From: Pseudodesulfovibrio aespoeensis Aspo-2
Lineage (GTDB): Bacteria; Desulfobacterota; Desulfovibrionia; Desulfovibrionales; Desulfovibrionaceae
Direction of reading: 5' to 3'
Length of the DNA: 64,000 nucleotides
Assembly: GCF_000176915.2 (NCBI RefSeq)
Contig: NC_014844.1
Location: 2,046,001 to 2,110,000 of the forward strand
Part shown: in pieces, positions 1 to 64,000 of the stretch
Position numbering within the stretch: the first letter of the stretch is position 1
How the letters are laid out: each line of letters starts with the position of its first letter
The notes under the pieces: model-generated
Databases searched by the model: none
What the model was told of the DNA's origin: nothing
The model's input: only the letters and a program-made list of their open reading frames with translations
Program-made: the position numbers and the translations under genes

Positions 1-1002
1 GAGACCTATGTGGGCAAAACCCTGGAATTTCTCATCACCAAGCTGGAGCAGCATGGCCGCAACATCGTGGTCTCGCGCCGCGCCCTGCTGGAGCGCGAAA
101 CCGCGGCGGCCACCGAGTCCTTTGTCGCCGGGACCAAGGTCGGCGACGAGGTGGAAGGCACCGTCACCCGGCTGGCCCCATTCGGCGCGTTCGTGGAGAT
201 CATGCCCGGCCTTGACGGTCTGGTCCACGTCTCCCAGATATCCCACGCCCGGATCGGCCACCCTGAGGAGGCTGTCACCGTGGGCCAGAAGATCAAGGCC
301 AAGATCGTGGGTATCGAGCAGACGGACAAGCCGGGCCGCCTGAAGATTTCCCTGTCCATGAAGGAACTGGCCCAGGACCCCTGGGACACCATCGCCTCCA
401 CCTTTGCCGAGGGCGACAAGGTCACGGGCAAGGTGGTCCGCCTGGCCGACTTCGGCGCGTTCGTGGAGATCGCTCCCGGCGTGGACGGCCTGGTCCACGT
501 CTCGGAGATGAGCTACACCAAGCGCGTCAACAAGCCCGCCGACTTCGTGTCCGAGGGCCAGCAGGTGGCCGTCAAGATCAAGTCCATTGATCCGCAGACC
601 CGGCGCATCGGCCTGTCCATGAAGGACGCCGAGGGCGACCCGTGGATGGACGTGGCGGACAAGTACCGCCCCGGCCAGAAGGTGCAGGGAATCGTGGAGA
701 AGCAGGAACAGTTCGGCATCTTCATCCAGCTTGAGCCGGGCATCACCGGCCTGCTGCCCAAGTCCGTCATCGCCCGCAGCGAAAAGCCCGCCGTGTTCGA
801 AAAGCTCCACTCCGGCGACACCGTGGAAGTCTTCATCGGCGAGGTCAAGGCAGCCGAGCGCAAGATATCCCTGACCACGGGCGACGCGCAGGAAAACGGC
901 GACTGGAAGCAGTTCGCGCCCAAGAAGCAGGCCGCCTCGGCCCCGTCCGGCATGGGCATGCTCGGCGCAAAGCTCCAGGAAGCCCTGGATAAAAAGAAAT
1001 AG
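1..1002 (+). CDS. rpsA: 30S ribosomal protein S1, 3' part (5' end outside window)
   Basis: The reading frame is already open at base 1, so this is the C-terminal 333 residues of a longer protein. Three consecutive S1 (OB-fold) RNA-binding repeats are visible. The first two share the motif FGAFVEI-PG-DGLVHVS almost exactly (near nt 180-235 and 450-505). The third is more divergent (FGIFIQLEPGITGLLPKS). The tail after the last repeat is short and lysine-rich and ends in KKK. S1 binds mRNA on the small ribosomal subunit and helps translation initiation; the multi-repeat array fits RpsA rather than a single-S1-domain protein. A strong intrinsic terminator follows the stop codon, so this is the end of its transcript. 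Confidence 0.93.
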   Translation, partial: ETYVGKTLEFLITKLEQHGRNIVVSRRALLERETAAATESFVAGTKVGDEVEGTVTRLAPFGAFVEIMPGLDGLVHVSQISHARIGHPEEAVTVGQKIKAKIVGIEQTDKPGRLKISLSMKELAQDPWDTIASTFAEGDKVTGKVVRLADFGAFVEIAPGVDGLVHVSEMSYTKRVNKPADFVSEGQQVAVKIKSIDPQTRRIGLSMKDAEGDPWMDVADKYRPGQKVQGIVEKQEQFGIFIQLEPGITGLLPKSVIARSEKPAVFEKLHSGDTVEVFIGEVKAAERKISLTTGDAQENGDWKQFAPKKQAASAPSGMGMLGAKLQEALDKKK

Positions 1003-1023
1003 CCGCCCGATCACCTTGAGCAC

Positions 1024-1065
1024 AAAGGCCCGGCCCGCACCATGCGGACCGGGCCTTTTCGTTTC
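1024..1065 (+). terminator. Intrinsic terminator after rpsA
   Basis: A GC-rich hairpin with arms AAAGGCCCGG-CCGCA and TGCGG-CCGGGCCTTTT is followed by TTTTCGTTT. It starts 22 bases after the rpsA stop codon. It also separates rpsA from the leftward pseudouridine synthase gene. Confidence 0.85.
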
Positions 1066-1091
1066 TCAAGCCCGTCATCTGTCCGCCGTGA

Positions 1092-1961
1092 TCACCAGGG
1101 CGGATCGGCCTGGGCGCAGAAGCCCGGCAGTTCGATGCGCTGGTGATGGAGGTGCAGGAGCGGCCCACTGCCGATTTCCTCGCCGCCCGTGGCGGCATCC
1201 GGGACGCCGTACAGGGTGTCCCCGACAATGGGATGGTCCAGGCTGGCCAGATGCGCCCGGATCTGATGGCGCGCCCCTTTCATGATCAGACAGCGGACCA
1301 GGGTGGTGTCGCGGTCGTGATCGTGGGCCAGGGCATTGACGCTGGTCCAGCGGCGGGCGTCCGCGTCCTCTTCGGCCAGCGCGCGCGTCCTGGGGCGGTC
1401 ATCGGTGTCGAGCCGGTTGCGCACGCTGATCATGCCGTCGAGCCGCCCGTGCACCACGGCGAGGTAGAACTTTCTGACCCCGCCCGCCTCCTCGCTGGCG
1501 CGGTACGTCTCGGCCCCGTCAGGCCCAAGGGCCACGAGAAGCAGGCCGGAGGTGGGAAAATCGAGCCTGTTGAGCAGCACAGGGGCCGCATCCGGGAAAA
1601 GCGCGGGCAACGCAGCTTCCACACTCAAACCGTCCTTTCCGGCAATGGCTGCGGAGTGGACCCCGCCGGGCTTGTACACGGCGGCAAAAAGATCGGTACG
1701 CTCGACGACACGCAGTTCCGGGATGTCTTGGGGCATGAGGTCCGCCATCCTGTCGGTTGGAGGTGCGAGAAGGGCAAGAACCTGACCGGACCGGACCTTG
1801 TAGCCCGGCCCTCTGGCCCGGCCATCCACCGTGACCTGCCCGGCCTCGCACAGGCGACGCCGCAGCCGCAGGCCGGAACCGGGTATCAGCCCGGTCATGG
1901 CCCGGTCCAGGCGCACCCCGGCAAGTCCGGGTGCAACAATGCATGTCTCACGCTGGGGCAT
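1092..1961 (-). CDS. RluA-family RNA pseudouridine synthase
   Basis: The 289-residue protein has an N-terminal S4-like RNA-binding segment (about residues 15-65, LDRAMTGLIPGSGLRLRRRL...VTVDG). The RluA-type catalytic domain follows, with the motif NRLDFPTSGLLLVAL containing the catalytic Asp of the family RLD signature, and later KGARHQIRAHLASLDHPIVGD. Such enzymes isomerise uridine to pseudouridine in 23S rRNA or tRNA; the target position cannot be read from the sequence. The usual HRLD is NRLD here. The ATG at 1961 is the first of the frame. The gene is transcribed divergently from the EamA exporter. Confidence 0.88.
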   Translation of the reverse strand: MPQRETCIVAPGLAGVRLDRAMTGLIPGSGLRLRRRLCEAGQVTVDGRARGPGYKVRSGQVLALLAPPTDRMADLMPQDIPELRVVERTDLFAAVYKPGGVHSAAIAGKDGLSVEAALPALFPDAAPVLLNRLDFPTSGLLLVALGPDGAETYRASEEAGGVRKFYLAVVHGRLDGMISVRNRLDTDDRPRTRALAEEDADARRWTSVNALAHDHDRDTTLVRCLIMKGARHQIRAHLASLDHPIVGDTLYGVPDAATGGEEIGSGPLLHLHHQRIELPGFCAQADPPW

Positions 1962-2083
1962 GCCGTTACACTACCCTCACAAGCGATTGACACGCAAGGA
2001 ATTATCTCCCCTTTGACGGGGGCGCGGAAAACCCCTAAACCAGGATGGCGAAGCGCCACACACCCCGCTCACAAGGAGTCCCC

Positions 2084-2131
2084 ATGCACGCCAGCACCCT
2101 GCCCGCCACTGTCACGACGGATCGCAACTGA
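2084..2131 (+). CDS. Possible 15-residue leader peptide coupled to the exporter
   Basis: A short reading frame of 15 codons plus stop starts at ATG 2084, behind the best ribosome binding site in the area (ACAAGGAG, 2071-2078). Its TGA overlaps the ATG of the downstream exporter as TGATG. The exporter itself has no good Shine-Dalgarno sequence at normal spacing, so translation of the leader could deliver ribosomes to it. The peptide, MHASTLPATVTTDRN, has no run of a regulatory amino acid. It may be only a coupling device, or the true exporter start could differ. Confidence 0.4.
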   Translation: MHASTLPATVTTDRN

Positions 2132-3021
2132 TGGACATTCGCGGCCTTTTCTACGTCCTTGCTGCGGCCCTGATGTGGGGCGTCATCGGCATCTTCGCCA
2201 AGGAGATCCTGGCCGAAGGCGTCTCGGCCCTGGAGATTGCCTTCTGGCGCGCCACCTTCGGCTGGCTGCTGTTCCTGGTCCACGCCCTGATCATGAGGCA
2301 GACCAGGGTCACACGCAGCGACCTGCCCGCCCTGTTCGGATTCGGCTTCATCTGTGTAACCCTCTTCTACGGCGCCTACCAGATCGCCATCCGCGACGTG
2401 GGCATGGCCCTGGCCGCCGTGCTCCTGTACACGGCCCCGGCCTGGGTGGCCTTCCTGTCATGGCTGGTGCTCAAGGAAGGGATGACGCCCGTCAAGATGG
2501 TCTGCGTGCTCATGACCATCGTCGGCGTGGCCAGCATCAGCCTCGGCCCAAAACTCATGAGCGGCGGCACGCTGGACATCAATCTCGTCGGCCTGGGCGC
2601 GGGGCTGCTGTCCGGGTTCACCTACGCCCTCTACTACATCTTCGGCAAAAAATACCTCTACCGCTACCATACCCCGACCATCTTCGTGTACGCCCTGCCC
2701 TTTGGCGCGGCCCTGCTCTTTCCATTCGTGGATTTCCAGCCCAAGTCAGGGTATGCCTGGATCATGCTCTTCCTCATGGCCGCGGTCACCGCCTATGGGG
2801 CCTTCCTGGCCTATTATGCGGGTCTCAGGCGGCTGGAGGCCACAAGAGCCTCGGTCATAGCCACCTTCGAGCCGGTGGTGGCGGCGGTCTTTGCCTACTT
2901 CCTCTTCGGCGAGACCTTCTCCCTGCCCGGCTACCTGGGCAGCTGCCTGATCATCGGGGCCGTGATCCTGGTGGTCGTGTCCGGCTCAAGACCCAGCCGG
3001 ACCGTGTCGGAAGACAGCTGA
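2131..3021 (+). CDS. DMT-superfamily (EamA) inner-membrane exporter
   Basis: The 296-residue protein is very hydrophobic, with about ten transmembrane helices arranged as two EamA repeats (roughly residues 5-140 and 150-290). Typical repeat-start features are visible: YVLAAALMWGVIGIFAKEIL at the N-terminus, and in the second half the WIMLFLMAAVTAYGAFLAYYAGLRRLEATRASV stretch with the EPV motif (TFEPVVAAVFAYFLFGE). Family members export amino acids or other metabolites; the substrate cannot be predicted. The gene starts within the stop codon of a 15-codon upstream frame. Seventy-four bases separate it from the helicase gene downstream. Confidence 0.85.
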   Translation: MDIRGLFYVLAAALMWGVIGIFAKEILAEGVSALEIAFWRATFGWLLFLVHALIMRQTRVTRSDLPALFGFGFICVTLFYGAYQIAIRDVGMALAAVLLYTAPAWVAFLSWLVLKEGMTPVKMVCVLMTIVGVASISLGPKLMSGGTLDINLVGLGAGLLSGFTYALYYIFGKKYLYRYHTPTIFVYALPFGAALLFPFVDFQPKSGYAWIMLFLMAAVTAYGAFLAYYAGLRRLEATRASVIATFEPVVAAVFAYFLFGETFSLPGYLGSCLIIGAVILVVVSGSRPSRTVSEDS

Positions 3022-3095
3022 GCGCGAAACCGGGGATCAATCCGTCTGCTGACGGCGCGCGCCCAGCCGCGCGCCCAATACTACAAGGTAAGGCC

Positions 3096-6000
3096 ATGTC
3101 GGAACTCAAGCAGGTCAAGGCGTCCGCCGGATCGGGCAAGACTTTTCAGCTCACGCGCCGTTTCCTGTCCCTGCTCGACAGGGCGGACCAGAACGCCCGC
3201 CCCTTTGCCTGCGCTGGCAGACCGCACCGTGGCTATGCCTGGCCCGAGATCATGGCCGTGACCTTCACCAACAAGGCCGCCGCCGAGATGAAGGAGCGCG
3301 TGGTCAAGGGGTTGAAACTCGCCGCCCTTGACCTGGACAACGCCGGACAGCGGGCCGAGTGTTCGCCCGAGGCCGCGTCCAGGGCCATCGACGCCATCCT
3401 GCGCCGCTACCACCGGCTGAACATCAGGACCATCGATTCCCTGCTGGCCTTGCTCCTGCGCCTGTTCGCACTCGAATTCGGCATCCGCCCGGACTTCAGG
3501 ATCGCCTTTGACGAGACAGACCTTTTCGACACGGTCTACGAACACTTCACCAGCCTGTGCGACACCGACTGCCCGGAGCGCGAGCTGCTTTTCGACGCCA
3601 TGGAGACCATGCTCCGGGCCGAGGGGCGCAAGAGCTTCTGGCTCCAGGACAGCGTGCGCGACCGGCTGGGCAGGCTGACCACCTTCCTGCGCGATCAGTC
3701 CGGCCCCATCGAGACAGACCAGGAGACCATCAAGGGGATGCTCGCCGTTGCCCACGCCGGGTTCCAGCGCTCCGTGGCGGCCATGCGCGGGCATATCGCC
3801 GAATCAGGAATGCCTGCTCACGCCAATTTCATGAAATTCCTCATGAAGTGTGAAAGCATGGCCCTTTTTGACGAGGTGCCGGACTCCACCCTGATCCAAA
3901 AGCCCACCTTTGCCGACTGCGTGCTGGCCAAGGGCAAGGGGCTGGTGGATGCCCGGTCCGAATCCTTCTATTTCCATCTTCAGGAGGCATGGAAAACGTT
4001 TGGCGCGGACCATGCCGTGCTCTCGGGCGCGTATTTCCTGGCCCCGGCCATCGCCATTGCCCAGCGGCTGCTCAATGGGCTGGCAACCCTGCAAAAGCAG
4101 CGCGGGCTGGTCCTCGGCTCGGCCCTGGCCGGGTTTGTCAATGACCTGCTCCAGCACGGGGACGCCGTGTCAGAGGCATATTGCCGCATGGGGTGCAGGC
4201 TCCATCACCTGCTGGTGGACGAGTTCCAGGACACCAGCCGCGAGCAGTGGCAGGCGGTCACCCCCCTGGCCCAGGAGTGCCTGGCCAAGGGCGGCTCACT
4301 CTTCTATGTGGGCGACATCAAGCAGGCCATCTACGGCTGGCGCGGCGGCGACAGCGCCCTCTTCGGCGAGGTCATGACCCAGCCCGACCTCGCTTCCCTG
4401 GCCCTGACCACGGCCAGCGACACCCTGCCCGACAACTGGCGCAGCTTCGAGAACGTGGTCGCGTTCAACAACGCGTTCTTCGGCAACCTCCAAGACCCCG
4501 ACCTGACACGGGAGCTGGCCGACACCATCTTCACCGCCGCCCCCGACGACTTCCGGGCCGACTTTGCCACGGACCTGACGCGCACCTTTGACGGCTGCGC
4601 CCAGTCGGTGCCGCAGAAGAATGCGGGCACCGGCGGCTATGTCCGCATGGAGCGACTGGAGGGCGGCAAGGCGGACGAAGTGGAGGAGCAGACCCTGGAC
4701 GCCCTGGGTACACTCATGGACCAATTGACGGCCCGCCGCCGCTTCGGCGAGATCGCCGTGCTGGTGCGCTCCCACGATCACGCCGGGCTGGTCTGCGACC
4801 TGCTCGTGTCCAAGGGAATCCCGGTGATCACCGAGAAGAGCCTCCAGCTCGACCGCCACCCTCTGGTGCGCCAACTGGCCGCCTTCCTCGCCTTCCTCGA
4901 TTTCCCGCGCGACGACGTGGCCTTCCTCACCTTTGCCTCGGGCGAGGAACTCTTCCTGGCCGAAGCGGGCATCACTCAGGCCGAATTCCACGACTGGCTC
5001 ATGCGCCCGCGCAAACGCCCCCTGGGCGTCCAGTTCCGCGAGGACTTCCCGGAACATTGGCAACGGTTCATCGAGCCCTTCTACAACCAGTCCGGGCTGA
5101 TGACCCCCTACGACCTGACCCGCGAGGCCATGCGCGTCTTCCGCGCCTTGGAGCGGCACCCACAGGCCGAGCTGTACCTGCGCCGTTTCCTCGAAGTGGT
5201 CCATCTGGCCGAAGAGAACGGCTACGGCTCCCTGTCCGCCTTCCTCGAATACTGGAGCGGGAAATCCGCCGAGGAGAAGGTTCCCCTGCCGGAGAACATC
5301 GACGCCGTGCGCATCATGACCATCTACAAAGCCAAAGGACTTGAATTCCCTGTGGTCATCGTCCCCTTCCACAACTGGACCGCCGACACGGACAAAGACT
5401 ACGAGATTCGCCAATTCAAGGGCGCGCGCCTGCTCACCCCGCTCAAGAAGGGGCTGGGCAAGCCTTACCACGCCAGCCTGGGCCGCACCGTGCGCGAGCA
5501 GCTCAACCTGCTCTATGTGGCCTGGACCCGCGCCCGCGAGGAGCTCTACGGCTTTTTCACCGAGAAACCAGCCACGTCGCCTGCCCTGGCAGCCATGCAT
5601 CTCTTTCTCGACCTGGACGGCTCCGGGCTTTTCGAGCGCGGCCAACGGCCCGCCGAGGTGACCACGACGCGCACCCATGCGCCAGCGGCCCTGCCCGCCA
5701 GTCCCCTCGCGGCCAGAACGGATCAGGATGGAGTCCGGCTCATGGGCTGGCTGCCCCGGCTGCGCGTCTACCGCCACCACCTCGACGAATACTTCTATAA
5801 TGAGCGCATGCGCGGCGAGGTGGCGCACCGGGCCATGGAGCACCTGCGCGTCACCGGCCACCAGGAAGCGGACAGCGACCGGGCCGTGCGGCTGGCCATG
5901 CGCGACTTCCCGGCCCTGGACGCGCTGCCTCCGGACGAACTCGTCCGGCTTGAGACGGATCTGCGGGCCATGACCCTGTGGGCCCTCGGCCAGGACAACC

Positions 6001-6263
6001 TGTGCCAATGGCTGGCAACGGGGCAACGCGAACCGGAAGTGATGGACACGGACGGCAGCTTCAAGCGGCTCGACCTGCTCCACCGGGGCGAATCCACCGT
6101 TGTCGCGGACTTCAAGACCGGGCAGCCCTCGCCCAAGAACCGGGAACAGGTGTTCGACTACATGCGGATTCTCGAAGAGATGCCCGGCACGGCCAGACCG
6201 GTCCACGGCTACCTCGTCTATCTCGACCTGCGGGAAATCCACCGCGTGGAAAAGGGGGCCTAG
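3096..6263 (+). CDS. AddA-like UvrD/Rep-type helicase with C-terminal RecB-family nuclease domain
   Basis: The frame is open far upstream, but the start is set by ATG 3096 behind AAGGTAAGG, giving 1055 residues. Superfamily 1 helicase motifs occur in order: Walker A ASAGSGKTF (residues 9-17), motif Ia VTFTNKAAAEMKER, motif II LLVDEFQDTS, motif III YVGDIKQAIYGWRGGD, motif V IMTIYKAKGLEFPVVIVP and motif VI LLYVAWTRAREELY. The last 120 residues carry a PD-(D/E)XK nuclease core with VADFKTGQPS and Q-x3-Y (QVFDYM). This is the AddA/RecB architecture, used to resect double-strand breaks before RecA loading. The companion AddB-like gene begins immediately after the stop codon, so the two should act as a complex. 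Confidence 0.88.
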   Translation: MSELKQVKASAGSGKTFQLTRRFLSLLDRADQNARPFACAGRPHRGYAWPEIMAVTFTNKAAAEMKERVVKGLKLAALDLDNAGQRAECSPEAASRAIDAILRRYHRLNIRTIDSLLALLLRLFALEFGIRPDFRIAFDETDLFDTVYEHFTSLCDTDCPERELLFDAMETMLRAEGRKSFWLQDSVRDRLGRLTTFLRDQSGPIETDQETIKGMLAVAHAGFQRSVAAMRGHIAESGMPAHANFMKFLMKCESMALFDEVPDSTLIQKPTFADCVLAKGKGLVDARSESFYFHLQEAWKTFGADHAVLSGAYFLAPAIAIAQRLLNGLATLQKQRGLVLGSALAGFVNDLLQHGDAVSEAYCRMGCRLHHLLVDEFQDTSREQWQAVTPLAQECLAKGGSLFYVGDIKQAIYGWRGGDSALFGEVMTQPDLASLALTTASDTLPDNWRSFENVVAFNNAFFGNLQDPDLTRELADTIFTAAPDDFRADFATDLTRTFDGCAQSVPQKNAGTGGYVRMERLEGGKADEVEEQTLDALGTLMDQLTARRRFGEIAVLVRSHDHAGLVCDLLVSKGIPVITEKSLQLDRHPLVRQLAAFLAFLDFPRDDVAFLTFASGEELFLAEAGITQAEFHDWLMRPRKRPLGVQFREDFPEHWQRFIEPFYNQSGLMTPYDLTREAMRVFRALERHPQAELYLRRFLEVVHLAEENGYGSLSAFLEYWSGKSAEEKVPLPENIDAVRIMTIYKAKGLEFPVVIVPFHNWTADTDKDYEIRQFKGARLLTPLKKGLGKPYHASLGRTVREQLNLLYVAWTRAREELYGFFTEKPATSPALAAMHLFLDLDGSGLFERGQRPAEVTTTRTHAPAALPASPLAARTDQDGVRLMGWLPRLRVYRHHLDEYFYNERMRGEVAHRAMEHLRVTGHQEADSDRAVRLAMRDFPALDALPPDELVRLETDLRAMTLWALGQDNLCQWLATGQREPEVMDTDGSFKRLDLLHRGESTVVADFKTGQPSPKNREQVFDYMRILEEMPGTARPVHGYLVYLDLREIHRVEKGA

Positions 6264-9164
6264 ATGCGCCACGTCACCCTCATCCCCTGGCAGGCGGACT
6301 TCATCCCGGCTCTGGGCCGGTTGCTGGCCGGGCGCGACGACTTCAGCGACCTGACCGTGCTCTTTCCCCACAACCGCCCCCGCCGCTATCTCAAGGCGTT
6401 CCTGCGCGACCACACCGCCCTGCCGCGCCCGGTCTTCCTGCCGCGCATGGTCTCCATCGCCGATTTCGTGGCCGGGCTGCGGCGCGACCTCTCGGACCAG
6501 CCCGTGGTCCAGGCCAGACAGCTCGATCTGGTGGAGATGCTGCGCACGGTGGTGGCCGACCTGCGCCGTGACGGACGCGGCCTGCTGGCCCGGCTGCCCG
6601 AGATGGACCGGGAGGCGTTCCTTCCCTGGGGCATCCGGCTGGCCCGGCTGGCCGACGACATCCTGCGCCAGGACACGGACCCGGACGACCTTGCCTACAT
6701 GGACGGCGAGGTGTCGCCCTACGCCGCGGCCCTGCTCGAACAGCTCTCGGCCATTCACCATGCATACGTCACCCGGCTCTTTGCGCGCGGCTGGACCACC
6801 CCCGGCCTGGACTGGCGGTTCGCCACCAGGAACATCGCCCAGGTGGCCGGACACCTCGCGGACACGCCCATGGTGGCCGCCGGGTTCTACGCCCTGAGCG
6901 GGGCCGAGGACACCCTGTTCCGGCGACTGTGGGAAGACGATATCCTGCACCCGGTCATCCACTCGGACCCGGCCCTGGCCACGGGCGAAGAACCCCACTG
7001 GTCCACCGCCGAACACACGGCCTGGCTGCACCGCTGGCGGGTCAAGGCCGTGATCCCGCCCGGCGAGGACGTGCCCCTTTCCGGCCCGGTCATCCGTTTC
7101 TGCGAAGGGTTCGACCGCCATTCGCAGTTGGCCGCCATGGCCGATGACATGCGCGAAGCCATGGCCGCCGGGAGCGGGTTGGACGACACCGCCGTGATCC
7201 TGCCCGACGAGGGCGCGCTCATGCCCGTGCTCCACCACCTGCCCGAGGACGATCCCAACATCTCCATGGGCTACCCGCTGGAGCGCACGGCCCTGGCCCG
7301 GCTGGTGGAGACCATCCTGACCTTGCAGGAGAACCGGCTGGGGGACGGACGCTACCACTGGCGCGACGTGGTCGCCCTCATCCGCCACCCCTACCTGCGA
7401 CTGCTCGGACCGGAACACAAGCCCCTGCGCACCCTGTTCCAGGTCTGGGAGGCCGCCATCCGCAGGGGCGAACGACACATCGACCCCCTGGCCTGGGAGC
7501 CGCCCTACGCGGACGAGATTCTGGATAGCGTGGACCAATCCGTGGCCGAACCGCTGCGCCGGGCCGTACTCCATCACTGCCTGACCGCCTTTGAGCCAGT
7601 GGCCTCCCTCGACGACCTGGGCGACGCCCTGGCCGGGCTGGCGGCCATGCTCCACGCCCACGGCGAGCGGCTGTGGCACACCTATCTGGTGGACGCCGAA
7701 TGCCTCTTCCGCCTGACCACCTCGGTGGTGCCGCAATTGCGCGGGGCCGAGGCCAGCCCGCTGCCTCTGAGCCAACCGGTCCTGTTCTCCATGCTGCGCA
7801 GCATGATCGGCCAGGAGCGCGTCTCCTTCGAGCCCGAGCCGCTGGCCGGGCTCCAAGTGCTCGGCGTGCTCGAAACCCGGCTGCTCCATTTCCGCCGCCT
7901 CTTCATCCTCGACGCCGTGGAGGAGCGGCTGCCCGGAACCAACCCCTTTGATCCGCTCCTGCCCGACCCGCTCCGGCGGCTGCTCGGCCTGCCCGACGCC
8001 CGCCAGCGCGACCATGTGTCCGGCTACAACTTCCACCGGCTGCTCATGGGCGCGCGCGAGGCGGTCGTCTACTACCAAAGCGGCATCCAGCCCGGCCTGC
8101 TGGACCAGAAGAGCGTGCGCAGCCGATTCGTGGAGCAACTCCTGTGGGAGCGGGAAAAACGCGAGGGCAGACTCACAGAGCCGGGCGACCCGCGCATCCG
8201 GATTGTCACCTTCCCGGCAGGGACCGTGCCGACCGGGCCTGCTCCGATCCCGGCCACCCAGGCAGTCCGCGAGGCGTTGTTGCGCACCCTGGAGACACGC
8301 GGCCTGTCGCCCTCCAGCCTTGATCGCTACCTGAACTGCCCCAAGCTGTTCTATTACGCATCCTTAAGCGGCGTGCGCCCGGTCGATGAGATCGCCGAAG
8401 AGGGCGACCGCAGCGAGTTCGGCTCCCTCATCCACGACGTGCTGCGCGAATTCCTGACCCCGCACATCGGCGTCGGGACGGACCTCGGCAGCCTCGACCC
8501 CGCACCGCTTGTTGCCCTCTACGAGGAACGGCTCAAGACGAGCGAACTGTTCCGCCAGCTTCCCGTGGACACCCGCATGGCCCTGCTCATGACAGGCCGC
8601 CACCGGCTCCGGGCCTTTGTCGAGTCCCAGGAACCGGCCACCCTGACCGGCCTGGAGCAACGGCTCGAAACCACTCTGGAAACGGACGGAATGACCATCG
8701 GGTTCACCGGGTTCCTCGACCGCATCGAGCGGCGCAGCGAGGGGATCATGATCCTCGATTACAAGACCGGGGGCGTGACCGTGCCCAAAAAAACCTTCTG
8801 GGGCGACGACCCCCTGTGGGCGCGGGTGGCGCACTACGATCCTGCCGCGCCGGACCCGCTGCTGCTGACCGACCTTTCGGCCAGCCTGCGCAGCGTGCAA
8901 CTGCCCGCCTATCTCTACCTCTACAGCCGCGTCCACGGAGAAATCCCGCACGACGCGGGCTTGATCAAACTGGCAGAAGACGGCAGGATCGAACGCCTCT
9001 TCGGTCCCAAATGGCCCGACGACCACCGCAGCGAGATCGTGGAGGAGATGATTCCGCACCTCCTCGCCACCCTGGTGCGGCACATGACAGGCGCCGCGGA
9101 GTTCCCTGCCCAGCCGGGCAGACAGTGCGACTGGTGCGCCTTCAAGACCCCGTGCGGACGATAG
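6264..9164 (+). CDS. AddB-like PD-(D/E)XK nuclease subunit, probable 4Fe-4S protein
   Basis: The 966-residue protein starts with an ATG directly abutting the TAG of the AddA-like gene, which implies coupled translation. The N-terminal two thirds resemble an inactivated helicase fold without a clear Walker A. The C-terminal third has a RecB-type nuclease domain: SPSSLDRYLNCPKLFYYASL near residue 685, SEFGSLIHDVLREFL, and the catalytic ILDYKTGG. One cysteine in LNCPK plus three in the terminal CDWCAFKTPC make the four-cysteine pattern that holds an iron-sulfur cluster in AddB nucleases. Expected role: second nuclease of the break-resection complex. Confidence 0.85.
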   Translation: MRHVTLIPWQADFIPALGRLLAGRDDFSDLTVLFPHNRPRRYLKAFLRDHTALPRPVFLPRMVSIADFVAGLRRDLSDQPVVQARQLDLVEMLRTVVADLRRDGRGLLARLPEMDREAFLPWGIRLARLADDILRQDTDPDDLAYMDGEVSPYAAALLEQLSAIHHAYVTRLFARGWTTPGLDWRFATRNIAQVAGHLADTPMVAAGFYALSGAEDTLFRRLWEDDILHPVIHSDPALATGEEPHWSTAEHTAWLHRWRVKAVIPPGEDVPLSGPVIRFCEGFDRHSQLAAMADDMREAMAAGSGLDDTAVILPDEGALMPVLHHLPEDDPNISMGYPLERTALARLVETILTLQENRLGDGRYHWRDVVALIRHPYLRLLGPEHKPLRTLFQVWEAAIRRGERHIDPLAWEPPYADEILDSVDQSVAEPLRRAVLHHCLTAFEPVASLDDLGDALAGLAAMLHAHGERLWHTYLVDAECLFRLTTSVVPQLRGAEASPLPLSQPVLFSMLRSMIGQERVSFEPEPLAGLQVLGVLETRLLHFRRLFILDAVEERLPGTNPFDPLLPDPLRRLLGLPDARQRDHVSGYNFHRLLMGAREAVVYYQSGIQPGLLDQKSVRSRFVEQLLWEREKREGRLTEPGDPRIRIVTFPAGTVPTGPAPIPATQAVREALLRTLETRGLSPSSLDRYLNCPKLFYYASLSGVRPVDEIAEEGDRSEFGSLIHDVLREFLTPHIGVGTDLGSLDPAPLVALYEERLKTSELFRQLPVDTRMALLMTGRHRLRAFVESQEPATLTGLEQRLETTLETDGMTIGFTGFLDRIERRSEGIMILDYKTGGVTVPKKTFWGDDPLWARVAHYDPAAPDPLLLTDLSASLRSVQLPAYLYLYSRVHGEIPHDAGLIKLAEDGRIERLFGPKWPDDHRSEIVEEMIPHLLATLVRHMTGAAEFPAQPGRQCDWCAFKTPCGR

Positions 9165-9172
9165 GAGAAACC

Positions 9173-9616
9173 ATGCAATACAGTCAGGGCACCCTTGGCC
9201 GGGTCTTCACCCTGCGTCTGGAGGACGGCGAGCGAATCCCGGACACCATAGAGACCTTTGCCCGCGAGCAGGCCATCGCCTGCGGCCTGTGCCTCATGAT
9301 CGGCGGCGCGGACAACGGCAACCTCGTGGTCGGTCCCAGGAACGGCGATTCGCCGGTCATCGACCCCATCCTCCACGCCATCGGCGCACCCCACGAGGTG
9401 GCGGCGGTGGGCACTCTCTTCCCCGGCGAGGACGGCGCGCCGACGCTGCACATGCACGCCGCCCTGGGGCGCGAAGGCAGGACCGCCACCGGCTGCATCA
9501 GGCCCGGTCTCGATGTCTGGCTGGTGGGCGAAGTGGTCATCATCGAGATTTCAGGAACCGACATGATCAGGCGCAGGGAACCCAAAAGCGGCCTTGCGCT
9601 GCTGTGCAAAAAATAA
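9173..9616 (+). CDS. PPC-domain (DUF296) DNA-binding-type protein
   Basis: The 147-residue protein matches the single-domain PPC/DUF296 family: an N-terminal RVFTLRLEDGERIPDTIETFA strand-helix, a central MIGGADNG, and the signature LHMHAALGREG-x4-GCIRPGLDVWLVGEVVI. Prokaryotic members form trimers, and plant relatives bind AT-rich DNA, but the bacterial role is poorly known. The histidines of LHMH are candidate metal ligands. ATG 9173 lies behind AGGAGA eight bases after the AddB-like stop, so it is the third gene of this operon. The frame is open upstream, but the ribosome binding site and family length support this start. Confidence 0.8.
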   Translation: MQYSQGTLGRVFTLRLEDGERIPDTIETFAREQAIACGLCLMIGGADNGNLVVGPRNGDSPVIDPILHAIGAPHEVAAVGTLFPGEDGAPTLHMHAALGREGRTATGCIRPGLDVWLVGEVVIIEISGTDMIRRREPKSGLALLCKK

Positions 9617-9626
9617 GGAACAGCCA

Positions 9627-10829
9627 ATGTATTCAGCCGACGTTGTCATATGCGGGGCCGGGATTCTCGGCCTGACCATCGGCCGCGAGCTGGTCAGGGC
9701 CGGGTATCGGGACATCATCATCTTCGACAAGGAGGACGCTCCGGGCCGCCACGCCTCGGGCCGCAACAGCGGCGTGCTCCACGCGGGCATCTACTACGAC
9801 CCCGGCACCATGAAGGCCAAGATGTGCCTTGAGGGCAACCGCCGCATGCAGGCTTACTGCGAGGAGCGCAAGCTGCCGCTCTTCAAGTCGGGCAAGGTCA
9901 TCGTGGCCCGCGAGGCGGACGAACTGGCCACCCTGGACGAACTCAAGCGGCGCGCCGAGGCCAACGGGGCCACCGTGGAGATGCTCGATCAGGCCGGGCT
10001 GGCCGAAATCGAACCCAACGCCAGGACCGTGGAACGCGCCCTGTACTCGCCCCTGACAGCCGTGGTCGATCCCAAGGCCATCCTGGCGGCCATGCGCGAC
10101 GAACTGGAGCACAGCGGCAGGGTCCGCTTCTTCTTCGACACCCGGTTCCTCGCCCCCAGGCTCGACTCGGTGCGCACCACTCAGGGCGACATAGGCTACG
10201 GGCTGTTCATCAACGCCGCCGGGGCCTACAGCGACAAGGTGGCCCATAGCTTCGGCATCGCCAAAAACCACCGTTTGCTCCCCTTCAAGGGCATCTACCG
10301 CAAGCTCAAGAAGCCCGCGGCGGACAAGATCCGCGGGAGCATCTACCCGGTGCCCAACATCAAAAACCCCTTTCTGGGCGTCCACTTCACCCGCAGCGTC
10401 CACGGCGATGTCTATGTCGGCCCCACGGCCATCCCGGCCTTCGGACGCGAGAACTACGGCGTGCTCAGCGGCATTGACAGCGAGTTCGCGGCCATTCTCC
10501 TGCGCGACCTGCGCATGTTCATGGAGAACGAGAAATTCCGGGCCGTGGCCCTGGAAGAGCCGCGCAAATACTTCTTCAAGCACTTTTTCCGCGATGCCGA
10601 GAGACTGGTCCGGCACATCGCACCGGGCGACTTCCTGTCCAGCCCCAAGGTGGGCATCAGGCCGCAGCTGGTGGACATGGAGACAAGCCAGCTGGTCATG
10701 GATTTCATGATCGAGCGGCACGGCAACACCGTGCACATCCTCAACTCCATCTCGCCCGCCTTCACCAGCTCCATGTACTTTGCCGAGCTGGTAGTCAGGG
10801 AACACATCGGGAAGGGACGGGCATCGTGA
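9627..10829 (+). CDS. lhgO: L-2-hydroxyglutarate oxidase-like FAD oxidoreductase
   Basis: The 400-residue DAO-type flavoprotein begins with a dinucleotide-binding loop DVVICGAGILGLTIGREL and the ribose-binding acid in IIIFDKED. RHASGRNSGVLHAGIYYDPG is the conserved substrate/FAD segment of the L-2-hydroxyglutarate dehydrogenase family, and NSISPAFTSSMYFAELV is its C-terminal FAD contact. Family members oxidise L-2-hydroxyglutarate to 2-oxoglutarate and pass electrons to the membrane quinone pool. ATG 9627 was chosen over an in-frame upstream start because the Rossmann strand starts directly after it and AAGGAA precedes it. It follows the PPC gene by ten bases and ends the operon. Confidence 0.82.
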   Translation: MYSADVVICGAGILGLTIGRELVRAGYRDIIIFDKEDAPGRHASGRNSGVLHAGIYYDPGTMKAKMCLEGNRRMQAYCEERKLPLFKSGKVIVAREADELATLDELKRRAEANGATVEMLDQAGLAEIEPNARTVERALYSPLTAVVDPKAILAAMRDELEHSGRVRFFFDTRFLAPRLDSVRTTQGDIGYGLFINAAGAYSDKVAHSFGIAKNHRLLPFKGIYRKLKKPAADKIRGSIYPVPNIKNPFLGVHFTRSVHGDVYVGPTAIPAFGRENYGVLSGIDSEFAAILLRDLRMFMENEKFRAVALEEPRKYFFKHFFRDAERLVRHIAPGDFLSSPKVGIRPQLVDMETSQLVMDFMIERHGNTVHILNSISPAFTSSMYFAELVVREHIGKGRAS

Positions 10830-10942
10830 GGCCCTCGGAGCGGGGCATGAGGCGCACACCGCACCGGGCCTCCTTGACTTATGGCTGAAAGATGCACATA
10901 CTTTCCTTCTATTCTCTACACGCGAGACAATGAGGTACTCCA

Positions 10943-12043
10943 ATGAAACTTCCGAATCTCAAATTCGGTGAGTTGACTGCCAAGCTGCCCATCATTCAGG
11001 GCGGCATGGGAGTCGGCATATCCCTCTCGGGCCTGGCGAGCGCCGTGGCCAACGAGGGCGGGGTGGGCGTCATCGCCTCCTCCATGATCGGCATGCGCGA
11101 CCCGCACCGGGCCAAGGATCCCGAGGGCGCGGACCGGCGCGGACTCATCGAGGAAATACGAAAAGCCAGAGCCATGATGACCGACGGTCTGCTGGGCGTG
11201 AACATCATGTGCGCCCTGACCAACTACGGCGATATGGTCCGCACCTCCATCCGCGAGCATGTGGATGTCATCATCTCCGGCGCTGGCCTGCCGCTCGACC
11301 TGCCCGGCTATCTGCGCGAAATGTCGCTGGAGCTCAAGGAAGACGTGCGCACCAAGCTGGTGCCCATCGTCTCTTCGGGCCGCGCCGCCGGCATCCTGTG
11401 CCGCAAATGGCTCAACAAGTTCGACTATCTGCCCGACGGCTTCGTTGTCGAAGGCCCCAGGGCGGGCGGCCACCTCGGCTTCAAGGCCGAGCAGTTGGAA
11501 GACCCCGACTACCAGCTCGAAAAACTCGTCTCCGAAGTCATCGAGGCGGTGACCCCCTACCGCGAGCAGCACCACAAGGACATCCCGGTCATCGCCGCAG
11601 GCGGCGTGTACACCGGCGAGGACATAGCCAAATTCCTAGAACTGGGCGCTGCGGGCGTCCAGATGGGCACCCGGTTCGTGGCCACCCACGAATGCGATGC
11701 GGACGAGCGCTTCAAGCTCGCCTACATCGAGGCTAGGCAGGAGGACGTGACCATCATCAAGAGCCCGGTCGGCATGCCGGGGCGCGCCCTGCGCAACAGC
11801 TTCCTCGACGCCGTTTCCACCGGGCTCAAGCACCCCAAGAAGTGCGTCCACAAATGCCTGCACAGCTGCGCGGAGGACAAGTCCCCCTACTGCATCGCCC
11901 AGGCCCTGGTGAACGCCTACAAGGGCAGGCTCAAGAACGGCTTCGTCTTTGCCGGGGCCAACGCCTATCTCGTGGACAAGATCGTCTCGGTCAAGGAGCT
12001 CATGAACTCCCTCAAGGACGAATTCGAGCGGTTCCGCAAGTAG
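10943..12043 (+). CDS. Nitronate monooxygenase / NPD-type FMN oxidoreductase
   Basis: The 366-residue TIM-barrel flavoprotein shows FMN-binding features of the 2-nitropropane dioxygenase family: PIIQGGMGVGISLSGLA at the N-terminus, VVEGPRAGGHLGF with the conserved His, and PVIAAGGVYTGEDIAKFLELGAAGVQMGTRF near the phosphate site. A cysteine-rich stretch near residues 295-315 (CVHKCLHSCAEDKSPYC) is a feature of a subfamily common in anaerobes and may hold a metal or cluster. The substrate is unknown; relatives oxidise alkyl nitronates or act as enoyl reductases. GAGGT lies upstream of ATG 10943, and 113 bases separate it from the preceding gene. Confidence 0.82.
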   Translation: MKLPNLKFGELTAKLPIIQGGMGVGISLSGLASAVANEGGVGVIASSMIGMRDPHRAKDPEGADRRGLIEEIRKARAMMTDGLLGVNIMCALTNYGDMVRTSIREHVDVIISGAGLPLDLPGYLREMSLELKEDVRTKLVPIVSSGRAAGILCRKWLNKFDYLPDGFVVEGPRAGGHLGFKAEQLEDPDYQLEKLVSEVIEAVTPYREQHHKDIPVIAAGGVYTGEDIAKFLELGAAGVQMGTRFVATHECDADERFKLAYIEARQEDVTIIKSPVGMPGRALRNSFLDAVSTGLKHPKKCVHKCLHSCAEDKSPYCIAQALVNAYKGRLKNGFVFAGANAYLVDKIVSVKELMNSLKDEFERFRK

Positions 12044-12061
12044 ACCACCGACAATGCAAAC

Positions 12062-12093
12062 AAAAAGACCTCCGCTAACGGAGGTCTTTTTTT
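12062..12093. terminator. Bidirectional intrinsic terminator
   Basis: The perfect stem AAAAGACCTCCG / CGGAGGTCTTTT with loop CTAA has an A-run on its left and a T-run on its right. It can therefore stop the rightward flavoprotein transcript and the leftward cyclophilin transcript. It sits between the two convergent genes. Confidence 0.88.
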
Positions 12094-12110
12094 GCGCCCC
12101 AAGGCCCGGC

Positions 12111-12617
12111 CTACTCGAAGCGGCGGGCCGTGATGATGGAGATGGGGTCCACGGGCACGTCGTCAAAGCCCTGGTAGGTCTTGGTCCGGGCCTTGCTGAT
12201 CTTGGTGGCCACGTTCATGCCGTCCACCACCTCGCCGAACACGCAGTAGCCGTAGTTCTCGTCCTCGGTGCCGGCGTGGTCCAGATCCGGGTTGTCGGCC
12301 ACGTTGATGAAGAACTGGGAGGTGCCGCTGTGCGGGTCCGCTGTCCGGGCCACGGCCACGGTGCCGGCCACGTTCTTCAGGCCGTTGGTGGCCTCGTTGG
12401 CGATTGCGTCGCGCGTGGGCTTGGCGGCCATGGAAAAGGTCAGCCCGCCCGCCTGGATCATGAATCCCTTGATGACGCGGTGGAACAGGGTGCCGTCGTA
12501 GAATTTGTCGTCCACATAGGCGAGAAAGTTCTCCACGGTCCTGGGTGCCTTGTCGGCAAACAGCTCTATCAGAATCTCCCCTTCCGGCGTTTCCAGAAGG
12601 ACCATCGGGTTTTCCAT
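12111..12617 (-). CDS. ppiB: Cyclophilin-type peptidyl-prolyl cis-trans isomerase
   Basis: The 168-residue single-domain cyclophilin has no signal peptide, so it is probably cytoplasmic (PpiB-like). Active-site landmarks are FHRVIKGFMIQAGG (catalytic Arg and the FMxQxG segment), GTVAVARTADPHSGTSQFFIN and YCVFGEVVDGMNVATKI. It speeds proline isomerisation during protein folding. It is the last gene of a leftward group and lies 23 bases downstream of the Xer recombinase gene. Confidence 0.92.
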   Translation of the reverse strand: MENPMVLLETPEGEILIELFADKAPRTVENFLAYVDDKFYDGTLFHRVIKGFMIQAGGLTFSMAAKPTRDAIANEATNGLKNVAGTVAVARTADPHSGTSQFFINVADNPDLDHAGTEDENYGYCVFGEVVDGMNVATKISKARTKTYQGFDDVPVDPISIITARRFE

Positions 12618-12640
12618 CGTCTTCTCCGTGCTGGTGTTTT

Positions 12641-13582
12641 CTATTTTTCCCCTTTGCCGTCCTCTTTGGCCCTGGGGTGCGCCTGGTCGTATACCTGCAT
12701 GAGGTGCTGCATGTCCAGATGCGTGTAGCGCTGGGTCGTGGTCAGCCGCTCGTGGCCGAGCAGCTCCTGCACGCTGCGCAGGTCTGCCCCGGCCTCCAGC
12801 ATGTGGGTGGCGAAGCTGTGCCGGAGCATGTGCGGATGCACATCCTTGGGCAGCCCGGCCAGCCCGCCGAGTTTGGCCACGATGCGGTTGGCCTGCCGCC
12901 GGTTGAGCCGCTTGCCGCTGCGCACGCTCAGGAACAGGGCCTGCTCGGCGTAGTTGTCCCCAATGAGCGCGTGGCGCTGCTCCATGTACCGCCGGATGCG
13001 CTTCACCGCCGCATCGCTCAAGGGCACGATGCGCTCCTTGGAGCCCTTGCCGGTGACGCGGATGACGTCGGAATCCACATCGTTGAGGTCCAGGCCCACG
13101 GCCTCGCTGATGCGCAGCCCGGAGCCGTAGAGCACCTCGGCCAGGGCCAGATCGCGCAGCCCTTCGGGATCGGGCTCGATCATGGCCTCCATCATGGCCA
13201 CGGCCTGATCCACGTTGAGCACCTGGGGGTGCCGCTTCTCCTGCTTGGGGTTGCGGATCGTGGCCGTGGGGTCCGTGGTGATCATCCGATGGCGCAGCAG
13301 GTAGCGGAAATAGGCGCGCAGACTGGAGAGCTTGCGGCCCATGGTCGCCTTGCCCAGGCGTAGCCGGTGCATCTCGGCCAAAAAGGAGCGCACATGGTCG
13401 CGGGTGACGCGCTCCGGGTGCTCCAGCGACCGCTTGGACCGCTTCAGAAAGCCGTCGAACTGCTCAAGATCGGTCCCGTAGGAGCGGATGGTGGCCTCGG
13501 AGTAGCCCTTTTCCACCGCGAGATGGGCCAGGAAGCCGCGCAGCATCTCGCCGCCCTTATATCTGGCGTCGGTCGAGGACAT
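12641..13582 (-). CDS. xerC: Xer-type tyrosine recombinase
   Basis: The protein has 313 residues from ATG 13582; a shorter start at ATG 13546 behind AAGGGCGGCGAG is also possible. It has the SAM-like N-terminal domain (FLAHLAVEKGYSEATIRSYGTDL) and the full catalytic set of the C-terminal domain: Arg in SGLRISEA, Lys in TGKGSKERIVPL, HMLRHSFATH (His-x2-Arg), His in LLGHERL, and nucleophile Tyr in TTQRYTHLD. The size and lack of extra domains fit the housekeeping XerC/XerD enzymes that resolve chromosome dimers at dif. I cannot tell XerC from XerD with certainty. The longer form overlaps the end of the upstream GGDEF gene by 26 bases. Confidence 0.85.
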   Translation of the reverse strand: MSSTDARYKGGEMLRGFLAHLAVEKGYSEATIRSYGTDLEQFDGFLKRSKRSLEHPERVTRDHVRSFLAEMHRLRLGKATMGRKLSSLRAYFRYLLRHRMITTDPTATIRNPKQEKRHPQVLNVDQAVAMMEAMIEPDPEGLRDLALAEVLYGSGLRISEAVGLDLNDVDSDVIRVTGKGSKERIVPLSDAAVKRIRRYMEQRHALIGDNYAEQALFLSVRSGKRLNRRQANRIVAKLGGLAGLPKDVHPHMLRHSFATHMLEAGADLRSVQELLGHERLTTTQRYTHLDMQHLMQVYDQAHPRAKEDGKGEK

Positions 13583-14519
13583 AGCTGCTCTTCGGGTTTT
13601 CCTTGGCCTTTTTCTTGAGGCCCATGGCGATGGACGAGACCTCGCCGTAGTGCCTGAGCCTCCCCTCGGTATTGATGACCACGGCAATGGACACGGCCAT
13701 GAGCGGGAAGACCTTGGTCTTGCCCTCGCGGTCCACAGAGGTGATGTTGCCCCGCTTGCGGTCGTCTGGGTCGTAAAAATGGGGGACAATGTCGTCAAAC
13801 GCCTTGATGATCCGCTGGCAGGCGTCCTCAACCCTGTCGGGCGGCAGGATGAAGACAAAGTCGTCTCCGCCCACGTGACCGACAAAACTCATGATGCCCA
13901 GGTAGCTGCGGATGGTGTTGACGATGAGCCGGGCCGTCATCATCAGCACCTCGTCACCGCGTGAGAACCCGTACTTGTCGTTGTAGGACTTGAAATAGTC
14001 GAGATCGCAATAGGCCAGGGCGAAATCCTCCCCGGCGTCGATGAGCTGCTGGATGCGCTGGATGATGGAGGTGTTGCCGGGCAGCTTGGAGAGCGGATTG
14101 GCGTCCAGGGCGCGCATGGCCCGGCACAGGGTCAGGTTGATGCGGTCGCGCACCTCGGAGGGGTTGAACGGCCTGACCAGGAAGTCGTCCACCTCGATGA
14201 CGTTCCAGTTCCACGGCGTCTCCACGTCTACCGGGTCCACGCACATGACCACGGGCAGCTGGCGGTAGACATTTTCGCTCTTGACCAGGTTGGCCACCTC
14301 CCTGGCCGGAATGTCGGCCAGCCGGTTGTCCACGACAAGCAGGTCCGGCGGATCGTTGAACAGGTGCTCGATGGCTCCGCCGCCCCGCTCGAAGACGGTA
14401 AATTCCAGCACCTCCGGCGACCACAGGGAGCGGAGCATGGCCGCCAGCGACGCGTCGGGCGAGAGCAGGAACGCGGTCTGCTTGCGCTGGAACAGAGAGT
14501 GTTCGAGGGTCTGATTCAT
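13557..14519 (-). CDS. Receiver-like domain plus atypical GGDEF domain protein
   Basis: The 320-residue protein starts at ATG 14519. The N-terminal half (about residues 15-135) resembles a response-regulator receiver, with the aspartate-containing strand PDLLVVDNRLAD and the later VIEVDDFLVRPFNPSEVRDRI. The C-terminal half is a GGDEF domain: FALAYCDLDYFKSYNDKYGFSRGDEVL precedes the signature, which reads GGDDF instead of GGDEF/GGEEF. No RxxD inhibitory site is visible before it. It could be a diguanylate cyclase with altered metal binding or a c-di-GMP/GTP sensor. It lies upstream of and overlaps xerC; the HDOD gene is 75 bases upstream. Confidence 0.78.
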   Translation of the reverse strand: MNQTLEHSLFQRKQTAFLLSPDASLAAMLRSLWSPEVLEFTVFERGGGAIEHLFNDPPDLLVVDNRLADIPAREVANLVKSENVYRQLPVVMCVDPVDVETPWNWNVIEVDDFLVRPFNPSEVRDRINLTLCRAMRALDANPLSKLPGNTSIIQRIQQLIDAGEDFALAYCDLDYFKSYNDKYGFSRGDEVLMMTARLIVNTIRSYLGIMSFVGHVGGDDFVFILPPDRVEDACQRIIKAFDDIVPHFYDPDDRKRGNITSVDREGKTKVFPLMAVSIAVVINTEGRLRHYGEVSSIAMGLKKKAKENPKSSYVLDRRQI

Positions 14520-14594
14520 GGGGGCAAACCTAGCACCGGTCACCCGTCCCGTCAAAGGAAGACACCCGATTGCGCCCTCCTGCCAGGGCCACGG

Positions 14595-15431
14595 CTAGAA
14601 GGTCACGTCCGAAACCTCAAGGAACTGGTCGGCCATCTCGTCCATGACCTTGTCGAGATCGGACATGCGGAACTTCAGCTCCATCAGGGCCTCGGGGCGC
14701 AGATAGGCAGTCTGGTCGTCGCCGGAGTTGCCGAACTCGAACAGGCGCACCAGGAAATCGCCCAGGTGGACCACGCAGGCCATGGGCTTGTAGAACTCGG
14801 CCAGATGGGGCGAGTGGTGCCGGGCCATGGCCTCGCGGATGTTGGGCGGCAGCCCCCAGTGGCGGGCCAGCCAGGCGTTGATGCGGTCGTGGCCAAAGCC
14901 CATGACGTCCTTTTCGGCCTGGAAATAGGTCATGTCCTTGTCGCGCACGGTCTTGAGAATGGCCGAGTGCAGGTCGGGCAGCTGGACAGCCGTGACCACC
15001 TTGCCCAGATCGTGCAGCAGCCCGGCCACGGCGTATTCCTCCGGATCCTCGAATCCGGCCCGGCGGGCGATGATGTTGCAGGCCGTGGCGCAGCCCAGGC
15101 TGTGCTCCCACAGCCCCTTCATGTTCAGGACCATCATGTCGAAGACCGAGGTGGAGATGATGATGCCCCGGATGACGTTGAAGCCGAGCAGGACCAAGGC
15201 GTGCTGGATGGAGCTGATGCGGCCCGGAAAGCCGTAGATGGGCGAGTTGACCATCTTGAGGACCTTGGCCGAAAGAACCTGATCGCGCGAGATGACCTTG
15301 GCGATGGCTTCGCTCGACGCGTCCGGGTCCTCCACGAGCCGGGTCACCTCCTCCAGGACATCGGGCAGGGTCGGCAGGTCCGCCACCTGAAGGATCCTGC
15401 CCTTGACGCTGGTTTTCAGATCCTGGTCCAT
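14595..15431 (-). CDS. HDOD domain protein
   Basis: The 278-residue protein starts at ATG 15431, one base after the stop of the upstream gene. Residues about 17-215 form an HDOD domain (LPTLPDVLEEVTRLVEDPDAS..., VLKMVNSPIYGF, ISSIQHALVLLGFNVIRGIII). It keeps an intact His-Asp pair in GLLHDLGKVV, which many HDOD proteins lack. HDOD proteins act in signalling, often beside c-di-GMP or chemotaxis genes. The next gene downstream is the GGDEF protein, and the coupled upstream gene looks like an HD-GYP N-terminal domain, so this cluster is probably a signalling module. Confidence 0.82.
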   Translation of the reverse strand: MDQDLKTSVKGRILQVADLPTLPDVLEEVTRLVEDPDASSEAIAKVISRDQVLSAKVLKMVNSPIYGFPGRISSIQHALVLLGFNVIRGIIISTSVFDMMVLNMKGLWEHSLGCATACNIIARRAGFEDPEEYAVAGLLHDLGKVVTAVQLPDLHSAILKTVRDKDMTYFQAEKDVMGFGHDRINAWLARHWGLPPNIREAMARHHSPHLAEFYKPMACVVHLGDFLVRLFEFGNSGDDQTAYLRPEALMELKFRMSDLDKVMDEMADQFLEVSDVTF

Positions 15432-15432
15432 A

Positions 15433-15831
15433 CTATGCCTCGTCTCCGTTCTCCCCGTTGCCGTCCTGCCCCGCTTCGAGCTCCATCTCCTGCACGGCCT
15501 TGGCCTTGGCCTCCTGGGCCGCGGCCTTGATCCGAAAATACTGGGCCATGCGGTCCCTGACCCGGACCATCCACTTGTCCTGCCCGTAACGGCGGAACAG
15601 GACATCGAGCCGCTCCATGCGCTCGGCGTACTTGGTGCCGGAACCGGCCCCGCCCATGTCCACCGGATGCCCCTGCACGGTGATGCGGTCGATCTTCATG
15701 TTGGTCAGGCGCACAATGAGGCTGTCCGTCAGCTCCATGCCCTCGGCCATGATGATCATGCCGCCGTCCTTGAGCACGGGACGGGCCAGCTTCATGCCCG
15801 GACGGGCGAGGTCTATGGGGATCTTCTGCAT
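15433..15831 (-). CDS. Small protein resembling the N-terminal domain of HD-GYP proteins
   Basis: This is a 132-residue protein. Its first 50 residues (IDLARPGMKLARPVLKDGGMIIMAEGMELTDSLIVRLTNMKI) resemble the small beta-rich domain found before the HD domain of HD-GYP c-di-GMP phosphodiesterases. The rest is charged and probably helical, with an Ala/Lys/Glu-rich tail. No catalytic domain is attached. The TAG stop is one base from the ATG of the HDOD gene, so the two are translated together. I infer that the pair forms a split signalling unit. Confidence 0.6.
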   Translation of the reverse strand: MQKIPIDLARPGMKLARPVLKDGGMIIMAEGMELTDSLIVRLTNMKIDRITVQGHPVDMGGAGSGTKYAERMERLDVLFRRYGQDKWMVRVRDRMAQYFRIKAAAQEAKAKAVQEMELEAGQDGNGENGDEA

Positions 15832-15978
15832 GGGATACCGACCCTGTTATGCGTCTTGTCCCGTTTTCACGGCTGGCCCACTGTACACGGCCCGACACGC
15901 GGGCTCAAGCCCGGAGCGGGTTAAGTCTTCTACGGACAGAAACGCGAGCCCCGACGGGAAAAGTGACGGCAAAGAGGC

Positions 15979-17298
15979 TCACGCCCCGCCCGATGCCCCA
16001 CCCTGCGCCTCTCTGGCCATGTACCACATGCCGGGCAGCTGATGGACTGCGCCGCCCACCTCAAGCATGAGCAGCACGCGGCTCACCCGCGACGACTCCC
16101 AGCCCAGGGTCCGGCCCAGGGTATCGATATGCACCCGGTCTGTCCCGTCGAGCACGGCCAGGAGCTGACGCTCCTCGTCGTTCAGCGTCATCTCAGACCG
16201 TCTGGCCGCGCCTGGGCGCTTTCTTGTCCGGCTCTCTCCGGCGTCCGCCCCGCCCGTGGCCTCTGATTCATGCGTGGTCTCCGGTGTCTTGTTGGCCGGT
16301 CGCTTGCTGCGCTTCTTCTCGGCCCGGCTCGCCCTGGCCTTGCCCCCGGGCTCCACGGCGTCCACCCTGTTGTCCGCCTCGGCCACTGGTTCGGGATCGG
16401 GAATATGGGCCAGCTCCCTGGCAAAATCGTAACGCAGGATCTCGACAATGTCCTCCGCGCTCTCGACCAGGGCCGCGCCCTGCTTGATGAGCCGGTGGCA
16501 GCCGGTGAAGGTGGGCTGGCCGAGCGGGCCGGGCAGGGCAAAGACCTCGCGCCCTTGCTCCCCGGCCAGCCGGGCCGTGATCAGGCTGCCGCTGTTGTGC
16601 GCGGCCTCGGCCACGAGCACGCCCAGCGACAGCGCGCTGATGATCCGGTTCCTGAACGGAAAATTCCCAGCCCGTGGCGTGACGCCCGGCCCGAACTCCG
16701 TGACCACCAGCCCCCTGGTTTCCAGGGCGCGCCTGACATCGTGGTTGTCATGGGGGTAATCCACGTCGAGCCCGCAGCCGAGCACCGCGATGGAGCCGCC
16801 GATGCCGGACAGGCCGCCCAGGTGCGCCTGACGGTCGATGCCCATGGCCAACCCGGATATGACGGTGATGCCGATGCGGGAGAGCTGGGAGCTGATGCGC
16901 CCTGCGGCGTCGAGGCCCAGGGCCGTGCATTCGCGCGCGCCCACCACGGCCACGCCCGGATTCTTGAGCAGGGTCAGGTCGCCGCTGGCGTAGAGCAGAC
17001 ACGGCGGGTCTTCGATCTCCCGAAGCGCATCGGGAAAACGGACATCGAACCAGGTGATGACCGTCATGCCCGCACGGATTGCGGCGCGGTACTCCTCCTC
17101 GGCCTTGTCGCGCCAGACCTCGGCCTTACAGGCCCGGGCCATGGACCGGGGAGCGACATCGGCAGGCCAGGATGCGGCCTCGCGCACCGCCTCGAAGGCA
17201 GACCCGTAATGTGAAAGCAGCGGCTTCCAGACCTTGGGACCAAGGCGCGGGGTGTGCCTCAGGGCAAGGCAGGCGAAGAACTCTTTTTGCAGATCCAT
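15979..17298 (-). CDS. dprA: DNA-processing protein DprA
   Basis: The protein has 439 residues from ATG 17298; the frame extends upstream to a TTG at 17391, but homology begins at MDLQKEFFACLALRHTPRLG. The Rossmann-like DprA core has VAVVGARECTALG, ISGLAMGIDRQAH, SIAVLGCGLDVDYP, FPFRNRIISALSLGVLVAEA and GSLITARLAGEQGREVFALPG. A C-terminal winged-helix domain (LNDEERQLLAVLDGTDRVHIDTLG) is joined by a Lys/Arg/Ala-rich, low-complexity linker of about 70 residues, longer than usual. DprA binds single-stranded DNA and loads RecA during natural transformation; it is also present in species not known to be competent. Confidence 0.9.
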   Translation of the reverse strand: MDLQKEFFACLALRHTPRLGPKVWKPLLSHYGSAFEAVREAASWPADVAPRSMARACKAEVWRDKAEEEYRAAIRAGMTVITWFDVRFPDALREIEDPPCLLYASGDLTLLKNPGVAVVGARECTALGLDAAGRISSQLSRIGITVISGLAMGIDRQAHLGGLSGIGGSIAVLGCGLDVDYPHDNHDVRRALETRGLVVTEFGPGVTPRAGNFPFRNRIISALSLGVLVAEAAHNSGSLITARLAGEQGREVFALPGPLGQPTFTGCHRLIKQGAALVESAEDIVEILRYDFARELAHIPDPEPVAEADNRVDAVEPGGKARASRAEKKRSKRPANKTPETTHESEATGGADAGESRTRKRPGAARRSEMTLNDEERQLLAVLDGTDRVHIDTLGRTLGWESSRVSRVLLMLEVGGAVHQLPGMWYMAREAQGGASGGA

Positions 17299-17387
17299 GG
17301 GGCCACGCACCGCTTGGTGAAACAACAAGGCCGGAACCGCATGACAATGCTGAATCCCGGCCAGATGAGATGAAAAATAATCCGGGG

Positions 17388-18278
17388 TCAACCTCCCAGA
17401 CGGGTCAGCTCCTTGCGGGCCAGGGTGGCCGGGGCGGACTTGGGAAAGTCCTCGACCAGCGCCCTGAGGTAGAACACGGCGTTGTCCGGATCGCCCACGC
17501 GGTCATAGGACATCCCTATCTTGAGCAGGGCCGAGGCCGACTTGGCGTGCTTGGGGTACCGGCTGGTGACCTCCTTGAAGGTCAGGATGGCCTGGGCGTA
17601 ATCCTTTTGGGAATAATAGGTCTCCCCCTTCCAGTACAGCGCGTTGGGGGTCAGCCCGTCACTGGAGTACTTCTTGAGAAATTCATCGAACGCGCCGCGC
17701 GCACCCTCGAAATCACCGCCGTTGTATTTGGCCAGCCCGGCGTCATACGTGGCCTGCGCTCCCATTGCGGAGACCTTGGCCGGGGCGGGAGCTGCCTTGG
17801 CCGGGGCCGGGACTGGCGACCGGCTGATCACCGTGGGTTCTGGAATGGTCACCGGCGCTCCGGGAACCTCGGCCCACGGCTTTTCCTCGCCGCTTTCGGC
17901 GGCAGGTCCAGGGGTGCCAGAATCGCTGCTCACCCACCCACCCTCTTCGGGCTTGAGGTCGTCGGGTCCGGATTCGTCCGACACCCACCCCTCGCTCCTG
18001 GGTTCGTCGCCAGGGGCGGCCACCACAACCTCGCCGCCCCTGAGCACGGCCAGATCAGACTCAATGCCAGCCAACCGTCTGTCCAGAGCCTCGGCAGCGG
18101 CAACGCTCTGGTCCGCCTGCTTGCGCTGCTCCTCGCGAAAGTTGAGAAAGTTCTCTTCGAGGTTCTTGATGCGCCATTCGGTGCTCGCCTCGGTAGTGGC
18201 CGCCGTCTGTCTGGTGGCGGTACAGCCGACCGCCAGCAGGCTGAACACGGCGAGCAGGCAGAGCGTCATGTATTTCAT
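17388..18278 (-). CDS. ybgF: YbgF/CpoB-like TPR lipoprotein
   Basis: The 296-residue protein starts with a lipoprotein signal peptide (MKYMTLCLLAVFSLLAVGCTA; lipobox LAVGC, Cys19). A short coiled coil follows (about residues 35-75, WRIKNLEENFLNFREEQRKQAD), then a Pro/Glu/Ala-rich linker. The C-terminal TPR block (about residues 175-290) has the YbgF pattern: ATYDAGLAKYNGGDFEGARGAFDEFLKKY, ALYWKGETYYSQKDYAQAILTFKEV and ALLKIGMSYDRVGDPDNAVFYLRALVEDFP. In other bacteria YbgF/CpoB links peptidoglycan synthesis with the Tol-Pal outer-membrane constriction system. No tol genes are adjacent. It lies just upstream of dprA. Confidence 0.8.
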   Translation of the reverse strand: MKYMTLCLLAVFSLLAVGCTATRQTAATTEASTEWRIKNLEENFLNFREEQRKQADQSVAAAEALDRRLAGIESDLAVLRGGEVVVAAPGDEPRSEGWVSDESGPDDLKPEEGGWVSSDSGTPGPAAESGEEKPWAEVPGAPVTIPEPTVISRSPVPAPAKAAPAPAKVSAMGAQATYDAGLAKYNGGDFEGARGAFDEFLKKYSSDGLTPNALYWKGETYYSQKDYAQAILTFKEVTSRYPKHAKSASALLKIGMSYDRVGDPDNAVFYLRALVEDFPKSAPATLARKELTRLGG

Positions 18279-18468
18279 AAAGGAATTCTCCCGTCTGGCA
18301 CGTTGAATCGTTCCATGAGAGATAGGCGATCAATGGATTTTTTGCAAGGTGTCCATGCAGAGGCACCACACCCTTGCCCGGCGCGCACCTTGCGGACACG
18401 ACGATTTTCAGGCAAATATGCCACGCGGCCAGCGCACGGCCCAGACCGACAAGCACCCGGAGAAGATC

Positions 18469-19389
18469 ATGAGCATTCAAGAAAGCCTGACCCTTGTGGC
18501 CATCATGCTGGCACCGGCCTTTTTTAGCCTGCTGGGCATGGCCGCCCTGGGCAGCCCGGCGGTCGCCGTTTCCAACGAATTTCTGGCCAAGGCCAAGGGT
18601 CGGGTATTCCACGACAAATACGGCCAGCAGACAGCGGCCATGGGGCTGATTCTGCTGCTGCTTTTCCTGGTCATCCAGGCCGCGGCCCTCGGCCTGCTCC
18701 TGGTCCGGTTCCCGCAGATGGCCAGTCGCGTCTTCGAGCCGGGCTCGCTGTTCATGATCTCGTTTGCGTCCATGGGCGCGTTCTTCGTCCTTGGCCTGGC
18801 CTATTGCCTCACCTGGAGAAAAATGCGCGACGCCAAGGGCGCGCACATGCTCCTGGGCGCAGGCGCTGCTCTGGCCGCGCTGGTCGGCGTAGCCGTGACA
18901 GTTCCGGCCAAGCTGCTGATCGGCCTGCCCGCCGAGGCCATGCAGGCTCCCCTGGGCCCCCAGTCCATGCTCTGGCCCATGGCGGCCATGTATATGGTCC
19001 TCTGCGTCGCGGCAGCCGCCGGACTGAGCTGCGTCCATCTCGTTCTCAGGCGCAACAGGGACGATTACGGGCGCGACTACTACCGCTTCGCCCTCAACCT
19101 GGCCTCGCGCTGGGCGCTGGGCGCCATGCTCGTCTTTCTCACCTGCCAGGGATGGCTCTTCGCCGTGCTGCCCGACATGTTCAGGACCATGACCCTGGGC
19201 ACGCCGCTCGGACTTGTCTGGGCTGCGGGCTGCGGCCTGGGCCTTGCCTGCGCCGCCCTCTGGCTGATCACGGCCAGGAGCGACACCCCGCTGCGATTCA
19301 AGGGGCTGACCATGCTCGCCGCCTGCCTGCTGTGGCTCATGCACGCCATGAATGCCACCCTGTTCGTGAACTTCATGTCCATGCTCTAG
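18469..19389 (+). CDS. Unknown polytopic membrane protein
   Basis: The 306-residue protein has about eight predicted transmembrane helices. It begins at ATG 18469 behind CGGAGAAG, with the first helix at LTLVAIMLAPAFFSLLGMAAL. Loops carry short charged motifs such as LTWRKMRDAKGAHM and LRRNRDDYGRDYYRF. I do not recognise a characterised family. The gene is monocistronic and transcribed divergently from ybgF across 190 bases. Confidence 0.7.
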   Translation: MSIQESLTLVAIMLAPAFFSLLGMAALGSPAVAVSNEFLAKAKGRVFHDKYGQQTAAMGLILLLLFLVIQAAALGLLLVRFPQMASRVFEPGSLFMISFASMGAFFVLGLAYCLTWRKMRDAKGAHMLLGAGAALAALVGVAVTVPAKLLIGLPAEAMQAPLGPQSMLWPMAAMYMVLCVAAAAGLSCVHLVLRRNRDDYGRDYYRFALNLASRWALGAMLVFLTCQGWLFAVLPDMFRTMTLGTPLGLVWAAGCGLGLACAALWLITARSDTPLRFKGLTMLAACLLWLMHAMNATLFVNFMSML

Positions 19390-19425
19390 CTCATCTCCAC
19401 ACTCTAGATCATCTCCACGACACGC

Positions 19426-19455
19426 AAAAAAGGCCGGGAAGCACGCTTCCCGGCC
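19426..19455 (-). terminator. Hairpin with U-tract on the minus strand
   Basis: The perfect 11-bp stem GGCCGGGAAGC / GCTTCCCGGCC has a 2-base loop and an A6 run on its left side. Read on the minus strand, the hairpin is followed by TTTTTT, so it can stop leftward transcripts coming from the CDF/HlyD-like pair before they enter the opposing membrane-protein gene. Confidence 0.7.
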
Positions 19456-19499
19456 CTCAGAACATGACAAAACCCACTCTGACAGGCGGCTGAGAAAGG

Positions 19500-19671
19500 T
19501 TCGAGTGCTAGCAGGCTGTTGAAAAACGGCGATCTGCTGCGTTGCTGCAAATAGATCAAATCCTCGCGTACAGGAAGTACGCTTCGGCCTTGATCTTTTT
19601 TTGCGCCTTGCATCTCACCATTTTTGAAAAGCCTGCTGTTTTGAGATTCTCAACGACCTGCTAGGCTCGAA
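19500..19671. mobile_element. MITE-like palindromic element, non-coding
   Basis: The 172-base segment is bounded by imperfect inverted repeats. The left end is TTCGAGTGCTAGCAGG, and the reverse complement of the right end is TTCGAGCCTAGCAGG. A second nested inverted pair lies inside (AGCAGGCTGTTGAAAAAC near the left, reverse complement AGCAGGCTTTTCAAAAAT near the right). A central hairpin is formed by GATCAAATCCTCGCGTAC and GTACGCTTCGGCCTTGATC. No credible reading frame is present. Nested symmetry and a short non-coding body suggest a non-autonomous transposable element or large REP-type element. Confidence 0.6.
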
Positions 19672-19733
19672 AATAATTAGGCAGGTGTCCCCATCATAAT
19701 TCTAATTGTGAAGAGCCGAAAAGAAACTGTATT

Positions 19734-20645
19734 TCAATGCTTATCCATTATTTTTGGTTCAATGGTCAGGTTTGCCCCAGGCAGTTCGGTTTCAAATGCC
19801 TGCCGGATGGGGCTCAACCGTGTTTCAATTTGTTCAAGAGTATATGTAGAGAAAAAGCATAGATTTAACAGTATGAATAAGTCTTTGCCTGATCTTCGGG
19901 CCTTGTAGCCACTGAATCCATCGTATTGGTCAACGTTTTCCGCCAGTATTCGGAGTATTTGATAATGCTCAGGTTCAGGAATCGTGCGATCAAGTATTTC
20001 AGGCAGACTTTCTTTGATCAGGCCATAGGCGATGACAATCATGTAGCCTGTTATGAATAATGAACCCCACCGATCAACAATACGGGCAGATATTGGATCA
20101 GGCAACCATAACGCAACCAAGAAAACACCCAAGACAACAGCTGATGCGACTGTTTTTGCGATTCGGGAAGCGATTTGAGAGGAAATGATTACAGAACTCT
20201 CCGTTTGATTGGAGCGAATAAATGCTATTGAGAAGTAGTAATTTAAAATAAGGTTAATGGTGGTTGCAATCATTGTAAGCATTAGAGTATTGGTCGACAT
20301 AGGTGAACTATCATCCATGGAAATAACTTTCGAGAAAATATACATGCTGCTCAGTATAAGTCCAAAAGCCACCAGCAGGTTCGTAATTCGTTCAATTTTT
20401 CCTGTCCCATATTCAAATTCACTAAACATCCCTCTGTGAGTACGTCTTAATACCACATAAGTGATGTATTCTATCGCGAGCAAAAGTGTATATCTGATTA
20501 TTTCTGACAGCGCAGTCATTGAACCGGACATCAAGCCGGCACTCGTTATAAAAAATAAAAGGATCGTGTCCAGAACAGTCGCCCAGAGTACAGCGTTCTC
20601 TTTTTCACGTTGCTGAGTGGTCAGTGTACTTGTGGAGTGACTCAT
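19734..20645 (-). CDS. CDF-like membrane protein with eroded metal site
   Basis: The 303-residue protein has about six transmembrane helices and a cytoplasmic C-terminal domain, the overall plan of cation diffusion facilitators. The conserved loop is present as SEFEYGTGKIERITN (family pattern YGYGK-E). The metal-binding Asp/His residues of helix 2 are replaced (ALSEIIRYT where ADALHSLLD is usual), and the helix-5 site is likewise lost (SSQIASRIAKT). Normal CDF zinc/manganese export is therefore unlikely. Its ATG overlaps the stop of the HlyD-like gene by four bases (ATGA), so the two are co-translated. The region is AT-richer than its surroundings, suggesting acquisition. Confidence 0.7.
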   Translation of the reverse strand: MSHSTSTLTTQQREKENAVLWATVLDTILLFFITSAGLMSGSMTALSEIIRYTLLLAIEYITYVVLRRTHRGMFSEFEYGTGKIERITNLLVAFGLILSSMYIFSKVISMDDSSPMSTNTLMLTMIATTINLILNYYFSIAFIRSNQTESSVIISSQIASRIAKTVASAVVLGVFLVALWLPDPISARIVDRWGSLFITGYMIVIAYGLIKESLPEILDRTIPEPEHYQILRILAENVDQYDGFSGYKARRSGKDLFILLNLCFFSTYTLEQIETRLSPIRQAFETELPGANLTIEPKIMDKH

Positions 20646-21820
20646 CGCAAAAAGACTCCAAAATATTGCTCCAAAAGACCGATTCCCTCAAATTCTGCAT
20701 AGACTGTCCGACCTACGCCGCAGAATTTTTCCACTTCATTATAGAGTTGTCCGTCCTCAATTCGCACAAGAACTCGCCCATCCCGAGGCGATTTACCCGA
20801 GATTTCAGCCGCAAAATGGTTGGAGTGCCAGATGCCTGCTGAGCCCATGACCCGGATCACCTTGCCATTCATGAAGTCTTTTCTACCGAACAAACGCATC
20901 CGAACAGGATGGTCATACTCAATCAGTTCAAGGGTTGCATCATCAACAGCGACTATAACCATGAGTTGACTTCGGTCGATGTACGATAAAAGTCGTTCCC
21001 CTTTGGTTACTTCCATACCGTTTTGAACGTCGACTTCCCATATGACGGATGTTTCCGGAAGTACCACGGTTGCTTGGGATGACCCGCTGTTAATTCCTCC
21101 TTCCTGAAGAAGAGCGGAGGGTGTCTGGGGGCTGGAAGCCGTTTCAGTTTCGCTCATGCGCCTTTTGCAGGCAAGAATATCCAATTGTAGTGTGTCGATT
21201 TGTTTCTGAACATGCAGGATGCCATCTGACAAATCACTTGGGACCATTCCCTGGACTAACATGCGTTTACGGTGTTTGAGTTGTTCAATCTCAAGTTGGG
21301 TAGTTCGTACCAGCGCTTCGCCCTTTTGGTATTCGGCCTCAACCCGGTCAGCATCCTCACCTGTTGCCACAGTCGCCTCAACAAGTTGCAGAGTGCGTTT
21401 GCGACGTTGTCTAACTTCCTTCAGAGTGGCCCTTTCTCCGATTAAGCGAGCTTCCAGAATATTAATACTTTGTTCCAAATCGCGTATAATTCTATCGAGG
21501 TATTGCGCGAGGCTGCTTTGACTTTGCTTCAGGCTCTCCTCGAGTGAAGTGAGTTCCCTTTCGAGTGTCGTATATCGCCCCATGTTGCGCTTGTTGCCGA
21601 GTATCAATGCTGGTTTATCCCCGAGGATTGAACCTGGTTCAGCTGAAAGCGAGTTCACCACACCGTCAATGGGTGCTTTTACTTCATACAGAAAAGCGGT
21701 CACTACGCCGTTGCGAACCACGAAACGGTGCATATAGTTGATGATGGATGGCAACGGAAGTAAAGAAATGAGTAAGATTACTATCCATGTCGTTTGCTTC
21801 TTGAGGATCAATGCCTTCAT
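20642..21820 (-). CDS. HlyD-like membrane fusion protein
   Basis: The 392-residue protein has one N-terminal transmembrane anchor (WIVILLISLLPLPSIINYM, residues 12-30). A biotinyl-lipoyl-like half follows (VVTAFLYEVKAPIDGVVNSLSAEPGSIL), then a long coiled coil (about residues 80-215). The second lipoyl half and beta-barrel start at VIWEVDVQNGMEVTKGERLLSYID. This is the topology of periplasmic adaptors of export systems or of polysaccharide synthases. No ABC or RND partner is adjacent; the only partner is the coupled CDF-like protein downstream. Upstream lies almost 1 kb of apparently non-coding DNA. Confidence 0.75.
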   Translation of the reverse strand: MKALILKKQTTWIVILLISLLPLPSIINYMHRFVVRNGVVTAFLYEVKAPIDGVVNSLSAEPGSILGDKPALILGNKRNMGRYTTLERELTSLEESLKQSQSSLAQYLDRIIRDLEQSINILEARLIGERATLKEVRQRRKRTLQLVEATVATGEDADRVEAEYQKGEALVRTTQLEIEQLKHRKRMLVQGMVPSDLSDGILHVQKQIDTLQLDILACKRRMSETETASSPQTPSALLQEGGINSGSSQATVVLPETSVIWEVDVQNGMEVTKGERLLSYIDRSQLMVIVAVDDATLELIEYDHPVRMRLFGRKDFMNGKVIRVMGSAGIWHSNHFAAEISGKSPRDGRVLVRIEDGQLYNEVEKFCGVGRTVYAEFEGIGLLEQYFGVFLR

Positions 21821-22786
21821 TTGTGCGGGGCTCCATCTGGGATGGGTGACATCTTCGTTTCTTGTCTTCCAGGATAGAAGAAGGTCATACTCTTTTAATG
21901 AGTTTTGGTTTCATGCATCGGTTGAGAAAAAGCCATCCACCGGGTCCGATGTTCATTGACGGTTAGGCCTGAATGAACACCGGCCATCGCGAAGAGTCTC
22001 CAGAGTCCCTGGCCAATCTTCGACTATAAAATTCGTCTGAATACCCGTTTGTTCGCCCCAAAGACACCATATTTCAACAAAGAGCCCGTCGGTTCACCAA
22101 TGGAAGGAACAATAGTCAATGGAGGGTACGCCTTGTCTATTGCCATTTTTTAAAACCGCCGATGATTCGGCTTGCGCCGTGCCGAATGAAGCCGTCATAA
22201 ACAATGCACAAGTATGAAACATAAAAGAAAAGTGGGGGCTGTGGTCATGCATTGAATCGAAAAACAAGGTATCATATCTGAGCCTTTATAGATACGGGGG
22301 TGCTGACGAACCTCTTTTTGATTGACTCAATGGAGAGGGTTTCGCGGATGTTTGGAAATTTTGGCGGTAAAAGGATGTGTGCACCAGTATTTGTTGTACT
22401 GCCGCACAGGCGTTCGCGGCCAAAATCCGAGATCCAAAAATTTCATAATCTATTACAAGAGGCTGCGAGTGTGTCAAAAACATTTTTTCGTTTCTTCAAT
22501 GTTCCTTGTGGAATTGGTCAATAGGGGAAACTCAGGTAGCCCTTCCAGCAAGAGGGTTGCCATGCTTGCGGACGAAGTTTTTGCTTTGGGCTTGGGGCTC
22601 ACGCTACCACGGCATGATCGCTTGGATTTCGGCTCAAAAATGGTCGCGACGCGGTACCTTTTTCTTGTTTGCATATTCCAAATTAGAAAAACCTACAGGC
22701 CGAGCCATCCTTTCCCCCTTGCCGGTTGCTTGGAAGAGGTTTTTTGAAGCAACGATACAATCGGGCCTTTATCAGCCGCCAGCGCC
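21821..22786. other. 966-base AT-rich stretch without a convincing gene
   Basis: Only short overlapping frames occur here on both strands, the longest 141 codons (22322-22747), with no recognisable motif, no good ribosome binding site and a cysteine/arginine-rich composition typical of chance frames. It must contain the promoter of the HlyD/CDF-like pair at its left end and the 3' trailer of cheA at its right end. A small inverted repeat, TTCGGC...GCCGAA, lies near 22157-22177. The rest may be the remnant of a deleted gene. Confidence 0.5.
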
Positions 22787-25700
22787 TTACTTGCCGAGGG
22801 CCAGGGATGCGGCGGAAGGCTCCTTTCGGCCAAGCTGGGTCGAAAGGCTGTATATCTCGTGCGGGTCCAGGATCAGGACCACCGAGCCGTCGCCCATGAT
22901 GGTCGCGCCGGACAGCCCCTTGAGGTTGAAATCGTTGAGATACTGCCCCAGGGGCTTGATGACGATCTCCTGACGTTCCAGGAGCCGGTCCACCACCAGC
23001 CCGAGCCGCCTGTCGTTGTCGTGGATGACGACCATGGGCAGCACGTCGCGTTCGTCCATGGATTGAGGCAGGTCGAGCAGCTCGGCCAGCTCGATGACGC
23101 CGAGCACCTCGCCGCGCAGGGTCACTGCCTTGCGGTTGTTGACATCCGAGAGCTTCACCGTCTCGATCTTGGTGGTCTCGGAGACCGCATCCAGCGGGAT
23201 GGCAAAGGTCTCGCCCGCCACCTGGACCATGAGGGCGTCGATGATGGCCAGGGTCAGGGGCAGGGTCAGGGTCAGCTTGGTGCCCTTGCCCACTTCGGAC
23301 TGGGTGTTCACGCTGCCCTTGAGATTCTTGATGTTGGTCTTGACCACGTCCATGCCCACGCCGCGACCAGAGATGTCCGTGACCTTCTCCGCCGAGGAGA
23401 AGCCCGGGGCAAAGATCAGGTCCAAGGCCTCGCGGTCGTCCATGGCATTGGCTTCCTCCTGCGAGATGACGCCCTTGCGCACCGCCACCTGCCTGAGCTT
23501 TTCGGGATCAATGCCCCGCCCGTCGTCCTCCACCTCGATGGCCACCGAGTTGCCCTTGTGATAGGCCCGCAGCCAGACATGCCCCTTGGGCTTCTTGCCC
23601 GCCTGGATGCGCTCCTGCTCGTCCTCCAGGCCGTGGTCCACGGCGTTGCGCACCAGATGGACCAGCGGATCGCCGATCTCCTCCACCACGCTCTTGTCGA
23701 ATTCCGTCTCCTCGCCTTCCATGATCAGCTCCACCTGCTTGCCGCTCTTGCGGCTCAGGTCGCGCACCAGTCTGGGAAAGCGCGAAAACACGGTCTGGAC
23801 CGGCACCATGCGGACCTTCATGATGGTGTCCTGCAAATCGTCTGAGATGCGGGCCATGGCGTAGGTGGTTTCGGTCAGCTGCTGGGCCACCACATGCACG
23901 TCCTCGTGGCCATCCTCAAGGGCGCGGGCCAGCATGGCGTACCGGTTGCGGTTGATGATCAGCTCGCCGATGACGTTCATCAGGTGATCGAGCTTGTGGT
24001 GGTCCACCCGGATGGTGCTCGATGCCTTGGGTTTTGCCTGTTGCTGGGCTGCGGCAGCCGCGTTTTTGCTGAGGGCGTTGGTCATGGAGGTCTTTGCCGC
24101 CGGTCGGGCGGACTTTTGTGCGGGTTTTGGCGCAACCCAGGACGGCGGAGCCGCAGGGCGAGCCGGAACCGGGGCCGATACCTCGAAATCTTCTTCCAGA
24201 TAGTCCTGGTCCATTTCCGGCTCCGGAGCGGGTGCCGGGATCGGTTTGGGAGCGGCGGGCCTGGACGCGGCGGGCGGCGGCGCGGCGGGCCTGGGCGCGG
24301 CAGGTTTGGCCGCCTTTTTCCCGCCGGGGACGTTGATGCCCAGAGTCGGGTCCGGAACAGGGCTGCCGGTGATGGTCTGCATCTCCTTGAGCAGCATGTC
24401 CTTGAGGATGGAAAATTCCTGGTCGAGGATGTCGAGCATCAGGCTGAAATCGATGTTGCTCTTGCGCCCCTGGTCCACGAGCCCCACTGTGCGTTCGGAA
24501 TATTCCTTGATCCCGGCAAGGCCCATGTAGCCCGCAGAGTTCTGGATGGTCTGGAAGGTGCGGAACAGGCTGTCCACTATATCCGCCTGCCCGGCGTCCT
24601 CGCGCAGCATGCCAAGGGCCACGGCAGCGCTTTCGAGCTGCTGCTTGATGGTCTGGAGGAACAGGGCAACGTCCTCGGGGTCATAGTCGCCAGGGGTTGC
24701 CCCTGCGGCGACCGGTGCCTTGGCGGCAGAAGCCGCACCGGCCTGCGCCTGGGGAGCGGGGGGAGCGGACTGCGCTCCGGCCGGGGATGGCACATGGACC
24801 TCGCCCTTGATGGCGGCCAGGGCCTCGGCCACCACCGCCACGTCGCCCTCCTCGGTCACCTTCTGGAGCAATTGGGCCATGACGCTGGTGTCCACCGGGG
24901 TGACCCTGTTGGTCTCGACATCCACCTTGCCCACCAACTCCTCGATCAGATCCACCGAGGAGAGCAGCAGGTCGATGAGTCCATGGTTGCATTCCATGTC
25001 GCCCTTGCGCACCTTGTTGAGCAGGGTCTCGGCCTCGTGGGTCAGGGAGTTGAGTTCCTTGAACCCGATGATGCCGCTGTTGCCCTTGAGGTTGTGAAAA
25101 TAGCGGAAGGTGTCATTGATCATCTCCTCGCTGCCGCGGGCGTCGCCTTCAAGGGCGAGCAGACAACGGTTCAGGTTCTCAATGATCTCATGCGCTTCTT
25201 CAAGAAAATCGGCTAGATGCCCCTCGCCAACCGTACTCAGGCCGTACGGGGCGTCGTCGAAGTCGGGATCGGGCAGGGGGTGAAACGATGCTGTCATGAC
25301 AACTTTTTCCGTTTTGACCGCTGCGGACGCGGGTTTCGGTTCGGGCTCGACGGTCTCCAACTCCCACTGGGGCTCGATGGTCTCGTCAGGCCTGTCGTCC
25401 ACCTCGACATTGGCGACCCCGACGCTGGCAACCTCTCTGGAGCTTGGCGGCCCCTCGTCGAGCTTTCCGGCCAGTGCGGCCTCTATCCTGGCGATGACCG
25501 GGGCCGTGTCCACATCGCCCTCGACCCCGCTGGTTTCCAGGTTGTCGACCATGGTGCGCAGGGCATCGGTGGCCGAGAGGATCAGGTCCATGATCCCGCC
25601 GGTCACGCGCATGGACCCCTGGCGCAGCTCGTCCAGAATGTTCTCCGCCTTGTGGGCCAGCCCGTTGATCTTGTTGAGTCCGAGAAATCCGGACGCCCCC

Positions 25701-25858
25701 TTGAGCGAATGCATGGGCCGGAATATCTCGTTGAGCAGCCCAAGGTTGTCGGGTGCCTTTTCCAGTTCGAGCAGATTGGGTTCGATGGTCTCCAAGTGCT
25801 CTTTGGCTTCAACAAAAAAATCGGATAAGATTTCCGGATCGAGATAGTCCTGGTTCAT
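22787..25858 (-). CDS. cheA: Chemotaxis histidine kinase CheA with three Hpt-type domains
   Basis: The protein has 1023 residues from ATG 25858 (AGAGGG upstream). The domain order is: Hpt1 with phosphoacceptor His50 (FRPMHSLKGASG); Hpt2 with His255 (FRYFHNLKGNSG); a third Hpt-like domain in which the His is Gln436 (FRTFQTIQNSAG); a Pro/Ala-rich linker of about 110 residues; and a dimerisation helix pair (about 615-690). The HATPase follows, with N box HLVRNAVDHGLE, DDGRGIDPEKL and SGRGVGMDVV, then a C-terminal CheW-like domain. No separate P2 domain is obvious. It phosphorylates CheY and CheB in receptor arrays. It is the last gene of the leftward che cluster. Confidence 0.94.
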   Translation of the reverse strand: MNQDYLDPEILSDFFVEAKEHLETIEPNLLELEKAPDNLGLLNEIFRPMHSLKGASGFLGLNKINGLAHKAENILDELRQGSMRVTGGIMDLILSATDALRTMVDNLETSGVEGDVDTAPVIARIEAALAGKLDEGPPSSREVASVGVANVEVDDRPDETIEPQWELETVEPEPKPASAAVKTEKVVMTASFHPLPDPDFDDAPYGLSTVGEGHLADFLEEAHEIIENLNRCLLALEGDARGSEEMINDTFRYFHNLKGNSGIIGFKELNSLTHEAETLLNKVRKGDMECNHGLIDLLLSSVDLIEELVGKVDVETNRVTPVDTSVMAQLLQKVTEEGDVAVVAEALAAIKGEVHVPSPAGAQSAPPAPQAQAGAASAAKAPVAAGATPGDYDPEDVALFLQTIKQQLESAAVALGMLREDAGQADIVDSLFRTFQTIQNSAGYMGLAGIKEYSERTVGLVDQGRKSNIDFSLMLDILDQEFSILKDMLLKEMQTITGSPVPDPTLGINVPGGKKAAKPAAPRPAAPPPAASRPAAPKPIPAPAPEPEMDQDYLEEDFEVSAPVPARPAAPPSWVAPKPAQKSARPAAKTSMTNALSKNAAAAAQQQAKPKASSTIRVDHHKLDHLMNVIGELIINRNRYAMLARALEDGHEDVHVVAQQLTETTYAMARISDDLQDTIMKVRMVPVQTVFSRFPRLVRDLSRKSGKQVELIMEGEETEFDKSVVEEIGDPLVHLVRNAVDHGLEDEQERIQAGKKPKGHVWLRAYHKGNSVAIEVEDDGRGIDPEKLRQVAVRKGVISQEEANAMDDREALDLIFAPGFSSAEKVTDISGRGVGMDVVKTNIKNLKGSVNTQSEVGKGTKLTLTLPLTLAIIDALMVQVAGETFAIPLDAVSETTKIETVKLSDVNNRKAVTLRGEVLGVIELAELLDLPQSMDERDVLPMVVIHDNDRRLGLVVDRLLERQEIVIKPLGQYLNDFNLKGLSGATIMGDGSVVLILDPHEIYSLSTQLGRKEPSAASLALGK

Positions 25859-25943
25859 CAAATACCCTCTGGCAGCTGGTGGTAGTCAGTCTTCGAACCT
25901 GCGCAGCGCTCCATTGAAATGTCTCGCAATCCCCGCACGCGGG

Positions 25944-26312
25944 TCATCCAAGCAGCATCTTGACGTTGCGCACCAGTTTTTCCGGCTGGGCGGGCTTGAC
26001 CATGTACAGGTTGGCACCCACGGTCAGGCCGGTCTGAATATCCTTGTCCTGCCCTTCGGTGGACAGGACCACGATGGGGATATCCCTGTACGCCTCCTGC
26101 TCGCGAACGGTCTTGATGAAGGTCAGGCCGTCCATGCGGGGCATGTTGACATCGGAGACGATCAGGTCCACCTCCTTGGCGCTGTAGAGCTTTTCTAGAC
26201 CGTCCAGCCCGTCCTCGGCTGTGGTGACCTTGAACCCCTCCTTCTTCATGATGAAGGCGACGAGATTGCGCACCGTCTTGGAGTCGTCAACTATCAATAT
26301 GTGCTTCGCCAT
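25944..26312 (-). CDS. cheY: CheY-type response regulator
   Basis: The 122-residue stand-alone receiver has the acidic pair in ILIVDDSKTVR, the phosphoacceptor Asp in DLIVSDVNMPRMDGL, the conserved Thr/Ser position in IVVLSTEGQ, and Lys in MVKPAQPEKL. The start ATG 26312 follows AAGGGGG; the frame is open further upstream, but homology begins here. As a single-domain regulator next to cheA it probably carries the signal to the flagellar switch, or acts as a phosphate sink. Eighty-five bases separate it from cheA. Confidence 0.92.
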   Translation of the reverse strand: MAKHILIVDDSKTVRNLVAFIMKKEGFKVTTAEDGLDGLEKLYSAKEVDLIVSDVNMPRMDGLTFIKTVREQEAYRDIPIVVLSTEGQDKDIQTGLTVGANLYMVKPAQPEKLVRNVKMLLG

Positions 26313-26449
26313 GATTCCCCCTTGAACCTTTAACACGGCATCCGCCGTTTTATCAAATCTTCCCGGCTGCCGGATTGTGCTCCGGGCCGGGCAGGGTTTC
26401 GCCCCTGGCCGGCGGCTCGCGCCCCGGCAATCCACCAGCGCTTCCCGCC

Positions 26450-27325
26450 CTACTCTTCCTTCTTGTAGATGATGGCACCCGGGAAATGAATGGGCTTGAA
26501 GGCGCGCGTGATGTTGTGCAGCGACTCGGAATGCCCGATGATCAGGTACCCGCCGGGAAGCAGATTGTCGTAGAAAGAGCTGATGACCTGTTTTTTCATG
26601 GCATCGTCGAAATAGATGATGACATTGCGGCAGAACACGATCTGGGATCGCTCGACCCGCTTGATCTGCGCCCTGTCGCGCAGGTTGATCTGGCCGAACG
26701 AGACAAGCTTCTTCACCTCCGGCCTGACGGTGTTGACCCCGTCGTTCAGGTCGAAATACCGCTGGGCGATCTCCTTTGGCGTGGTGCGCAGGGTGTAGTC
26801 GTTGTACACCCCTTTGCGGGCCGATTCGAGCACCCGCTCCGAGAGGTCGTTGGCCGTGATGCGGATGTCCCAGTTGGCGATATCAGCCTGGAGCAGGGCA
26901 TGGATGATCATGGCGATGGTGTATGGCTCCTCGCCCGTGGAGCAGCCCGCCGACCAGATGCGCAGCTTTCGCCCGCCGCTCTTGGCCGCCTCGACCACCT
27001 CGGTCAGCACTTTTTCCTGAAACACCTGCAATTGCGGTGGATTGCGGTAAAAGCTCGTCTCGTTGGTCGTGATGACCTCGAAGAGCTTTTTCAGCTCCGC
27101 ATTCCTGGCCGCGTCGTAACGCAGGAAGTTGTAGTATTCGTCAAAGTTCCTGAGGTTGAGCTTCTTCAGGCGGTTTCCCAGCCTGTTCTCCAGCAGGTAC
27201 TTGCGGTTGTCCGCAATGTATATGCCGCACTGCTCATAGATGAAATCCCTGAGGTTGCCGAACTCCTGATCAGTGATCTTGAGTTCCTTGCCCAGAGAGA
27301 TGGTCTTGGAAAAAAGCGAGGACAT
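26450..27325 (-). CDS. cheR: Chemoreceptor methyltransferase CheR
   Basis: The 291-residue protein has the CheR N-terminal helical domain (TDQEFGNLRDFIYEQCGIYI...ENRLGNRLKKL) and the SAM-dependent methyltransferase domain with RIWSAGCSTGEEPYTIAM (motif I), TNETSFYRNPPQL and VFCRNVIIYFDD. It methylates glutamates of chemoreceptors using S-adenosylmethionine. It starts nine bases after the HEAT-repeat gene's stop. Confidence 0.94.
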   Translation of the reverse strand: MSSLFSKTISLGKELKITDQEFGNLRDFIYEQCGIYIADNRKYLLENRLGNRLKKLNLRNFDEYYNFLRYDAARNAELKKLFEVITTNETSFYRNPPQLQVFQEKVLTEVVEAAKSGGRKLRIWSAGCSTGEEPYTIAMIIHALLQADIANWDIRITANDLSERVLESARKGVYNDYTLRTTPKEIAQRYFDLNDGVNTVRPEVKKLVSFGQINLRDRAQIKRVERSQIVFCRNVIIYFDDAMKKQVISSFYDNLLPGGYLIIGHSESLHNITRAFKPIHFPGAIIYKKEE

Positions 27326-27334
27326 CTGGTTCGT

Positions 27335-29272
27335 CTACTCCTGGGCTTCCTGAATATTGGCTATGGCTTCCTCGGCGGCGTTGACCAGTTCATACTCGTC
27401 GCTGTTGGTCAATTCGAGCAGGGAGCGGAAGGCGGACTGGCCGCCGATCCTGCCCAAGGCTTCGACTATCTTCATGATCACGAACCGGTTGGGATTGTCG
27501 AGCATTTCGATGAGCCTTGGCACGGCCTGGACCGCTCCATGCTCGCCCAGGGCGTCAATGGCGCGGATCTTGACCCAGTCGTCCCCGTCGTTCAGGGCGT
27601 TGACCAGATGCGGCACAAAGCTCTCGGTGAAACACTTGCCCAGAATCTCGATGACCGTCAGCCGAACATCCTTGCTCTCGTCGCCAAGCCTGGAGAGCAC
27701 CAGGGGCTGCCAGTCGTCGCTGACATCGCACTCCGAGGCCAGGGCCTCGATGGCCACCTTGCGGATGTCCGGCACCGCGTCGTCAATGGCCCGGCACAGG
27801 ATATCCAGGTTGGCCGGGACGCCGAGCTTACCCAGGGCGTAGACGGCCATCAGCCGGCGGATCGGCTCGTCGCTGGCGAACATGTCCACGAAGCGCTCGC
27901 GTACATGCGGCCCGTTGATGGCAATGCAGGCCTCAAGGGCGGCCTCCTTGACATCGTCGTACTGGTGATCGAGCAGCGGGAATATCCTGTCCACCACCTC
28001 GGCCAGCCGGAGCTTTTCGCCCAGCAGATAGACCGCGCTCTTGAGCACTGTCCCGTCGGTGTGTTCGTCCAGAATCCTGATGAAGAAATCCTTGGAATGC
28101 TCGTTGCCCCTGTCCGCGGCAACGCTGACGATCTGGCGCTGGATGGGCAGGCCCACCTGCCAGAAGGCCTCCATGAGCACAGTGCAGACCGAGTCGCCGG
28201 ACCCGCAGGAATCAGGGGAGATCATGGAAAGAACCTGGACCGCCACATGGGCCACGGCCTGATCGTCGCCAAGCAGCGCCTGCCTGAGGGCGTCGGTCAG
28301 CCCGATCAGCGCGAGGCAGCCGATGATGACGCCCAGCCGCTCCTGGTCCCTGTCCTGGTCCAGCGCGCCCGCAATGCCCAGGATGCCCTCGGAGGCCTGC
28401 TCGCCGCCCACATGGGCCAGCCCCTGGATGGCCGCGTCCTGGATCTCCACATCCTCGTCGCGGAGCGCCACCAGCAGATACTGCCGGAACCGCTCGCGCT
28501 CGCTGGCGTTGAGCAGGGTCAGGGACTTGCCGCCCAGGATCTTGACCACCGCCTTGACGATCTTGTTGCGCAGCGCGGTGGGCGATTCGTCCATGCGCTT
28601 GAGCAGCATGGTCACGGCCTTGATGTCGCCCAGCTCGCCCAGCGAATCGATGATCATGGAGGCCACCAGATCCGAGGCGTGGTCGAGCGCCTTGACCAGC
28701 GCGCTGACCGAGCTTGAGTGGCCGATCTTGGTCAGGGCCTCGATGACGGAATACTGCACCCACTCCTCGTCCTCTATGGCCTTGTTCAGGCAGGAGGCGG
28801 CCTCGGGCTTGCCGAGCTCGCCCAGGCTGACGGCGGCCTGATAGCGGACATTGACCTCCGGGTCCTTGAGCAGCGCGTCACACAGGGGTTCCACCGCCAT
28901 GACGTTGTCCGTGGAGCCGAGGATGTCGGCCACGAAGATGCGGATGTCGGGATCGTCGTCGTGGACCAGGGCGATCAGGGACGGCATGTCCTGCCAGCCC
29001 ACCTCGCGCAGGATGTCCATGGAAAGATTGCGCACCGGGGCCTCGTCGGACCGCAGCAGCGGCAGGACGGCCTGGACGGTCTCGCTGCCGCCTATCTTGC
29101 GCAGGGAGCTGTCCGCCGCCTCCTGCACGCCCAGGTGATTGGTCTTGAGCAGCTCTGCCAGCAGGGCCACCGCCTCGACGCAGTTGTCCTCGCCCGCCCG
29201 AAAAGCCCCCTCGCGGACAATATCCTTGTCGTCGCTTTTGAGAAGGAACAGGTATTCGCTGCATTCCGCCAT
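27335..29272 (-). CDS. HEAT-repeat protein of the chemotaxis cluster
   Basis: The 645-residue protein is built almost entirely of HEAT/PBS-lyase-type helical repeats of about 31 residues. Examples are AVPRLIEMLDNPNRFVIMKIVEALGRIGG, ALKDPEVNVRYQAAVSLGELGKPEA and SLIALVHDDDPDIRIFVADILGS. No catalytic motif, signal peptide or membrane helix is seen. Such repeats form a curved protein-binding scaffold. Being sandwiched between cheB and cheR with short gaps (51 and 9 bases) implies a role in the same signalling complex, perhaps docking CheR/CheB or receptors. The precise function is unknown. Confidence 0.83.
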   Translation of the reverse strand: MAECSEYLFLLKSDDKDIVREGAFRAGEDNCVEAVALLAELLKTNHLGVQEAADSSLRKIGGSETVQAVLPLLRSDEAPVRNLSMDILREVGWQDMPSLIALVHDDDPDIRIFVADILGSTDNVMAVEPLCDALLKDPEVNVRYQAAVSLGELGKPEAASCLNKAIEDEEWVQYSVIEALTKIGHSSSVSALVKALDHASDLVASMIIDSLGELGDIKAVTMLLKRMDESPTALRNKIVKAVVKILGGKSLTLLNASERERFRQYLLVALRDEDVEIQDAAIQGLAHVGGEQASEGILGIAGALDQDRDQERLGVIIGCLALIGLTDALRQALLGDDQAVAHVAVQVLSMISPDSCGSGDSVCTVLMEAFWQVGLPIQRQIVSVAADRGNEHSKDFFIRILDEHTDGTVLKSAVYLLGEKLRLAEVVDRIFPLLDHQYDDVKEAALEACIAINGPHVRERFVDMFASDEPIRRLMAVYALGKLGVPANLDILCRAIDDAVPDIRKVAIEALASECDVSDDWQPLVLSRLGDESKDVRLTVIEILGKCFTESFVPHLVNALNDGDDWVKIRAIDALGEHGAVQAVPRLIEMLDNPNRFVIMKIVEALGRIGGQSAFRSLLELTNSDEYELVNAAEEAIANIQEAQE

Positions 29273-29323
29273 GTGGTCAAGCCTCCCCCGAGGTAAGGTT
29301 TCGTCAGTCAGTCCGGAGCGCGG

Positions 29324-30379
29324 TCACTTGTACAGATTGGCGATGATGGCATCGGCCATGTCGTCGAGATCGACGATCTCGTCCGCCAGGTTCTCGTCCA
29401 CAATGGCCTTGGGCATGCCGTAGACCACGCAGGTGGAATCGCTCTGGGCCAGGGCGCGCCCGCCCCGCTCCTTGAGCTCGCGCACGCCCTCGCAGCCGTC
29501 GCTGCCCATGCCGGTCAGGATGACGCCCAGCCCGCGCTTGCCCACTGCCTGGGCCACGGAGCTGATCAGCACGTTGGCCGATGGCTTGTACAGAGCATCG
29601 GCAGGCTCGTCGGTGACCACCACGTCCACCCGGCTGACGCGCTGGTCGAGGATGATGTGCCTGCCCCCAGGGGCCACGTAGGCGAATCCGGGCCGGAGCA
29701 CGTCGCCGTTCTCCGCTTCCTTGACCGTGATTTTGCTGACGCTGTCAAGCCGCTTGGCAAAAGGCCCGGTAAACGCGGCGGGCATGTGCTGCGCAATGAC
29801 GATGCTGGCCGGAAAATCAGCCGGGAGCGAGGAGAGGATTTTCTGGACCACGGGCGGCCCGCCGGTGGACACGCCGATGGCCACCACGTCGCGCAGCGGC
29901 CTGCCGCCGGGAGTGACAGCCACCCTGGGCGCCTGGGGCGCAGCCGGACGCGGGGCTGCCGCGCGGCTCGGCACATGGCGCATCTTGCGCGCCGCCACGG
30001 TCTTGACACGGGCGATGAGGTCCTTCTCGATCTTGACGATGTCGAGCGAGACCTTGGAAAGCTGCTTGGGGATGAAATCGACCGCGCCCAGCTCCATGGC
30101 CTTGAGGGTGGCCTCGGCCCCCTCGGTGGTCAGCGAGCTGACCATGAGCACGGGCCTGGGCGCCTCCATCATGATGTGCCGCAGGGCGGTCAGGCCGTCC
30201 ATCCTGGGCATCTCGATGTCCATGGTCACGACATCGGGGTTGAGCTTGCGCACCATCTCCAGGCCTTCCAGCCCGTCGCGCGCGGTTCCCACCACCTTGA
30301 TTCCCGGATCTTTGCCAAGCATCGTGCTGATGGCCTTTCGCATGAAGGCGGAATCATCCACGACGAGAACTTTTATCAC
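29324..30379 (-). CDS. cheB: Chemotaxis protein-glutamate methylesterase CheB
   Basis: The protein has 351 residues from GTG 30379, eight bases after AAGGAG; a TTG three bases further upstream is an alternative, and there is no ATG at this position. The receiver domain has KVLVVDDSAFMRK, Asp in VVTMDIEMPRMDG and the VSS-Lys pair. The methylesterase domain has the catalytic Ser in AIGVSTGGPP, His in IVIAQHMP and Asp in GMGSDGCEG. An Ala/Pro/Arg-rich linker joins them. It demethylates or deamidates chemoreceptors. It is the first gene of the cluster and its promoter must lie in 30380-30622. Confidence 0.93.
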   Translation of the reverse strand: MIKVLVVDDSAFMRKAISTMLGKDPGIKVVGTARDGLEGLEMVRKLNPDVVTMDIEMPRMDGLTALRHIMMEAPRPVLMVSSLTTEGAEATLKAMELGAVDFIPKQLSKVSLDIVKIEKDLIARVKTVAARKMRHVPSRAAAPRPAAPQAPRVAVTPGGRPLRDVVAIGVSTGGPPVVQKILSSLPADFPASIVIAQHMPAAFTGPFAKRLDSVSKITVKEAENGDVLRPGFAYVAPGGRHIILDQRVSRVDVVVTDEPADALYKPSANVLISSVAQAVGKRGLGVILTGMGSDGCEGVRELKERGGRALAQSDSTCVVYGMPKAIVDENLADEIVDLDDMADAIIANLYK

Positions 30380-30622
30380 CAATCCGTCTCCTTGACTAAA
30401 TCCTGGCCACAATGCTCGCAAAGCAGGCCCCGCAAGAACAGAGCCGCCCCATCCATACCCGAACCGTCCATGGACGGCCATCGATTCCATGTGACATTTT
30501 CGACATGCTCATTCAACAACATATGATAGGCGGATTTACCCCCTTTGTCCATCATTGGCACGCCCTTCGATTTTTACCTTGCCTTTTCCAAACCGCTGGG
30601 CTAATCACCCCTCTCACGCCAA

Positions 30623-30699
30623 CGGGATGTGGCTCAGTCTGGTAGAGCGCTGCGTTCGGGACGCAGAGACCGGAGGTTCAAATCCTCTCATCCCGACCA
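30623..30699 (+). tRNA. tRNA-Pro (anticodon CGG)
   Basis: A complete cloverleaf can be folded: acceptor arms CGGGATG / CATCCCG, anticodon arm CTGCG-TTCGGGA-CGCAG with anticodon CGG, T-arm GGAGG-TTCAAAT-CCTCT and an encoded CCA end at 30697-30699. It is monocistronic, with its own terminator ten bases downstream. The DNA to its right changes character (AT-rich, mobile genes), so this tRNA probably served as an integration site. Confidence 0.95.
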
Positions 30700-30708
30700 G
30701 GAAAGACA

Positions 30709-30743
30709 AGGGTTTACGAGTGTCACTCGTAAACCCTTTTTCG
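30709..30743 (+). terminator. Intrinsic terminator after tRNA-Pro
   Basis: The perfect 12-bp stem AGGGTTTACGAG / CTCGTAAACCCT with loop TGTCA is followed by TTTTT. It begins ten bases after the tRNA CCA end. Confidence 0.9.
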
Positions 30744-30774
30744 TTTTGCTACCCTATTGCTACCCGCCTTGATT

Positions 30775-31020
30775 TCACGACACTACTCTTGATTCGAAAC
30801 TTCTCACCTCACCCTGGCCTGGGTCAGGCTTACAAACAAAACTTCCGCACTTCATGTCGTTGGCCTCAAGTCTTTGTTTTCCGCTACTGTGATCTGTTGG
30901 ACGGTCCCCAAGAACTCCCCAAGTCTTTTCACCCATGTTGAGTAGTTCGTCAGCAGAGATGGTCCCTATAAGCCCATTGAGCTTGACAGCCTGAATTATG
31001 CAGCGTGGCTTTCTAGGCAT
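30775..31020 (-). CDS. Small protein of unknown function (island)
   Basis: The 81-residue frame starts two bases after the stop of the neighbouring zinc-ribbon gene, which suggests co-translation. The sequence (MPRKPRCIIQAVKLNGLIGT...) has basic residues at the start and no recognised domain. Length and composition alone do not prove that it is expressed; the tight spacing is the main support. It lies at the tRNA-proximal edge of the island. Confidence 0.4.
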   Translation of the reverse strand: MPRKPRCIIQAVKLNGLIGTISADELLNMGEKTWGVLGDRPTDHSSGKQRLEANDMKCGSFVCKPDPGQGEVRSFESRVVS

Positions 31021-31022
31021 GG

Positions 31023-31388
31023 CTATTTCTTCTTTTTTGCGCACCCATGGCCTTGGTGATCTGCAAGAGGCTCATCACACGAATGAATGATTTTACCATC
31101 ATCGACTTTTTTAACTGTCTTAGTATAGCGATTATTTCTACGATTAATCTCCATATCTACTATTACTTCGCATTCATGATCGTAGTTGTATTCCTTCCTT
31201 ACAATGACCTCGCGGTATCGGCGGCCATTCTCTTTTTCGCCATATATTCTGTATTCTCTAATGTCGACTGAACCAACACCTGTTGCAGTCGCAGAAATGT
31301 TTACAAAAAATTCAGTGTGGCCGCATTTGGGGCATGATTTGCAGTCTGGCTCATTGATTTCATTCCCGCATTGTTTGCATTCTTTCAT
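31023..31388 (-). CDS. Zinc-ribbon small protein of unknown function (island)
   Basis: The 121-residue protein begins with a four-cysteine zinc ribbon, CKQCGNEINEPDCKSCPKCGH (Cys pairs at residues 4/7 and 16/19 or 19/22). A mixed beta-rich charged part follows and the protein ends HGCAKKKK. The ATG at 31388 is preceded by AAAGGATG. The function is unknown; zinc ribbons of this type commonly bind nucleic acid or protein. Base composition is clearly AT-richer than the core genome, consistent with cargo of the island. Confidence 0.6.
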   Translation of the reverse strand: MKECKQCGNEINEPDCKSCPKCGHTEFFVNISATATGVGSVDIREYRIYGEKENGRRYREVIVRKEYNYDHECEVIVDMEINRRNNRYTKTVKKVDDGKIIHSCDEPLADHQGHGCAKKKK

Positions 31389-31639
31389 ATGGCATCCTTT
31401 GTTGAAATTTTAGTTTATGACAATTGTTTTCATTTTGTATATAAATGGCTGGTGGCGTGTTTAATCTGACAACAAAAGGAAGAAGGCTAATGCAACTTTT
31501 GACAATTGGTGAGTTAAGAAAATTTTACCGGACAAAAACCAATTCACCAACCAGGTAACTGGCAACACTTCTCGGCGTTAACAGGTCGATGAAAAACACC
31601 CCTTTTCCGAAATTCATATCATTCTGCCACTGATCGCGA

Positions 31640-32498
31640 CAAGCCGACCGTTCAGCGCGAGACGGCGGCCTACCAACCTGCTCCAGACTCGCCTTCATGA
31701 TTTCGAACGTGTCGCCCAGAGTCCTCATATCGCCGTGATCGGTAGGATGCGCCTCGACTCCGATGACGGCCCCGGTGGCCAGGTTCAAGGCGTGCTCCGG
31801 CTTGTAGACCAACTGGGTACGACCGTCCTTCATGCGCGCAATTCTCGCATCCGAAGCGGTCAGCGATTCCCAGTTCTTGTTGGACAGCTTTTTGCCTGTG
31901 CGTTTACGGTCCATTCGCGACAGTCCTCGCTGGTAGGAGTCTCCATGCCACTGTCCTCGGCCATGCCGTGCAGCATCTGCCGATACCCTTCGCCAGTGTC
32001 TTTGCGAACGATGGAACGCATGGCGGCGTTGGCTTCCATGGTGGAGGCGTCCACGCCGATGCGGTCGCCCTAGACCAATCCGGCTTCGGCGATGACGCCG
32101 AGCACCCAGGTGAAAACCTCCTGATGCAGCTCCGGGAGCAGGCGGGACCAGATGCGGCTCAAGTTTGAATGGTCGGGCACGGCTTGGCCGGTGTCCAGAA
32201 GCAGGAATTCGCGCAGGGGAAGGGAGTCGGCGCAGCGCCACTCGATGCCGCGCTCGGAATCGATGCCCTCGAAGTAGCCTAAAAGACGCATGCGGAAATA
32301 CCGGCCCAGCGGAATCGAAGAACGGCCTTGGCGGGAAGCGTAGAACGAGGCACGACGGTCTTCGACAAAGCGGTCGAATCCAGCCTTGGACAGGATGTCT
32401 TGAAGGCGGTCATAGAAAACATGTCCCATAGACCTCGGGATCTCATCCCAGGCCACGAACATCTTCCCCTTCCGATCACCCTGTTTGCCCAATGCCAT
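31640..32498 (-). pseudogene. Broken DDE transposase (DUF772/IS1182-type)
   Basis: The N-terminal part (residues 1-142 from ATG 32498) has the DUF772 signature of IS1182/IS5-like transposases (IPLGRYFRMRLLGYFEGIDSERGIEWRC, DTGQAVPDHSNLSRIW). An in-frame TAG at 32070-32072 interrupts it, the same frame then continues with GDRIGVDASTMEANAAMRS (the first catalytic Asp region), and a frameshift near 31880 moves the reading to RKRTGKKLSNKNWESLTASDARIARMKDGRTQLVYK. Homology ends near 31640 and the C-terminal catalytic Glu region is missing. The copy is dead. The left boundary is approximate. Confidence 0.8.
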
Positions 32499-32634
32499 TC
32501 AATCCTCCCGTGCTTCAGGGGATTGTCATGAATTTGCTGGAGTTTTTCAACGGTCAGTTAGAGAATATCCCCTCTGATTTCTGCCGAGGGAGACTTCAAT
32601 GAGCCCCCCCGCTCGATTTAGGTGTGATAAAAAA

Positions 32635-32647
32635 TTGCGTAGCGCAA
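32635..32647. promoter_or_regulatory. Possible operator TTGCG-TAG-CGCAA
   Basis: A perfect 5-bp inverted repeat with a 3-base spacer lies 23 bases upstream of the start of the small HTH gene. A position this close to a regulator gene suits an autoregulatory operator, but a 5-bp half-site is short enough to occur by chance. Confidence 0.3.
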
Positions 32648-32669
32648 ACATCCCTGCTACCACTGCCTC

Positions 32670-32879
32670 ATGATAAAGCACCCTTGGCAGATTCGGATGC
32701 GCGAGGCAGGGCTCACAGCTCGCGACGTCTGCAAATTCACAGGCAAGAACCCATCCACTCTAAGCAGGCAGTTCAATGAGAATCGAGTAGAGCCGTATGT
32801 GAAGTTTGTGATTATTGCGTGGGAAATAATGGATGACAAGCAAAGAAATGATTTTTACATACAGCAATGGACTAGCTAA
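32670..32879 (+). CDS. Small HTH protein next to the restriction-modification genes
   Basis: The 69-residue protein is one helix-turn-helix unit: MREAGLTARDVCKFTGKNPSTLSRQFNEN reads as helix-turn-recognition helix of the XRE/Cro type, followed by a final helix rich in aromatic residues. No good ribosome binding site precedes ATG 32670. It lies 79 bases upstream of the methyltransferase gene on the same strand, where many restriction-modification systems carry a controller (C) protein. That role is inference from position only; it could also be a phage-type repressor left from the island. Confidence 0.5.
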   Translation: MIKHPWQIRMREAGLTARDVCKFTGKNPSTLSRQFNENRVEPYVKFVIIAWEIMDDKQRNDFYIQQWTS

Positions 32880-32958
32880 CGAGTATGACAATTGTAACTG
32901 AGACTATAGAGCTGCTGCTTCACAATGAACAATCATTATTATATCTGAGGCAGGGGCT

Positions 32959-34722
32959 ATGAATAGGCGTATATCAGCCATAGGCAGCAATTCTGCTACT
33001 ATAAGAGATGAGCACGAACGTAAGCATAAGGGTCGCTTTACCGAGCTTGATCCAGACAAGTTGCGCGGCGGCTACTACACCTCGCTGGAACTGGCGAGAT
33101 GGTTGTGCGCGTGGGCTATTCGCGATCCGAAAGAATCTGTATTAGAACCAAGCTGCGGCGATGGTTCTTTTCTTGAGGCGGCAAGTGCGCGTCTTGAAGA
33201 GTTGGGGACGCACGGTCCATCTCGCGCAAACCAACTTTGTGGGGTTGAGATCATACCGGATGAAGCCGACAAGGCACGTCGGCGGCTGAGGGGCGGTCTT
33301 GGCTATCGTGCTGACGATGTGGTCGAAAGCAGCGATTTCTTTGCGTGGTGGAGTCGACCGGGGAGGTCGACGTTTGATGTAGTGATCGGCAATCCACCCT
33401 TTATTAGGTATCAGAGCTTCCCAGAACCGCACCGCAGCCGTGCGATGAGCATCATGAAGCAACAGGGCCTATTGCCGAACCGAATGACCAACATCTGGGT
33501 ACCCTTTGTCGTTGCAGCATTAGCAGTGCTTAAGGAAGGCGGACGTATGGCACTCGTTCTGCCCGCAGAGCTTCTCCAGGTAAGCTATGCTGCGCAACTA
33601 CGATCGTTTCTGACCGATCGGTTTAGCCGCATCGACATAATCGCCTGTAATGAACTGTTTTTTGAAAAGGCAGAACAAGAAGTACTACTCTTTCTTGCCG
33701 ATGAAGCGCGCACTGCCCCCTCGGATCTCTCGGTCAGCAATCCGTGTAAAGTCAATCTTACAGAAAGCGACTCAGTCGCCGACATAGTCAAGCGAGAACC
33801 GCTGACAGTTTTACATGGCGCATTACCTAAAACAGTTTGTCATGATAGCGAGAAATGGCTGAAGTATTTCCTAAGCTCGGACGAAATTACCTTCATGCGC
33901 GCGCTTCGTGCCAGCGATAACACGACGGACCTCGGCACCTTCGCCTCGGTCAATGTCGGAGTGGTGACGGGCAAAAACCAGTTTTTTGTGTTGTGTAAAA
34001 GCGATGTCGAAGAGCTGGGACTGGAAGAATATACCATACCTCTTATCGGGCGCTCAGCGCACCTGGAAGGTGCCCTTATAGATGAGGCCGGATGGCGCAT
34101 GCTCGCAGATGATGAGCAACGCGTGCATCTTTTACACCTTGCCCCCATCAACGGAACGAAACCCATGGGCGCGCTCGCCCACTATCTGCGTCTCGGCGAA
34201 GAGCAGGGTGTAGATAAAGGATATAAATGCTCAATACGTAAACCTTGGTATGCAGTACCGTCCGTTTATATTCCAGATGCATTTGTATTCCGTCAGATTT
34301 ACGACTTTCCGCGCATTGTTCTGAATCGGACCGGGGCCACAGCAACCGATACGATCCACCGTATGCGCAGCAAAGGCTCCGATCCCCAGGCTATCGTTGC
34401 CAACAGCTATAGTTATCTGACGGCTGCATCGGCAGAAATCGAGGGGCGTAGCTATGGCGGCGGCGTTCTGGAATTAGAGCCGACCGAGGCTGAAAAAGTG
34501 CTTATGCCAGCTACGCTTGTCGATGCAATACCAGTTGAAGAGTGCGACGCCCTTATTCGTGCTGGACGCCTAGAAACAGTGCTCGAAGAGAATAGCAGCT
34601 GCGTCCTGCGTGGACAGATGGGGCTCTCGAAAACCGAATGTAAGATGCTACGAGATATATGGAACAAAATGCGTACCCGGCGTCTTGCCCGTCGCCGTGC
34701 TGGCAGGAAAAAGAGGAGCTAA
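32959..34722 (+). CDS. N6-adenine DNA methyltransferase (Eco57I-M-like)
   Basis: The 587-residue protein starts at ATG 32959 behind AGGCAGGGG. The methyltransferase motifs are in gamma-class order: motif X GGYYTS (37-42), motif I SVLEPSCGDGSFLEA (60-74), GVEIIPDEADKARRRL (motif II region) and catalytic motif IV NPPF (145-148). The second half (about 330-587) should be the target-recognition domain. It pairs with the fused nuclease-methyltransferase gene two bases downstream. The known Eco57I system has the same arrangement, a separate methylase of about 540 residues plus a bifunctional enzyme of about 1000 residues. Its job would be to protect both strands of the host site. The gene is AT-richer than the core genome. 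Confidence 0.85.
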   Translation: MNRRISAIGSNSATIRDEHERKHKGRFTELDPDKLRGGYYTSLELARWLCAWAIRDPKESVLEPSCGDGSFLEAASARLEELGTHGPSRANQLCGVEIIPDEADKARRRLRGGLGYRADDVVESSDFFAWWSRPGRSTFDVVIGNPPFIRYQSFPEPHRSRAMSIMKQQGLLPNRMTNIWVPFVVAALAVLKEGGRMALVLPAELLQVSYAAQLRSFLTDRFSRIDIIACNELFFEKAEQEVLLFLADEARTAPSDLSVSNPCKVNLTESDSVADIVKREPLTVLHGALPKTVCHDSEKWLKYFLSSDEITFMRALRASDNTTDLGTFASVNVGVVTGKNQFFVLCKSDVEELGLEEYTIPLIGRSAHLEGALIDEAGWRMLADDEQRVHLLHLAPINGTKPMGALAHYLRLGEEQGVDKGYKCSIRKPWYAVPSVYIPDAFVFRQIYDFPRIVLNRTGATATDTIHRMRSKGSDPQAIVANSYSYLTAASAEIEGRSYGGGVLELEPTEAEKVLMPATLVDAIPVEECDALIRAGRLETVLEENSSCVLRGQMGLSKTECKMLRDIWNKMRTRRLARRRAGRKKRS

Positions 34723-34724
34723 TT

Positions 34725-37700
34725 ATGACAGACGATGCGCTCCGTGAAGAGCCCGCTACTGGCGTTACTAGCGATGAAGCCAAAGACCAATCCCGCGCCC
34801 GCGTCGCATCACTGATCGAGCGCTTCCGTCGGAACGAAGCCGACTATCGCGATGCCGGTTATAATGAGACTCAAGCGCGCACCGAGTTTATCACACCGCT
34901 GCTAGAAGCGTTCGGCTGGGATGTGCATAACCTTGGCGGCCAGCCGCTCATCTATCGCGAAGTAATCGAAGAGGCGACTGTCGAGGTAGGTGAAGAGCGG
35001 CTGACCAAGCGCCCGGACTATGAACTGCGTCTGGCGAGACAGCGCAAGTTGTTTTTAGAGGCCAAAAAACCGAGTGTTCGAATTGACCGTGATCGTGCCC
35101 CAGCATTCCAGACTCGGCGTTACGGGTACTCTGCTAGCTTGCCGATTGCTATTGTCACAAACTTTCATCAGCTCGTGGTATATGATTGTACACCTGTGCC
35201 GAACGAAACCGATGAAGCACATGTCGCACGACTTGAAATGTTCGGTTACGAAGAATTTGAAACACGCTTTGACGAATTGTGGTTATTACTTTCGCGGGAA
35301 AGCGTCTATTCGGGTACTTTTGATCAGCATTTTTCCGTCGATACAACACGCCATGGCGCGCAACAGTTTGATGATTTTTTCCTGAATCAAGTTCGCGACT
35401 GGCGGGTTCGCCTTGCGGCTGACATTCACAAGAACACCCCCGGTCTGAGTTCGGGAGAACTTACATATGCGGTGCAACTTTTCCTCTCTCGCATCGTATT
35501 CTTGCGTATTTGCGAAGACCGGGGAATCGAGAAGTACGAAAATCTAAAAAACCTTGACGGCCTAGCCACTTTCGACGGGTTGATGGATTCTTTGCGCCGT
35601 GCGGATCAGTTCTATGACTCTGGTTTGTTCCGACTGGTTGATAACGATCCGCTGGGCATTCGAATTAGCGATGATGTGCTACAAGGTATCATCGCTGAAC
35701 TATATTACCCTTTGAGCCCTTACACCTTCGCTGTCGTTGAGACCAAGGTGCTTGGAGAAATATATGAGCAGTTTCTCGGCGAAGTGATCATTGTAGCGGG
35801 TAGTACTATAGAAATCGAGAGCAAACCCGAAGTCCGAGAAAGCGGCGGCGTAGTGCCAACACCGAGCTTTATTGCCGATACTATTGTCGCCCGCACTCTC
35901 GGCCCTCTTCTGGCTGGCAAATCCCCGGAGGAGCTCCTACACTTCACTGTCGCTGATATATGTTGTGGCTCAGGGATATTCCTACTCTCGGCCTATGATT
36001 ACCTTCTTGGCCACTATTTGGATTGGTATGTCGCAGGCGGGCCAGGCAAACATGCCGGACGAACTATCTACCAGGTCGGGAAAAATCTTTGGCGACTGAC
36101 ATTCGATGAGAAGCGCCGTATCCTGCTCGCGCACATGCGCGGCGTGGATATAGACCCAAACGCGGTCGAAATCGCACAGTTCAGCTTGCTCCTTAAGCTG
36201 ATAGAGGATGAAAGCGAAGCGGCACTCGAAGAATATGTGCGGCGCATGAAACACGCTGCATTGCCAGCTCTTGATGATTATATACGCTGCGGCAACTCGC
36301 TAGTAAGCACAGCGGAGTGGGAAGCCGCCTGCGGGCCGCTGCCAGCAATGCTACACGATGCAATCAACCCCTTTGGCTGGGAAGAAGAATTTGCGGACGA
36401 GATGGCAGATGGTGGCTTTGACGTGGTAGTCGGAAACCCTCCCTACATCCGAATCCAGAATATGGTGGCCTACTCGGCTCAAGAAGTTGAATTCTACCAC
36501 ACTACTAACGCACCCTACAGCACCGCGCAGCAAGATAATTTTGACAAGTATGCACTGTTCATTGAACGTGCGCTCGGCTTGATCAAAGATAATGGACGTC
36601 TTGGTGTGATCGTGCCGAACAAATTCATGACGATCCGTTCGGGGCGCGCACTACGCGGCCTTCTGACACGTTCACCTATACTGGAATATATCGTTCATTT
36701 CGGGAGCAAGCAGGTCTTTGGGCAAGGCATAACAAACTACACTTGCATTCTGGTGATGGATCGTAGCGGCCACGAACAGGTTCGTGTCGAGCATGCTGGC
36801 AAGTTGGAGCAATGGCGCTACGGTCGACCGGGTGAGATATTGACAGTGCCGTCCACAGAACTAAGCGATGACCCCTGGGTATTCTGCCAAGAGGATGCTC
36901 GGTCGCTGTTCGCCCGTATTCAGGAAACTGTGCCGGGCAGGCTCCACGAGTTCGCCGACATCGAGGTGGGTGTACAGACCAGTGCTGATAAAATCTATCT
37001 CCTGCGAGAAGTTCGCAGCGATGCAAATAGTATCACGATACAATGGGATGAGCGCGAGTGGCAAATCGAGCGGGGGATTCTGCGCCCCTGCCTGCATGAC
37101 ACACCGCTCGATGGGTTTGGTCGACCTAAAGCCAATGCGTGGATGATCTTTCCCTACGAGATTGTAAACACTCCGTCAGGCAAGCTGCGGGCACGGCTGC
37201 TGCAGCCTGATGAAATGGGCGCGCTTTACCCGCAGTGCTGGGCATATTTGAACGCACGACGGGCGGAACTTGAACAGCGCAACATCACAGGCGGAGCTAA
37301 GGCTGAGCACCAATGGTATCAGTATGGTCGCTCACAGAGCTTGATCAAATTCGACCGGCCCAAAATCATTCTCCCGGTTCTCTCACGCGAAGCCCGCTAT
37401 GCCTATGATGAGACAAACACGATCATCACTGGTGGCGGAAACGGCCCTTACTATATGATCCGGGCTAAAGAAGGTGCCCCGTTTTCGACGCTGTACTTGT
37501 TGGCCATTCTGAACCATCCATTGTGCGAAGCAATGATCCGCACGAACACAAGTGTTTTCAGGGGCGGATATTATTCTCACGGCAAGCAATTTATTGAAGA
37601 TCTACCAATTCCGCTGTCGGAAGAAGAAAGGGTACTACGAGAAGTTGAAGAACAAGCTGAAGGCGTTGTAGCCGCAGTTGAAGCCCTCCGCGCGGCGCGG

Positions 37701-37835
37701 ACACCGCATGAGCGCACACGCCGTGATCGAGCCGCCAGAAATGCCAGGGCGCGGCTAGAGGGTTATATAGATGCTCTGTTCGGACTGAGTCACGAAGATG
37801 CGATAGTTGTTGATTCGGTACCGATTCCTTCTTGA
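34725..37835 (+). CDS. Type IIG restriction enzyme: nuclease-methyltransferase fusion (Eco57I-like)
   Basis: The protein has 1036 residues from ATG 34725 behind AGAGGAGC, two bases after the methyltransferase stop. The N-terminal PD-(D/E)XK nuclease reads Glu54 (ARTEFITPLLEAFGWD), Pro97-Asp98 (KRPDYELR) and Glu112-Ala-Lys114 (FLEAKKPS). A helical spacer follows, then the methyltransferase: motif X GGVVPTPSFIADTIV (about 374), motif I ADICCGSG (410-417), GVDIDPNAVEIAQ and catalytic NPPY (571-574). The last 350 residues are probably the target-recognition domain. One chain thus cuts and methylates, typically cutting at a fixed distance from an asymmetric site. All key residues are intact, so it should be active; the recognition sequence is unknown. 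Confidence 0.88.
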   Translation: MTDDALREEPATGVTSDEAKDQSRARVASLIERFRRNEADYRDAGYNETQARTEFITPLLEAFGWDVHNLGGQPLIYREVIEEATVEVGEERLTKRPDYELRLARQRKLFLEAKKPSVRIDRDRAPAFQTRRYGYSASLPIAIVTNFHQLVVYDCTPVPNETDEAHVARLEMFGYEEFETRFDELWLLLSRESVYSGTFDQHFSVDTTRHGAQQFDDFFLNQVRDWRVRLAADIHKNTPGLSSGELTYAVQLFLSRIVFLRICEDRGIEKYENLKNLDGLATFDGLMDSLRRADQFYDSGLFRLVDNDPLGIRISDDVLQGIIAELYYPLSPYTFAVVETKVLGEIYEQFLGEVIIVAGSTIEIESKPEVRESGGVVPTPSFIADTIVARTLGPLLAGKSPEELLHFTVADICCGSGIFLLSAYDYLLGHYLDWYVAGGPGKHAGRTIYQVGKNLWRLTFDEKRRILLAHMRGVDIDPNAVEIAQFSLLLKLIEDESEAALEEYVRRMKHAALPALDDYIRCGNSLVSTAEWEAACGPLPAMLHDAINPFGWEEEFADEMADGGFDVVVGNPPYIRIQNMVAYSAQEVEFYHTTNAPYSTAQQDNFDKYALFIERALGLIKDNGRLGVIVPNKFMTIRSGRALRGLLTRSPILEYIVHFGSKQVFGQGITNYTCILVMDRSGHEQVRVEHAGKLEQWRYGRPGEILTVPSTELSDDPWVFCQEDARSLFARIQETVPGRLHEFADIEVGVQTSADKIYLLREVRSDANSITIQWDEREWQIERGILRPCLHDTPLDGFGRPKANAWMIFPYEIVNTPSGKLRARLLQPDEMGALYPQCWAYLNARRAELEQRNITGGAKAEHQWYQYGRSQSLIKFDRPKIILPVLSREARYAYDETNTIITGGGNGPYYMIRAKEGAPFSTLYLLAILNHPLCEAMIRTNTSVFRGGYYSHGKQFIEDLPIPLSEEERVLREVEEQAEGVVAAVEALRAARTPHERTRRDRAARNARARLEGYIDALFGLSHEDAIVVDSVPIPS

Positions 37836-38113
37836 AAAATAGCGGCACAATCACATTGAGAAATGAAAACTATGGCTTAATCGCAGCACAGTCTTCTATA
37901 ATAACGGGATGATTCGAGCGTGACAGGTGACACTCTCGCCCCAAAATAGAGAGGCATTCTGTTCTTTCGTAAATAGGGCGAGCGGTAGGAAAGCTACACT
38001 TGCCTTCAAAGGGCTACCTCACTCATTTATGTGTAAAGTATTTTTTTAGAGATTCTCCCTATGGTCCTCCATATTTCTAAGGATTGTATGCCATGACCGG
38101 GCAATATCCGCCA

Positions 38114-39032
38114 TCACCGCTCCCGGCCCAACAGTCTTTCGTTGATCTTCTTGACGGCAAGTTCATGCACCCGGAGTTGCCGGAAGGTGGCCTTCTTGGC
38201 TTCAACCGGTATGTTCGTCTTGCGGAGATCGTCTTTGAGGAATTGGGTAAGCTCTCGCTGGAACGCCTCCCCCTGCTCGGTGACCTTGGTAATGAGATTG
38301 TGATCCAGGCGCATGTCAAGCGGGGCCTTCTGCTTCTGGGATTTCTCGAACCCCTCATTCAGTTGTTTCATCTTGTCGTCGAAGTAGTTCACGGTCGCCG
38401 TGATCGCCAACTCTGGCTTGATCTCCTTCTTTTCGAGGTCGCGCCCAAACCGCCGGATCAGATTGAACGCCTCCAGCCTGTCCCGGTCCTTGAGGCTCGA
38501 ATCATTCTTGGCCTGCTCCCGCAGGGTGTTCAGGGCCTTGGCCTGTTGCCCCTGGAATTTGGTGACATGGACCTTGGGGTTGCTCCTGGATAGAGCGCGT
38601 TCAAACTGCCGTTGCTCTTTTTCCATCCGCTCCAGGACGATCTTCACTCGATTGAGCGTGTCCGGCTTCGGTCCCTTCATGTTCGAGTGACGGGCCTTGC
38701 GTTTCGCTGGTTCCCGCGTGGCGGCATGGGCAAGCCCTCTGTTGGTCAACTCCTGGGCCAAGGTTTGCCTGACCTCAAGCAATTGGGCCGGGCCGAGCCG
38801 AAGCTTTTTCGCCTCCTTGTCTGTGTTGGTCGTTTTGACCACCACATGGACGTGCGGGTATTTGCCGTCCTGGTGGACTCCCAAGGCATACTTGAATCCC
38901 TGTTCACCAAAGTGTTTCTCGGCGGTCGCCCTAGCTGCTATGAGCGTGTGCTTGAGGTTGCTGCTCGTGATTTCGGCCTTGGCCGAAAGAACCAGGTGCA
39001 CGGCATGGCGCGGCGATTTCTGCGATTGGGAA
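38114..39032 (-). pseudogene. Relaxase (MobA/VirD2-type) truncated by an IS element
   Basis: The reading frame runs from the IS boundary at 39032 to the TGA at 38114. The segment RRAMHLVLSAKAE...ALGVHQDGKYPHVHVVVKTTN contains the metal-binding His cluster (relaxase motif III, HVHVVVK). The preceding motif I with the nicking tyrosine is missing, because the IS3-family element sits there and the DNA beyond its far end does not encode it. A long helical, Lys/Glu/Gln-rich C-terminal part (about 220 residues) is intact. Relaxases nick oriT to start conjugative transfer; this copy cannot. It shows that the island was once mobilisable. Confidence 0.8.
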
Positions 39033-39902
39033 TGTAAAGTCCCCTTTCATAGGGCCAGTTAACGGTAGAGACTCCCGACAGTTTTCGGGGGGGTTGCCCA
39101 GAGGGCAGGGGGTACCCCCTGCCCTCTGGGCAGCAAAATTTATCGGCGACATATTCCCCAGGGATTCATGAGGACGTCCCTCGTTGTACTCACGGATAAA
39201 GTCCTCCGTAATGGCCCGAACTTCGCTCAGGCTGTTGAACACGTACAAATCAAGCACTTCTTCTCTGTAGGTCCGGTTGAACCGCTCGATGTATGAGTTC
39301 TGGGTGGGCTTGCCAGGCTGAATGAACTCCAGATTCACGCCATGCGATTCTGCCCAGGCCGCCATGACAGTCCCCGAGAACTCCGGACCATTGTCCATTC
39401 GCAACCTTTCGGGATAGCAGCCACGCTCTTCGGCGACCCGATCCAGCACCCTTACCACTCTTCCTGCTGGCATATTGGTATCGATTTCCACGGCCAAGGC
39501 CTCACGGTTGTAATCATCTACAGCGTTGAAAGTCCTGAAGACGCGACCGCTGTAAAGGGTGTCCCGCATGAAATCGATCGACCAGCAATGGTTTGGCGCA
39601 AGCGGCTGGGCCACTGCCGTCCGAGAGGCTTGCGGAAGCCGCTTCTTGGCCTTGCGCTTCAGGTTCATTTTCAAGAGGCAGTAAACCCTCCAAACCTTCT
39701 TGTGGTTCCAGGGCTTGCCCTGCTGTCGAAGGACGTTGAAAAGTTTACTGAAGCCCCATGTAGGCTTTTTCTCGGCCAGTTCAGTCAAGGCTGCGATGAC
39801 ATCGCTATCGTCCCGCGGGTGCGGCTTGTAGGCGTAGTAGCTCCTACTGATGCCCATGGCCGCGCAGGCCTTGCGCGAGCTCAGCTCAAACGCGTTGACC
39901 AT
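38931..39902 (-). CDS. IS3-family transposase OrfB (DDE integrase domain)
   Basis: The 323-residue frame carries the DDE catalytic core: first Asp in HCWSIDFMRD, second Asp in RLRMDNGPEF, and Glu in NSYIERFNRTYREEV. An N-terminal HTH_21-like region is also present (SRSYYAYKPHPRDDSDVIAALTEL). Expression is expected as an OrfAB fusion by frameshifting from orfA near the A8 run at about 39940-39950. The frame has no stop inside the IS: it passes the left terminal repeat at 39033 and ends about 100 bases into the relaxase remnant, adding some 34 foreign residues. A 38-bp palindrome lies in its 3' end. Activity is therefore uncertain. Confidence 0.85.
   Translation of the reverse strand: MVNAFELSSRKACAAMGISRSYYAYKPHPRDDSDVIAALTELAEKKPTWGFSKLFNVLRQQGKPWNHKKVWRVYCLLKMNLKRKAKKRLPQASRTAVAQPLAPNHCWSIDFMRDTLYSGRVFRTFNAVDDYNREALAVEIDTNMPAGRVVRVLDRVAEERGCYPERLRMDNGPEFSGTVMAAWAESHGVNLEFIQPGKPTQNSYIERFNRTYREEVLDLYVFNSLSEVRAITEDFIREYNEGRPHESLGNMSPINFAAQRAGGTPCPLGNPPENCRESLPLTGPMKGDFTFPIAEIAAPCRAPGSFGQGRNHEQQPQAHAHSS
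39095..39132. repeat. Perfect 38-bp palindrome inside the IS element
   Basis: The half-site TGCCCAGAGGGCAGGGGGT is followed directly by its exact reverse complement, centred on GGTACC with no loop. It lies in the 3' part of orfB, close to the left IS end. It would form a very stable hairpin or cruciform. Confidence 0.9.
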
Positions 39903-39934
39903 GTGCGTGACAACTTCCTTGCGTTGAACTGGCC

Positions 39935-40201
39935 TCAGAGTTTTTTTTCGATTACATCCTTGAGCGCCATGTTTTCCAGGCTGAGGTCGGCGAACATCTG
40001 CTTGAGCTTACGGTTCTCCGCTTCGAGATCCTTCATCCGTTGGATATCGGATGCCTCCATGCCGCCATACTTTGACTTCCACTTGTAGTACGTGGCGCTG
40101 CTCACGCCGTGCTCGCGGCAGACATCGACGACAGTCCGTCCGCCTTCCACTGCCTTCAGGATCTTGACGATCTGGTACTCACTGAACTTCGATTTACGCA
40201 T
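39935..40201 (-). CDS. IS3-family transposase OrfA (HTH)
   Basis: The 88-residue protein starts MRKSKFSEYQIVKILKAVEGG and has the transposase-8 helix-turn-helix (VDVCREHGVSSATYYKWKSKYG). A leucine-zipper-like tail follows (MKDLEAENRKLKQMFADLSLEN). The gene ends in IEKKL on an eight-A run, the usual place for programmed -1 frameshifting into orfB. It binds the IS ends. Confidence 0.9.
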   Translation of the reverse strand: MRKSKFSEYQIVKILKAVEGGRTVVDVCREHGVSSATYYKWKSKYGGMEASDIQRMKDLEAENRKLKQMFADLSLENMALKDVIEKKL

Positions 40202-40476
40202 ACAAAACTCCTGTCCCATTTTGGGCCAGAAGTCTCTACTTGGCAATGGACCTAGTTTACGGGGACTTTACAAGTGGCCTCTGGGCTCTTGATAACCACG
40301 AGTTTCGGATGTAGATGTCGTTTCCGCGAGCCTCACACGGTTTTTTTTGGGCGGGCAATGCCTGAAATCGAGCCTGTGAGATACGGACTGGGGTTGCGTT
40401 GTGGCGGTCCCCGGCTTGCGGCTCGAATGGGACGTGTTTCGGGTCTCTCACCCCGCATGGAGCGAGTCAGGACGTA

Positions 40477-41931
40477 ATGCTTTTTAATTCAGTCGGTTTT
40501 GTGGCGTTTTTCCTGGCAACGGCCTGGTTGCATTTTGTTGTTCCCCGCAGGTTCAGCTGGATTCCCCTGCTCGCGGCAAGCTATTTCTTTTACATGTCAT
40601 GGAAGGTGGAATTCGCCTTTCTGCTCCTCGCCTCCACCCTGGTCAACTATGTCGGGGCCATGCGCATGTCCGCGCTCCCGACCAAGGCAGGGCGAAAGAA
40701 GTACCTCCTGATCTGCCTGTTCTTCAATGTGGGACTGCTCGGCGTCTTCAAGTATTTCGACTTCTTCAGCCGCTCCCTGGTTGAGATGTTCCGCGCCGGG
40801 GACATCGCCCTTGACCCGCCGCTGCTCAACCTGCTGCTGCCAGTGGGCATATCCTTTTTCACGTTCCAGGTTACGAGCTATGTGATCGATGTCTATGAAG
40901 ATCGAATCCAGGCCGAACGCCATGCAGGCCGCTTTGCCCTGTTCGTGGCCTTCTGGCCGCAGTTGCTCGCCGGTCCCATAAACCGGGCCGCACTGCTCAT
41001 GCCGCAGCTCAGGGAGGAGCACGCCTTTCAATACCGTCGGGTTGTGGACGGGCTGCAACGCATGCTCTGGGGACTCTTCAAGAAAACGGTCATCGCCGAC
41101 ACCCTCGCCCTGCACGTCAACCATATTTTTGACCACGCCGGCGAATCGCACGGGCTTCCGGTCGTCTTTGGCGTGTTGTTCTACACCATCCAGATATATT
41201 GTGATTTTTCGGGCTATACCGATGTGGCCCTGGGCGCGGCGCAGATCATGGGATTCACCCTGACCGAGAATTTCGACCGGCCCTATTTTTCACGCTCGGT
41301 CCGCGAGTTCTGGCAGCGGTGGCACATCTCGCTGTCCACCTGGTTCAGGGATTATGTCTACTTCCCCCTGGGCGGCAACCGGGTGGCTGCGTGGCGCTGG
41401 CATTGCAACATAGTGATCACCTTCCTCCTTTCCGGCCTGTGGCACGGGGCCGGGTGGACATTCGTCATCTGGGGAGGCCTGCACGGAGTCCTTCTGGTGC
41501 TGGAGAACATGACCGGGGGATTTCAGAAAAAACTGGCCGACCGGCTTGCTCCGGCCCGCGACTCATTCCTGAACACCGCCATTCAGGTGGGCCTGACAAT
41601 GGCACTGGTCAGCCTGGCCTGGGTCTTCTTCCGGGCCAACTCCGTCGGGCAAGCCGTGACCGTCATCAGCAGCATGGTCCCCATCGATGCCCAAGGCGGT
41701 CTCTCCGGGTGGAACCCGGCGATCCTTGGCGTGCGGACCTTCCTCTTTCACCTGTTTCTGGTCCTTTTCCTTGTGGGCGTGGAACTCACCGGCCAACCCG
41801 GCACGCTCCGGGCACGGGTGGCCCTCTGGCCGCTTCCGGCGCGCTGGTCGCTCTATGTGGCCGGGGTCTGGGCCGTAGGCATTTCAACCGCGTTCGGCGT
41901 GCACCAGGAATTCATCTATTTTCAATTTTAG
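40477..41931 (+). CDS. MBOAT-family O-acyltransferase (AlgI-like)
   Basis: The protein has 484 residues from ATG 40477 (CAGGAC upstream). It has ten or more transmembrane helices and the MBOAT signature: LNLLLPVGISFFTFQVTSYVIDVYEDRI, the region CDFSGYTDVALGAAQIMG, the REFWQRWHISLSTWFRDYVYFPLGGNR block and the invariant His in LSGLWHGAGWTF. AlgI-like members move acetyl groups across the inner membrane for O-acetylation of exported polysaccharides such as alginate. Its SGNH partner is encoded 19 bases downstream. The island ends upstream, and base use here is again host-like. Confidence 0.9.
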   Translation: MLFNSVGFVAFFLATAWLHFVVPRRFSWIPLLAASYFFYMSWKVEFAFLLLASTLVNYVGAMRMSALPTKAGRKKYLLICLFFNVGLLGVFKYFDFFSRSLVEMFRAGDIALDPPLLNLLLPVGISFFTFQVTSYVIDVYEDRIQAERHAGRFALFVAFWPQLLAGPINRAALLMPQLREEHAFQYRRVVDGLQRMLWGLFKKTVIADTLALHVNHIFDHAGESHGLPVVFGVLFYTIQIYCDFSGYTDVALGAAQIMGFTLTENFDRPYFSRSVREFWQRWHISLSTWFRDYVYFPLGGNRVAAWRWHCNIVITFLLSGLWHGAGWTFVIWGGLHGVLLVLENMTGGFQKKLADRLAPARDSFLNTAIQVGLTMALVSLAWVFFRANSVGQAVTVISSMVPIDAQGGLSGWNPAILGVRTFLFHLFLVLFLVGVELTGQPGTLRARVALWPLPARWSLYVAGVWAVGISTAFGVHQEFIYFQF

Positions 41932-41950
41932 CCGGATCAGTCTGGAATGT

Positions 41951-42916
41951 ATGCGATTCATGCCTAATACTGACATACTGCGGTTCCTCCTCAAGGGAGT
42001 GGTCTTCGCCGCACTGAACGGAATGATCCTGGTCGGCCTGCTCCGTTTCTTTTCCGGGCAGCACCGGGATATCCGGCTTTCCTATGCCCAGAGCGAATCC
42101 AACCTCCTGACCACCGGCGGCAACGATCATTACGGGGCGGTCCTGCTCGGCACGTCAAGGGGACGTGTCCTGTCCCGCGATGGCAACCACCAGCAACTGG
42201 AACGGATTCTCGGTCGCCGCGTGGCCAATCTGTCAAAGGGCGGGGGCGGCGGACTCATGCCTGCCTATCTCCACCTTTCCCATTTCTTTGACCGTGGAAA
42301 CAGGACGGACCACGTGGTCTATCTGGTCGATCCCTGGGTGTTCTTCTCGGAAATCAACAATGAAGAAAATGACTTTTTCCTGAGAGACGAGCCTTTTGAA
42401 CTGAACATCCTGGGGAAGCTGATCCGTGGAGGCTATCCGACAAACCGGATTTACTCCTATCTGCAAATGATCATGGTCACAGACTGGGAAGGGGTTTCCC
42501 GGTATGCCGCGCCGGGATTGACCGATGGCACGCTCCGGCAGATCGACCCGATGACAATGGAAAATGCCCGGCAGCATTACCTCTCGAAATATGACCTGCG
42601 CAATTTCGCGAAATACAGCCGGTACGTGGAACGCATCAACGATCTGGTCATACAAAACGGCGCTGACGTGACCTACATAATGGTCCCGATTCTCATGCCT
42701 GATTTCCCCGGCGCAGAGGAGGTTGACCAGCTCCTGACCCAGGTCGCGGCACGGACCGAGGGCGTCACCTATTACAACTGCATCTCGGCCATGCATGATC
42801 GGCGCTTTTTTTATGACCACATGCATTTCAACCGGGACGGCATTGCGCTCTTTGCCGAGAAGGTTCTTCTGCCCGCACTCCAGGGAGAGGCCCCGATCCT
42901 GGCCGGCTGTCGCTAG
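41951..42916 (+). CDS. SGNH-hydrolase-like partner of the acyltransferase (AlgJ/AlgX-like)
   Basis: This 321-residue protein has an N-terminal membrane anchor (LLKGVVFAALNGMILVGLLRFF), placing the rest in the periplasm. Two SGNH elements are seen: the nucleophile loop VLLGTSRGRVL (Ser in GTS) and the C-terminal DHMHFNRDG with an Asp-x2-His arrangement. AlgJ/AlgX/PatB-type partners take the acetyl group from MBOAT proteins and place it on the polymer. ATG 41960 is an alternative start. It forms a two-gene operon with the MBOAT gene and converges on the lipoprotein gene, six bases apart. Confidence 0.75.
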   Translation: MRFMPNTDILRFLLKGVVFAALNGMILVGLLRFFSGQHRDIRLSYAQSESNLLTTGGNDHYGAVLLGTSRGRVLSRDGNHQQLERILGRRVANLSKGGGGGLMPAYLHLSHFFDRGNRTDHVVYLVDPWVFFSEINNEENDFFLRDEPFELNILGKLIRGGYPTNRIYSYLQMIMVTDWEGVSRYAAPGLTDGTLRQIDPMTMENARQHYLSKYDLRNFAKYSRYVERINDLVIQNGADVTYIMVPILMPDFPGAEEVDQLLTQVAARTEGVTYYNCISAMHDRRFFYDHMHFNRDGIALFAEKVLLPALQGEAPILAGCR

Positions 42917-42922
42917 GGAGGA

Positions 42923-44743
42923 TCAGGGAGCGGTGCGCAGCTTCCGTTGCGCCTGATAGAGTGAGGGGAGGGCCAGCCCCGGACGGTTGAGCCCTTCCAC
43001 CGTCATCCACTGATCGCTCCGATCCGAAAACGAATCGCCCAGGCTGACCCGGCCCGTCTCGCGGCGAACCCCGACATAAAAGGCCTGCGGCAGATGCTCG
43101 AACATGGTTGCCGGTGTGCCCGACGAAGTGCTCGCATAGGCCCAACTCTGCACAAAGGCATCCCCCTCCCACTCTCTGGCCCCGCCCGGAGTCCCCGGCC
43201 CAATGACGTTCCAGAACACGTTTCGCACCCCGCCGTGGGGCATCACGCTCAGATCACCGCCCGGACTGACGTTGAACCCGTGCATGGAGTCAAAGAGATT
43301 CTCGTAGGGAAAGAAGCCGTGAAAATCTATGGCGGGCCTGGGTCTTCCGTCTGACACATCGCCTTCGTACAGGGCGGTGCAATCCGTGAACACGTTGCCT
43401 GAGGCCATCATGGTCACGGTCACTGAATGGACGAGACGGCTCCGGAACACGGCCCGGGTGACCAGATTGTCATTGCTCCATCCCACGGTGACACCCGCAT
43501 GACCATCGATCCCCTCGAAATTGATGTCCTGAAGGGTGATATGGGCTGCGTGGCTCAGGATGCACCCCTGAGTCAGATCCTTGAACGTCACGTCGCGGAC
43601 CCATCCGTCCACCGCGTTGCTGATCCATATGCCGTTCCAGAGGTAATCCTGTTCCTTGGCAGTGCGCACCGTGACGCCATTCTCCTCATACGGCTTGTGG
43701 TGGCGATATCCGCCGGGCCATGCGCTTTCAATGCGCAGGTGCTCGATGCCCACACCGTGAAGCCCCTGGAAGGCGTATATTCGAGGCGCATGGCTTACGC
43801 GTTGGTCGAAACGGGCCGGCTTGGCCATTCGCACGGTTGTGGCATCGAGCACGCTCTCGATCCGGGTTATCCAGGAATGACGGCGAGCGACCGGACCAAA
43901 GGTGTCAGTCTGCTCCGGCACAAGCCGGTAGGGACGGGTCAGCTGGGCCGGAAGGTCGGGGGCATCAGGCGCAGGCGGGATCAGAGCGGCATCCTGCGCC
44001 CCGCCCGCATCGTCCTGGCATCGGACCACCACCATCATGCCCGGTCGAAGCAGGTCACTGTTCGAGACCGAGACCTCATATTGCCCGCGGGAAACATCCT
44101 GGGTGAAGACGGCCAGTTCACGCCCCGTCTCATTGCCCATGACGGCTATGGCCGCATGGCGGCGGGCCTCCTGATCGCTCGGCACGCTGCCCAGCCGCCG
44201 CACCCCCTCCTCGGGACCGGGAGCCCCAAGATAGACAGTGCTTCCGCCCGGCCCGGAGCCGCGTCCACGAAGGATCACGTTGTTATGGGTAATCCGCAGA
44301 TAGGGCATATCAGGGGTGGAGTGGACCAGCACACGCCCTCTTGGCAAAAGCACCACCCCGCCTCCTGCCGCCCCGGCAGCATCCAAGGCAGCCTGGATCG
44401 CGGCAGTGTCGTCAACGGCGTCGTCAGGAATTGCATTGAACGGGGGGGCAGTGACATCATAGACTGGTCCCAAAGGTTCGGGAAGGGGCGAGTCTCCCAT
44501 GGCGTAGCCCGCGCGGGAAAAGTCCGGGAGCTGGTTTCTCACAGGACCGTCTTGCAGAGAGTCCGTCCAGACCGCAGGCGTCCAGGAGCCTTCCGGGACA
44601 GCGGTCGGCAAAGCAACGGATGCAGCCGGTTCAAACCGAGCCTGCTCGCACCCGCCCAGGCAGACGAAGAGCCCCGCGAGTATCAGTCCCAGGGCCAGGC
44701 CCGCCGGGCCATACACAGTAAGATGGGTGTTCATTGGGCGCAT
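42923..44743 (-). CDS. Lipoprotein with pectate-lyase-like beta-helix
   Basis: The protein has 606 residues from ATG 44743 (AGGT upstream). The lipoprotein signal ends at LFVCLGGCEQ, so it should be anchored to a membrane through Cys. After a linker, the pectate-lyase-3 start motif is clear: FNAIPDDAVDDTAAIQAALDAA (the phage-tail-spike/glycoside-like D-D-x-A-I-Q-A-A signature) and GGGVVLLPRGRVLV. Long beta-helix repeats follow (ITLQDINFEGIDGHAGVTVGWSNDNLVTRAVF). The fold is used by polysaccharide lyases, epimerases and hydrolases; the catalytic type cannot be assigned. Next to acetylation and synthase genes, it probably trims or modifies the exopolysaccharide. Confidence 0.75.
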   Translation of the reverse strand: MRPMNTHLTVYGPAGLALGLILAGLFVCLGGCEQARFEPAASVALPTAVPEGSWTPAVWTDSLQDGPVRNQLPDFSRAGYAMGDSPLPEPLGPVYDVTAPPFNAIPDDAVDDTAAIQAALDAAGAAGGGVVLLPRGRVLVHSTPDMPYLRITHNNVILRGRGSGPGGSTVYLGAPGPEEGVRRLGSVPSDQEARRHAAIAVMGNETGRELAVFTQDVSRGQYEVSVSNSDLLRPGMMVVVRCQDDAGGAQDAALIPPAPDAPDLPAQLTRPYRLVPEQTDTFGPVARRHSWITRIESVLDATTVRMAKPARFDQRVSHAPRIYAFQGLHGVGIEHLRIESAWPGGYRHHKPYEENGVTVRTAKEQDYLWNGIWISNAVDGWVRDVTFKDLTQGCILSHAAHITLQDINFEGIDGHAGVTVGWSNDNLVTRAVFRSRLVHSVTVTMMASGNVFTDCTALYEGDVSDGRPRPAIDFHGFFPYENLFDSMHGFNVSPGGDLSVMPHGGVRNVFWNVIGPGTPGGAREWEGDAFVQSWAYASTSSGTPATMFEHLPQAFYVGVRRETGRVSLGDSFSDRSDQWMTVEGLNRPGLALPSLYQAQRKLRTAP

Positions 44744-45305
44744 TTTCAATACCTAACCTGAGCGATTCTCCAGCCTGATGCTGCATCCATGCTGACATAT
44801 CATCTTGTTTTTGTTTATAATCACATCCAGCCATACCCTCATGATCGTTTCACCCATTTGGTGGATGGCCGGCTGTCCAAACGCAAAGGAATCAAAGCAA
44901 AAGTCATCAACGATGTCCAGGTCGCAAGCGGCTGCCTGACAGGTCGGGCCGGGCGCACTCTCTTCTGTAGTGAGAGCATACACCTGACACTGCCTGTTCT
45001 TCCCCAAATTCCCCGCCTCCACCCTTACCCTTTACTCTGATTCCCTGGAAGAGTTTATCAGCGGACTCCCCCCCCCGCCCCGCTCCAAAAGGGCGTTTTT
45101 CAGGTCATTTTGGTGACATACGCCCAGGCGTTTACGCGGATTCGGAAAACAGCCAGTAATTCTTGATAGTTCGGCTGTAACATTTCTGTTGACTTATTTC
45201 GCTCTTAGGCAGATTTAGCTTTCTTCAGGATCGTCATCAGTTCCTGACCGTTCATTTCCCGTTTTCATTGAAAAAAATTGCATTGACGCCAAAGGAATAA
45301 CCGCA
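44744..45305. other. 562-base intergenic region between divergent polysaccharide genes
   Basis: No convincing gene is present; the short frames here lack ribosome binding sites and motifs. It must hold the promoters of the leftward lipoprotein gene and the rightward glycosyltransferase gene. It includes a run of nine to ten C near 45068-45077 and an AT-rich segment with TTGACT at about 45190 that could be a -35 box, although no good -10 follows. The long leader (over 100 bases) before the glycosyltransferase could carry regulation. Confidence 0.5.
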
Positions 45306-46760
45306 ATGTATATGAGCAAGGTATCATCCGCTCGCCAGGCCAGCGGCGGTGCCATCGCGACCGAACGTCCGGACTATGGCATGGAGCCGCTGCACGACTA
45401 CGCGCCCATCTGGATGAAAGGGTTTCTGGCCATCAGCCTGATCGTTCTCATCTCCCTGCTGGTGTTCAATTCTCTTGTGTATGTGGGACGGCTGCACCTC
45501 TCCCTGGCCATGCCCCTGAGCACCCTCTGGCGGGCCGGGGTCTACTTCCTGGTGGTCATGAATCTGGCCATGCTGGCGTGGCGCGTCCTGCTGGTGCTGC
45601 GCTACCGCCCGGCGGCCCCCTGCGCCGATGCCGAGCTCAAAAGCTGCACGGTGATCATCCCGGCCTACAACGAAGGCCCGCAGGTGCTTGAAACCCTGCG
45701 CAGCGTCATGTCCAGCGATTTTCCGGCAGACAGGCTCCAGGTGATCTGCGTGGACGACGGCAGCAAGGACGACACCTGGCTGTGGATGGTCAAGGGCGGC
45801 GAGGAGTTCGGCGACCGCGTCGAGCTGATCCGCTCGCCCATGAACCAAGGCAAGCGGCACGCCCTGAACCACGGATTTCTGCGCGCCACGGGCGAGGTCC
45901 TGGTGACCATCGATTCGGATTCCGTGATCGAGCCGACCACCCTGCGCAGCATGGTCAGCGTCTTCTGCCGCAACCCGCGCGTCGGGGCCGTGGCTGGCAA
46001 TGTCCGGGTGCTGAACACGGGCGAGGGTGTCATCCCCAAGATGCTCGACGTGGCCTTCACCTATTCCTTTGATTTCATCCGCGCCGCCCAGAGCACCTTC
46101 AACACGGTCATGTGCACCCCCGGTGCCCTGTCCGCCTACGATGCCGCCCTGGTGGCCAAGGTGCGCGAAAAATGGCTGCACCAGACCTTCATGGGCCAGC
46201 CCGCCAACATCGGCGAGGACCGGGCCATGACCAACCTGATCCTCAAGGAGCAGCGGCTGGTCCACTTCCAGAGCGATGCGGTCGTCTTCACCAATGTCCC
46301 GGTGGAATACAAGGGGCTGTGCAAGATGATGCTGCGCTGGGCCCGCTCCAACATCCGCGAAACCATCGCCCTGTCCCGCTTCGGCTTCACCCGCTTCCGC
46401 CCCGAGCCTGTGCTCGGCGCGCAGGTGGACCTCGCCCAGCAGTGGGTGCGCATGGGTGCCAACGAGATGCTCAAGGCGGGACTGATCGCCTCCCTGATCA
46501 CCTGGCCCGGCGTGACGCTCTACGGCCTGCTCGGCGGCATTTTCGTCGCCTCGCTCATGCCCGCCTTCTTCTACCTGATCCGGCACCGGTCCCTGGCCTG
46601 TCTCTGGGCCTTCCCCTACTCCATGTTCATGCTCTTCGGCCTTTCCTGGATCAGCCTCTACGCGCTGATGACCCCCCACAAGAACGGCTGGCTGACGCGC
46701 AACCTCGCCACCCAGGATTTCCGGATGCAGGAACCCCGCTGGCGCGACGATGTCGCCTAG
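45306..46760 (+). CDS. Processive GT2 polysaccharide synthase (membrane glycosyltransferase)
   Basis: The 484-residue protein has two N-terminal transmembrane helices (about 37-60 and 75-98). A GT2 domain follows: TVIIPAYNEGPQVLETLRSV, VDDGSKDDTW, DxD-type DSDSV for the metal-nucleotide sugar, GEDRAMT with the catalytic Asp, and MLRWARSNIRE corresponding to the QxxRW motif of processive synthases. About four C-terminal helices form the channel. The plan matches hyaluronan/alginate/cellulose-type synthases that polymerise and export together. With the acetylation pair and beta-helix lipoprotein nearby, it is likely the polymerase of an acetylated exopolysaccharide. Its product is unknown. Confidence 0.85.
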   Translation: MYMSKVSSARQASGGAIATERPDYGMEPLHDYAPIWMKGFLAISLIVLISLLVFNSLVYVGRLHLSLAMPLSTLWRAGVYFLVVMNLAMLAWRVLLVLRYRPAAPCADAELKSCTVIIPAYNEGPQVLETLRSVMSSDFPADRLQVICVDDGSKDDTWLWMVKGGEEFGDRVELIRSPMNQGKRHALNHGFLRATGEVLVTIDSDSVIEPTTLRSMVSVFCRNPRVGAVAGNVRVLNTGEGVIPKMLDVAFTYSFDFIRAAQSTFNTVMCTPGALSAYDAALVAKVREKWLHQTFMGQPANIGEDRAMTNLILKEQRLVHFQSDAVVFTNVPVEYKGLCKMMLRWARSNIRETIALSRFGFTRFRPEPVLGAQVDLAQQWVRMGANEMLKAGLIASLITWPGVTLYGLLGGIFVASLMPAFFYLIRHRSLACLWAFPYSMFMLFGLSWISLYALMTPHKNGWLTRNLATQDFRMQEPRWRDDVA

Positions 46761-46798
46761 CAGGGCCGTCCGCTGACGGACTTCCCCTAGACCTTGCG

Positions 46799-46833
46799 CC
46801 CCTCGCCGGCTTCCCGCTGGCGAGGGGTTTTTC
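46799..46833 (+). terminator. Intrinsic terminator after the GT2 synthase
   Basis: The stem CCCCTCGCC / GGCGAGGGG has an 11-base loop and is followed by TTTTTC. It lies about 40 bases after the stop codon. Confidence 0.85.
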
Positions 46834-47367
46834 TTTGTCTTGGTAGATTGTCGAACCAGACCGTTGCCAGAGGCCGGGCAGAAAAGCGGTTTCAGCGTTT
46901 GCCCGCGATCCGGGAACTGGCGTAGGGTATGATGCAAACCGAACCAGAGAAGAACCCCAGGTCTCTCTCTTCGCAGCACAACCGTGACCACGGTCAGACC
47001 CAGAAGCGCGGCCCGCACAGGGACCATGCCCATGACTGCCAAGATGATCACGAATCGGCGCAACGCGGGCCTGACCGGGTCGCACCCGGCCCGCATCGCG
47101 GCGCAGGCGAGCATTCAGACAAGGGCATGGCGCAAGGCCGATACACGAAAGCGGACCCTGCCGGGAATGGAATGACGAACGCGGAGAGTTCACAGGCATC
47201 GGGACGATTCCGTCCCATCAGGCGGATCGGTGCCTGAACAGGCCGATCATCGTTTCCGCCTTGAATCGAGGGGTGGAGAGCGGCGGGCCGGGTCATCCGG
47301 CCCGCCGCTCCCGCCAGAGGGGGCTATGCGGTTACAGGGTGAGGGTTTGAACTAGTTGCCGACCCCC
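46834..47367. other. Intergenic region, 534 bases, no confident gene
   Basis: No frame here is convincing. On the minus strand, about 47085-46925 encodes a hydrophobic stretch (RFVIILAVMGMVPVRAALLGLTVVTVVL) without a proper start or a family match. It could be the remnant of a small membrane protein. A perfect hairpin GGCGGGCCGG-GTCAT-CCGGCCCGCC at 47282-47306 follows the DUF4198 gene on the minus strand but lacks a U-tract. Confidence 0.45.
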
Positions 47368-48195
47368 TTACTTCATGTCCACGGCCTTGACCCATATGAC
47401 AGCGTCCTGGGACAATTCCTTGCCGTCGTGCTGGGTGTCGGGGCCGATGCCCAGGGCGGCGAAGCCCCACCAACCGGCCTTGGGGATGCCGAAGGTAATG
47501 TAGCCGTTGTCGTCGGAGAAGATGGTCTGGGTGACAAAGGCGTCGTGCGGATAGGTGACCGAGGAGGCCTCGGGCAGGGAGTTGGTCTTGAGGTCGGGCA
47601 TGTGGCTCAGGTACTCCACCTCGACCTCGGCACCGGCCACGGGCTTGCCCTCGGAGAGCACCTGCGCCTTGAAGACGTTACCGGTCCACAGACTGTAGGG
47701 CTTGATCATGGGCACGATCTCGCACGGCAGGCCGACGGGGGCAGCCCAGTTGCCGGGCACGCCGCCCACGTTCATGATCACCTTGGTGATCTGCTGCATG
47801 TAGACGCCTTCCTCTTTCTCAAAGTAGTAGCCCGGCTTCATGACCAGGACGTAATCGCCCATGGAGCGGACTTCCTTCCTGGGGATCACGCCGCCAAAGG
47901 CCGGGGCCTTGGAATGGGGGTTGGTCCACTCGATCTGCTTGAGGTAGCCTTTGAGATCGATCTTCTTGGGCTCGGAATCGCCGCGCTGGAACATGGCGTA
48001 GAACTCCTCGACACCGCCCATGTCCATCATGTGCCCGGCCTCGGCAGGGTGGGTGAACACGATGCGGACATCCATGTCCTCACCCTGCTCAAGGGCGATC
48101 TCCGGGGTGTAGACCATCATGAAGTGGGCAAAGGCGGAGCTGACCACCGTAAGAACGCAGACGGCTGTCAGCAGCATGATGAACCGTTTTTTCAT
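47368..48195 (-). CDS. DUF4198 periplasmic protein, probably metal-uptake related
   Basis: The protein has 275 residues from ATG 48195 behind a strong AAGGAGAGG. The signal peptide (KKRFIMLLTAVCVLTVVSSAFAHF) is cleaved before the mature start HFMMVYTPE, typical of DUF4198. The body is a beta-sandwich with VFKAQVLSEGKPVAGAEVEVEYL (carboxypeptidase-regulatory-like repeat) and the GWWGFAALG ending. Family members sit beside metal-transport genes. A Fur-box-like site lies 25 bases upstream of the start, and the feo operon is next door, so an iron role is likely. Molecular function is unknown. Confidence 0.75.
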   Translation of the reverse strand: MKKRFIMLLTAVCVLTVVSSAFAHFMMVYTPEIALEQGEDMDVRIVFTHPAEAGHMMDMGGVEEFYAMFQRGDSEPKKIDLKGYLKQIEWTNPHSKAPAFGGVIPRKEVRSMGDYVLVMKPGYYFEKEEGVYMQQITKVIMNVGGVPGNWAAPVGLPCEIVPMIKPYSLWTGNVFKAQVLSEGKPVAGAEVEVEYLSHMPDLKTNSLPEASSVTYPHDAFVTQTIFSDDNGYITFGIPKAGWWGFAALGIGPDTQHDGKELSQDAVIWVKAVDMK

Positions 48196-48219
48196 GAAAC
48201 CTCTCCTTGTGATGAAATT

Positions 48220-48238
48220 GAGTTTTATTCTCATTATA
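48220..48238 (-). promoter_or_regulatory. Candidate Fur box upstream of the DUF4198 gene
   Basis: On the minus strand the site reads TATAATGAGAATAAAACTC, matching 13 of 19 positions of the classical GATAATGATAATCATTATC. One half is strong and the other weak. It lies 25 bases upstream of the DUF4198 start codon. Confidence 0.55.
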
Positions 48239-48288
48239 ATGCCAAAAAAAGGGGCGCAGACGGCAACGCCGCCTTGCGCCGCCATTCC

Positions 48289-48606
48289 CTACTCCACGAT
48301 GTCCGCGCCGTTGATGACCACGGTGTGTCCCTCGCCCGCGTCAAAGACCACAGTGTAGCCGCCTTCGGGCTTCTTGAAGGAATACTCGCTGTCCTGGCTC
48401 ATCTTCCCCTCCATGAGGGTTTTGCCGTCCGGTGCCTTGACCGACATGCCAACCCCGGAGGCCGAGGAGCCGTCCGAGAACCCGCCCTCGCAGGTCACAG
48501 TGCCATCGCCGTTGTCAAAGCAGCTCATGAGCGGGCTGTGGGCATACGCCTGGCCGGAGATGGCCAGCAGGCAGGCCAGCAGGCCAAAGATCAACAATTT
48601 TCTCAT
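48289..48606 (-). CDS. Small exported protein downstream of feoB
   Basis: The protein has 105 residues from ATG 48606 behind AAGGAGGAG. A signal peptide (RKLLIFGLLACLLAISGQAYAH) leads to a short periplasmic domain with two cysteines (SCFDNGDGTVTCEGGFSDGSSA) that may form a disulfide. The rest is beta-strand-like (GYTVVFDAGEGHTVVINGADIVE). I know no function. It is the last gene of the feo operon, 15 bases after feoB, and probably supports ferrous iron uptake in the periplasm. Confidence 0.7.
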   Translation of the reverse strand: MRKLLIFGLLACLLAISGQAYAHSPLMSCFDNGDGTVTCEGGFSDGSSASGVGMSVKAPDGKTLMEGKMSQDSEYSFKKPEGGYTVVFDAGEGHTVVINGADIVE

Positions 48607-48620
48607 TTTCACGCTCCTCC

Positions 48621-51128
48621 TTACGAGCAATTGTCCTTGCACAGTTTCTCTCCGGCCACGGAAATGGGCCGGGATTCTTCCCCTATCGGTATCATGGCCA
48701 TGACCAGGGTGGTGGCCACGCACAATGCGTAAAACGCCCACATGGCCTGCATGCCGCTGAGTCCGAGCAGGCTGCCGCCGGTGAAGACCAGCGTGGCCAC
48801 AAACAGGCCGAGCAGCGACTGGTAGCCGATGGAGAACAGCATCCACTTGGTGGAGTTGGACTGGTGGCGCACCATGATCGAGGTGGGGATGCACGGCGGA
48901 TACAGGGCCATGAAGAGCATCAGGGCCAGGGCATGCAGCGGGGTGAATCCGACCTCCCCTTCCCGCATGCTCACCTCGACGGACTGGTTGGTGCCGTCGT
49001 GGCCGTAGATGGCCCCCAGAGTGGCCGCGCTGTTCTCCTTGGCCGCAAAAGCGGACAGGAGCGCGATGTTGATGCGCCAGTTGAACCCGGCATACTGGGT
49101 GACCGGCTCGATGGCCCGGCCCAGCACGCCGAGGAAGCTGCCCTCGAAGCGCTCCGCGCGGATTTCCCTGCGCAGTTGCTTGCGGGCCGAAGTAACGCTC
49201 TTGAGCGCCTTGTTAAGCGCCTTACCGTCCTCGCCCACGCGGCGGACCACGGCGAAATAGACCGGGTTGGCCTGCTCGAAGCGCGCGTTGATGACGTTGG
49301 ACGCCTCCTGGTCGGTCACGCCGACCTTGGCCTGTTTGAGGGCCTCGTCATAGAGGATGATGCCGGTGACATCCACCGGCGTGATCACGCCCTTGTACTG
49401 CGTCTTGTCCACCTGGGCCATGAACTTGGTGACAACAGCGTCCTGCTCGGCCTTGAAATGAGCCGTGCGGTCGCTGCTCAGGCCGGGGAAGTTGATGAGC
49501 ACGAAGACGACCACGGCCACGGCGGCCACCACGGTGACGATCTTCTTCATGAAAAGCCAGGTGCGCTCCACGGCGCGGCGCAGCACGCCGTCCAGGGTCG
49601 GCACATGGTAAGGCGGCATCTCCATGATGAACGGCGCGTTCTCCTTCTTGCGCAGCACCGTCATGGACAGCGCCTTGGCCACGGGCAGGGCCATGAACAT
49701 GGTCACCGTGGCGATGAAGAACATGGCCAGCCCGCCCGCCTCGGGAAAATAGGCGTCTATGAGGATCAGATAGAGCGGCACCTTGGCCAGGCAGTTCATC
49801 ATGGGCACGATCAGGATGGTGGCCAGCCGGGCGCGCTCGTCCGGGATCGCCTTGGTGGCCATGACTCCGGGAATGGCGCAGCCGCCCACATAGACGCCGC
49901 CGAGGATCATGGGCAGCGTGGACTGGCCGTGCAGCCCGAACCGCCGGAACAACCGGTCGAGAATGAACGCCATGCGCGGCATGTAGCCCGAATCCTCGAG
50001 CACGGCGATAAAGGCGAAGAGCAGGATGAAGATGGGCAGATAGTTGAGGATGGCCGTCATGGACTTGACCACCCACTCGCCCAGGGAGCGGACCAGCGGA
50101 TCCTCGGCAAATCCCGCTGTGGGCAGGATGTCCGAGACAAAGCTCTCGATGCTCCCCCACAGGGGCCAGACTTTGACCGCCAGCCAGCCGCCAAAGACGA
50201 TGGATATCTGGTACAGGGCGAGCAGGATCAGGATCAGGATCACGGGCCCGAAAAAGCGATGGCAGATGAACCGGTCCGCCCTGTCCGACAGCGAACTCGG
50301 CCTACCTGCCTCGACGGCCACCACTTCGCTGGCGATGCGCCCGGCGGCGGCGTGCCGGGCAAAGGCGATGTGCCGCTCTGCCTCGCGCCCCTCGCGCTCC
50401 TGAAACGCTGTCCTGGCAGAGGCCACCATGTCGAGCACGGTCTGGGGATCGGGGTGGATGCGGCGCAAGAGGACCTCGGCCTCGCTGTCCGCCTCCAGCA
50501 ATTTCACGGCCAGCCAGCGCACGGGGTACTGCGCGCTCAAGGTCGGCTCCCCGGCCAGCACGGTCTCAATGGCGTGAATGTGCGCTTCGAGGGAGCCGTA
50601 GTCGATGGAGAATGGAGCCTCGGCCTTTTCGGCATGGGCGTGCTCAACCGCGATGCGGATATCCTCCTTGCCCTGCCCCTTCTTGGCCACGGTCGGCACC
50701 ACCGGGATGGAGAGCAGCGCTTCGAGCCGGGCCAGATTCACGCTCTGGCCGCGGCGTTCGGCCACGTCCATCATGTTCAGGGCCAGGACCGTGGGCACCT
50801 CCATTTCAAGGAGCTGGATGGTCAGGTAGAGGTTGCGCTTGAGGTTCGAGGCGTCGGCCACGTCGATGACCACGCCGGGATTGTCGTTGAGCAGGAAATC
50901 GCGCGTCACCCGCTCCTCGAGGGAATAGGAGGTCAGGCTGTAGGTTCCGGGAAGGTCCACCAGCTCGACGCGCATATCGCCCAAAGTGAAGAATCCGGTC
51001 TTCTTCTCCACGGTCACGCCCGGATAGTTGGCCACATGCTGCCGCGCGCCGGTCAGCATGTTGAACACCGTTGACTTGCCGCAGTTGGGCTGACCCGCAA
51101 GTGCGACCAGAAGGCTGCCCGAACTCAT
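48621..51128 (-). CDS. feoB: Ferrous iron transporter FeoB
   Basis: The 835-residue protein has an N-terminal G domain with G1 GQPNCGKST (residues 12-20), the G2-region threonine (YPGVTVEKK), G3 DLPGTYSL and G4 NMMD. A helical GDI-like spacer follows, then the membrane domain with two Gate repeats (FILLFAFIAVLEDSGYMPRMAFILDRLFRRFGLHGQSTLPMI; INIALLSAFAAKENSAATLGAIYG). The C-terminus ends with a small Cys pair (LCKDNCS). It imports Fe(II) across the inner membrane. Its ATG overlaps the feoA stop by four bases. Confidence 0.95.
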   Translation of the reverse strand: MSSGSLLVALAGQPNCGKSTVFNMLTGARQHVANYPGVTVEKKTGFFTLGDMRVELVDLPGTYSLTSYSLEERVTRDFLLNDNPGVVIDVADASNLKRNLYLTIQLLEMEVPTVLALNMMDVAERRGQSVNLARLEALLSIPVVPTVAKKGQGKEDIRIAVEHAHAEKAEAPFSIDYGSLEAHIHAIETVLAGEPTLSAQYPVRWLAVKLLEADSEAEVLLRRIHPDPQTVLDMVASARTAFQEREGREAERHIAFARHAAAGRIASEVVAVEAGRPSSLSDRADRFICHRFFGPVILILILLALYQISIVFGGWLAVKVWPLWGSIESFVSDILPTAGFAEDPLVRSLGEWVVKSMTAILNYLPIFILLFAFIAVLEDSGYMPRMAFILDRLFRRFGLHGQSTLPMILGGVYVGGCAIPGVMATKAIPDERARLATILIVPMMNCLAKVPLYLILIDAYFPEAGGLAMFFIATVTMFMALPVAKALSMTVLRKKENAPFIMEMPPYHVPTLDGVLRRAVERTWLFMKKIVTVVAAVAVVVFVLINFPGLSSDRTAHFKAEQDAVVTKFMAQVDKTQYKGVITPVDVTGIILYDEALKQAKVGVTDQEASNVINARFEQANPVYFAVVRRVGEDGKALNKALKSVTSARKQLRREIRAERFEGSFLGVLGRAIEPVTQYAGFNWRINIALLSAFAAKENSAATLGAIYGHDGTNQSVEVSMREGEVGFTPLHALALMLFMALYPPCIPTSIMVRHQSNSTKWMLFSIGYQSLLGLFVATLVFTGGSLLGLSGMQAMWAFYALCVATTLVMAMIPIGEESRPISVAGEKLCKDNCS

Positions 51129-51349
51129 TGCCGCTCCACCTCCACATGCCGGGCCTCGTCATGCCGGATGCTGATATTGTACCCGTCGAGATGGAGCACC
51201 ACCGGATCGACCAGGGGTGCGTTGCGCACCACCTCAATACTCGCGCCCGGGCAGAATCCCAGGTCCATGAGCCGCTGTCCCAGCGCCCCGCCTGTGCGCA
51301 GATCGATCATCACGCACCGCGAGCCGGGCTTTATTTCGTCAAGAGTCAT
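51125..51349 (-). CDS. feoA: FeoA-like SH3-domain protein (feoB-coupled)
   Basis: The 74-residue protein is made of a single FeoA domain (TLDEIKPGSRCVMIDLRTGGALGQRLMDLGFCPGASIEVVRNAPLVDP). ATG 51349 is preceded by AAAGGTACCC; the frame opens further upstream, but homology starts here. It is a cytoplasmic accessory protein thought to interact with FeoB. Its stop overlaps the feoB start (ATGA). Confidence 0.92.
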   Translation of the reverse strand: MTLDEIKPGSRCVMIDLRTGGALGQRLMDLGFCPGASIEVVRNAPLVDPVVLHLDGYNISIRHDEARHVEVERQ

Positions 51350-51417
51350 GGGTACCTTTCCCTGGCCCGGAATGACCGGACCCGTTTTCAAATGACATCG
51401 GAATGCCGCCTGATGTG

Positions 51418-51642
51418 TCAGGCCACCAGCACCTTCTCGGCCACGCCGCGCTCGACGATGATGCGACCCTCGCCCACGGAGACAATCATGGGACCACTGC
51501 CGTTGTTGAGCACGTCCACCTCGATGCCCGGAATAATCCCCATGGATTCGAGCCTGGTCCTTGCCTTGAACCCGGCGTCCACGGCCACCACGAAGGTGGT
51601 CTCACCGCTCGCCACACCGGCCAGCGTCCTGCGCAACAACAT
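51418..51642 (-). CDS. feoA: Second FeoA-like protein, first gene of the feo operon
   Basis: The 74-residue FeoA domain protein (MLLRRTLAGVASGETTFVVAVDAGFKARTRLESMGIIPGIEVDVLNNGSG) is distinct from the feoB-coupled copy. ATG 51642 is preceded by AGGGGGT. A Fur box lies 37 bases upstream of the start. Tandem feoA genes are a known variation in anaerobes; the two copies may contact different FeoB sites. Confidence 0.88.
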   Translation of the reverse strand: MLLRRTLAGVASGETTFVVAVDAGFKARTRLESMGIIPGIEVDVLNNGSGPMIVSVGEGRIIVERGVAEKVLVA

Positions 51643-51678
51643 CGTTACCCCCTGCACGTTCAGTTCTCGGTTGCAATT

Positions 51679-51697
51679 GATAATGAATTTCGGTATC
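51679..51697 (-). promoter_or_regulatory. Fur box of the feo operon
   Basis: GATAATGAATTTCGGTATC matches 14 of 19 positions of GATAATGATAATCATTATC. It lies between the divergent feoA and fur genes, 37 bases upstream of the feoA start and 113 bases before the fur start. It probably confers iron repression on feo and may also act on fur. Confidence 0.72.
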
Positions 51698-51810
51698 AGA
51701 GATAGACCCTGGGGCACTAGAGGTCAACAAAAAAACGCTGTTGACATTTGATCTCAAATCCGCCCTGATTTCTCGCATTGCAGGCCTGACGGACGACATG
51801 ACGTGTCATT

Positions 51811-52335
51811 ATGGAAACACACGACCAACACAACCGACAGAGACATGAAGTGAACGAGGCTCTCAAGACATTCAGACATTACCTGGCAGCCAACAGTCTC
51901 AAGCTGACCCAGCAGAGATTGCTGATCTTCAAGGTGTTTCAAAGCCAGGACTCGATGCTGACCTGTGAAGGACTGCTTGAAAGGGTCACGGAGATGGACG
52001 CGGGCATCAGCCGGTCCACCGTGTACCGAACCATCAAGCACCTGCACGACGCGGGCGTTGCCCGCTGCATCCGCTTGAGCGACGGCACCACCAACTACGA
52101 ACCCATGGTCGACCACCACAGCAGGATGATCTGCGAGCGGTGCGGCAGGCAGATACCGCTGGTCAACCCCTACCTCGACTGCCTGCAGCGGGAGACCGCC
52201 CGGCAGCAGGGATTCACCCTGTTCCGCTTCGAGACAGTGCTCCATGGCCTGTGCCATGCCTGCACCCACGCAGACAACGACCACCCGGACTGCGCATTGT
52301 GCGCCTCCGGCAACGATTCACGGGAGAAGCCATGA
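51811..52335 (+). CDS. fur: Fur-family metalloregulator
   Basis: The 174-residue protein has a winged-helix DNA-binding half (LKLTQQRLLIFKVFQSQDSMLTCEGLLERV...GISRSTVYRTIKHLHDAGVARCI) and a dimerisation half with metal ligands: YEPMVDHHSRMICERCG (His pair and Cys-x2-Cys) and LHGLCHACTHADNDHPDC (extra Cys/His ligands). The Cys-rich tail is longer than in E. coli Fur. The gene is divergent from the Fur-boxed feo operon, so Fur is likelier than Zur or PerR. No strong ribosome binding site precedes ATG 51811; a palindrome ATGAC-GT-GTCAT sits directly in front of it. Confidence 0.83.
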   Translation: METHDQHNRQRHEVNEALKTFRHYLAANSLKLTQQRLLIFKVFQSQDSMLTCEGLLERVTEMDAGISRSTVYRTIKHLHDAGVARCIRLSDGTTNYEPMVDHHSRMICERCGRQIPLVNPYLDCLQRETARQQGFTLFRFETVLHGLCHACTHADNDHPDCALCASGNDSREKP

Positions 52336-52499
52336 CCATTCGATGCTCCATCGCCAGCAAGGAAGACCCGCGCGCCTTTCTCAGACGCGGCATCAACTCC
52401 ATGTTTGCCGCCGGCACGAACCAGGAGGAGACCGCCCCGCCGGTGGACACCGGGTCTGATCGGAAAAAACTGCCTGCGCCCACACCCACGGCCAAATGA
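52332..52499 (+). CDS. 55-residue protein translationally coupled to fur
   Basis: The start ATG 52332 overlaps the fur stop as ATGA and is preceded by GGAGAAGCC, so ribosomes terminating on fur can restart here. The peptide (MTIRCSIASKEDPRAFLRRGINSMFAAGTNQ...) has a basic N-terminal half and a Pro/Thr-rich tail, no membrane segment and no known domain. Coupling argues for a real product; its role is unknown. Confidence 0.5.
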   Translation: MTIRCSIASKEDPRAFLRRGINSMFAAGTNQEETAPPVDTGSDRKKLPAPTPTAK

Positions 52500-52512
52500 C
52501 CCCGTCTGGCGC

Positions 52513-52543
52513 AAAAAGAAAGCCGGGCCTTTTCAGGCCCGGC
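52513..52543 (-). terminator. Intrinsic terminator of the second Fur-family gene
   Basis: On the minus strand, the stem GCCGGGCC / GGCCCGGC with loop TGAAAA is followed by TTTCTTTTT. It lies about 60 bases beyond the stop of the leftward Fur-family gene and would end the whole sia-moxR-fur transcript if that is one unit. Confidence 0.8.
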
Positions 52544-52603
52544 GTTGGAGCGATCCGCCGCGTGTGTGTGGGGGAGGGGAGACGGCGGGTCGCCCGAACA
52601 AGG

Positions 52604-53044
52604 TCAGGACCGGGCCGTATCAGCGCAGCCTGGGCACAGTCCGAAAAGAAACATGCGGTGACGGGTCAGAGTGAAACCGTATTCCACGGCCAGGGCCTCC
52701 TGCCTGCGCTCAATGGCCGCGTCAACGATCTCGACCTTCCTGCCGCACACGAGGCAGACAAGATGGTCATGGTGTTCATGCCCGTAGCGGTGCTCGTAGA
52801 GGGTCACCCCCTCGCCCAGGTCAAAGGCGTCGGCCAGACCTGAATCCACCAGCAGCTTGAGGGTCCGGTAGACCGTGGCCTGCCCGATGTCAGACATCCG
52901 CCTGCCTACCCTTTCGTAAAGCTGCTCTGCCGAAAAATGCCCCTCGCTCTCCAGAAAGGTCTCCACGATGGCCTTGCGCTGAGGGGTCAAGCTCAATGAA
53001 TTGCTTCTCATGAAATCCAGAAACACCTGCTGGGCCGACTTCAT
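52604..53044 (-). CDS. Fur-family metalloregulator (Fur/PerR type), second copy
   Basis: The protein has 146 residues from ATG 53044 behind AAGGAGAAG. Its winged helix is SLSLTPQRKAIVETFLESEGHFSAEQLYERV...IGQATVYRTLKLLVDSGLA. The metal-binding half has EHRYGHEHHDHLVCLVCGRKVEIVD and a C-terminal GLCPGC, giving two Cys-x2-Cys zinc pairs and the His-rich sensing site. It differs markedly from the other Fur-family protein encoded convergently, so the two probably sense different signals (iron, peroxide or zinc); I cannot assign which. It lies 49 bases after the preceding gene of the sia-moxR operon and may be co-transcribed. Confidence 0.82.
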   Translation of the reverse strand: MKSAQQVFLDFMRSNSLSLTPQRKAIVETFLESEGHFSAEQLYERVGRRMSDIGQATVYRTLKLLVDSGLADAFDLGEGVTLYEHRYGHEHHDHLVCLVCGRKVEIVDAAIERRQEALAVEYGFTLTRHRMFLFGLCPGCADTARS

Positions 53045-53093
53045 CTCTTCTCCTTGTCCCTTGGTATCCGCATCCGGAGTGTCCGGCGTGTCC

Positions 53094-53555
53094 TCAAAAC
53101 CCGACGGCAGCGAGAAACCGCGCCGAAACAACGCCCGAGGCAATGTGTTTTCTGGTGGTGTCGGTCAGTTCGAGCTCGCTGATGATATCGAGCGGCGCGC
53201 TGTCGTAGGCGGCTGTCAGGACCAGCTCGAAATCGCGGCGGAGCCGGACAAAAGCGTCGGCCACGTCGGAGAATCCGCCGCCCGGCCCGCGCCACGGCAG
53301 GGTCAGGGTGTCCTCGAATGATTTGCGCACATGGCTCGGCGTCATCAGCCGGTGCCAGCCAAGGGGTGCTCCGCCCCGCTCATCCTGGCCGGGATGGCAA
53401 TACGACCTCCAGGCGGACGGCGGTGTGACAATGGCCTTTTCCAGCACCACCTGGGGCACGGCCAGCTCGATCTCGAAAGGTTCAAGCTCGATCGAGTACT
53501 TGAGCACGGGCCGGTGATAGCCCCGCCGCTTGGTGATTTCCCACTGAATCTTCAT
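53094..53555 (-). CDS. Unknown cytoplasmic protein of the moxR-VWA operon
   Basis: The protein has 153 residues from ATG 53555 behind AGGGAGGAG, overlapping the VWA gene stop as ATGA. No signal peptide or membrane segment is present. The sequence mixes beta-like stretches (VLKYSIELEPFEIELAVPQVVLEKAIV) with a helical C-terminal part (FSDVADAFVRLRRDFELVLTAAYDSAPLDIISELELT). I do not recognise a family. The coupling suggests that it works with the MoxR/VWA pair, perhaps as adaptor or substrate. Confidence 0.65.
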   Translation of the reverse strand: MKIQWEITKRRGYHRPVLKYSIELEPFEIELAVPQVVLEKAIVTPPSAWRSYCHPGQDERGGAPLGWHRLMTPSHVRKSFEDTLTLPWRGPGGGFSDVADAFVRLRRDFELVLTAAYDSAPLDIISELELTDTTRKHIASGVVSARFLAAVGF

Positions 53556-54898
53556 GCACTCTCCTCCCTTGCCGCCACTTCGATGATCTCGCCGAAGGGC
53601 GGGATGTTTCCGCCGCCGCCGACGCGCGCCCAGAGCACCGGATAGTCCGGCTCGCGCTCCGGGAAACGGGGGCATTCCATGTCCGTGAGGTAGACGAGGC
53701 AGGCCGGGTCCACGCCCTCGCCCTCCACCCAGTCAAAGACCGGGCGATAGTCCGTGCCGCCGCCTCCCACCGGGTCGATCTCAAGGGGCAGGTCGGCCCG
53801 ACTGAAGGTTCGTGCCGAGGTCAACCGCACGTCGCAGCAGACCACATGGACCGTGGTGTCATAGGTTTCGAGCAAGCCTGAAAGCTCTGCCGCGAACTGG
53901 TCCATCTCCCGGTCGCCCACGCTGCCCGAGGTGTCCAGGGCCAGGACCACCTCCGGCAGTTTGCGGTGCGACAGGGAGGGCAGCACAATATTCATGTGGA
54001 GAAAGCGCCTGTTGGGCGGGGTCCAGCTGTAATCGTCCCTGGCCCGCTCGCTGATGAACCGCGACAACAGCTCGCGCCAGTCGAGCCTGGGGGCGAGCAG
54101 GTCGCGCACCAGCCGCGCCAGACCACCGGGCAGGTCGCCCGTCTCTCTGGCCTGCCGCGCGGCATCGGCCAGGGCTATCTCCCATTCCTGGTCCGTCTCG
54201 TCGCCGGACTGGCCGCCCCCGGTTTCATGGCCCGATGCGTCGCGCACCTCGCCGCTGCCGCCCGGATCGCCGGGCTGATCCAGACGGGTTTCTGCGGCTT
54301 CATCACCGGTCTCCCCGGGCTCGCCGATCTCGCTGTCTTCGGCAATGGCCGCCGCGCTGTCGCTGGCCTGCGCAGAATCGCCCTCTCCGCCTTCATCGCC
54401 CGCCCTGCCCGGCCTGCCCATCGCGTCGCGGTTCTCCTCCTCGCCCATTTCACGCCCTTCGCCCGCCTCGTCGGACGGCATGCCGTCGCCGCCCCGGCTG
54501 GCGGCCAGCTCGGCATACACGGCGTCGGCGCTCATGCCCTGGTAAGCGGGATTGTCCAGGTGTCCGGGCGGCAAGGTGAAACCCGCGTCGAGCAATATCC
54601 AGTTGATGGCGTGGTCGCAGGCAGCGTTCCACAGCCCGGCATCACGCCCGTTGCGGCGCACATGGTGCTGGCAGGCGGGATGCATGACCGTATGGGCGAG
54701 CATGCCAAGCACCTGGGGCTCGCTCAGCCCGGCCACATAGACCGGGTTGTAGGCAAGGGTGCGGCCATCGGTCCAGGCGGTGCGGCAGGCCAAGTCCTCG
54801 CGGGGGACCATGCGCATGCACAGGGAGCCGAAAAAAGGGTGGTCCAGCAGCAGCGAGGTCCGCGCCCGGATCACTTTCTTGTACGCCGTGCCGCTCAT
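53552..54898 (-). CDS. DUF2201-type protein: inactive metallopeptidase-like domain plus VWA domain
   Basis: The 448-residue protein has an N-terminal DUF2201-like domain (about 1-140) with LAHTVMHPACQHHVRR and LWNAACDHAINWILLDAG. The zinc-protease motif HExxH is HTVMH here, without the catalytic Glu. The middle (about 145-240) is an acidic, Gly/Glu/Asp-rich low-complexity linker. The C-terminal VWA domain has the MIDAS motif DTSGSVG, a later Thr in GGGTDYRPVFDW and LTDMECP. VWA proteins of this kind act with MoxR AAA+ ATPases in metal insertion or complex remodelling. The ATG directly abuts the moxR stop. Confidence 0.82.
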   Translation of the reverse strand: MSGTAYKKVIRARTSLLLDHPFFGSLCMRMVPREDLACRTAWTDGRTLAYNPVYVAGLSEPQVLGMLAHTVMHPACQHHVRRNGRDAGLWNAACDHAINWILLDAGFTLPPGHLDNPAYQGMSADAVYAELAASRGGDGMPSDEAGEGREMGEEENRDAMGRPGRAGDEGGEGDSAQASDSAAAIAEDSEIGEPGETGDEAAETRLDQPGDPGGSGEVRDASGHETGGGQSGDETDQEWEIALADAARQARETGDLPGGLARLVRDLLAPRLDWRELLSRFISERARDDYSWTPPNRRFLHMNIVLPSLSHRKLPEVVLALDTSGSVGDREMDQFAAELSGLLETYDTTVHVVCCDVRLTSARTFSRADLPLEIDPVGGGGTDYRPVFDWVEGEGVDPACLVYLTDMECPRFPEREPDYPVLWARVGGGGNIPPFGEIIEVAAREESA

Positions 54899-55882
54899 TT
54901 AGAATAACACGTCGGAGTTGGCAGTGGCCCAGTGCGAAAAGGCCGGGCACTCGACCACGCAAGGGGCGGTCCTGACCGAATCACGCACCAGGAGCACGGC
55001 GAACTCGGCGGGCAGCCGCGAGGCATAGGCGATGATGCTCTCGGCAGTGTCTGCCCCAGCCTTTCTGGCCAGCGCGCCGCACAGGGCGTAGAGTGTGGCC
55101 GGTTCTTCCGGGATTTCGGCCAGGTCCGGGCGTTCGATGACCGCGTCCGGGTCGGGCAGCTGCCGATAGATGCGGGAGAATCCCACGAACTCGGCAGCCG
55201 CGCCAGGGCCAACGGCGCCGCGCAGCAGGTCCGCCTCCACCTCCGGGTCCGGTCCGGCTGCCAGGACGCGGGCGGCGAACTCCCAGGACCGAGGCGAGGG
55301 GAACGCCTTGTCGTCGCGCCTGGGATCAAAGCTGTGCAGGAGGTTTGGCCGATAGCGTACAAAGGCGCGAACCTCCTCGACCAGCCCCTGTCCGGCGGCC
55401 CAGTCGAGCCACTGGTCCACATCCACGTCAAAGTCGAGGTGGACAAAGCGGTTGGACAGGGCCGAGGGCATCCTGTGGGTCACGGCCCGGTCGCCCTCGC
55501 GGTTGCCCGCTGCGATCACGGTCCACCCTTCGGGCAGCTCGTATTCGCCCACGCGCCGGTCCAGGATGAACTGGTAGCAGGCGGCCTGAACCAGGGGCGG
55601 CGCGGCGTTGAGCTCGTCGAGAAAGAGCACGCCCCGGCCCGACACGGGCAGGAAGGCGGGCGGGCACCAGCGGGCAGTACCATCCGGCGAGACCGTGGGG
55701 ATGCCGCGCAGATCCACGGGGTCGAGCAGCACGGCCCGCAGGTCGGTCAGCTCGCACTCAAGCTCGGCGGCGACCTGGGCCACCACCTGGCTCTTGCCCA
55801 CGCCGGGCGGCCCCCAGATGAACACGGGCTGACGGATGGGGATGAGCGTCCGCAGGGACGCCTTTATCTGACTTGGGGTCAT
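54899..55882 (-). CDS. MoxR-family AAA+ ATPase
   Basis: The protein has 327 residues from ATG 55882. Walker A is GPPGVGKSQ (about residues 24-32), Walker B is VLFLDELNAAPPLVQ, sensor 1 is VIAAGNREGD, and the arginine finger region is MPSALSNRFVHLDF. MoxR ATPases are chaperones that pair with VWA proteins, and the partner gene follows with no gap. Unlike classical MoxR, it is preceded by sia signalling genes (31 bases from siaC), which suggests that the chaperone is connected to c-di-GMP/partner-switch output. Confidence 0.88.
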   Translation of the reverse strand: MTPSQIKASLRTLIPIRQPVFIWGPPGVGKSQVVAQVAAELECELTDLRAVLLDPVDLRGIPTVSPDGTARWCPPAFLPVSGRGVLFLDELNAAPPLVQAACYQFILDRRVGEYELPEGWTVIAAGNREGDRAVTHRMPSALSNRFVHLDFDVDVDQWLDWAAGQGLVEEVRAFVRYRPNLLHSFDPRRDDKAFPSPRSWEFAARVLAAGPDPEVEADLLRGAVGPGAAAEFVGFSRIYRQLPDPDAVIERPDLAEIPEEPATLYALCGALARKAGADTAESIIAYASRLPAEFAVLLVRDSVRTAPCVVECPAFSHWATANSDVLF

Positions 55883-55913
55883 TGATTGCCTCTCATTTTG
55901 CAGGGATGGCCGG

Positions 55914-56300
55914 TCAATCCACGTACTCGACGAGATTGAACCGGAGGTTGCGCACGTCTTCCATGAACTCTTCGCCGCACTCCATGGCGGTCTCGTTCTC
56001 CTCGTGGTAGCGCCAGTTGACCACGATGTTGCGGCCCTTGGCCGCCTCGGAATCGAGCATGTCAAAGAGGTCCATGAAGGTCTTGGACGACGAGCTGTTG
56101 AAATAGAGAATCTCCATGTTCAGCTCCACCCGATCGTCCCGAACCCGATCGAAAAAACTCTCAAGCCAGTCAAACACCGGTCCGTAGAAGCCGGAGCAGT
56201 TCTCCGGATAGGATTCGCCCCTGATCTCCAGGATGCGGGTTACGGGGTCGAAATCTATGTGCGGGGACGACTTGGTCGCCTGTACGCTGAAACGTGTCAT
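55914..56300 (-). CDS. siaC: SiaC-like phosphoprotein (DUF1987)
   Basis: The 128-residue protein matches the SiaC family: SPHIDFDPVTRILEIRGESYPENCSGFYGPVFDWLESFF, then MEILYFNSSSSKTFMDLFDML. In Pseudomonas SiaC the phosphorylated Thr lies in a similar N-T-S-S loop; here the equivalent position is Ser69 (N-S-S-S-S). Unphosphorylated SiaC binds and activates the diguanylate cyclase SiaD, while SiaB phosphorylates and SiaA dephosphorylates it. All four partners are encoded in this operon. It starts ten bases after siaB. Confidence 0.88.
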   Translation of the reverse strand: MTRFSVQATKSSPHIDFDPVTRILEIRGESYPENCSGFYGPVFDWLESFFDRVRDDRVELNMEILYFNSSSSKTFMDLFDMLDSEAAKGRNIVVNWRYHEENETAMECGEEFMEDVRNLRFNLVEYVD

Positions 56301-56310
56301 GGCAGAACTC

Positions 56311-56865
56311 CTACTGGGCGACTACTTTCATGGAAAAGAACGAGGTCTCGCAATCCAGGGGTACGAAGTCGTAGTCCATGGGGCGGGACGATTTGCGGGC
56401 CATCTCGATAAAGCCGAGGCCCGCACCCTTGGACTCCTCGCCGGGCCGACTCCTGCGACGCTCGCGGTAATAGGCCTTGAGATCGTTGCGGCCCATGGCC
56501 CTGAGGGTTTCCAGCTGGCTGGTCAGCCTGTCCACGTCCTCGGCGCGCACCTTGTTGCCGCAGGCCACGAAAAAGCTGCCGTCACTCTCACGGCCCACCA
56601 CCACCTGGCCGTGGGCCATCTCGCCCAGGCTCGCCGTGGCATGGTTGTGCCGCTCCGACGAATAGCGAACGATATTCTGCATCTGCTCGACCAGGATGGA
56701 GAAGACCCGCTGCACGCTGTCCATGCCCGCGTCCTCGGCGCGCATCTTCTCGCGCATCAGTTCGGCCAGCCCCTCGACCACGGCCTGGGAGACCGGGCCA
56801 TTGAAGTAGAGGATCGTGCCTTTTCCTCTCATTTCTTCGTAATATTTGTACAAATTTGATGCCAT
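56311..56865 (-). CDS. siaB: SiaB-like protein kinase
   Basis: The protein has 184 residues from ATG 56865 behind GGAGGGG; an earlier in-frame ATG at 56877 is less well placed. It has a GHKL/HATPase-like fold: the N-box region SILVEQMQNIVRYSSERH, the central VVVGRESDGSFFVACGNKV, and the glycine-rich GAGLGFIEMARKS. SiaB-family kinases phosphorylate SiaC and so keep the cyclase SiaD off. It follows siaA by 13 bases. Confidence 0.86.
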   Translation of the reverse strand: MASNLYKYYEEMRGKGTILYFNGPVSQAVVEGLAELMREKMRAEDAGMDSVQRVFSILVEQMQNIVRYSSERHNHATASLGEMAHGQVVVGRESDGSFFVACGNKVRAEDVDRLTSQLETLRAMGRNDLKAYYRERRRSRPGEESKGAGLGFIEMARKSSRPMDYDFVPLDCETSFFSMKVVAQ

Positions 56866-56878
56866 GAGCCCCTCCATG

Positions 56879-58054
56879 CTAGACTTCTAAACCGAGCACA
56901 GTCATGTCGTCGCGGCGGCTCTCGCCGCCCTGGTATTCGGACAGGCACGCCATGAGCGCATCGCCCTGCCCGGTGATGGGAGCGGTCCGGTGCTCCTCGA
57001 TGAACCGCATCAGCCGACTCCGGCCAAAGGGCAGCCGCCTGGGCCCGCCCACCTGATCGACGATGCCGTCGGTGGCCATGTAGAACCTGGCTCCGGGCGC
57101 CAGGGCCACCTCGACATCGGTAAAAACGAAATCGCGCGGCGACCGGACATAGCCGAGCCCGCAACGGTCCCCCCTGATGCGCCGGGCCTTGCCCCCCTCG
57201 ACCGCATACAGGGGCGAATTGGCCCCGGCAAAGACCAGCCTGCCGGAACCGGGCGAGACATGGCACAGAGCGCAGTCCATGCCGTCATCCGAGCGGGTGC
57301 CCTTCTCGTTCTGGCCCAGGGCGTCCTTGATCAGCCGGTTGGTCCGGGCGAGCATGCCCGACGGCGAGGCGTCGCCCTCCCGCAGAGCTTTTTCGAGCAG
57401 CGACTGCACGATCAGGGTCATGAATGCGCCCGGCACGCCGTGGCCGGTGCAGTCGATCACCCCGATGAAATATCCATCGCCCCACGGCTTGAACCAGTAG
57501 GAGTCGCCGCCCACCACGTCACGCTGGCGCCAAAGCAGAAAATGGGCGGGCACAACCCCGGCCAGCGCGCGCTCGTCGGGCAGGAAGGCGGCCTGGATGT
57601 GCGAGGCGTAGTCGATGCTCTCAAGGATCTGGTTGCGCGCCTCGGCCAGGGACTGCAAGGCCGACGAGAGCCTGCGCTGGCGGCTGGCGATGGCATAGCC
57701 CATCCAGTGCATGTTGCGCTTGAGAGACACGAAATCATGCCCCTCATCATCGTCCGGGGGCGGCTCGGTCACCCCGTACTCGCCGCGCTTGAGGAGCTGG
57801 CACTGGGCATTGAGCTCGAGGATGTTGCGCAGGGCGATGACATGGCTGAGCCACTTGGCCAGGGGCACCACCAGGATGATGCCGACCACCAGGAAGCCGA
57901 CCATGAAGTTGGTGACCGTCTCACGGGCGCCAGAATGGTAAATCACGAGGGTGGTCAGGGGAAAAACCACCATGGCCGCCAGCAGGAGCGCGGTCATCTT
58001 GCACTCCACGCTCAAAGCCGACACGGCATGCAGCAGACCGGTCACGACACGCAC
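56879..58054 (-). CDS. siaA: SiaA-like membrane PP2C phosphatase
   Basis: The protein has 391 residues from GTG 58054 (GGGGAGG upstream), four bases after the siaD stop. Two transmembrane helices (about 20-40 and 48-66) and a HAMP-like linker precede a SpoIIE/PP2C domain. Its metal ligands are DVVGGDSYWF, VIDCTGHGVPGAFM, ATDGIVDQVGG and the terminal RRDDMTVLGLEV. It should dephosphorylate SiaC and so turn on the cyclase. The periplasmic loop between the two helices is very short, unlike Pseudomonas SiaA, which has a larger sensing part. The input signal is therefore unclear. Confidence 0.87.
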   Translation of the reverse strand: MRVVTGLLHAVSALSVECKMTALLLAAMVVFPLTTLVIYHSGARETVTNFMVGFLVVGIILVVPLAKWLSHVIALRNILELNAQCQLLKRGEYGVTEPPPDDDEGHDFVSLKRNMHWMGYAIASRQRRLSSALQSLAEARNQILESIDYASHIQAAFLPDERALAGVVPAHFLLWRQRDVVGGDSYWFKPWGDGYFIGVIDCTGHGVPGAFMTLIVQSLLEKALREGDASPSGMLARTNRLIKDALGQNEKGTRSDDGMDCALCHVSPGSGRLVFAGANSPLYAVEGGKARRIRGDRCGLGYVRSPRDFVFTDVEVALAPGARFYMATDGIVDQVGGPRRLPFGRSRLMRFIEEHRTAPITGQGDALMACLSEYQGGESRRDDMTVLGLEV

Positions 58055-58057
58055 GGC

Positions 58058-59200
58058 TCAGGCCTCCCCGTCGTCGCAGGCAACGCCCCTGACCGAGCGG
58101 GGGCAGACGGATCGGCGGTATGTCTCCACCCGGTCACGGCCATTCTTCTTGGCCGCATACAGGGCGATGTCCGAATACTTGAGCAGCGAATCAAGGCTGT
58201 CCTTGGACTCCTCAAAGGACGCCAGCCCCATGGACACGGTCATGGAGACCGGTCCGCGCGGGGAATCCACGACCGCCCGGCGGATAGTCCTGGCAATGCG
58301 CACGGCAACGGCGCAGGCGTCTTCTGCCGAGGTGTCGGGCAGCATGACCGCGAACTCCTCGCCGCCGAGCCTGGCGGCCACATCCACCTCGCGCACGGAC
58401 TCCCCGATCACGCGGGCCAGCTCCATGAGCGCCACATCGCCCACATCATGGCCATGGGTGTCGTTGATGGCCTTGAAATGATCCACATCAAGCATGATGA
58501 GCGACAGCTCGCCACCGCTCCGGCGCGCGCGGTTCAATTCGCGCCCGGCAAGCTCCATGAAATATCCCCTGTTCCACATCCCGGTCATGCTGTCGGTCCT
58601 GGCAAGGCGGCACATCTCCTCGATCATCCGCTTGCGCTCGGTGACATCCACCAGGACGCCCACCACGCCCGCCCGAACACCCTTGGCCTCGTCGCCACCC
58701 ACCATGCTGGCGCTGATCTCGACCCACAGGCTCTCATCACCCGGACCGCAGACGCGCACCTCGTAGCGGCGGGCATCGCCAGCGGCGAGCAACGCCTCGT
58801 ACAGATGAAAATCCTCATGGTCGCAAAAGATGCGATGCAGCTCGCCCACGGTCCGGATAAAGGATTCCGGGCCCTGGCAGCCAAACATGGCAGCCATGGC
58901 CGGGTTCACCTCCACGAACCTTCCGCCCTCGTCGCACCGGTAGATGCCCTCGGTCACATTCTCGAAGATGCTGCGGAACTTGTGCTCGCTCAGGGCGAGA
59001 TTGCGATTGAGATCATTGAGGGTCTGCTGCATCCGATCGCCCATGGTGACCAGTCTGCGGCTCTGGCGGACAAGCTTCTCATACTCCCGGACCAGCGAGG
59101 CGAAGACGGGCGAGGAATGCCCATTGTCAGCAGTTTCCCGGACAGCCTCCCTGGCCATCTCAAGCACTCGCTCCTCTCGCGTGAAAACTTCTTTATGCAT
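58058..59200 (-). CDS. siaD: SiaD-like diguanylate cyclase with inserted PAS domain
   Basis: The protein has 380 residues from ATG 59200 (AGGGGTGATC upstream). The N-terminal coiled stalk (about 25-75, LVREYEKLVRQSRRLVTMGDRMQQTLNDLNRNL) resembles the SiaC-binding region of SiaD. A PAS domain follows (about 78-195, EHKFRSIFENVTEGIYRCDEGGRFVEVNPAMAAMFG), then GGDEF with the active signature RLGGEEFAVMLP. An RxxD inhibitory site (REVD) lies exactly five residues before GGEEF. All catalytic features are intact, so it should make c-di-GMP. The PAS makes it longer than classical SiaD. It is the first gene of the operon, with a Fur box just upstream. Confidence 0.86.
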   Translation of the reverse strand: MHKEVFTREERVLEMAREAVRETADNGHSSPVFASLVREYEKLVRQSRRLVTMGDRMQQTLNDLNRNLALSEHKFRSIFENVTEGIYRCDEGGRFVEVNPAMAAMFGCQGPESFIRTVGELHRIFCDHEDFHLYEALLAAGDARRYEVRVCGPGDESLWVEISASMVGGDEAKGVRAGVVGVLVDVTERKRMIEEMCRLARTDSMTGMWNRGYFMELAGRELNRARRSGGELSLIMLDVDHFKAINDTHGHDVGDVALMELARVIGESVREVDVAARLGGEEFAVMLPDTSAEDACAVAVRIARTIRRAVVDSPRGPVSMTVSMGLASFEESKDSLDSLLKYSDIALYAAKKNGRDRVETYRRSVCPRSVRGVACDDGEA

Positions 59201-59235
59201 GATCACCCCTGGCGGCATCGCCGCTTGGCAATCGT

Positions 59236-59254
59236 GATATTGAAATTCATTTTC
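59236..59254. promoter_or_regulatory. Candidate Fur box upstream of siaD
   Basis: GATATTGAAATTCATTTTC matches 15 of 19 positions of GATAATGATAATCATTATC, better than the feo site in the same window. It lies 35 bases upstream of the siaD start codon, within 59201-59463, which also separates siaD from the divergent solute-binding protein gene. Repression of the sia-moxR operon by iron-loaded Fur is the likely meaning. Confidence 0.65.
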
Positions 59255-59463
59255 ATTGTCAACGCATAATCAGGGATGGGGGTTCTGCGGCTCTTGCGGA
59301 ATCCAGGCGGAATCCAGGCAGCAGCGACCGGAGGAGCCAAACGCGAGCCAGACAGCGGCTGCCAAAATGGAATACGAAGTCAGCGGTCGGTCAACCCGAT
59401 ATATTCATTGGGAAACAACGATGGATCGCCAGATACCGCTTCACTTGCAGACACAAAAAACGT

Positions 59464-60270
59464 ATGATGATAGTTATGAATCGCAGAAGCCAAAAACCGG
59501 GCCGCAAGGGTCGCATGGTCGCGCTCCTCTGGTGTGCGAGTCTCGTCCTGCTCCTGGCCCCGCTGCTCCGCCCTGTCCCGGCGCACGGTGCGGACATCGT
59601 CGAGGTTCTGTCCACGGGCCAGTCTTGGGATTTGTTCACCAACCCCGACGGCACGGGACTCTACCATGAGATTCTGAACGCGGTCTTCGCCCTCCACGCC
59701 ATTCCGGTGCGGCACGAATACGCCACTTCCGACCGGGCCGAAGAGCTTGTCCGCCTGGGGCAGGCCGACATGATGATCTGTGACGATATGGTCAGCCCGC
59801 CTCTGGTCATGGCCCGCCACCCCATGTACGAGAATGCCTACCATGTGTTTTTCAGCCGCGGTCGAATCCCGGACTGGCAAGGCCCGCAGAGCCTGCTCGA
59901 CCGACTGGTGCTGAGTCAGCCCGGATACTACGTCCAGGAGAACTTTCCAGTGCCAGTGCGGATCAAGTATGTCGCCAACGGCGCCCAGGGGCTGGGCATG
60001 GTCCTCCTTGGCCGGGCCGACGCCTATGTAGACGACATGGCCTTCATCAGAAAGTCCATCGCCGAAAACACCATTCCCTTCGACATGCTCGACTACGAAA
60101 TCAGACAAGTGGGAGTCCGCTCGTACCACCCGCTCTTCAACACCTCCCCGCGCGGCCAGGCGATCATGGAGCTGTATGACGAGGGCATGAGGACCCTGCA
60201 CCAGAACGGCGGCCTGAAGGCCATCTACGAGAAATGGGGGCACCCCTACCCCGACTTCGACAAGTATTGA
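59464..60270 (+). CDS. Periplasmic solute-binding protein (SBP_bac_3-like), orphan
   Basis: The 268-residue protein begins with a positively charged N-terminus and a signal peptide ending VPAHGAD. The mature part resembles family 3 solute-binding proteins: LYHEILNAVFALHAIPVRHEY, VRLGQADMMICDD and MVLLGRADAYVDDMAFIRK. No transporter genes adjoin it, so it may sense a ligand rather than transport it. ATG 59464 is the first of several starts; 59476 is an alternative and no clear ribosome binding site helps the choice. It is divergent from siaD and may share the Fur-box region. Confidence 0.72.
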   Translation: MMIVMNRRSQKPGRKGRMVALLWCASLVLLLAPLLRPVPAHGADIVEVLSTGQSWDLFTNPDGTGLYHEILNAVFALHAIPVRHEYATSDRAEELVRLGQADMMICDDMVSPPLVMARHPMYENAYHVFFSRGRIPDWQGPQSLLDRLVLSQPGYYVQENFPVPVRIKYVANGAQGLGMVLLGRADAYVDDMAFIRKSIAENTIPFDMLDYEIRQVGVRSYHPLFNTSPRGQAIMELYDEGMRTLHQNGGLKAIYEKWGHPYPDFDKY

Positions 60271-60385
60271 GCCAGACCGGCCCACACGGCTGCTGATATG
60301 ACTTCTCCTTTTCCCTTTTTTTGACTATGTTGGGCAGGCCTGTGCCTTTTGCCAGGCAACCTCAACACCGCAGGGAAAGGACGCC

Positions 60386-61747
<1,362 letters not shown>

Positions 61748-61923
61748 CCAAGGCATCATGGTGCAAGAAATGATGGTGGCCAACTGATTCCTCCGAGACC
61801 AGCCATTTGACAGAATATTATTCGGCGGCCACCAGTTCCGCCTGAACCATCATTGCCCACAGGCGAAAATTCTGCTAGGAGACCTCTGGCCTTGTGGCTG
61901 ACCACTTTTATTGGGGAGCGACC

Positions 61924-62652
<729 letters not shown>

Positions 62653-62727
62653 GCTTTTTGGATACGTCCGGGCGGGTACGGTGCGCGCCTGGGTCTTCGG
62701 ACGAACTCAACGATTGAAGGAGTGGAA

Positions 62728-63552
62728 ATGAGAGTCCTCAAAATCAGTGTTCTGGCCGCCCTGCTTGTCATGGCCGCCACCGTGGCCTTTGCCGGTCCCA
62801 CCTACGACCGGGTCATGTCCACCAAAGTCGTCAAAGCCGGCATGTCCAACCAGGGCATCCCCGGCGGTTTCATCAACGACAAGAACGAATGGGTCGGCTT
62901 CGACGTCGACATGGCCACCGAGATCGCCAAACGCCTCGGCTGCACCCTGGAAAAGGTCGTGGTCAACAACAACACCCGCGTCTCCTTTGTCCAGACCGAT
63001 CCGCCCAAGGTCGACATGGTCCTGGCTAACATGACCCACAAGCGCGAGCGCGACCAGAAGATCGATTTCTCCATCACCTACTTCTTTGACGGCCAGAAGT
63101 TCCTGGCCAAGAAGGGTGCGGTCAAGGACGTCAAGGATCTGGCCGGGATGAAGGTCGGCTCCATGCAGGGCACCACCTCCATCGTCAACGCCACCGAATA
63201 CCTGAAGAAGCTCGGCAACCCCGACCCCAAGGTCATCGGTTACGACGGTGAAATCGCCATGTTCGAGGCCCTGCGCTCCGGTCGCGTCCAGGCCATCTCC
63301 ACCGACTCCACCATCCTGCTCGGCTACGCTGCAAAGGTTCCCGGCCAGTTCGAGCTGGTGGGCGACTTCATCTCTGACGAGCCTTACGGCATCGGCCTGC
63401 CCCAGGATGATTCCGCATGGCGCGACATCATCAACTTCACCATCCAGGACATGTGGAAGGATGGCACCTACATGACCATCTACAACAAGTGGTTCGGCCC
63501 TGACACCGACTACCCCTTCCCCATGACCGAAAAGATTGAGCTGTGGCCCTAA
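62728..63552 (+). CDS. Polar amino acid ABC transporter, periplasmic binding protein
   Basis: The protein has 274 residues from ATG 62728 behind GAAGGAG. The signal peptide ends VAFAGPT. The family 3 binding-protein core is GIPGGFINDKNEWVGFDVDMATEIAKRLG, DMVLANMTHKRERDQKIDFSITYF (signature region), GMKVGSMQGTTSIVNATEYLKK and VQAISTDSTILLGYA. The ligand is probably a polar or charged amino acid, but which one is not readable. A hairpin directly after the stop codon separates it from the permease gene. Confidence 0.9.
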   Translation: MRVLKISVLAALLVMAATVAFAGPTYDRVMSTKVVKAGMSNQGIPGGFINDKNEWVGFDVDMATEIAKRLGCTLEKVVVNNNTRVSFVQTDPPKVDMVLANMTHKRERDQKIDFSITYFFDGQKFLAKKGAVKDVKDLAGMKVGSMQGTTSIVNATEYLKKLGNPDPKVIGYDGEIAMFEALRSGRVQAISTDSTILLGYAAKVPGQFELVGDFISDEPYGIGLPQDDSAWRDIINFTIQDMWKDGTYMTIYNKWFGPDTDYPFPMTEKIELWP

Positions 63553-63574
63553 GCTGATTGCTTGAGCCAAACCT

Positions 63575-63605
63575 GGTCCCGGAGCACCCTGCTCCGGGAC
63601 CTTTC
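63575..63605 (+). terminator. Hairpin between binding protein and permease genes
   Basis: The perfect stem GGTCCCGGAGCA / TGCTCCGGGACC with loop CCC is followed by TTTCTT. It lies 23 bases after the binding-protein stop and 18 bases before the permease start. In such operons a leaky terminator keeps the binding protein more abundant than the permease and also protects the upstream mRNA end. Confidence 0.75.
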
Positions 63606-63618
63606 TTCAGGGAAACGC

Positions 63619-64000
63619 ATGTTCAAGAGATATATCGAGAAAATCTGGATCCAGAATATCACCCTGCTGGCATTGTTCGGTCTGGTGACCTATTATTTCG
63701 CCTTTGTCTTTGAATTCAAATACGATTTCAACTGGGCTGTCTTCACCACCGAAGGTCAGTACGGGCACATGGGCAAGCTCATGCTCGACGGCCTGGGGCT
63801 GACCATCACCATCACCATTTACTCCGCAGCCATAGCCCTTGGCCTGGGCACCATCTTCGGTCTGGCCCGGCTCTCCAGCTTCAAGCCGGTCTACTGGTTC
63901 GCCACCAGCTATGTGGAGCTTTTCCGCAACACGCCGCTGCTCATCCAGCTCTTTTTCTGGAATTTCGCCCTGCCCTATGCCTTTCCCGAGGAAATCCGCA
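63619..64000 (+). CDS. Polar amino acid ABC transporter permease, 5' part (runs off window)
   Basis: The frame starts at ATG 63619 behind CAGGGAAA and is open to the window end, giving 127 residues. The translation MFKRYIEKIWIQNITLLALF shows a first transmembrane helix. A second follows at LTITITIYSAAIALGLGTIFG, and the HisMQ-family loop VELFRNTPLLIQLFFW is typical of polar amino acid permeases. It completes the transporter with the ATPase and binding protein upstream; a second permease may follow outside the window. Confidence 0.9.
   Translation, partial: MFKRYIEKIWIQNITLLALFGLVTYYFAFVFEFKYDFNWAVFTTEGQYGHMGKLMLDGLGLTITITIYSAAIALGLGTIFGLARLSSFKPVYWFATSYVELFRNTPLLIQLFFWNFALPYAFPEEIR

Follow-up and report, generated by a model that had tools for sequence, protein, structure and literature searches.

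The 64,000-nucleotide window of Pseudodesulfovibrio aespoeensis Aspo-2 analysed here contains a compact row of leftward genes in which a Sia-type signalling module is followed by a MoxR/VWA pair and a protein of 153 residues (these last three genes are hereafter the triad). The seven genes from siaD to the 153-residue protein, as listed in the initial annotation, were all recovered in place on the minus strand, and the analysis adds an eighth gene, a predicted Fur box and an iron-transport neighbourhood:

59240..59256, minus strand: predicted Fur box before siaD, matching 16 of 17 positions of WTGAAAATNATTTTCAW
58058..59200, minus strand: siaD, with N-terminal stalk, PAS and GGDEF domains (Pfam, NCBIfam)
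56879..58054, minus strand: siaA, PP2C/SpoIIE phosphatase (Pfam, NCBIfam)
56311..56865, minus strand: siaB, SiaB-family kinase (Pfam, NCBIfam)
55914..56300, minus strand: siaC, SiaC-family protein (Pfam, alignment, PDB match)
54899..55882, minus strand: moxR, AAA+ ATPase (Pfam, alignment)
53552..54898, minus strand: VWA protein, DUF2201_N plus DUF2201 (Pfam, alignment, fold match)
53094..53555, minus strand: 153-residue protein, third component of the MoxR/VWA module
52604..53044, minus strand: Fur-family regulator, eighth and last gene of the row (Pfam)
52522..52543, minus strand: terminator-like site, 9-pair stem with T-rich tail
51811..52335, plus strand: another Fur-family regulator, transcribed towards the row (Pfam)
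about 51418-51645, before feoB: presumably feoA, named from its place
48621..51128, minus strand: feoB, with the FeoB_C match falling inside

The genes are separated by 3 bases between siaD and siaA (GTG start), 1 base between siaA and siaB, 10 between siaB and siaC, 31 between siaC and moxR and none between moxR and the VWA gene, which overlaps the gene of the 153-residue protein by 4 bases; the Fur-family gene starts 49 bases further on (53044-52604). The most likely start of siaD is 59200, where an RBS-like AGGGG is found and where homologues also begin, an ATG at 59218 being possible. The starts of siaB (56865, with a possible upstream ATG at 56877) and moxR (55882) were placed by reading the sequence. 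A simple scan detected no terminator-like site between siaC and moxR in the window, the strong one lying past the eighth gene, and the same scan of the minus strand from 52400 to 59700 revealed no sigma-70-like promoter before siaD or elsewhere.

The presence of a Sia module with phosphatase, kinase, SiaC phosphoprotein-family protein and cyclase was confirmed by Pfam matches (GGDEF and PAS in SiaD, SpoIIE/PP2C in SiaA, DUF6272 in SiaB, SiaC in SiaC) and by the SiaB-family kinase model NF038262, which scored 199 bits against a cut-off of 85. The narrower equivalog models remained below their cut-offs for SiaB (NF038264, 126 bits against 225), SiaC (112 against 150), SiaD (NF038266, 186 against 290) and SiaA (NF038263, 255 against 700). 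In the last case only positions 309-655 of 658 were matched, the PP2C part being present and the full-length combination of sensor part and PP2C not being found; by eye, the siaA product consists of two membrane segments, a linker and the PP2C/SpoIIE phosphatase. SiaC matched PF09345 with 150 bits and PDB 6kko with an E-value of 5.6e-21, and its Ser69 aligns with the Thr68 position (6kko and an alignment of 20 of the 38 SiaC sequences); it is a candidate phosphorylation residue. The GGDEF domain of SiaD carries an I-site-like RxxD. In the SiaD stalk, one SiaC-binding-like motif, LVTMGDRMQ, was recognized by eye, VTMGDRMQ being set against S82-D83-R84-Y85-Q86 (PMC8457831).

The Walker and MIDAS motifs of the MoxR/VWA pair are intact. 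MoxR (AAA_5/AAA_3) retains its Walker A and B residues G24, P26, G27, G29, K30, S31 and F87-L88-D89-E90, invariant in the 23 of 39 sequences aligned, and the VWA protein, in which Pfam matched no domain other than DUF2201_N and the VWA-like DUF2201, retains the MIDAS residues D322, S324, S326, T382 and D406, invariant in the 35 of 39 aligned, and matches VWA folds. The catalytic glutamate of the DUF2201_N HExxH is absent in the window (HTVMH); HTVMH or HTIMH occurs in Pseudodesulfovibrio and genus g13, HVVTH in two f2 loci, and HEVLH or HEILH in the 13 other aligned loci. The 153-residue protein (37 of 39 sequences aligned) matched no Pfam family and is predicted to fold as a small beta domain with C-terminal helices. 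No fold relatives were called for it (best Foldseek E-value 0.16; best Z of 3.9 in a second look), and its apparent fusion with the VWA protein in L068 was discarded: it came from the way hits were extended, and the two are separated by a stop codon. The order MoxR-VWA-third protein was kept in all 20 loci fetched outside the genus (from 20 of the 70 genomes there with DUF2201), all of them lacking sia genes. Since the 153-residue protein accompanies MoxR/VWA whether or not sia genes are present, it is unlikely to be an adaptor to Sia; it had been put forward earlier as an adaptor or client, and a third subunit or client of MoxR/VWA fits better.

The joined row is not restricted to this strain. 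It was found in 16 of 36 Pseudodesulfovibrio genomes, uninterrupted in 15 and interrupted in G206 by a chemoreceptor gene between siaC and moxR, so that the block is kept in every one of the 16 genus members having both parts, with protein identities of 52-94%. The siaC-moxR gap is at most 31 bases in 15 of the 16 loci, four of which show a 4-base siaC/moxR overlap. These gaps, together with the lack of a terminator-like site between siaC and moxR in the window, lend good support, at the level of sequence, to the proposal that the row from siaD to the 153-residue protein is one conserved transcription unit. Further upstream, the sbp-sdaA-glnQ genes of the window are kept in only 2 of the 14 other loci reaching that far (L061 and L063; the L071 contig ends inside siaD and is not among them). 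Within the genus, the presence of SiaC and DUF2201_N is linked (16 genomes with both, two with SiaC and no triad, G247 and G249, three with the triad and no sia genes, G129, G163 and G196, and 15 with neither; Fisher p 3e-5, uncorrected for kinship, with the below-cut-off hits in G083 for DUF2201 and in G108 and G183 for SiaC left out, as in the proximity test that follows).

Elsewhere in the order, 19 sampled genomes have both families, and close pairing was observed in none of them: the families lie on different contigs in 16 and 97-789 kb apart on one contig in the other three. SiaC flanks were fetched for 19 of the 40 genomes with SiaC outside the genus, giving 20 loci with the second copy of G248. 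In a sample of 326 genomes of the phylum, SiaC was found in six, DUF2201 in 29 (24 over cut-off) and both in two, of which just one, the genome that the window comes from, has the families near each other; among the best 80 of 223 named MoxR loci, three had sia genes, all from Pseudodesulfovibrio. The pairing of Sia with the triad is limited to Pseudodesulfovibrio among the genera searched. In the sia tree, the 15 uninterrupted loci form one clade, apart from two nested sequences from g13 genomes that lack the triad, and the sia module has apparently moved to that genus without it.

Both the Fur box before siaD and the Feo/Fur context had escaped the initial annotation. The box, scored against the 17-base consensus published for Desulfovibrio (PMC545781), lies 39 bases before the likely siaD start and 21 before the upstream ATG. 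When 61 loci were scanned over 400 bases ahead of the leading sia gene or the lone moxR, boxes matching at least 15 of 17 positions were found in 23 of them, compared with 2 of 167 control intergenic regions; one of these two control sites, in L116, is a single predicted gene upstream of siaA and could be part of a sia operon. Such boxes precede 10 of 18 sia loci in the genus, 6 of 20 sia loci from elsewhere and 7 of 23 triads without sia. Before the moxR inside the 16 joined rows of the genus, a position at which a box would not be expected, no site scored above 13. At this threshold and distance, boxes are absent from 8 of the 18 genus loci, 14 of the 20 other sia loci and 16 of the 23 triads; the genus loci include L061, L075 and L076 (score 14), L064, L065 and L069 (13, 10 and 12), L071, which has no upstream sequence, and the divergent L077. 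Fur control is therefore either not universal or partly missed by the 400-base window: in L065 and L069 a box is located some 500 bases upstream, and the box at 12191 in L112 falls outside the scanned window because the siaD start was extrapolated too far. As the rows are related by descent, these tests overstate independence. Boxes before siaD in relatives and before stand-alone triads elsewhere, though not in all, suggest that two modules, either of which can have its own Fur box, came together as a single operon that is probably iron-responsive.

The Feo neighbourhood recurs as well. Of the 40 genomes with SiaC outside the genus, 11, belonging to 8 of 15 genera, have FeoB no more than 15 kb from SiaC (counted by SiaC loci, 11 of 48, where 0.72 would be expected by chance, with G083, G108 and G183 again left out as below cut-off), and feoB is found between siaA and siaB in L108, L113 and L116. 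The other 29 of these genomes, and 8 of the 18 within the genus, showed no FeoB in that range, some of these cases corresponding to contig breaks. Among the neighbours of triads outside the genus, no shared iron theme emerged, only generic families appearing in the 25 listed (of the predicted ORFs, the scans covered 77 of 130 in one case and 80 of 127 in the other). A distant genome, G001, presents an independent operon, with a 15/17 Fur box before its first gene, in which moxR, VWA and the unknown gene come immediately after three other genes, encoding in this order a SiaA-like sensor with a fused GGDEF domain, an HD_5 protein and a DksA-like protein; its SiaA-like part is 31% identical to the window SiaA over 130 residues (E-value 8e-20 in a two-sequence comparison), and the arrangement occurs in 1 of 18 genomes of its family.

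On balance we favour, as the probable explanation, a Fur-controlled, iron-responsive operon of eight genes in which the Sia switch and the triad would have been brought together by a common need during iron shortage, not for mutual contact. In this reading, Fur-Fe2+ bound to the box before siaD would silence the row when iron is plentiful, and the row would be expressed as iron falls. SiaB would then phosphorylate SiaC, probably on Ser69, SiaA would take the phosphate off, and unphosphorylated SiaC would bind the SiaD stalk and turn on c-di-GMP synthesis. The triad would consist of an AAA+ ring, a VWA partner with a metal-binding-like domain and a third subunit, probably remodelling a protein complex that depends on iron, or assisting in the loading or removal of its metal, a metal role suggested by analogy with known MoxR/VWA systems. 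The gene order and its conservation, the Fur boxes, the Feo neighbourhood and the intact motifs are read directly from sequence, whereas repression by Fur, the individual biochemical steps and the client are inferred.

Joint conservation could also reflect contact between the modules, with c-di-GMP from SiaD, or SiaC in one phosphorylation state, binding one of the three triad proteins and gating the chaperone, so that the Sia switch would set the timing of its work on an iron-linked client. The block kept wherever the genus has both parts, the four overlaps and the G001 operon with its box are consistent with this coupling, but we consider it rather unlikely, given that the families lie apart in all 19 outside genomes, that each module occurs alone within the genus and sia without the triad in g13, and that the G001 arrangement is so rare in its family. 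A more specific version, which we regard as unlikely, is an iron-starvation AAA+ machine gated by c-di-GMP, in which the Sia switch (in G001, the fused SiaA-sensor cyclase and its HD partner) would directly activate the triad to recover or insert the metal of its client.

It is distinctly improbable that the two modules met by chance in a forebear of most of the genus and have since been inherited together without any common physiology, the Fur box belonging to one of them only. The single clade of uninterrupted loci implies that the joining may have been one event, the pairing is confined to one genus among those searched, and the chemoreceptor in G206 is what stepwise assembly predicts; however, Fur boxes precede each module separately in other genera, SiaC and DUF2201_N presence is linked in the genus (kinship uncorrected), and the row order is stable while upstream genes turn over. 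In another reading, the sia genes control chemotaxis or surface behaviour by way of the adjoining chemoreceptor of an older layout, the triad having replaced the receptor in most of the genus. A receptor gene does lie beside siaC in 6 of the 38 fetched sia loci (L075, L076, L111, L114, L115 and L117), but most loci have none, the replacement is deduced from few genomes and the Fur boxes are left unexplained, which makes this a very remote prospect. Altogether, co-expression under low iron is, on present sequence data, the best-supported link between the two modules.

In Pseudomonas, the Sia switch is known to respond to carbon and surfactant, and the Fur box and Feo proximity in several genera give the module a second physiological setting. 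As in SiaABCD of Pseudomonas aeruginosa, a PP2C phosphatase, a SiaB-family kinase, a SiaC-family protein and a GGDEF cyclase with a stalk motif that by eye resembles a SiaC-binding one are encoded in one operon. In contrast, siaD comes first here, the SiaA model finds no match for its N-terminal part, SiaD has a PAS domain and (by eye) one stalk motif instead of two, Ser replaces Thr68, and the genes are preceded by a Fur box and followed by MoxR/VWA genes. No link of Sia with MoxR/VWA or with iron/Fur was found in the literature at the level of titles and abstract openings, a scope outside which most subscription papers fall.

MoxR AAA+ ATPases with a VWA partner are known from NorQ/NorD, CbbQ/CbbO, CoxD/CoxE and RavA/ViaA, several of which act on metalloenzymes; their VWA architectures differ from that of the protein in the row, and neither DUF2201_N nor a 153-residue third protein is known among them. 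VMAP and related ternary conflict systems (PMC7159879) likewise combine MoxR, vWA and a third protein, in the order VMAP-MoxR-vWA, unlike the order MoxR-VWA-third protein in the window and in all 20 outside loci. A further precedent is the work of Rodionov (2004; PMC545781), which predicted, without confirmation from other species, Fur boxes before a three-gene operon with MoxR-like and CoxE(VWA)-like genes in D. desulfuricans G20 and placed GGDEF and HD-domain genes in the same Fur regulon. The G20 Fur site, used as a tag for that operon, was found in none of the 288 genomes of the family. Like the triad described here, the G20 operon has three genes with Fur boxes in front, but it stands alone, without sia genes; it is very probably the same triad, and what had no explanation in 2004 now looks like a module of three genes that is conserved in the order.

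The seven leftward genes of the initial annotation (siaD, siaA, siaB, siaC, moxR, a VWA gene and a gene for a 153-residue protein) were present as described, separated from siaD onwards by 3, 1, 10, 31, 0 and −4 bases, and an eighth gene, of the Fur family, lies 49 bases past the last of them. The window spans bases 2046001-2110000 of one contig with a length of 3,629,109 bases. The relevant features are the following:

59240-59256: Fur box matching 16 of 17 positions, directly before siaD; top score in the whole 64 kb window
53555-54898, minus strand: VWA gene; the HExxH motif of its DUF2201_N domain reads HTVMH, with the other invariant histidines kept
52543-52522, minus strand: strong terminator-like site after the Fur-family gene (terminator scan)
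47368-48285: gene after feoB, resembling by eye the DUF4198 genes near other sia loci

On the minus strand, a simple scan of the row region (52400-59700) found no terminator-like site at the siaC-moxR junction and no sigma-70-like promoter. Four further minus-strand terminator-like sites fall within the siaA, siaB, moxR and Fur-family coding sequences; both strands together carry nine such sites, compared with 4.0 on average in shuffled sequence. Past the row's Fur gene there is a second, convergent Fur gene, followed by feoA and feoB.

Among 36 Pseudodesulfovibrio genomes searched for SiaC and DUF2201_N, the former was found in 18, the latter in 19, both in 16 and neither in 15. The order siaD-A-B-C-moxR-VWA-unknown was held in all 16 genomes with both families (G080 among those with the same operon), indicating that the annotated row is real and conserved. 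No gene intervenes in 15 of these 16 loci, one of which (L071) lies on a contig that stops inside siaD; in genome G206, a chemoreceptor gene separates siaC from moxR. Protein identity to the window proteins ranged from 52 to 94%, and loci L066, L068, L070 and L072 have a 4-base overlap between siaC and moxR. Two genomes of lower completeness, G247 (93%) and G249 (87%), had SiaC without DUF2201_N; the copy in G249 is divergent, and G248 has a second copy of this kind. The triad of moxR, VWA and third gene occurred without sia in G129, G163 and G196. It has to be noted that in L076 (G247) siaA and siaD each gave two separate matches, a split probably due to frameshifts or draft-assembly errors.

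In the order sample of 247 genomes, SiaC was detected in 54 and DUF2201 exceeded the cut-off in 87. Outside the genus the respective values were 40 and 70, with 19 genomes having both, on different contigs in 16 and 97 to 789 kb apart in 3, a comparison limited by contig breaks. The phylum sample (326 genomes) added one genome with both, far apart. A chemoreceptor (MCP) gene adjoins siaC in L075, L076, L111, L114, L115 and L117.

The three triad genes form an independent module. In all 20 loci fetched outside the genus their order and orientation were conserved (about 1 kb separates VWA and third gene in L087) and sia was absent, neither siaB nor siaC being found in any of these. Both MoxR partners were present in 62 of the best 80 of 223 MoxR loci of named genomes, the other 18 including contig ends and more distant organisms where the queries may be too weak. 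The third protein, for which no relative was recognised in Pfam, NCBIfam or PDB, has a confidently predicted core (mean pLDDT 86) and invariant residues including W5, K9, G12, R15, P16, Y20, P73 and H75 in an alignment of 37 sequences. In the VWA protein, the MIDAS residues and histidines 69, 73, 78 and 79 are invariant in 35 sequences. The HExxH glutamate is replaced by threonine in the genus and in three loci of another genus (g13), and by valine in two loci of another family (f2); the remaining 13 loci in the alignment have HEVLH or HEILH. Since the histidines are kept where this glutamate is replaced, the sequences suggest that the DUF2201_N domain may bind metal without peptidase function.

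Upstream regions were compared with the published Desulfovibrio Fur box, WTGAAAATNATTTTCAW (PMC545781). Within 400 bases upstream of siaD, a score of at least 14 was reached by 13 of the 16 genus loci that could be tested, and of at least 15 by 10; upstream of the internal moxR, the top score in the 16 loci with both modules was 13. Upstream of moxR in triads outside the genus, 12 of 20 reached at least 14. Because shuffled sequence scored 14 at several loci, and 15 or 16 at a small number, sites were counted from 15 of 17. Of 18 genus sia loci, 10 had such a site, as did 6 of 20 sia loci elsewhere and 7 of the 23 triads lacking sia; a further sia locus from elsewhere, L112, has a box outside the search window used. 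Control intergenic regions of the same loci had sites in 2 of 167 (Fisher p 4e-13, rows not independent), and by length there were 23 sites in 24.8 kb of upstream windows vs 15 in 1,038 kb elsewhere. Of 15 genus loci tested, 4 have a separate 16/17 box for the row's Fur-family gene; the window lacks one there. A 2004 study lists a three-gene MoxR-like/CoxE-like operon with predicted Fur boxes in D. desulfuricans G20 and states that it was not confirmed in other species (PMC545781); it is probably the same triad.

Of the 18 genus genomes with SiaC, 10 encode FeoB at a distance of at most 15 kb from it; outside the genus, 11 of 40 genomes do so, and these come from 8 of 15 genera. There, 11 of 48 SiaC loci were near FeoB vs 0.72 expected (Poisson p 3e-10; 4 of the 11 from one genus), and in L108, L113 and L116, from three genera, the gene order is siaA-feoB-siaB-siaC-siaD.

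An independent case was found in G001, of another family, whose row (L094:4618-10041) encodes a 108-residue protein, a SiaA-like/GGDEF fusion, an HD_5 protein, a DksA-like protein, MoxR, VWA and the third protein, with a 15/17 box about 180 bases ahead of the first gene. In a two-sequence comparison, the N-terminal part of the fusion matched window SiaA residues 14-142 (31%, E 8e-20). Triads occur in 2 of 18 genomes of this family, G001 and G022; the genes upstream of the latter resemble, by eye, a TonB/ExbB/ExbD uptake cluster. Together with the genus rows, G001 indicates that c-di-GMP enzymes and the triad were joined at least twice, each time behind a Fur box. Genes related to the HD_5 gene also lie towards the outer locus end, beyond feoB, in L064, L065, L069, L070, L078 and L080, and immediately before siaD in L104 and L106 (g13).

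In the SiaB+SiaC tree, the 15 uninterrupted loci formed one supported clade (99/98), with G206 outside it. Two g13 genomes nest within this clade (forks 100/99 and 98/99) on a long branch with no triad adjoining, and their loci, L104 and L106, probably reflect transfer of sia alone. As read, their siaD contains an in-frame stop close to the extrapolated start, which was probably called wrongly. In the MoxR+third-protein tree, G129 groups with G109 (96/92), suggesting that G129 probably lost sia. A likely course is that separate Fur-linked modules were joined once or twice within the genus, with losses later.

The initial annotation had proposed that SiaC phosphorylation or c-di-GMP controls the chaperone, or the reverse. 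A SiaC-MoxR contact is a possible account of the conserved, tightly packed row; considering the Fur boxes, the Feo linkage and the triads without sia, the row is better explained by the iron regulon. In the Pseudomonas studies, SiaC is the target of SiaA and SiaB (PMC7647112), and its binding to the SiaD stalk activates SiaD, which phosphorylation of T68 by SiaB blocks (PMC8457831). The window Sia proteins appear to keep the needed parts apart from three departures: SiaC carries Ser where the Pseudomonas protein has Thr68, SiaD shows by eye a single SiaC-binding-like stalk motif, and the window SiaA does not match the Pseudomonas SiaA model in its N-terminal part.
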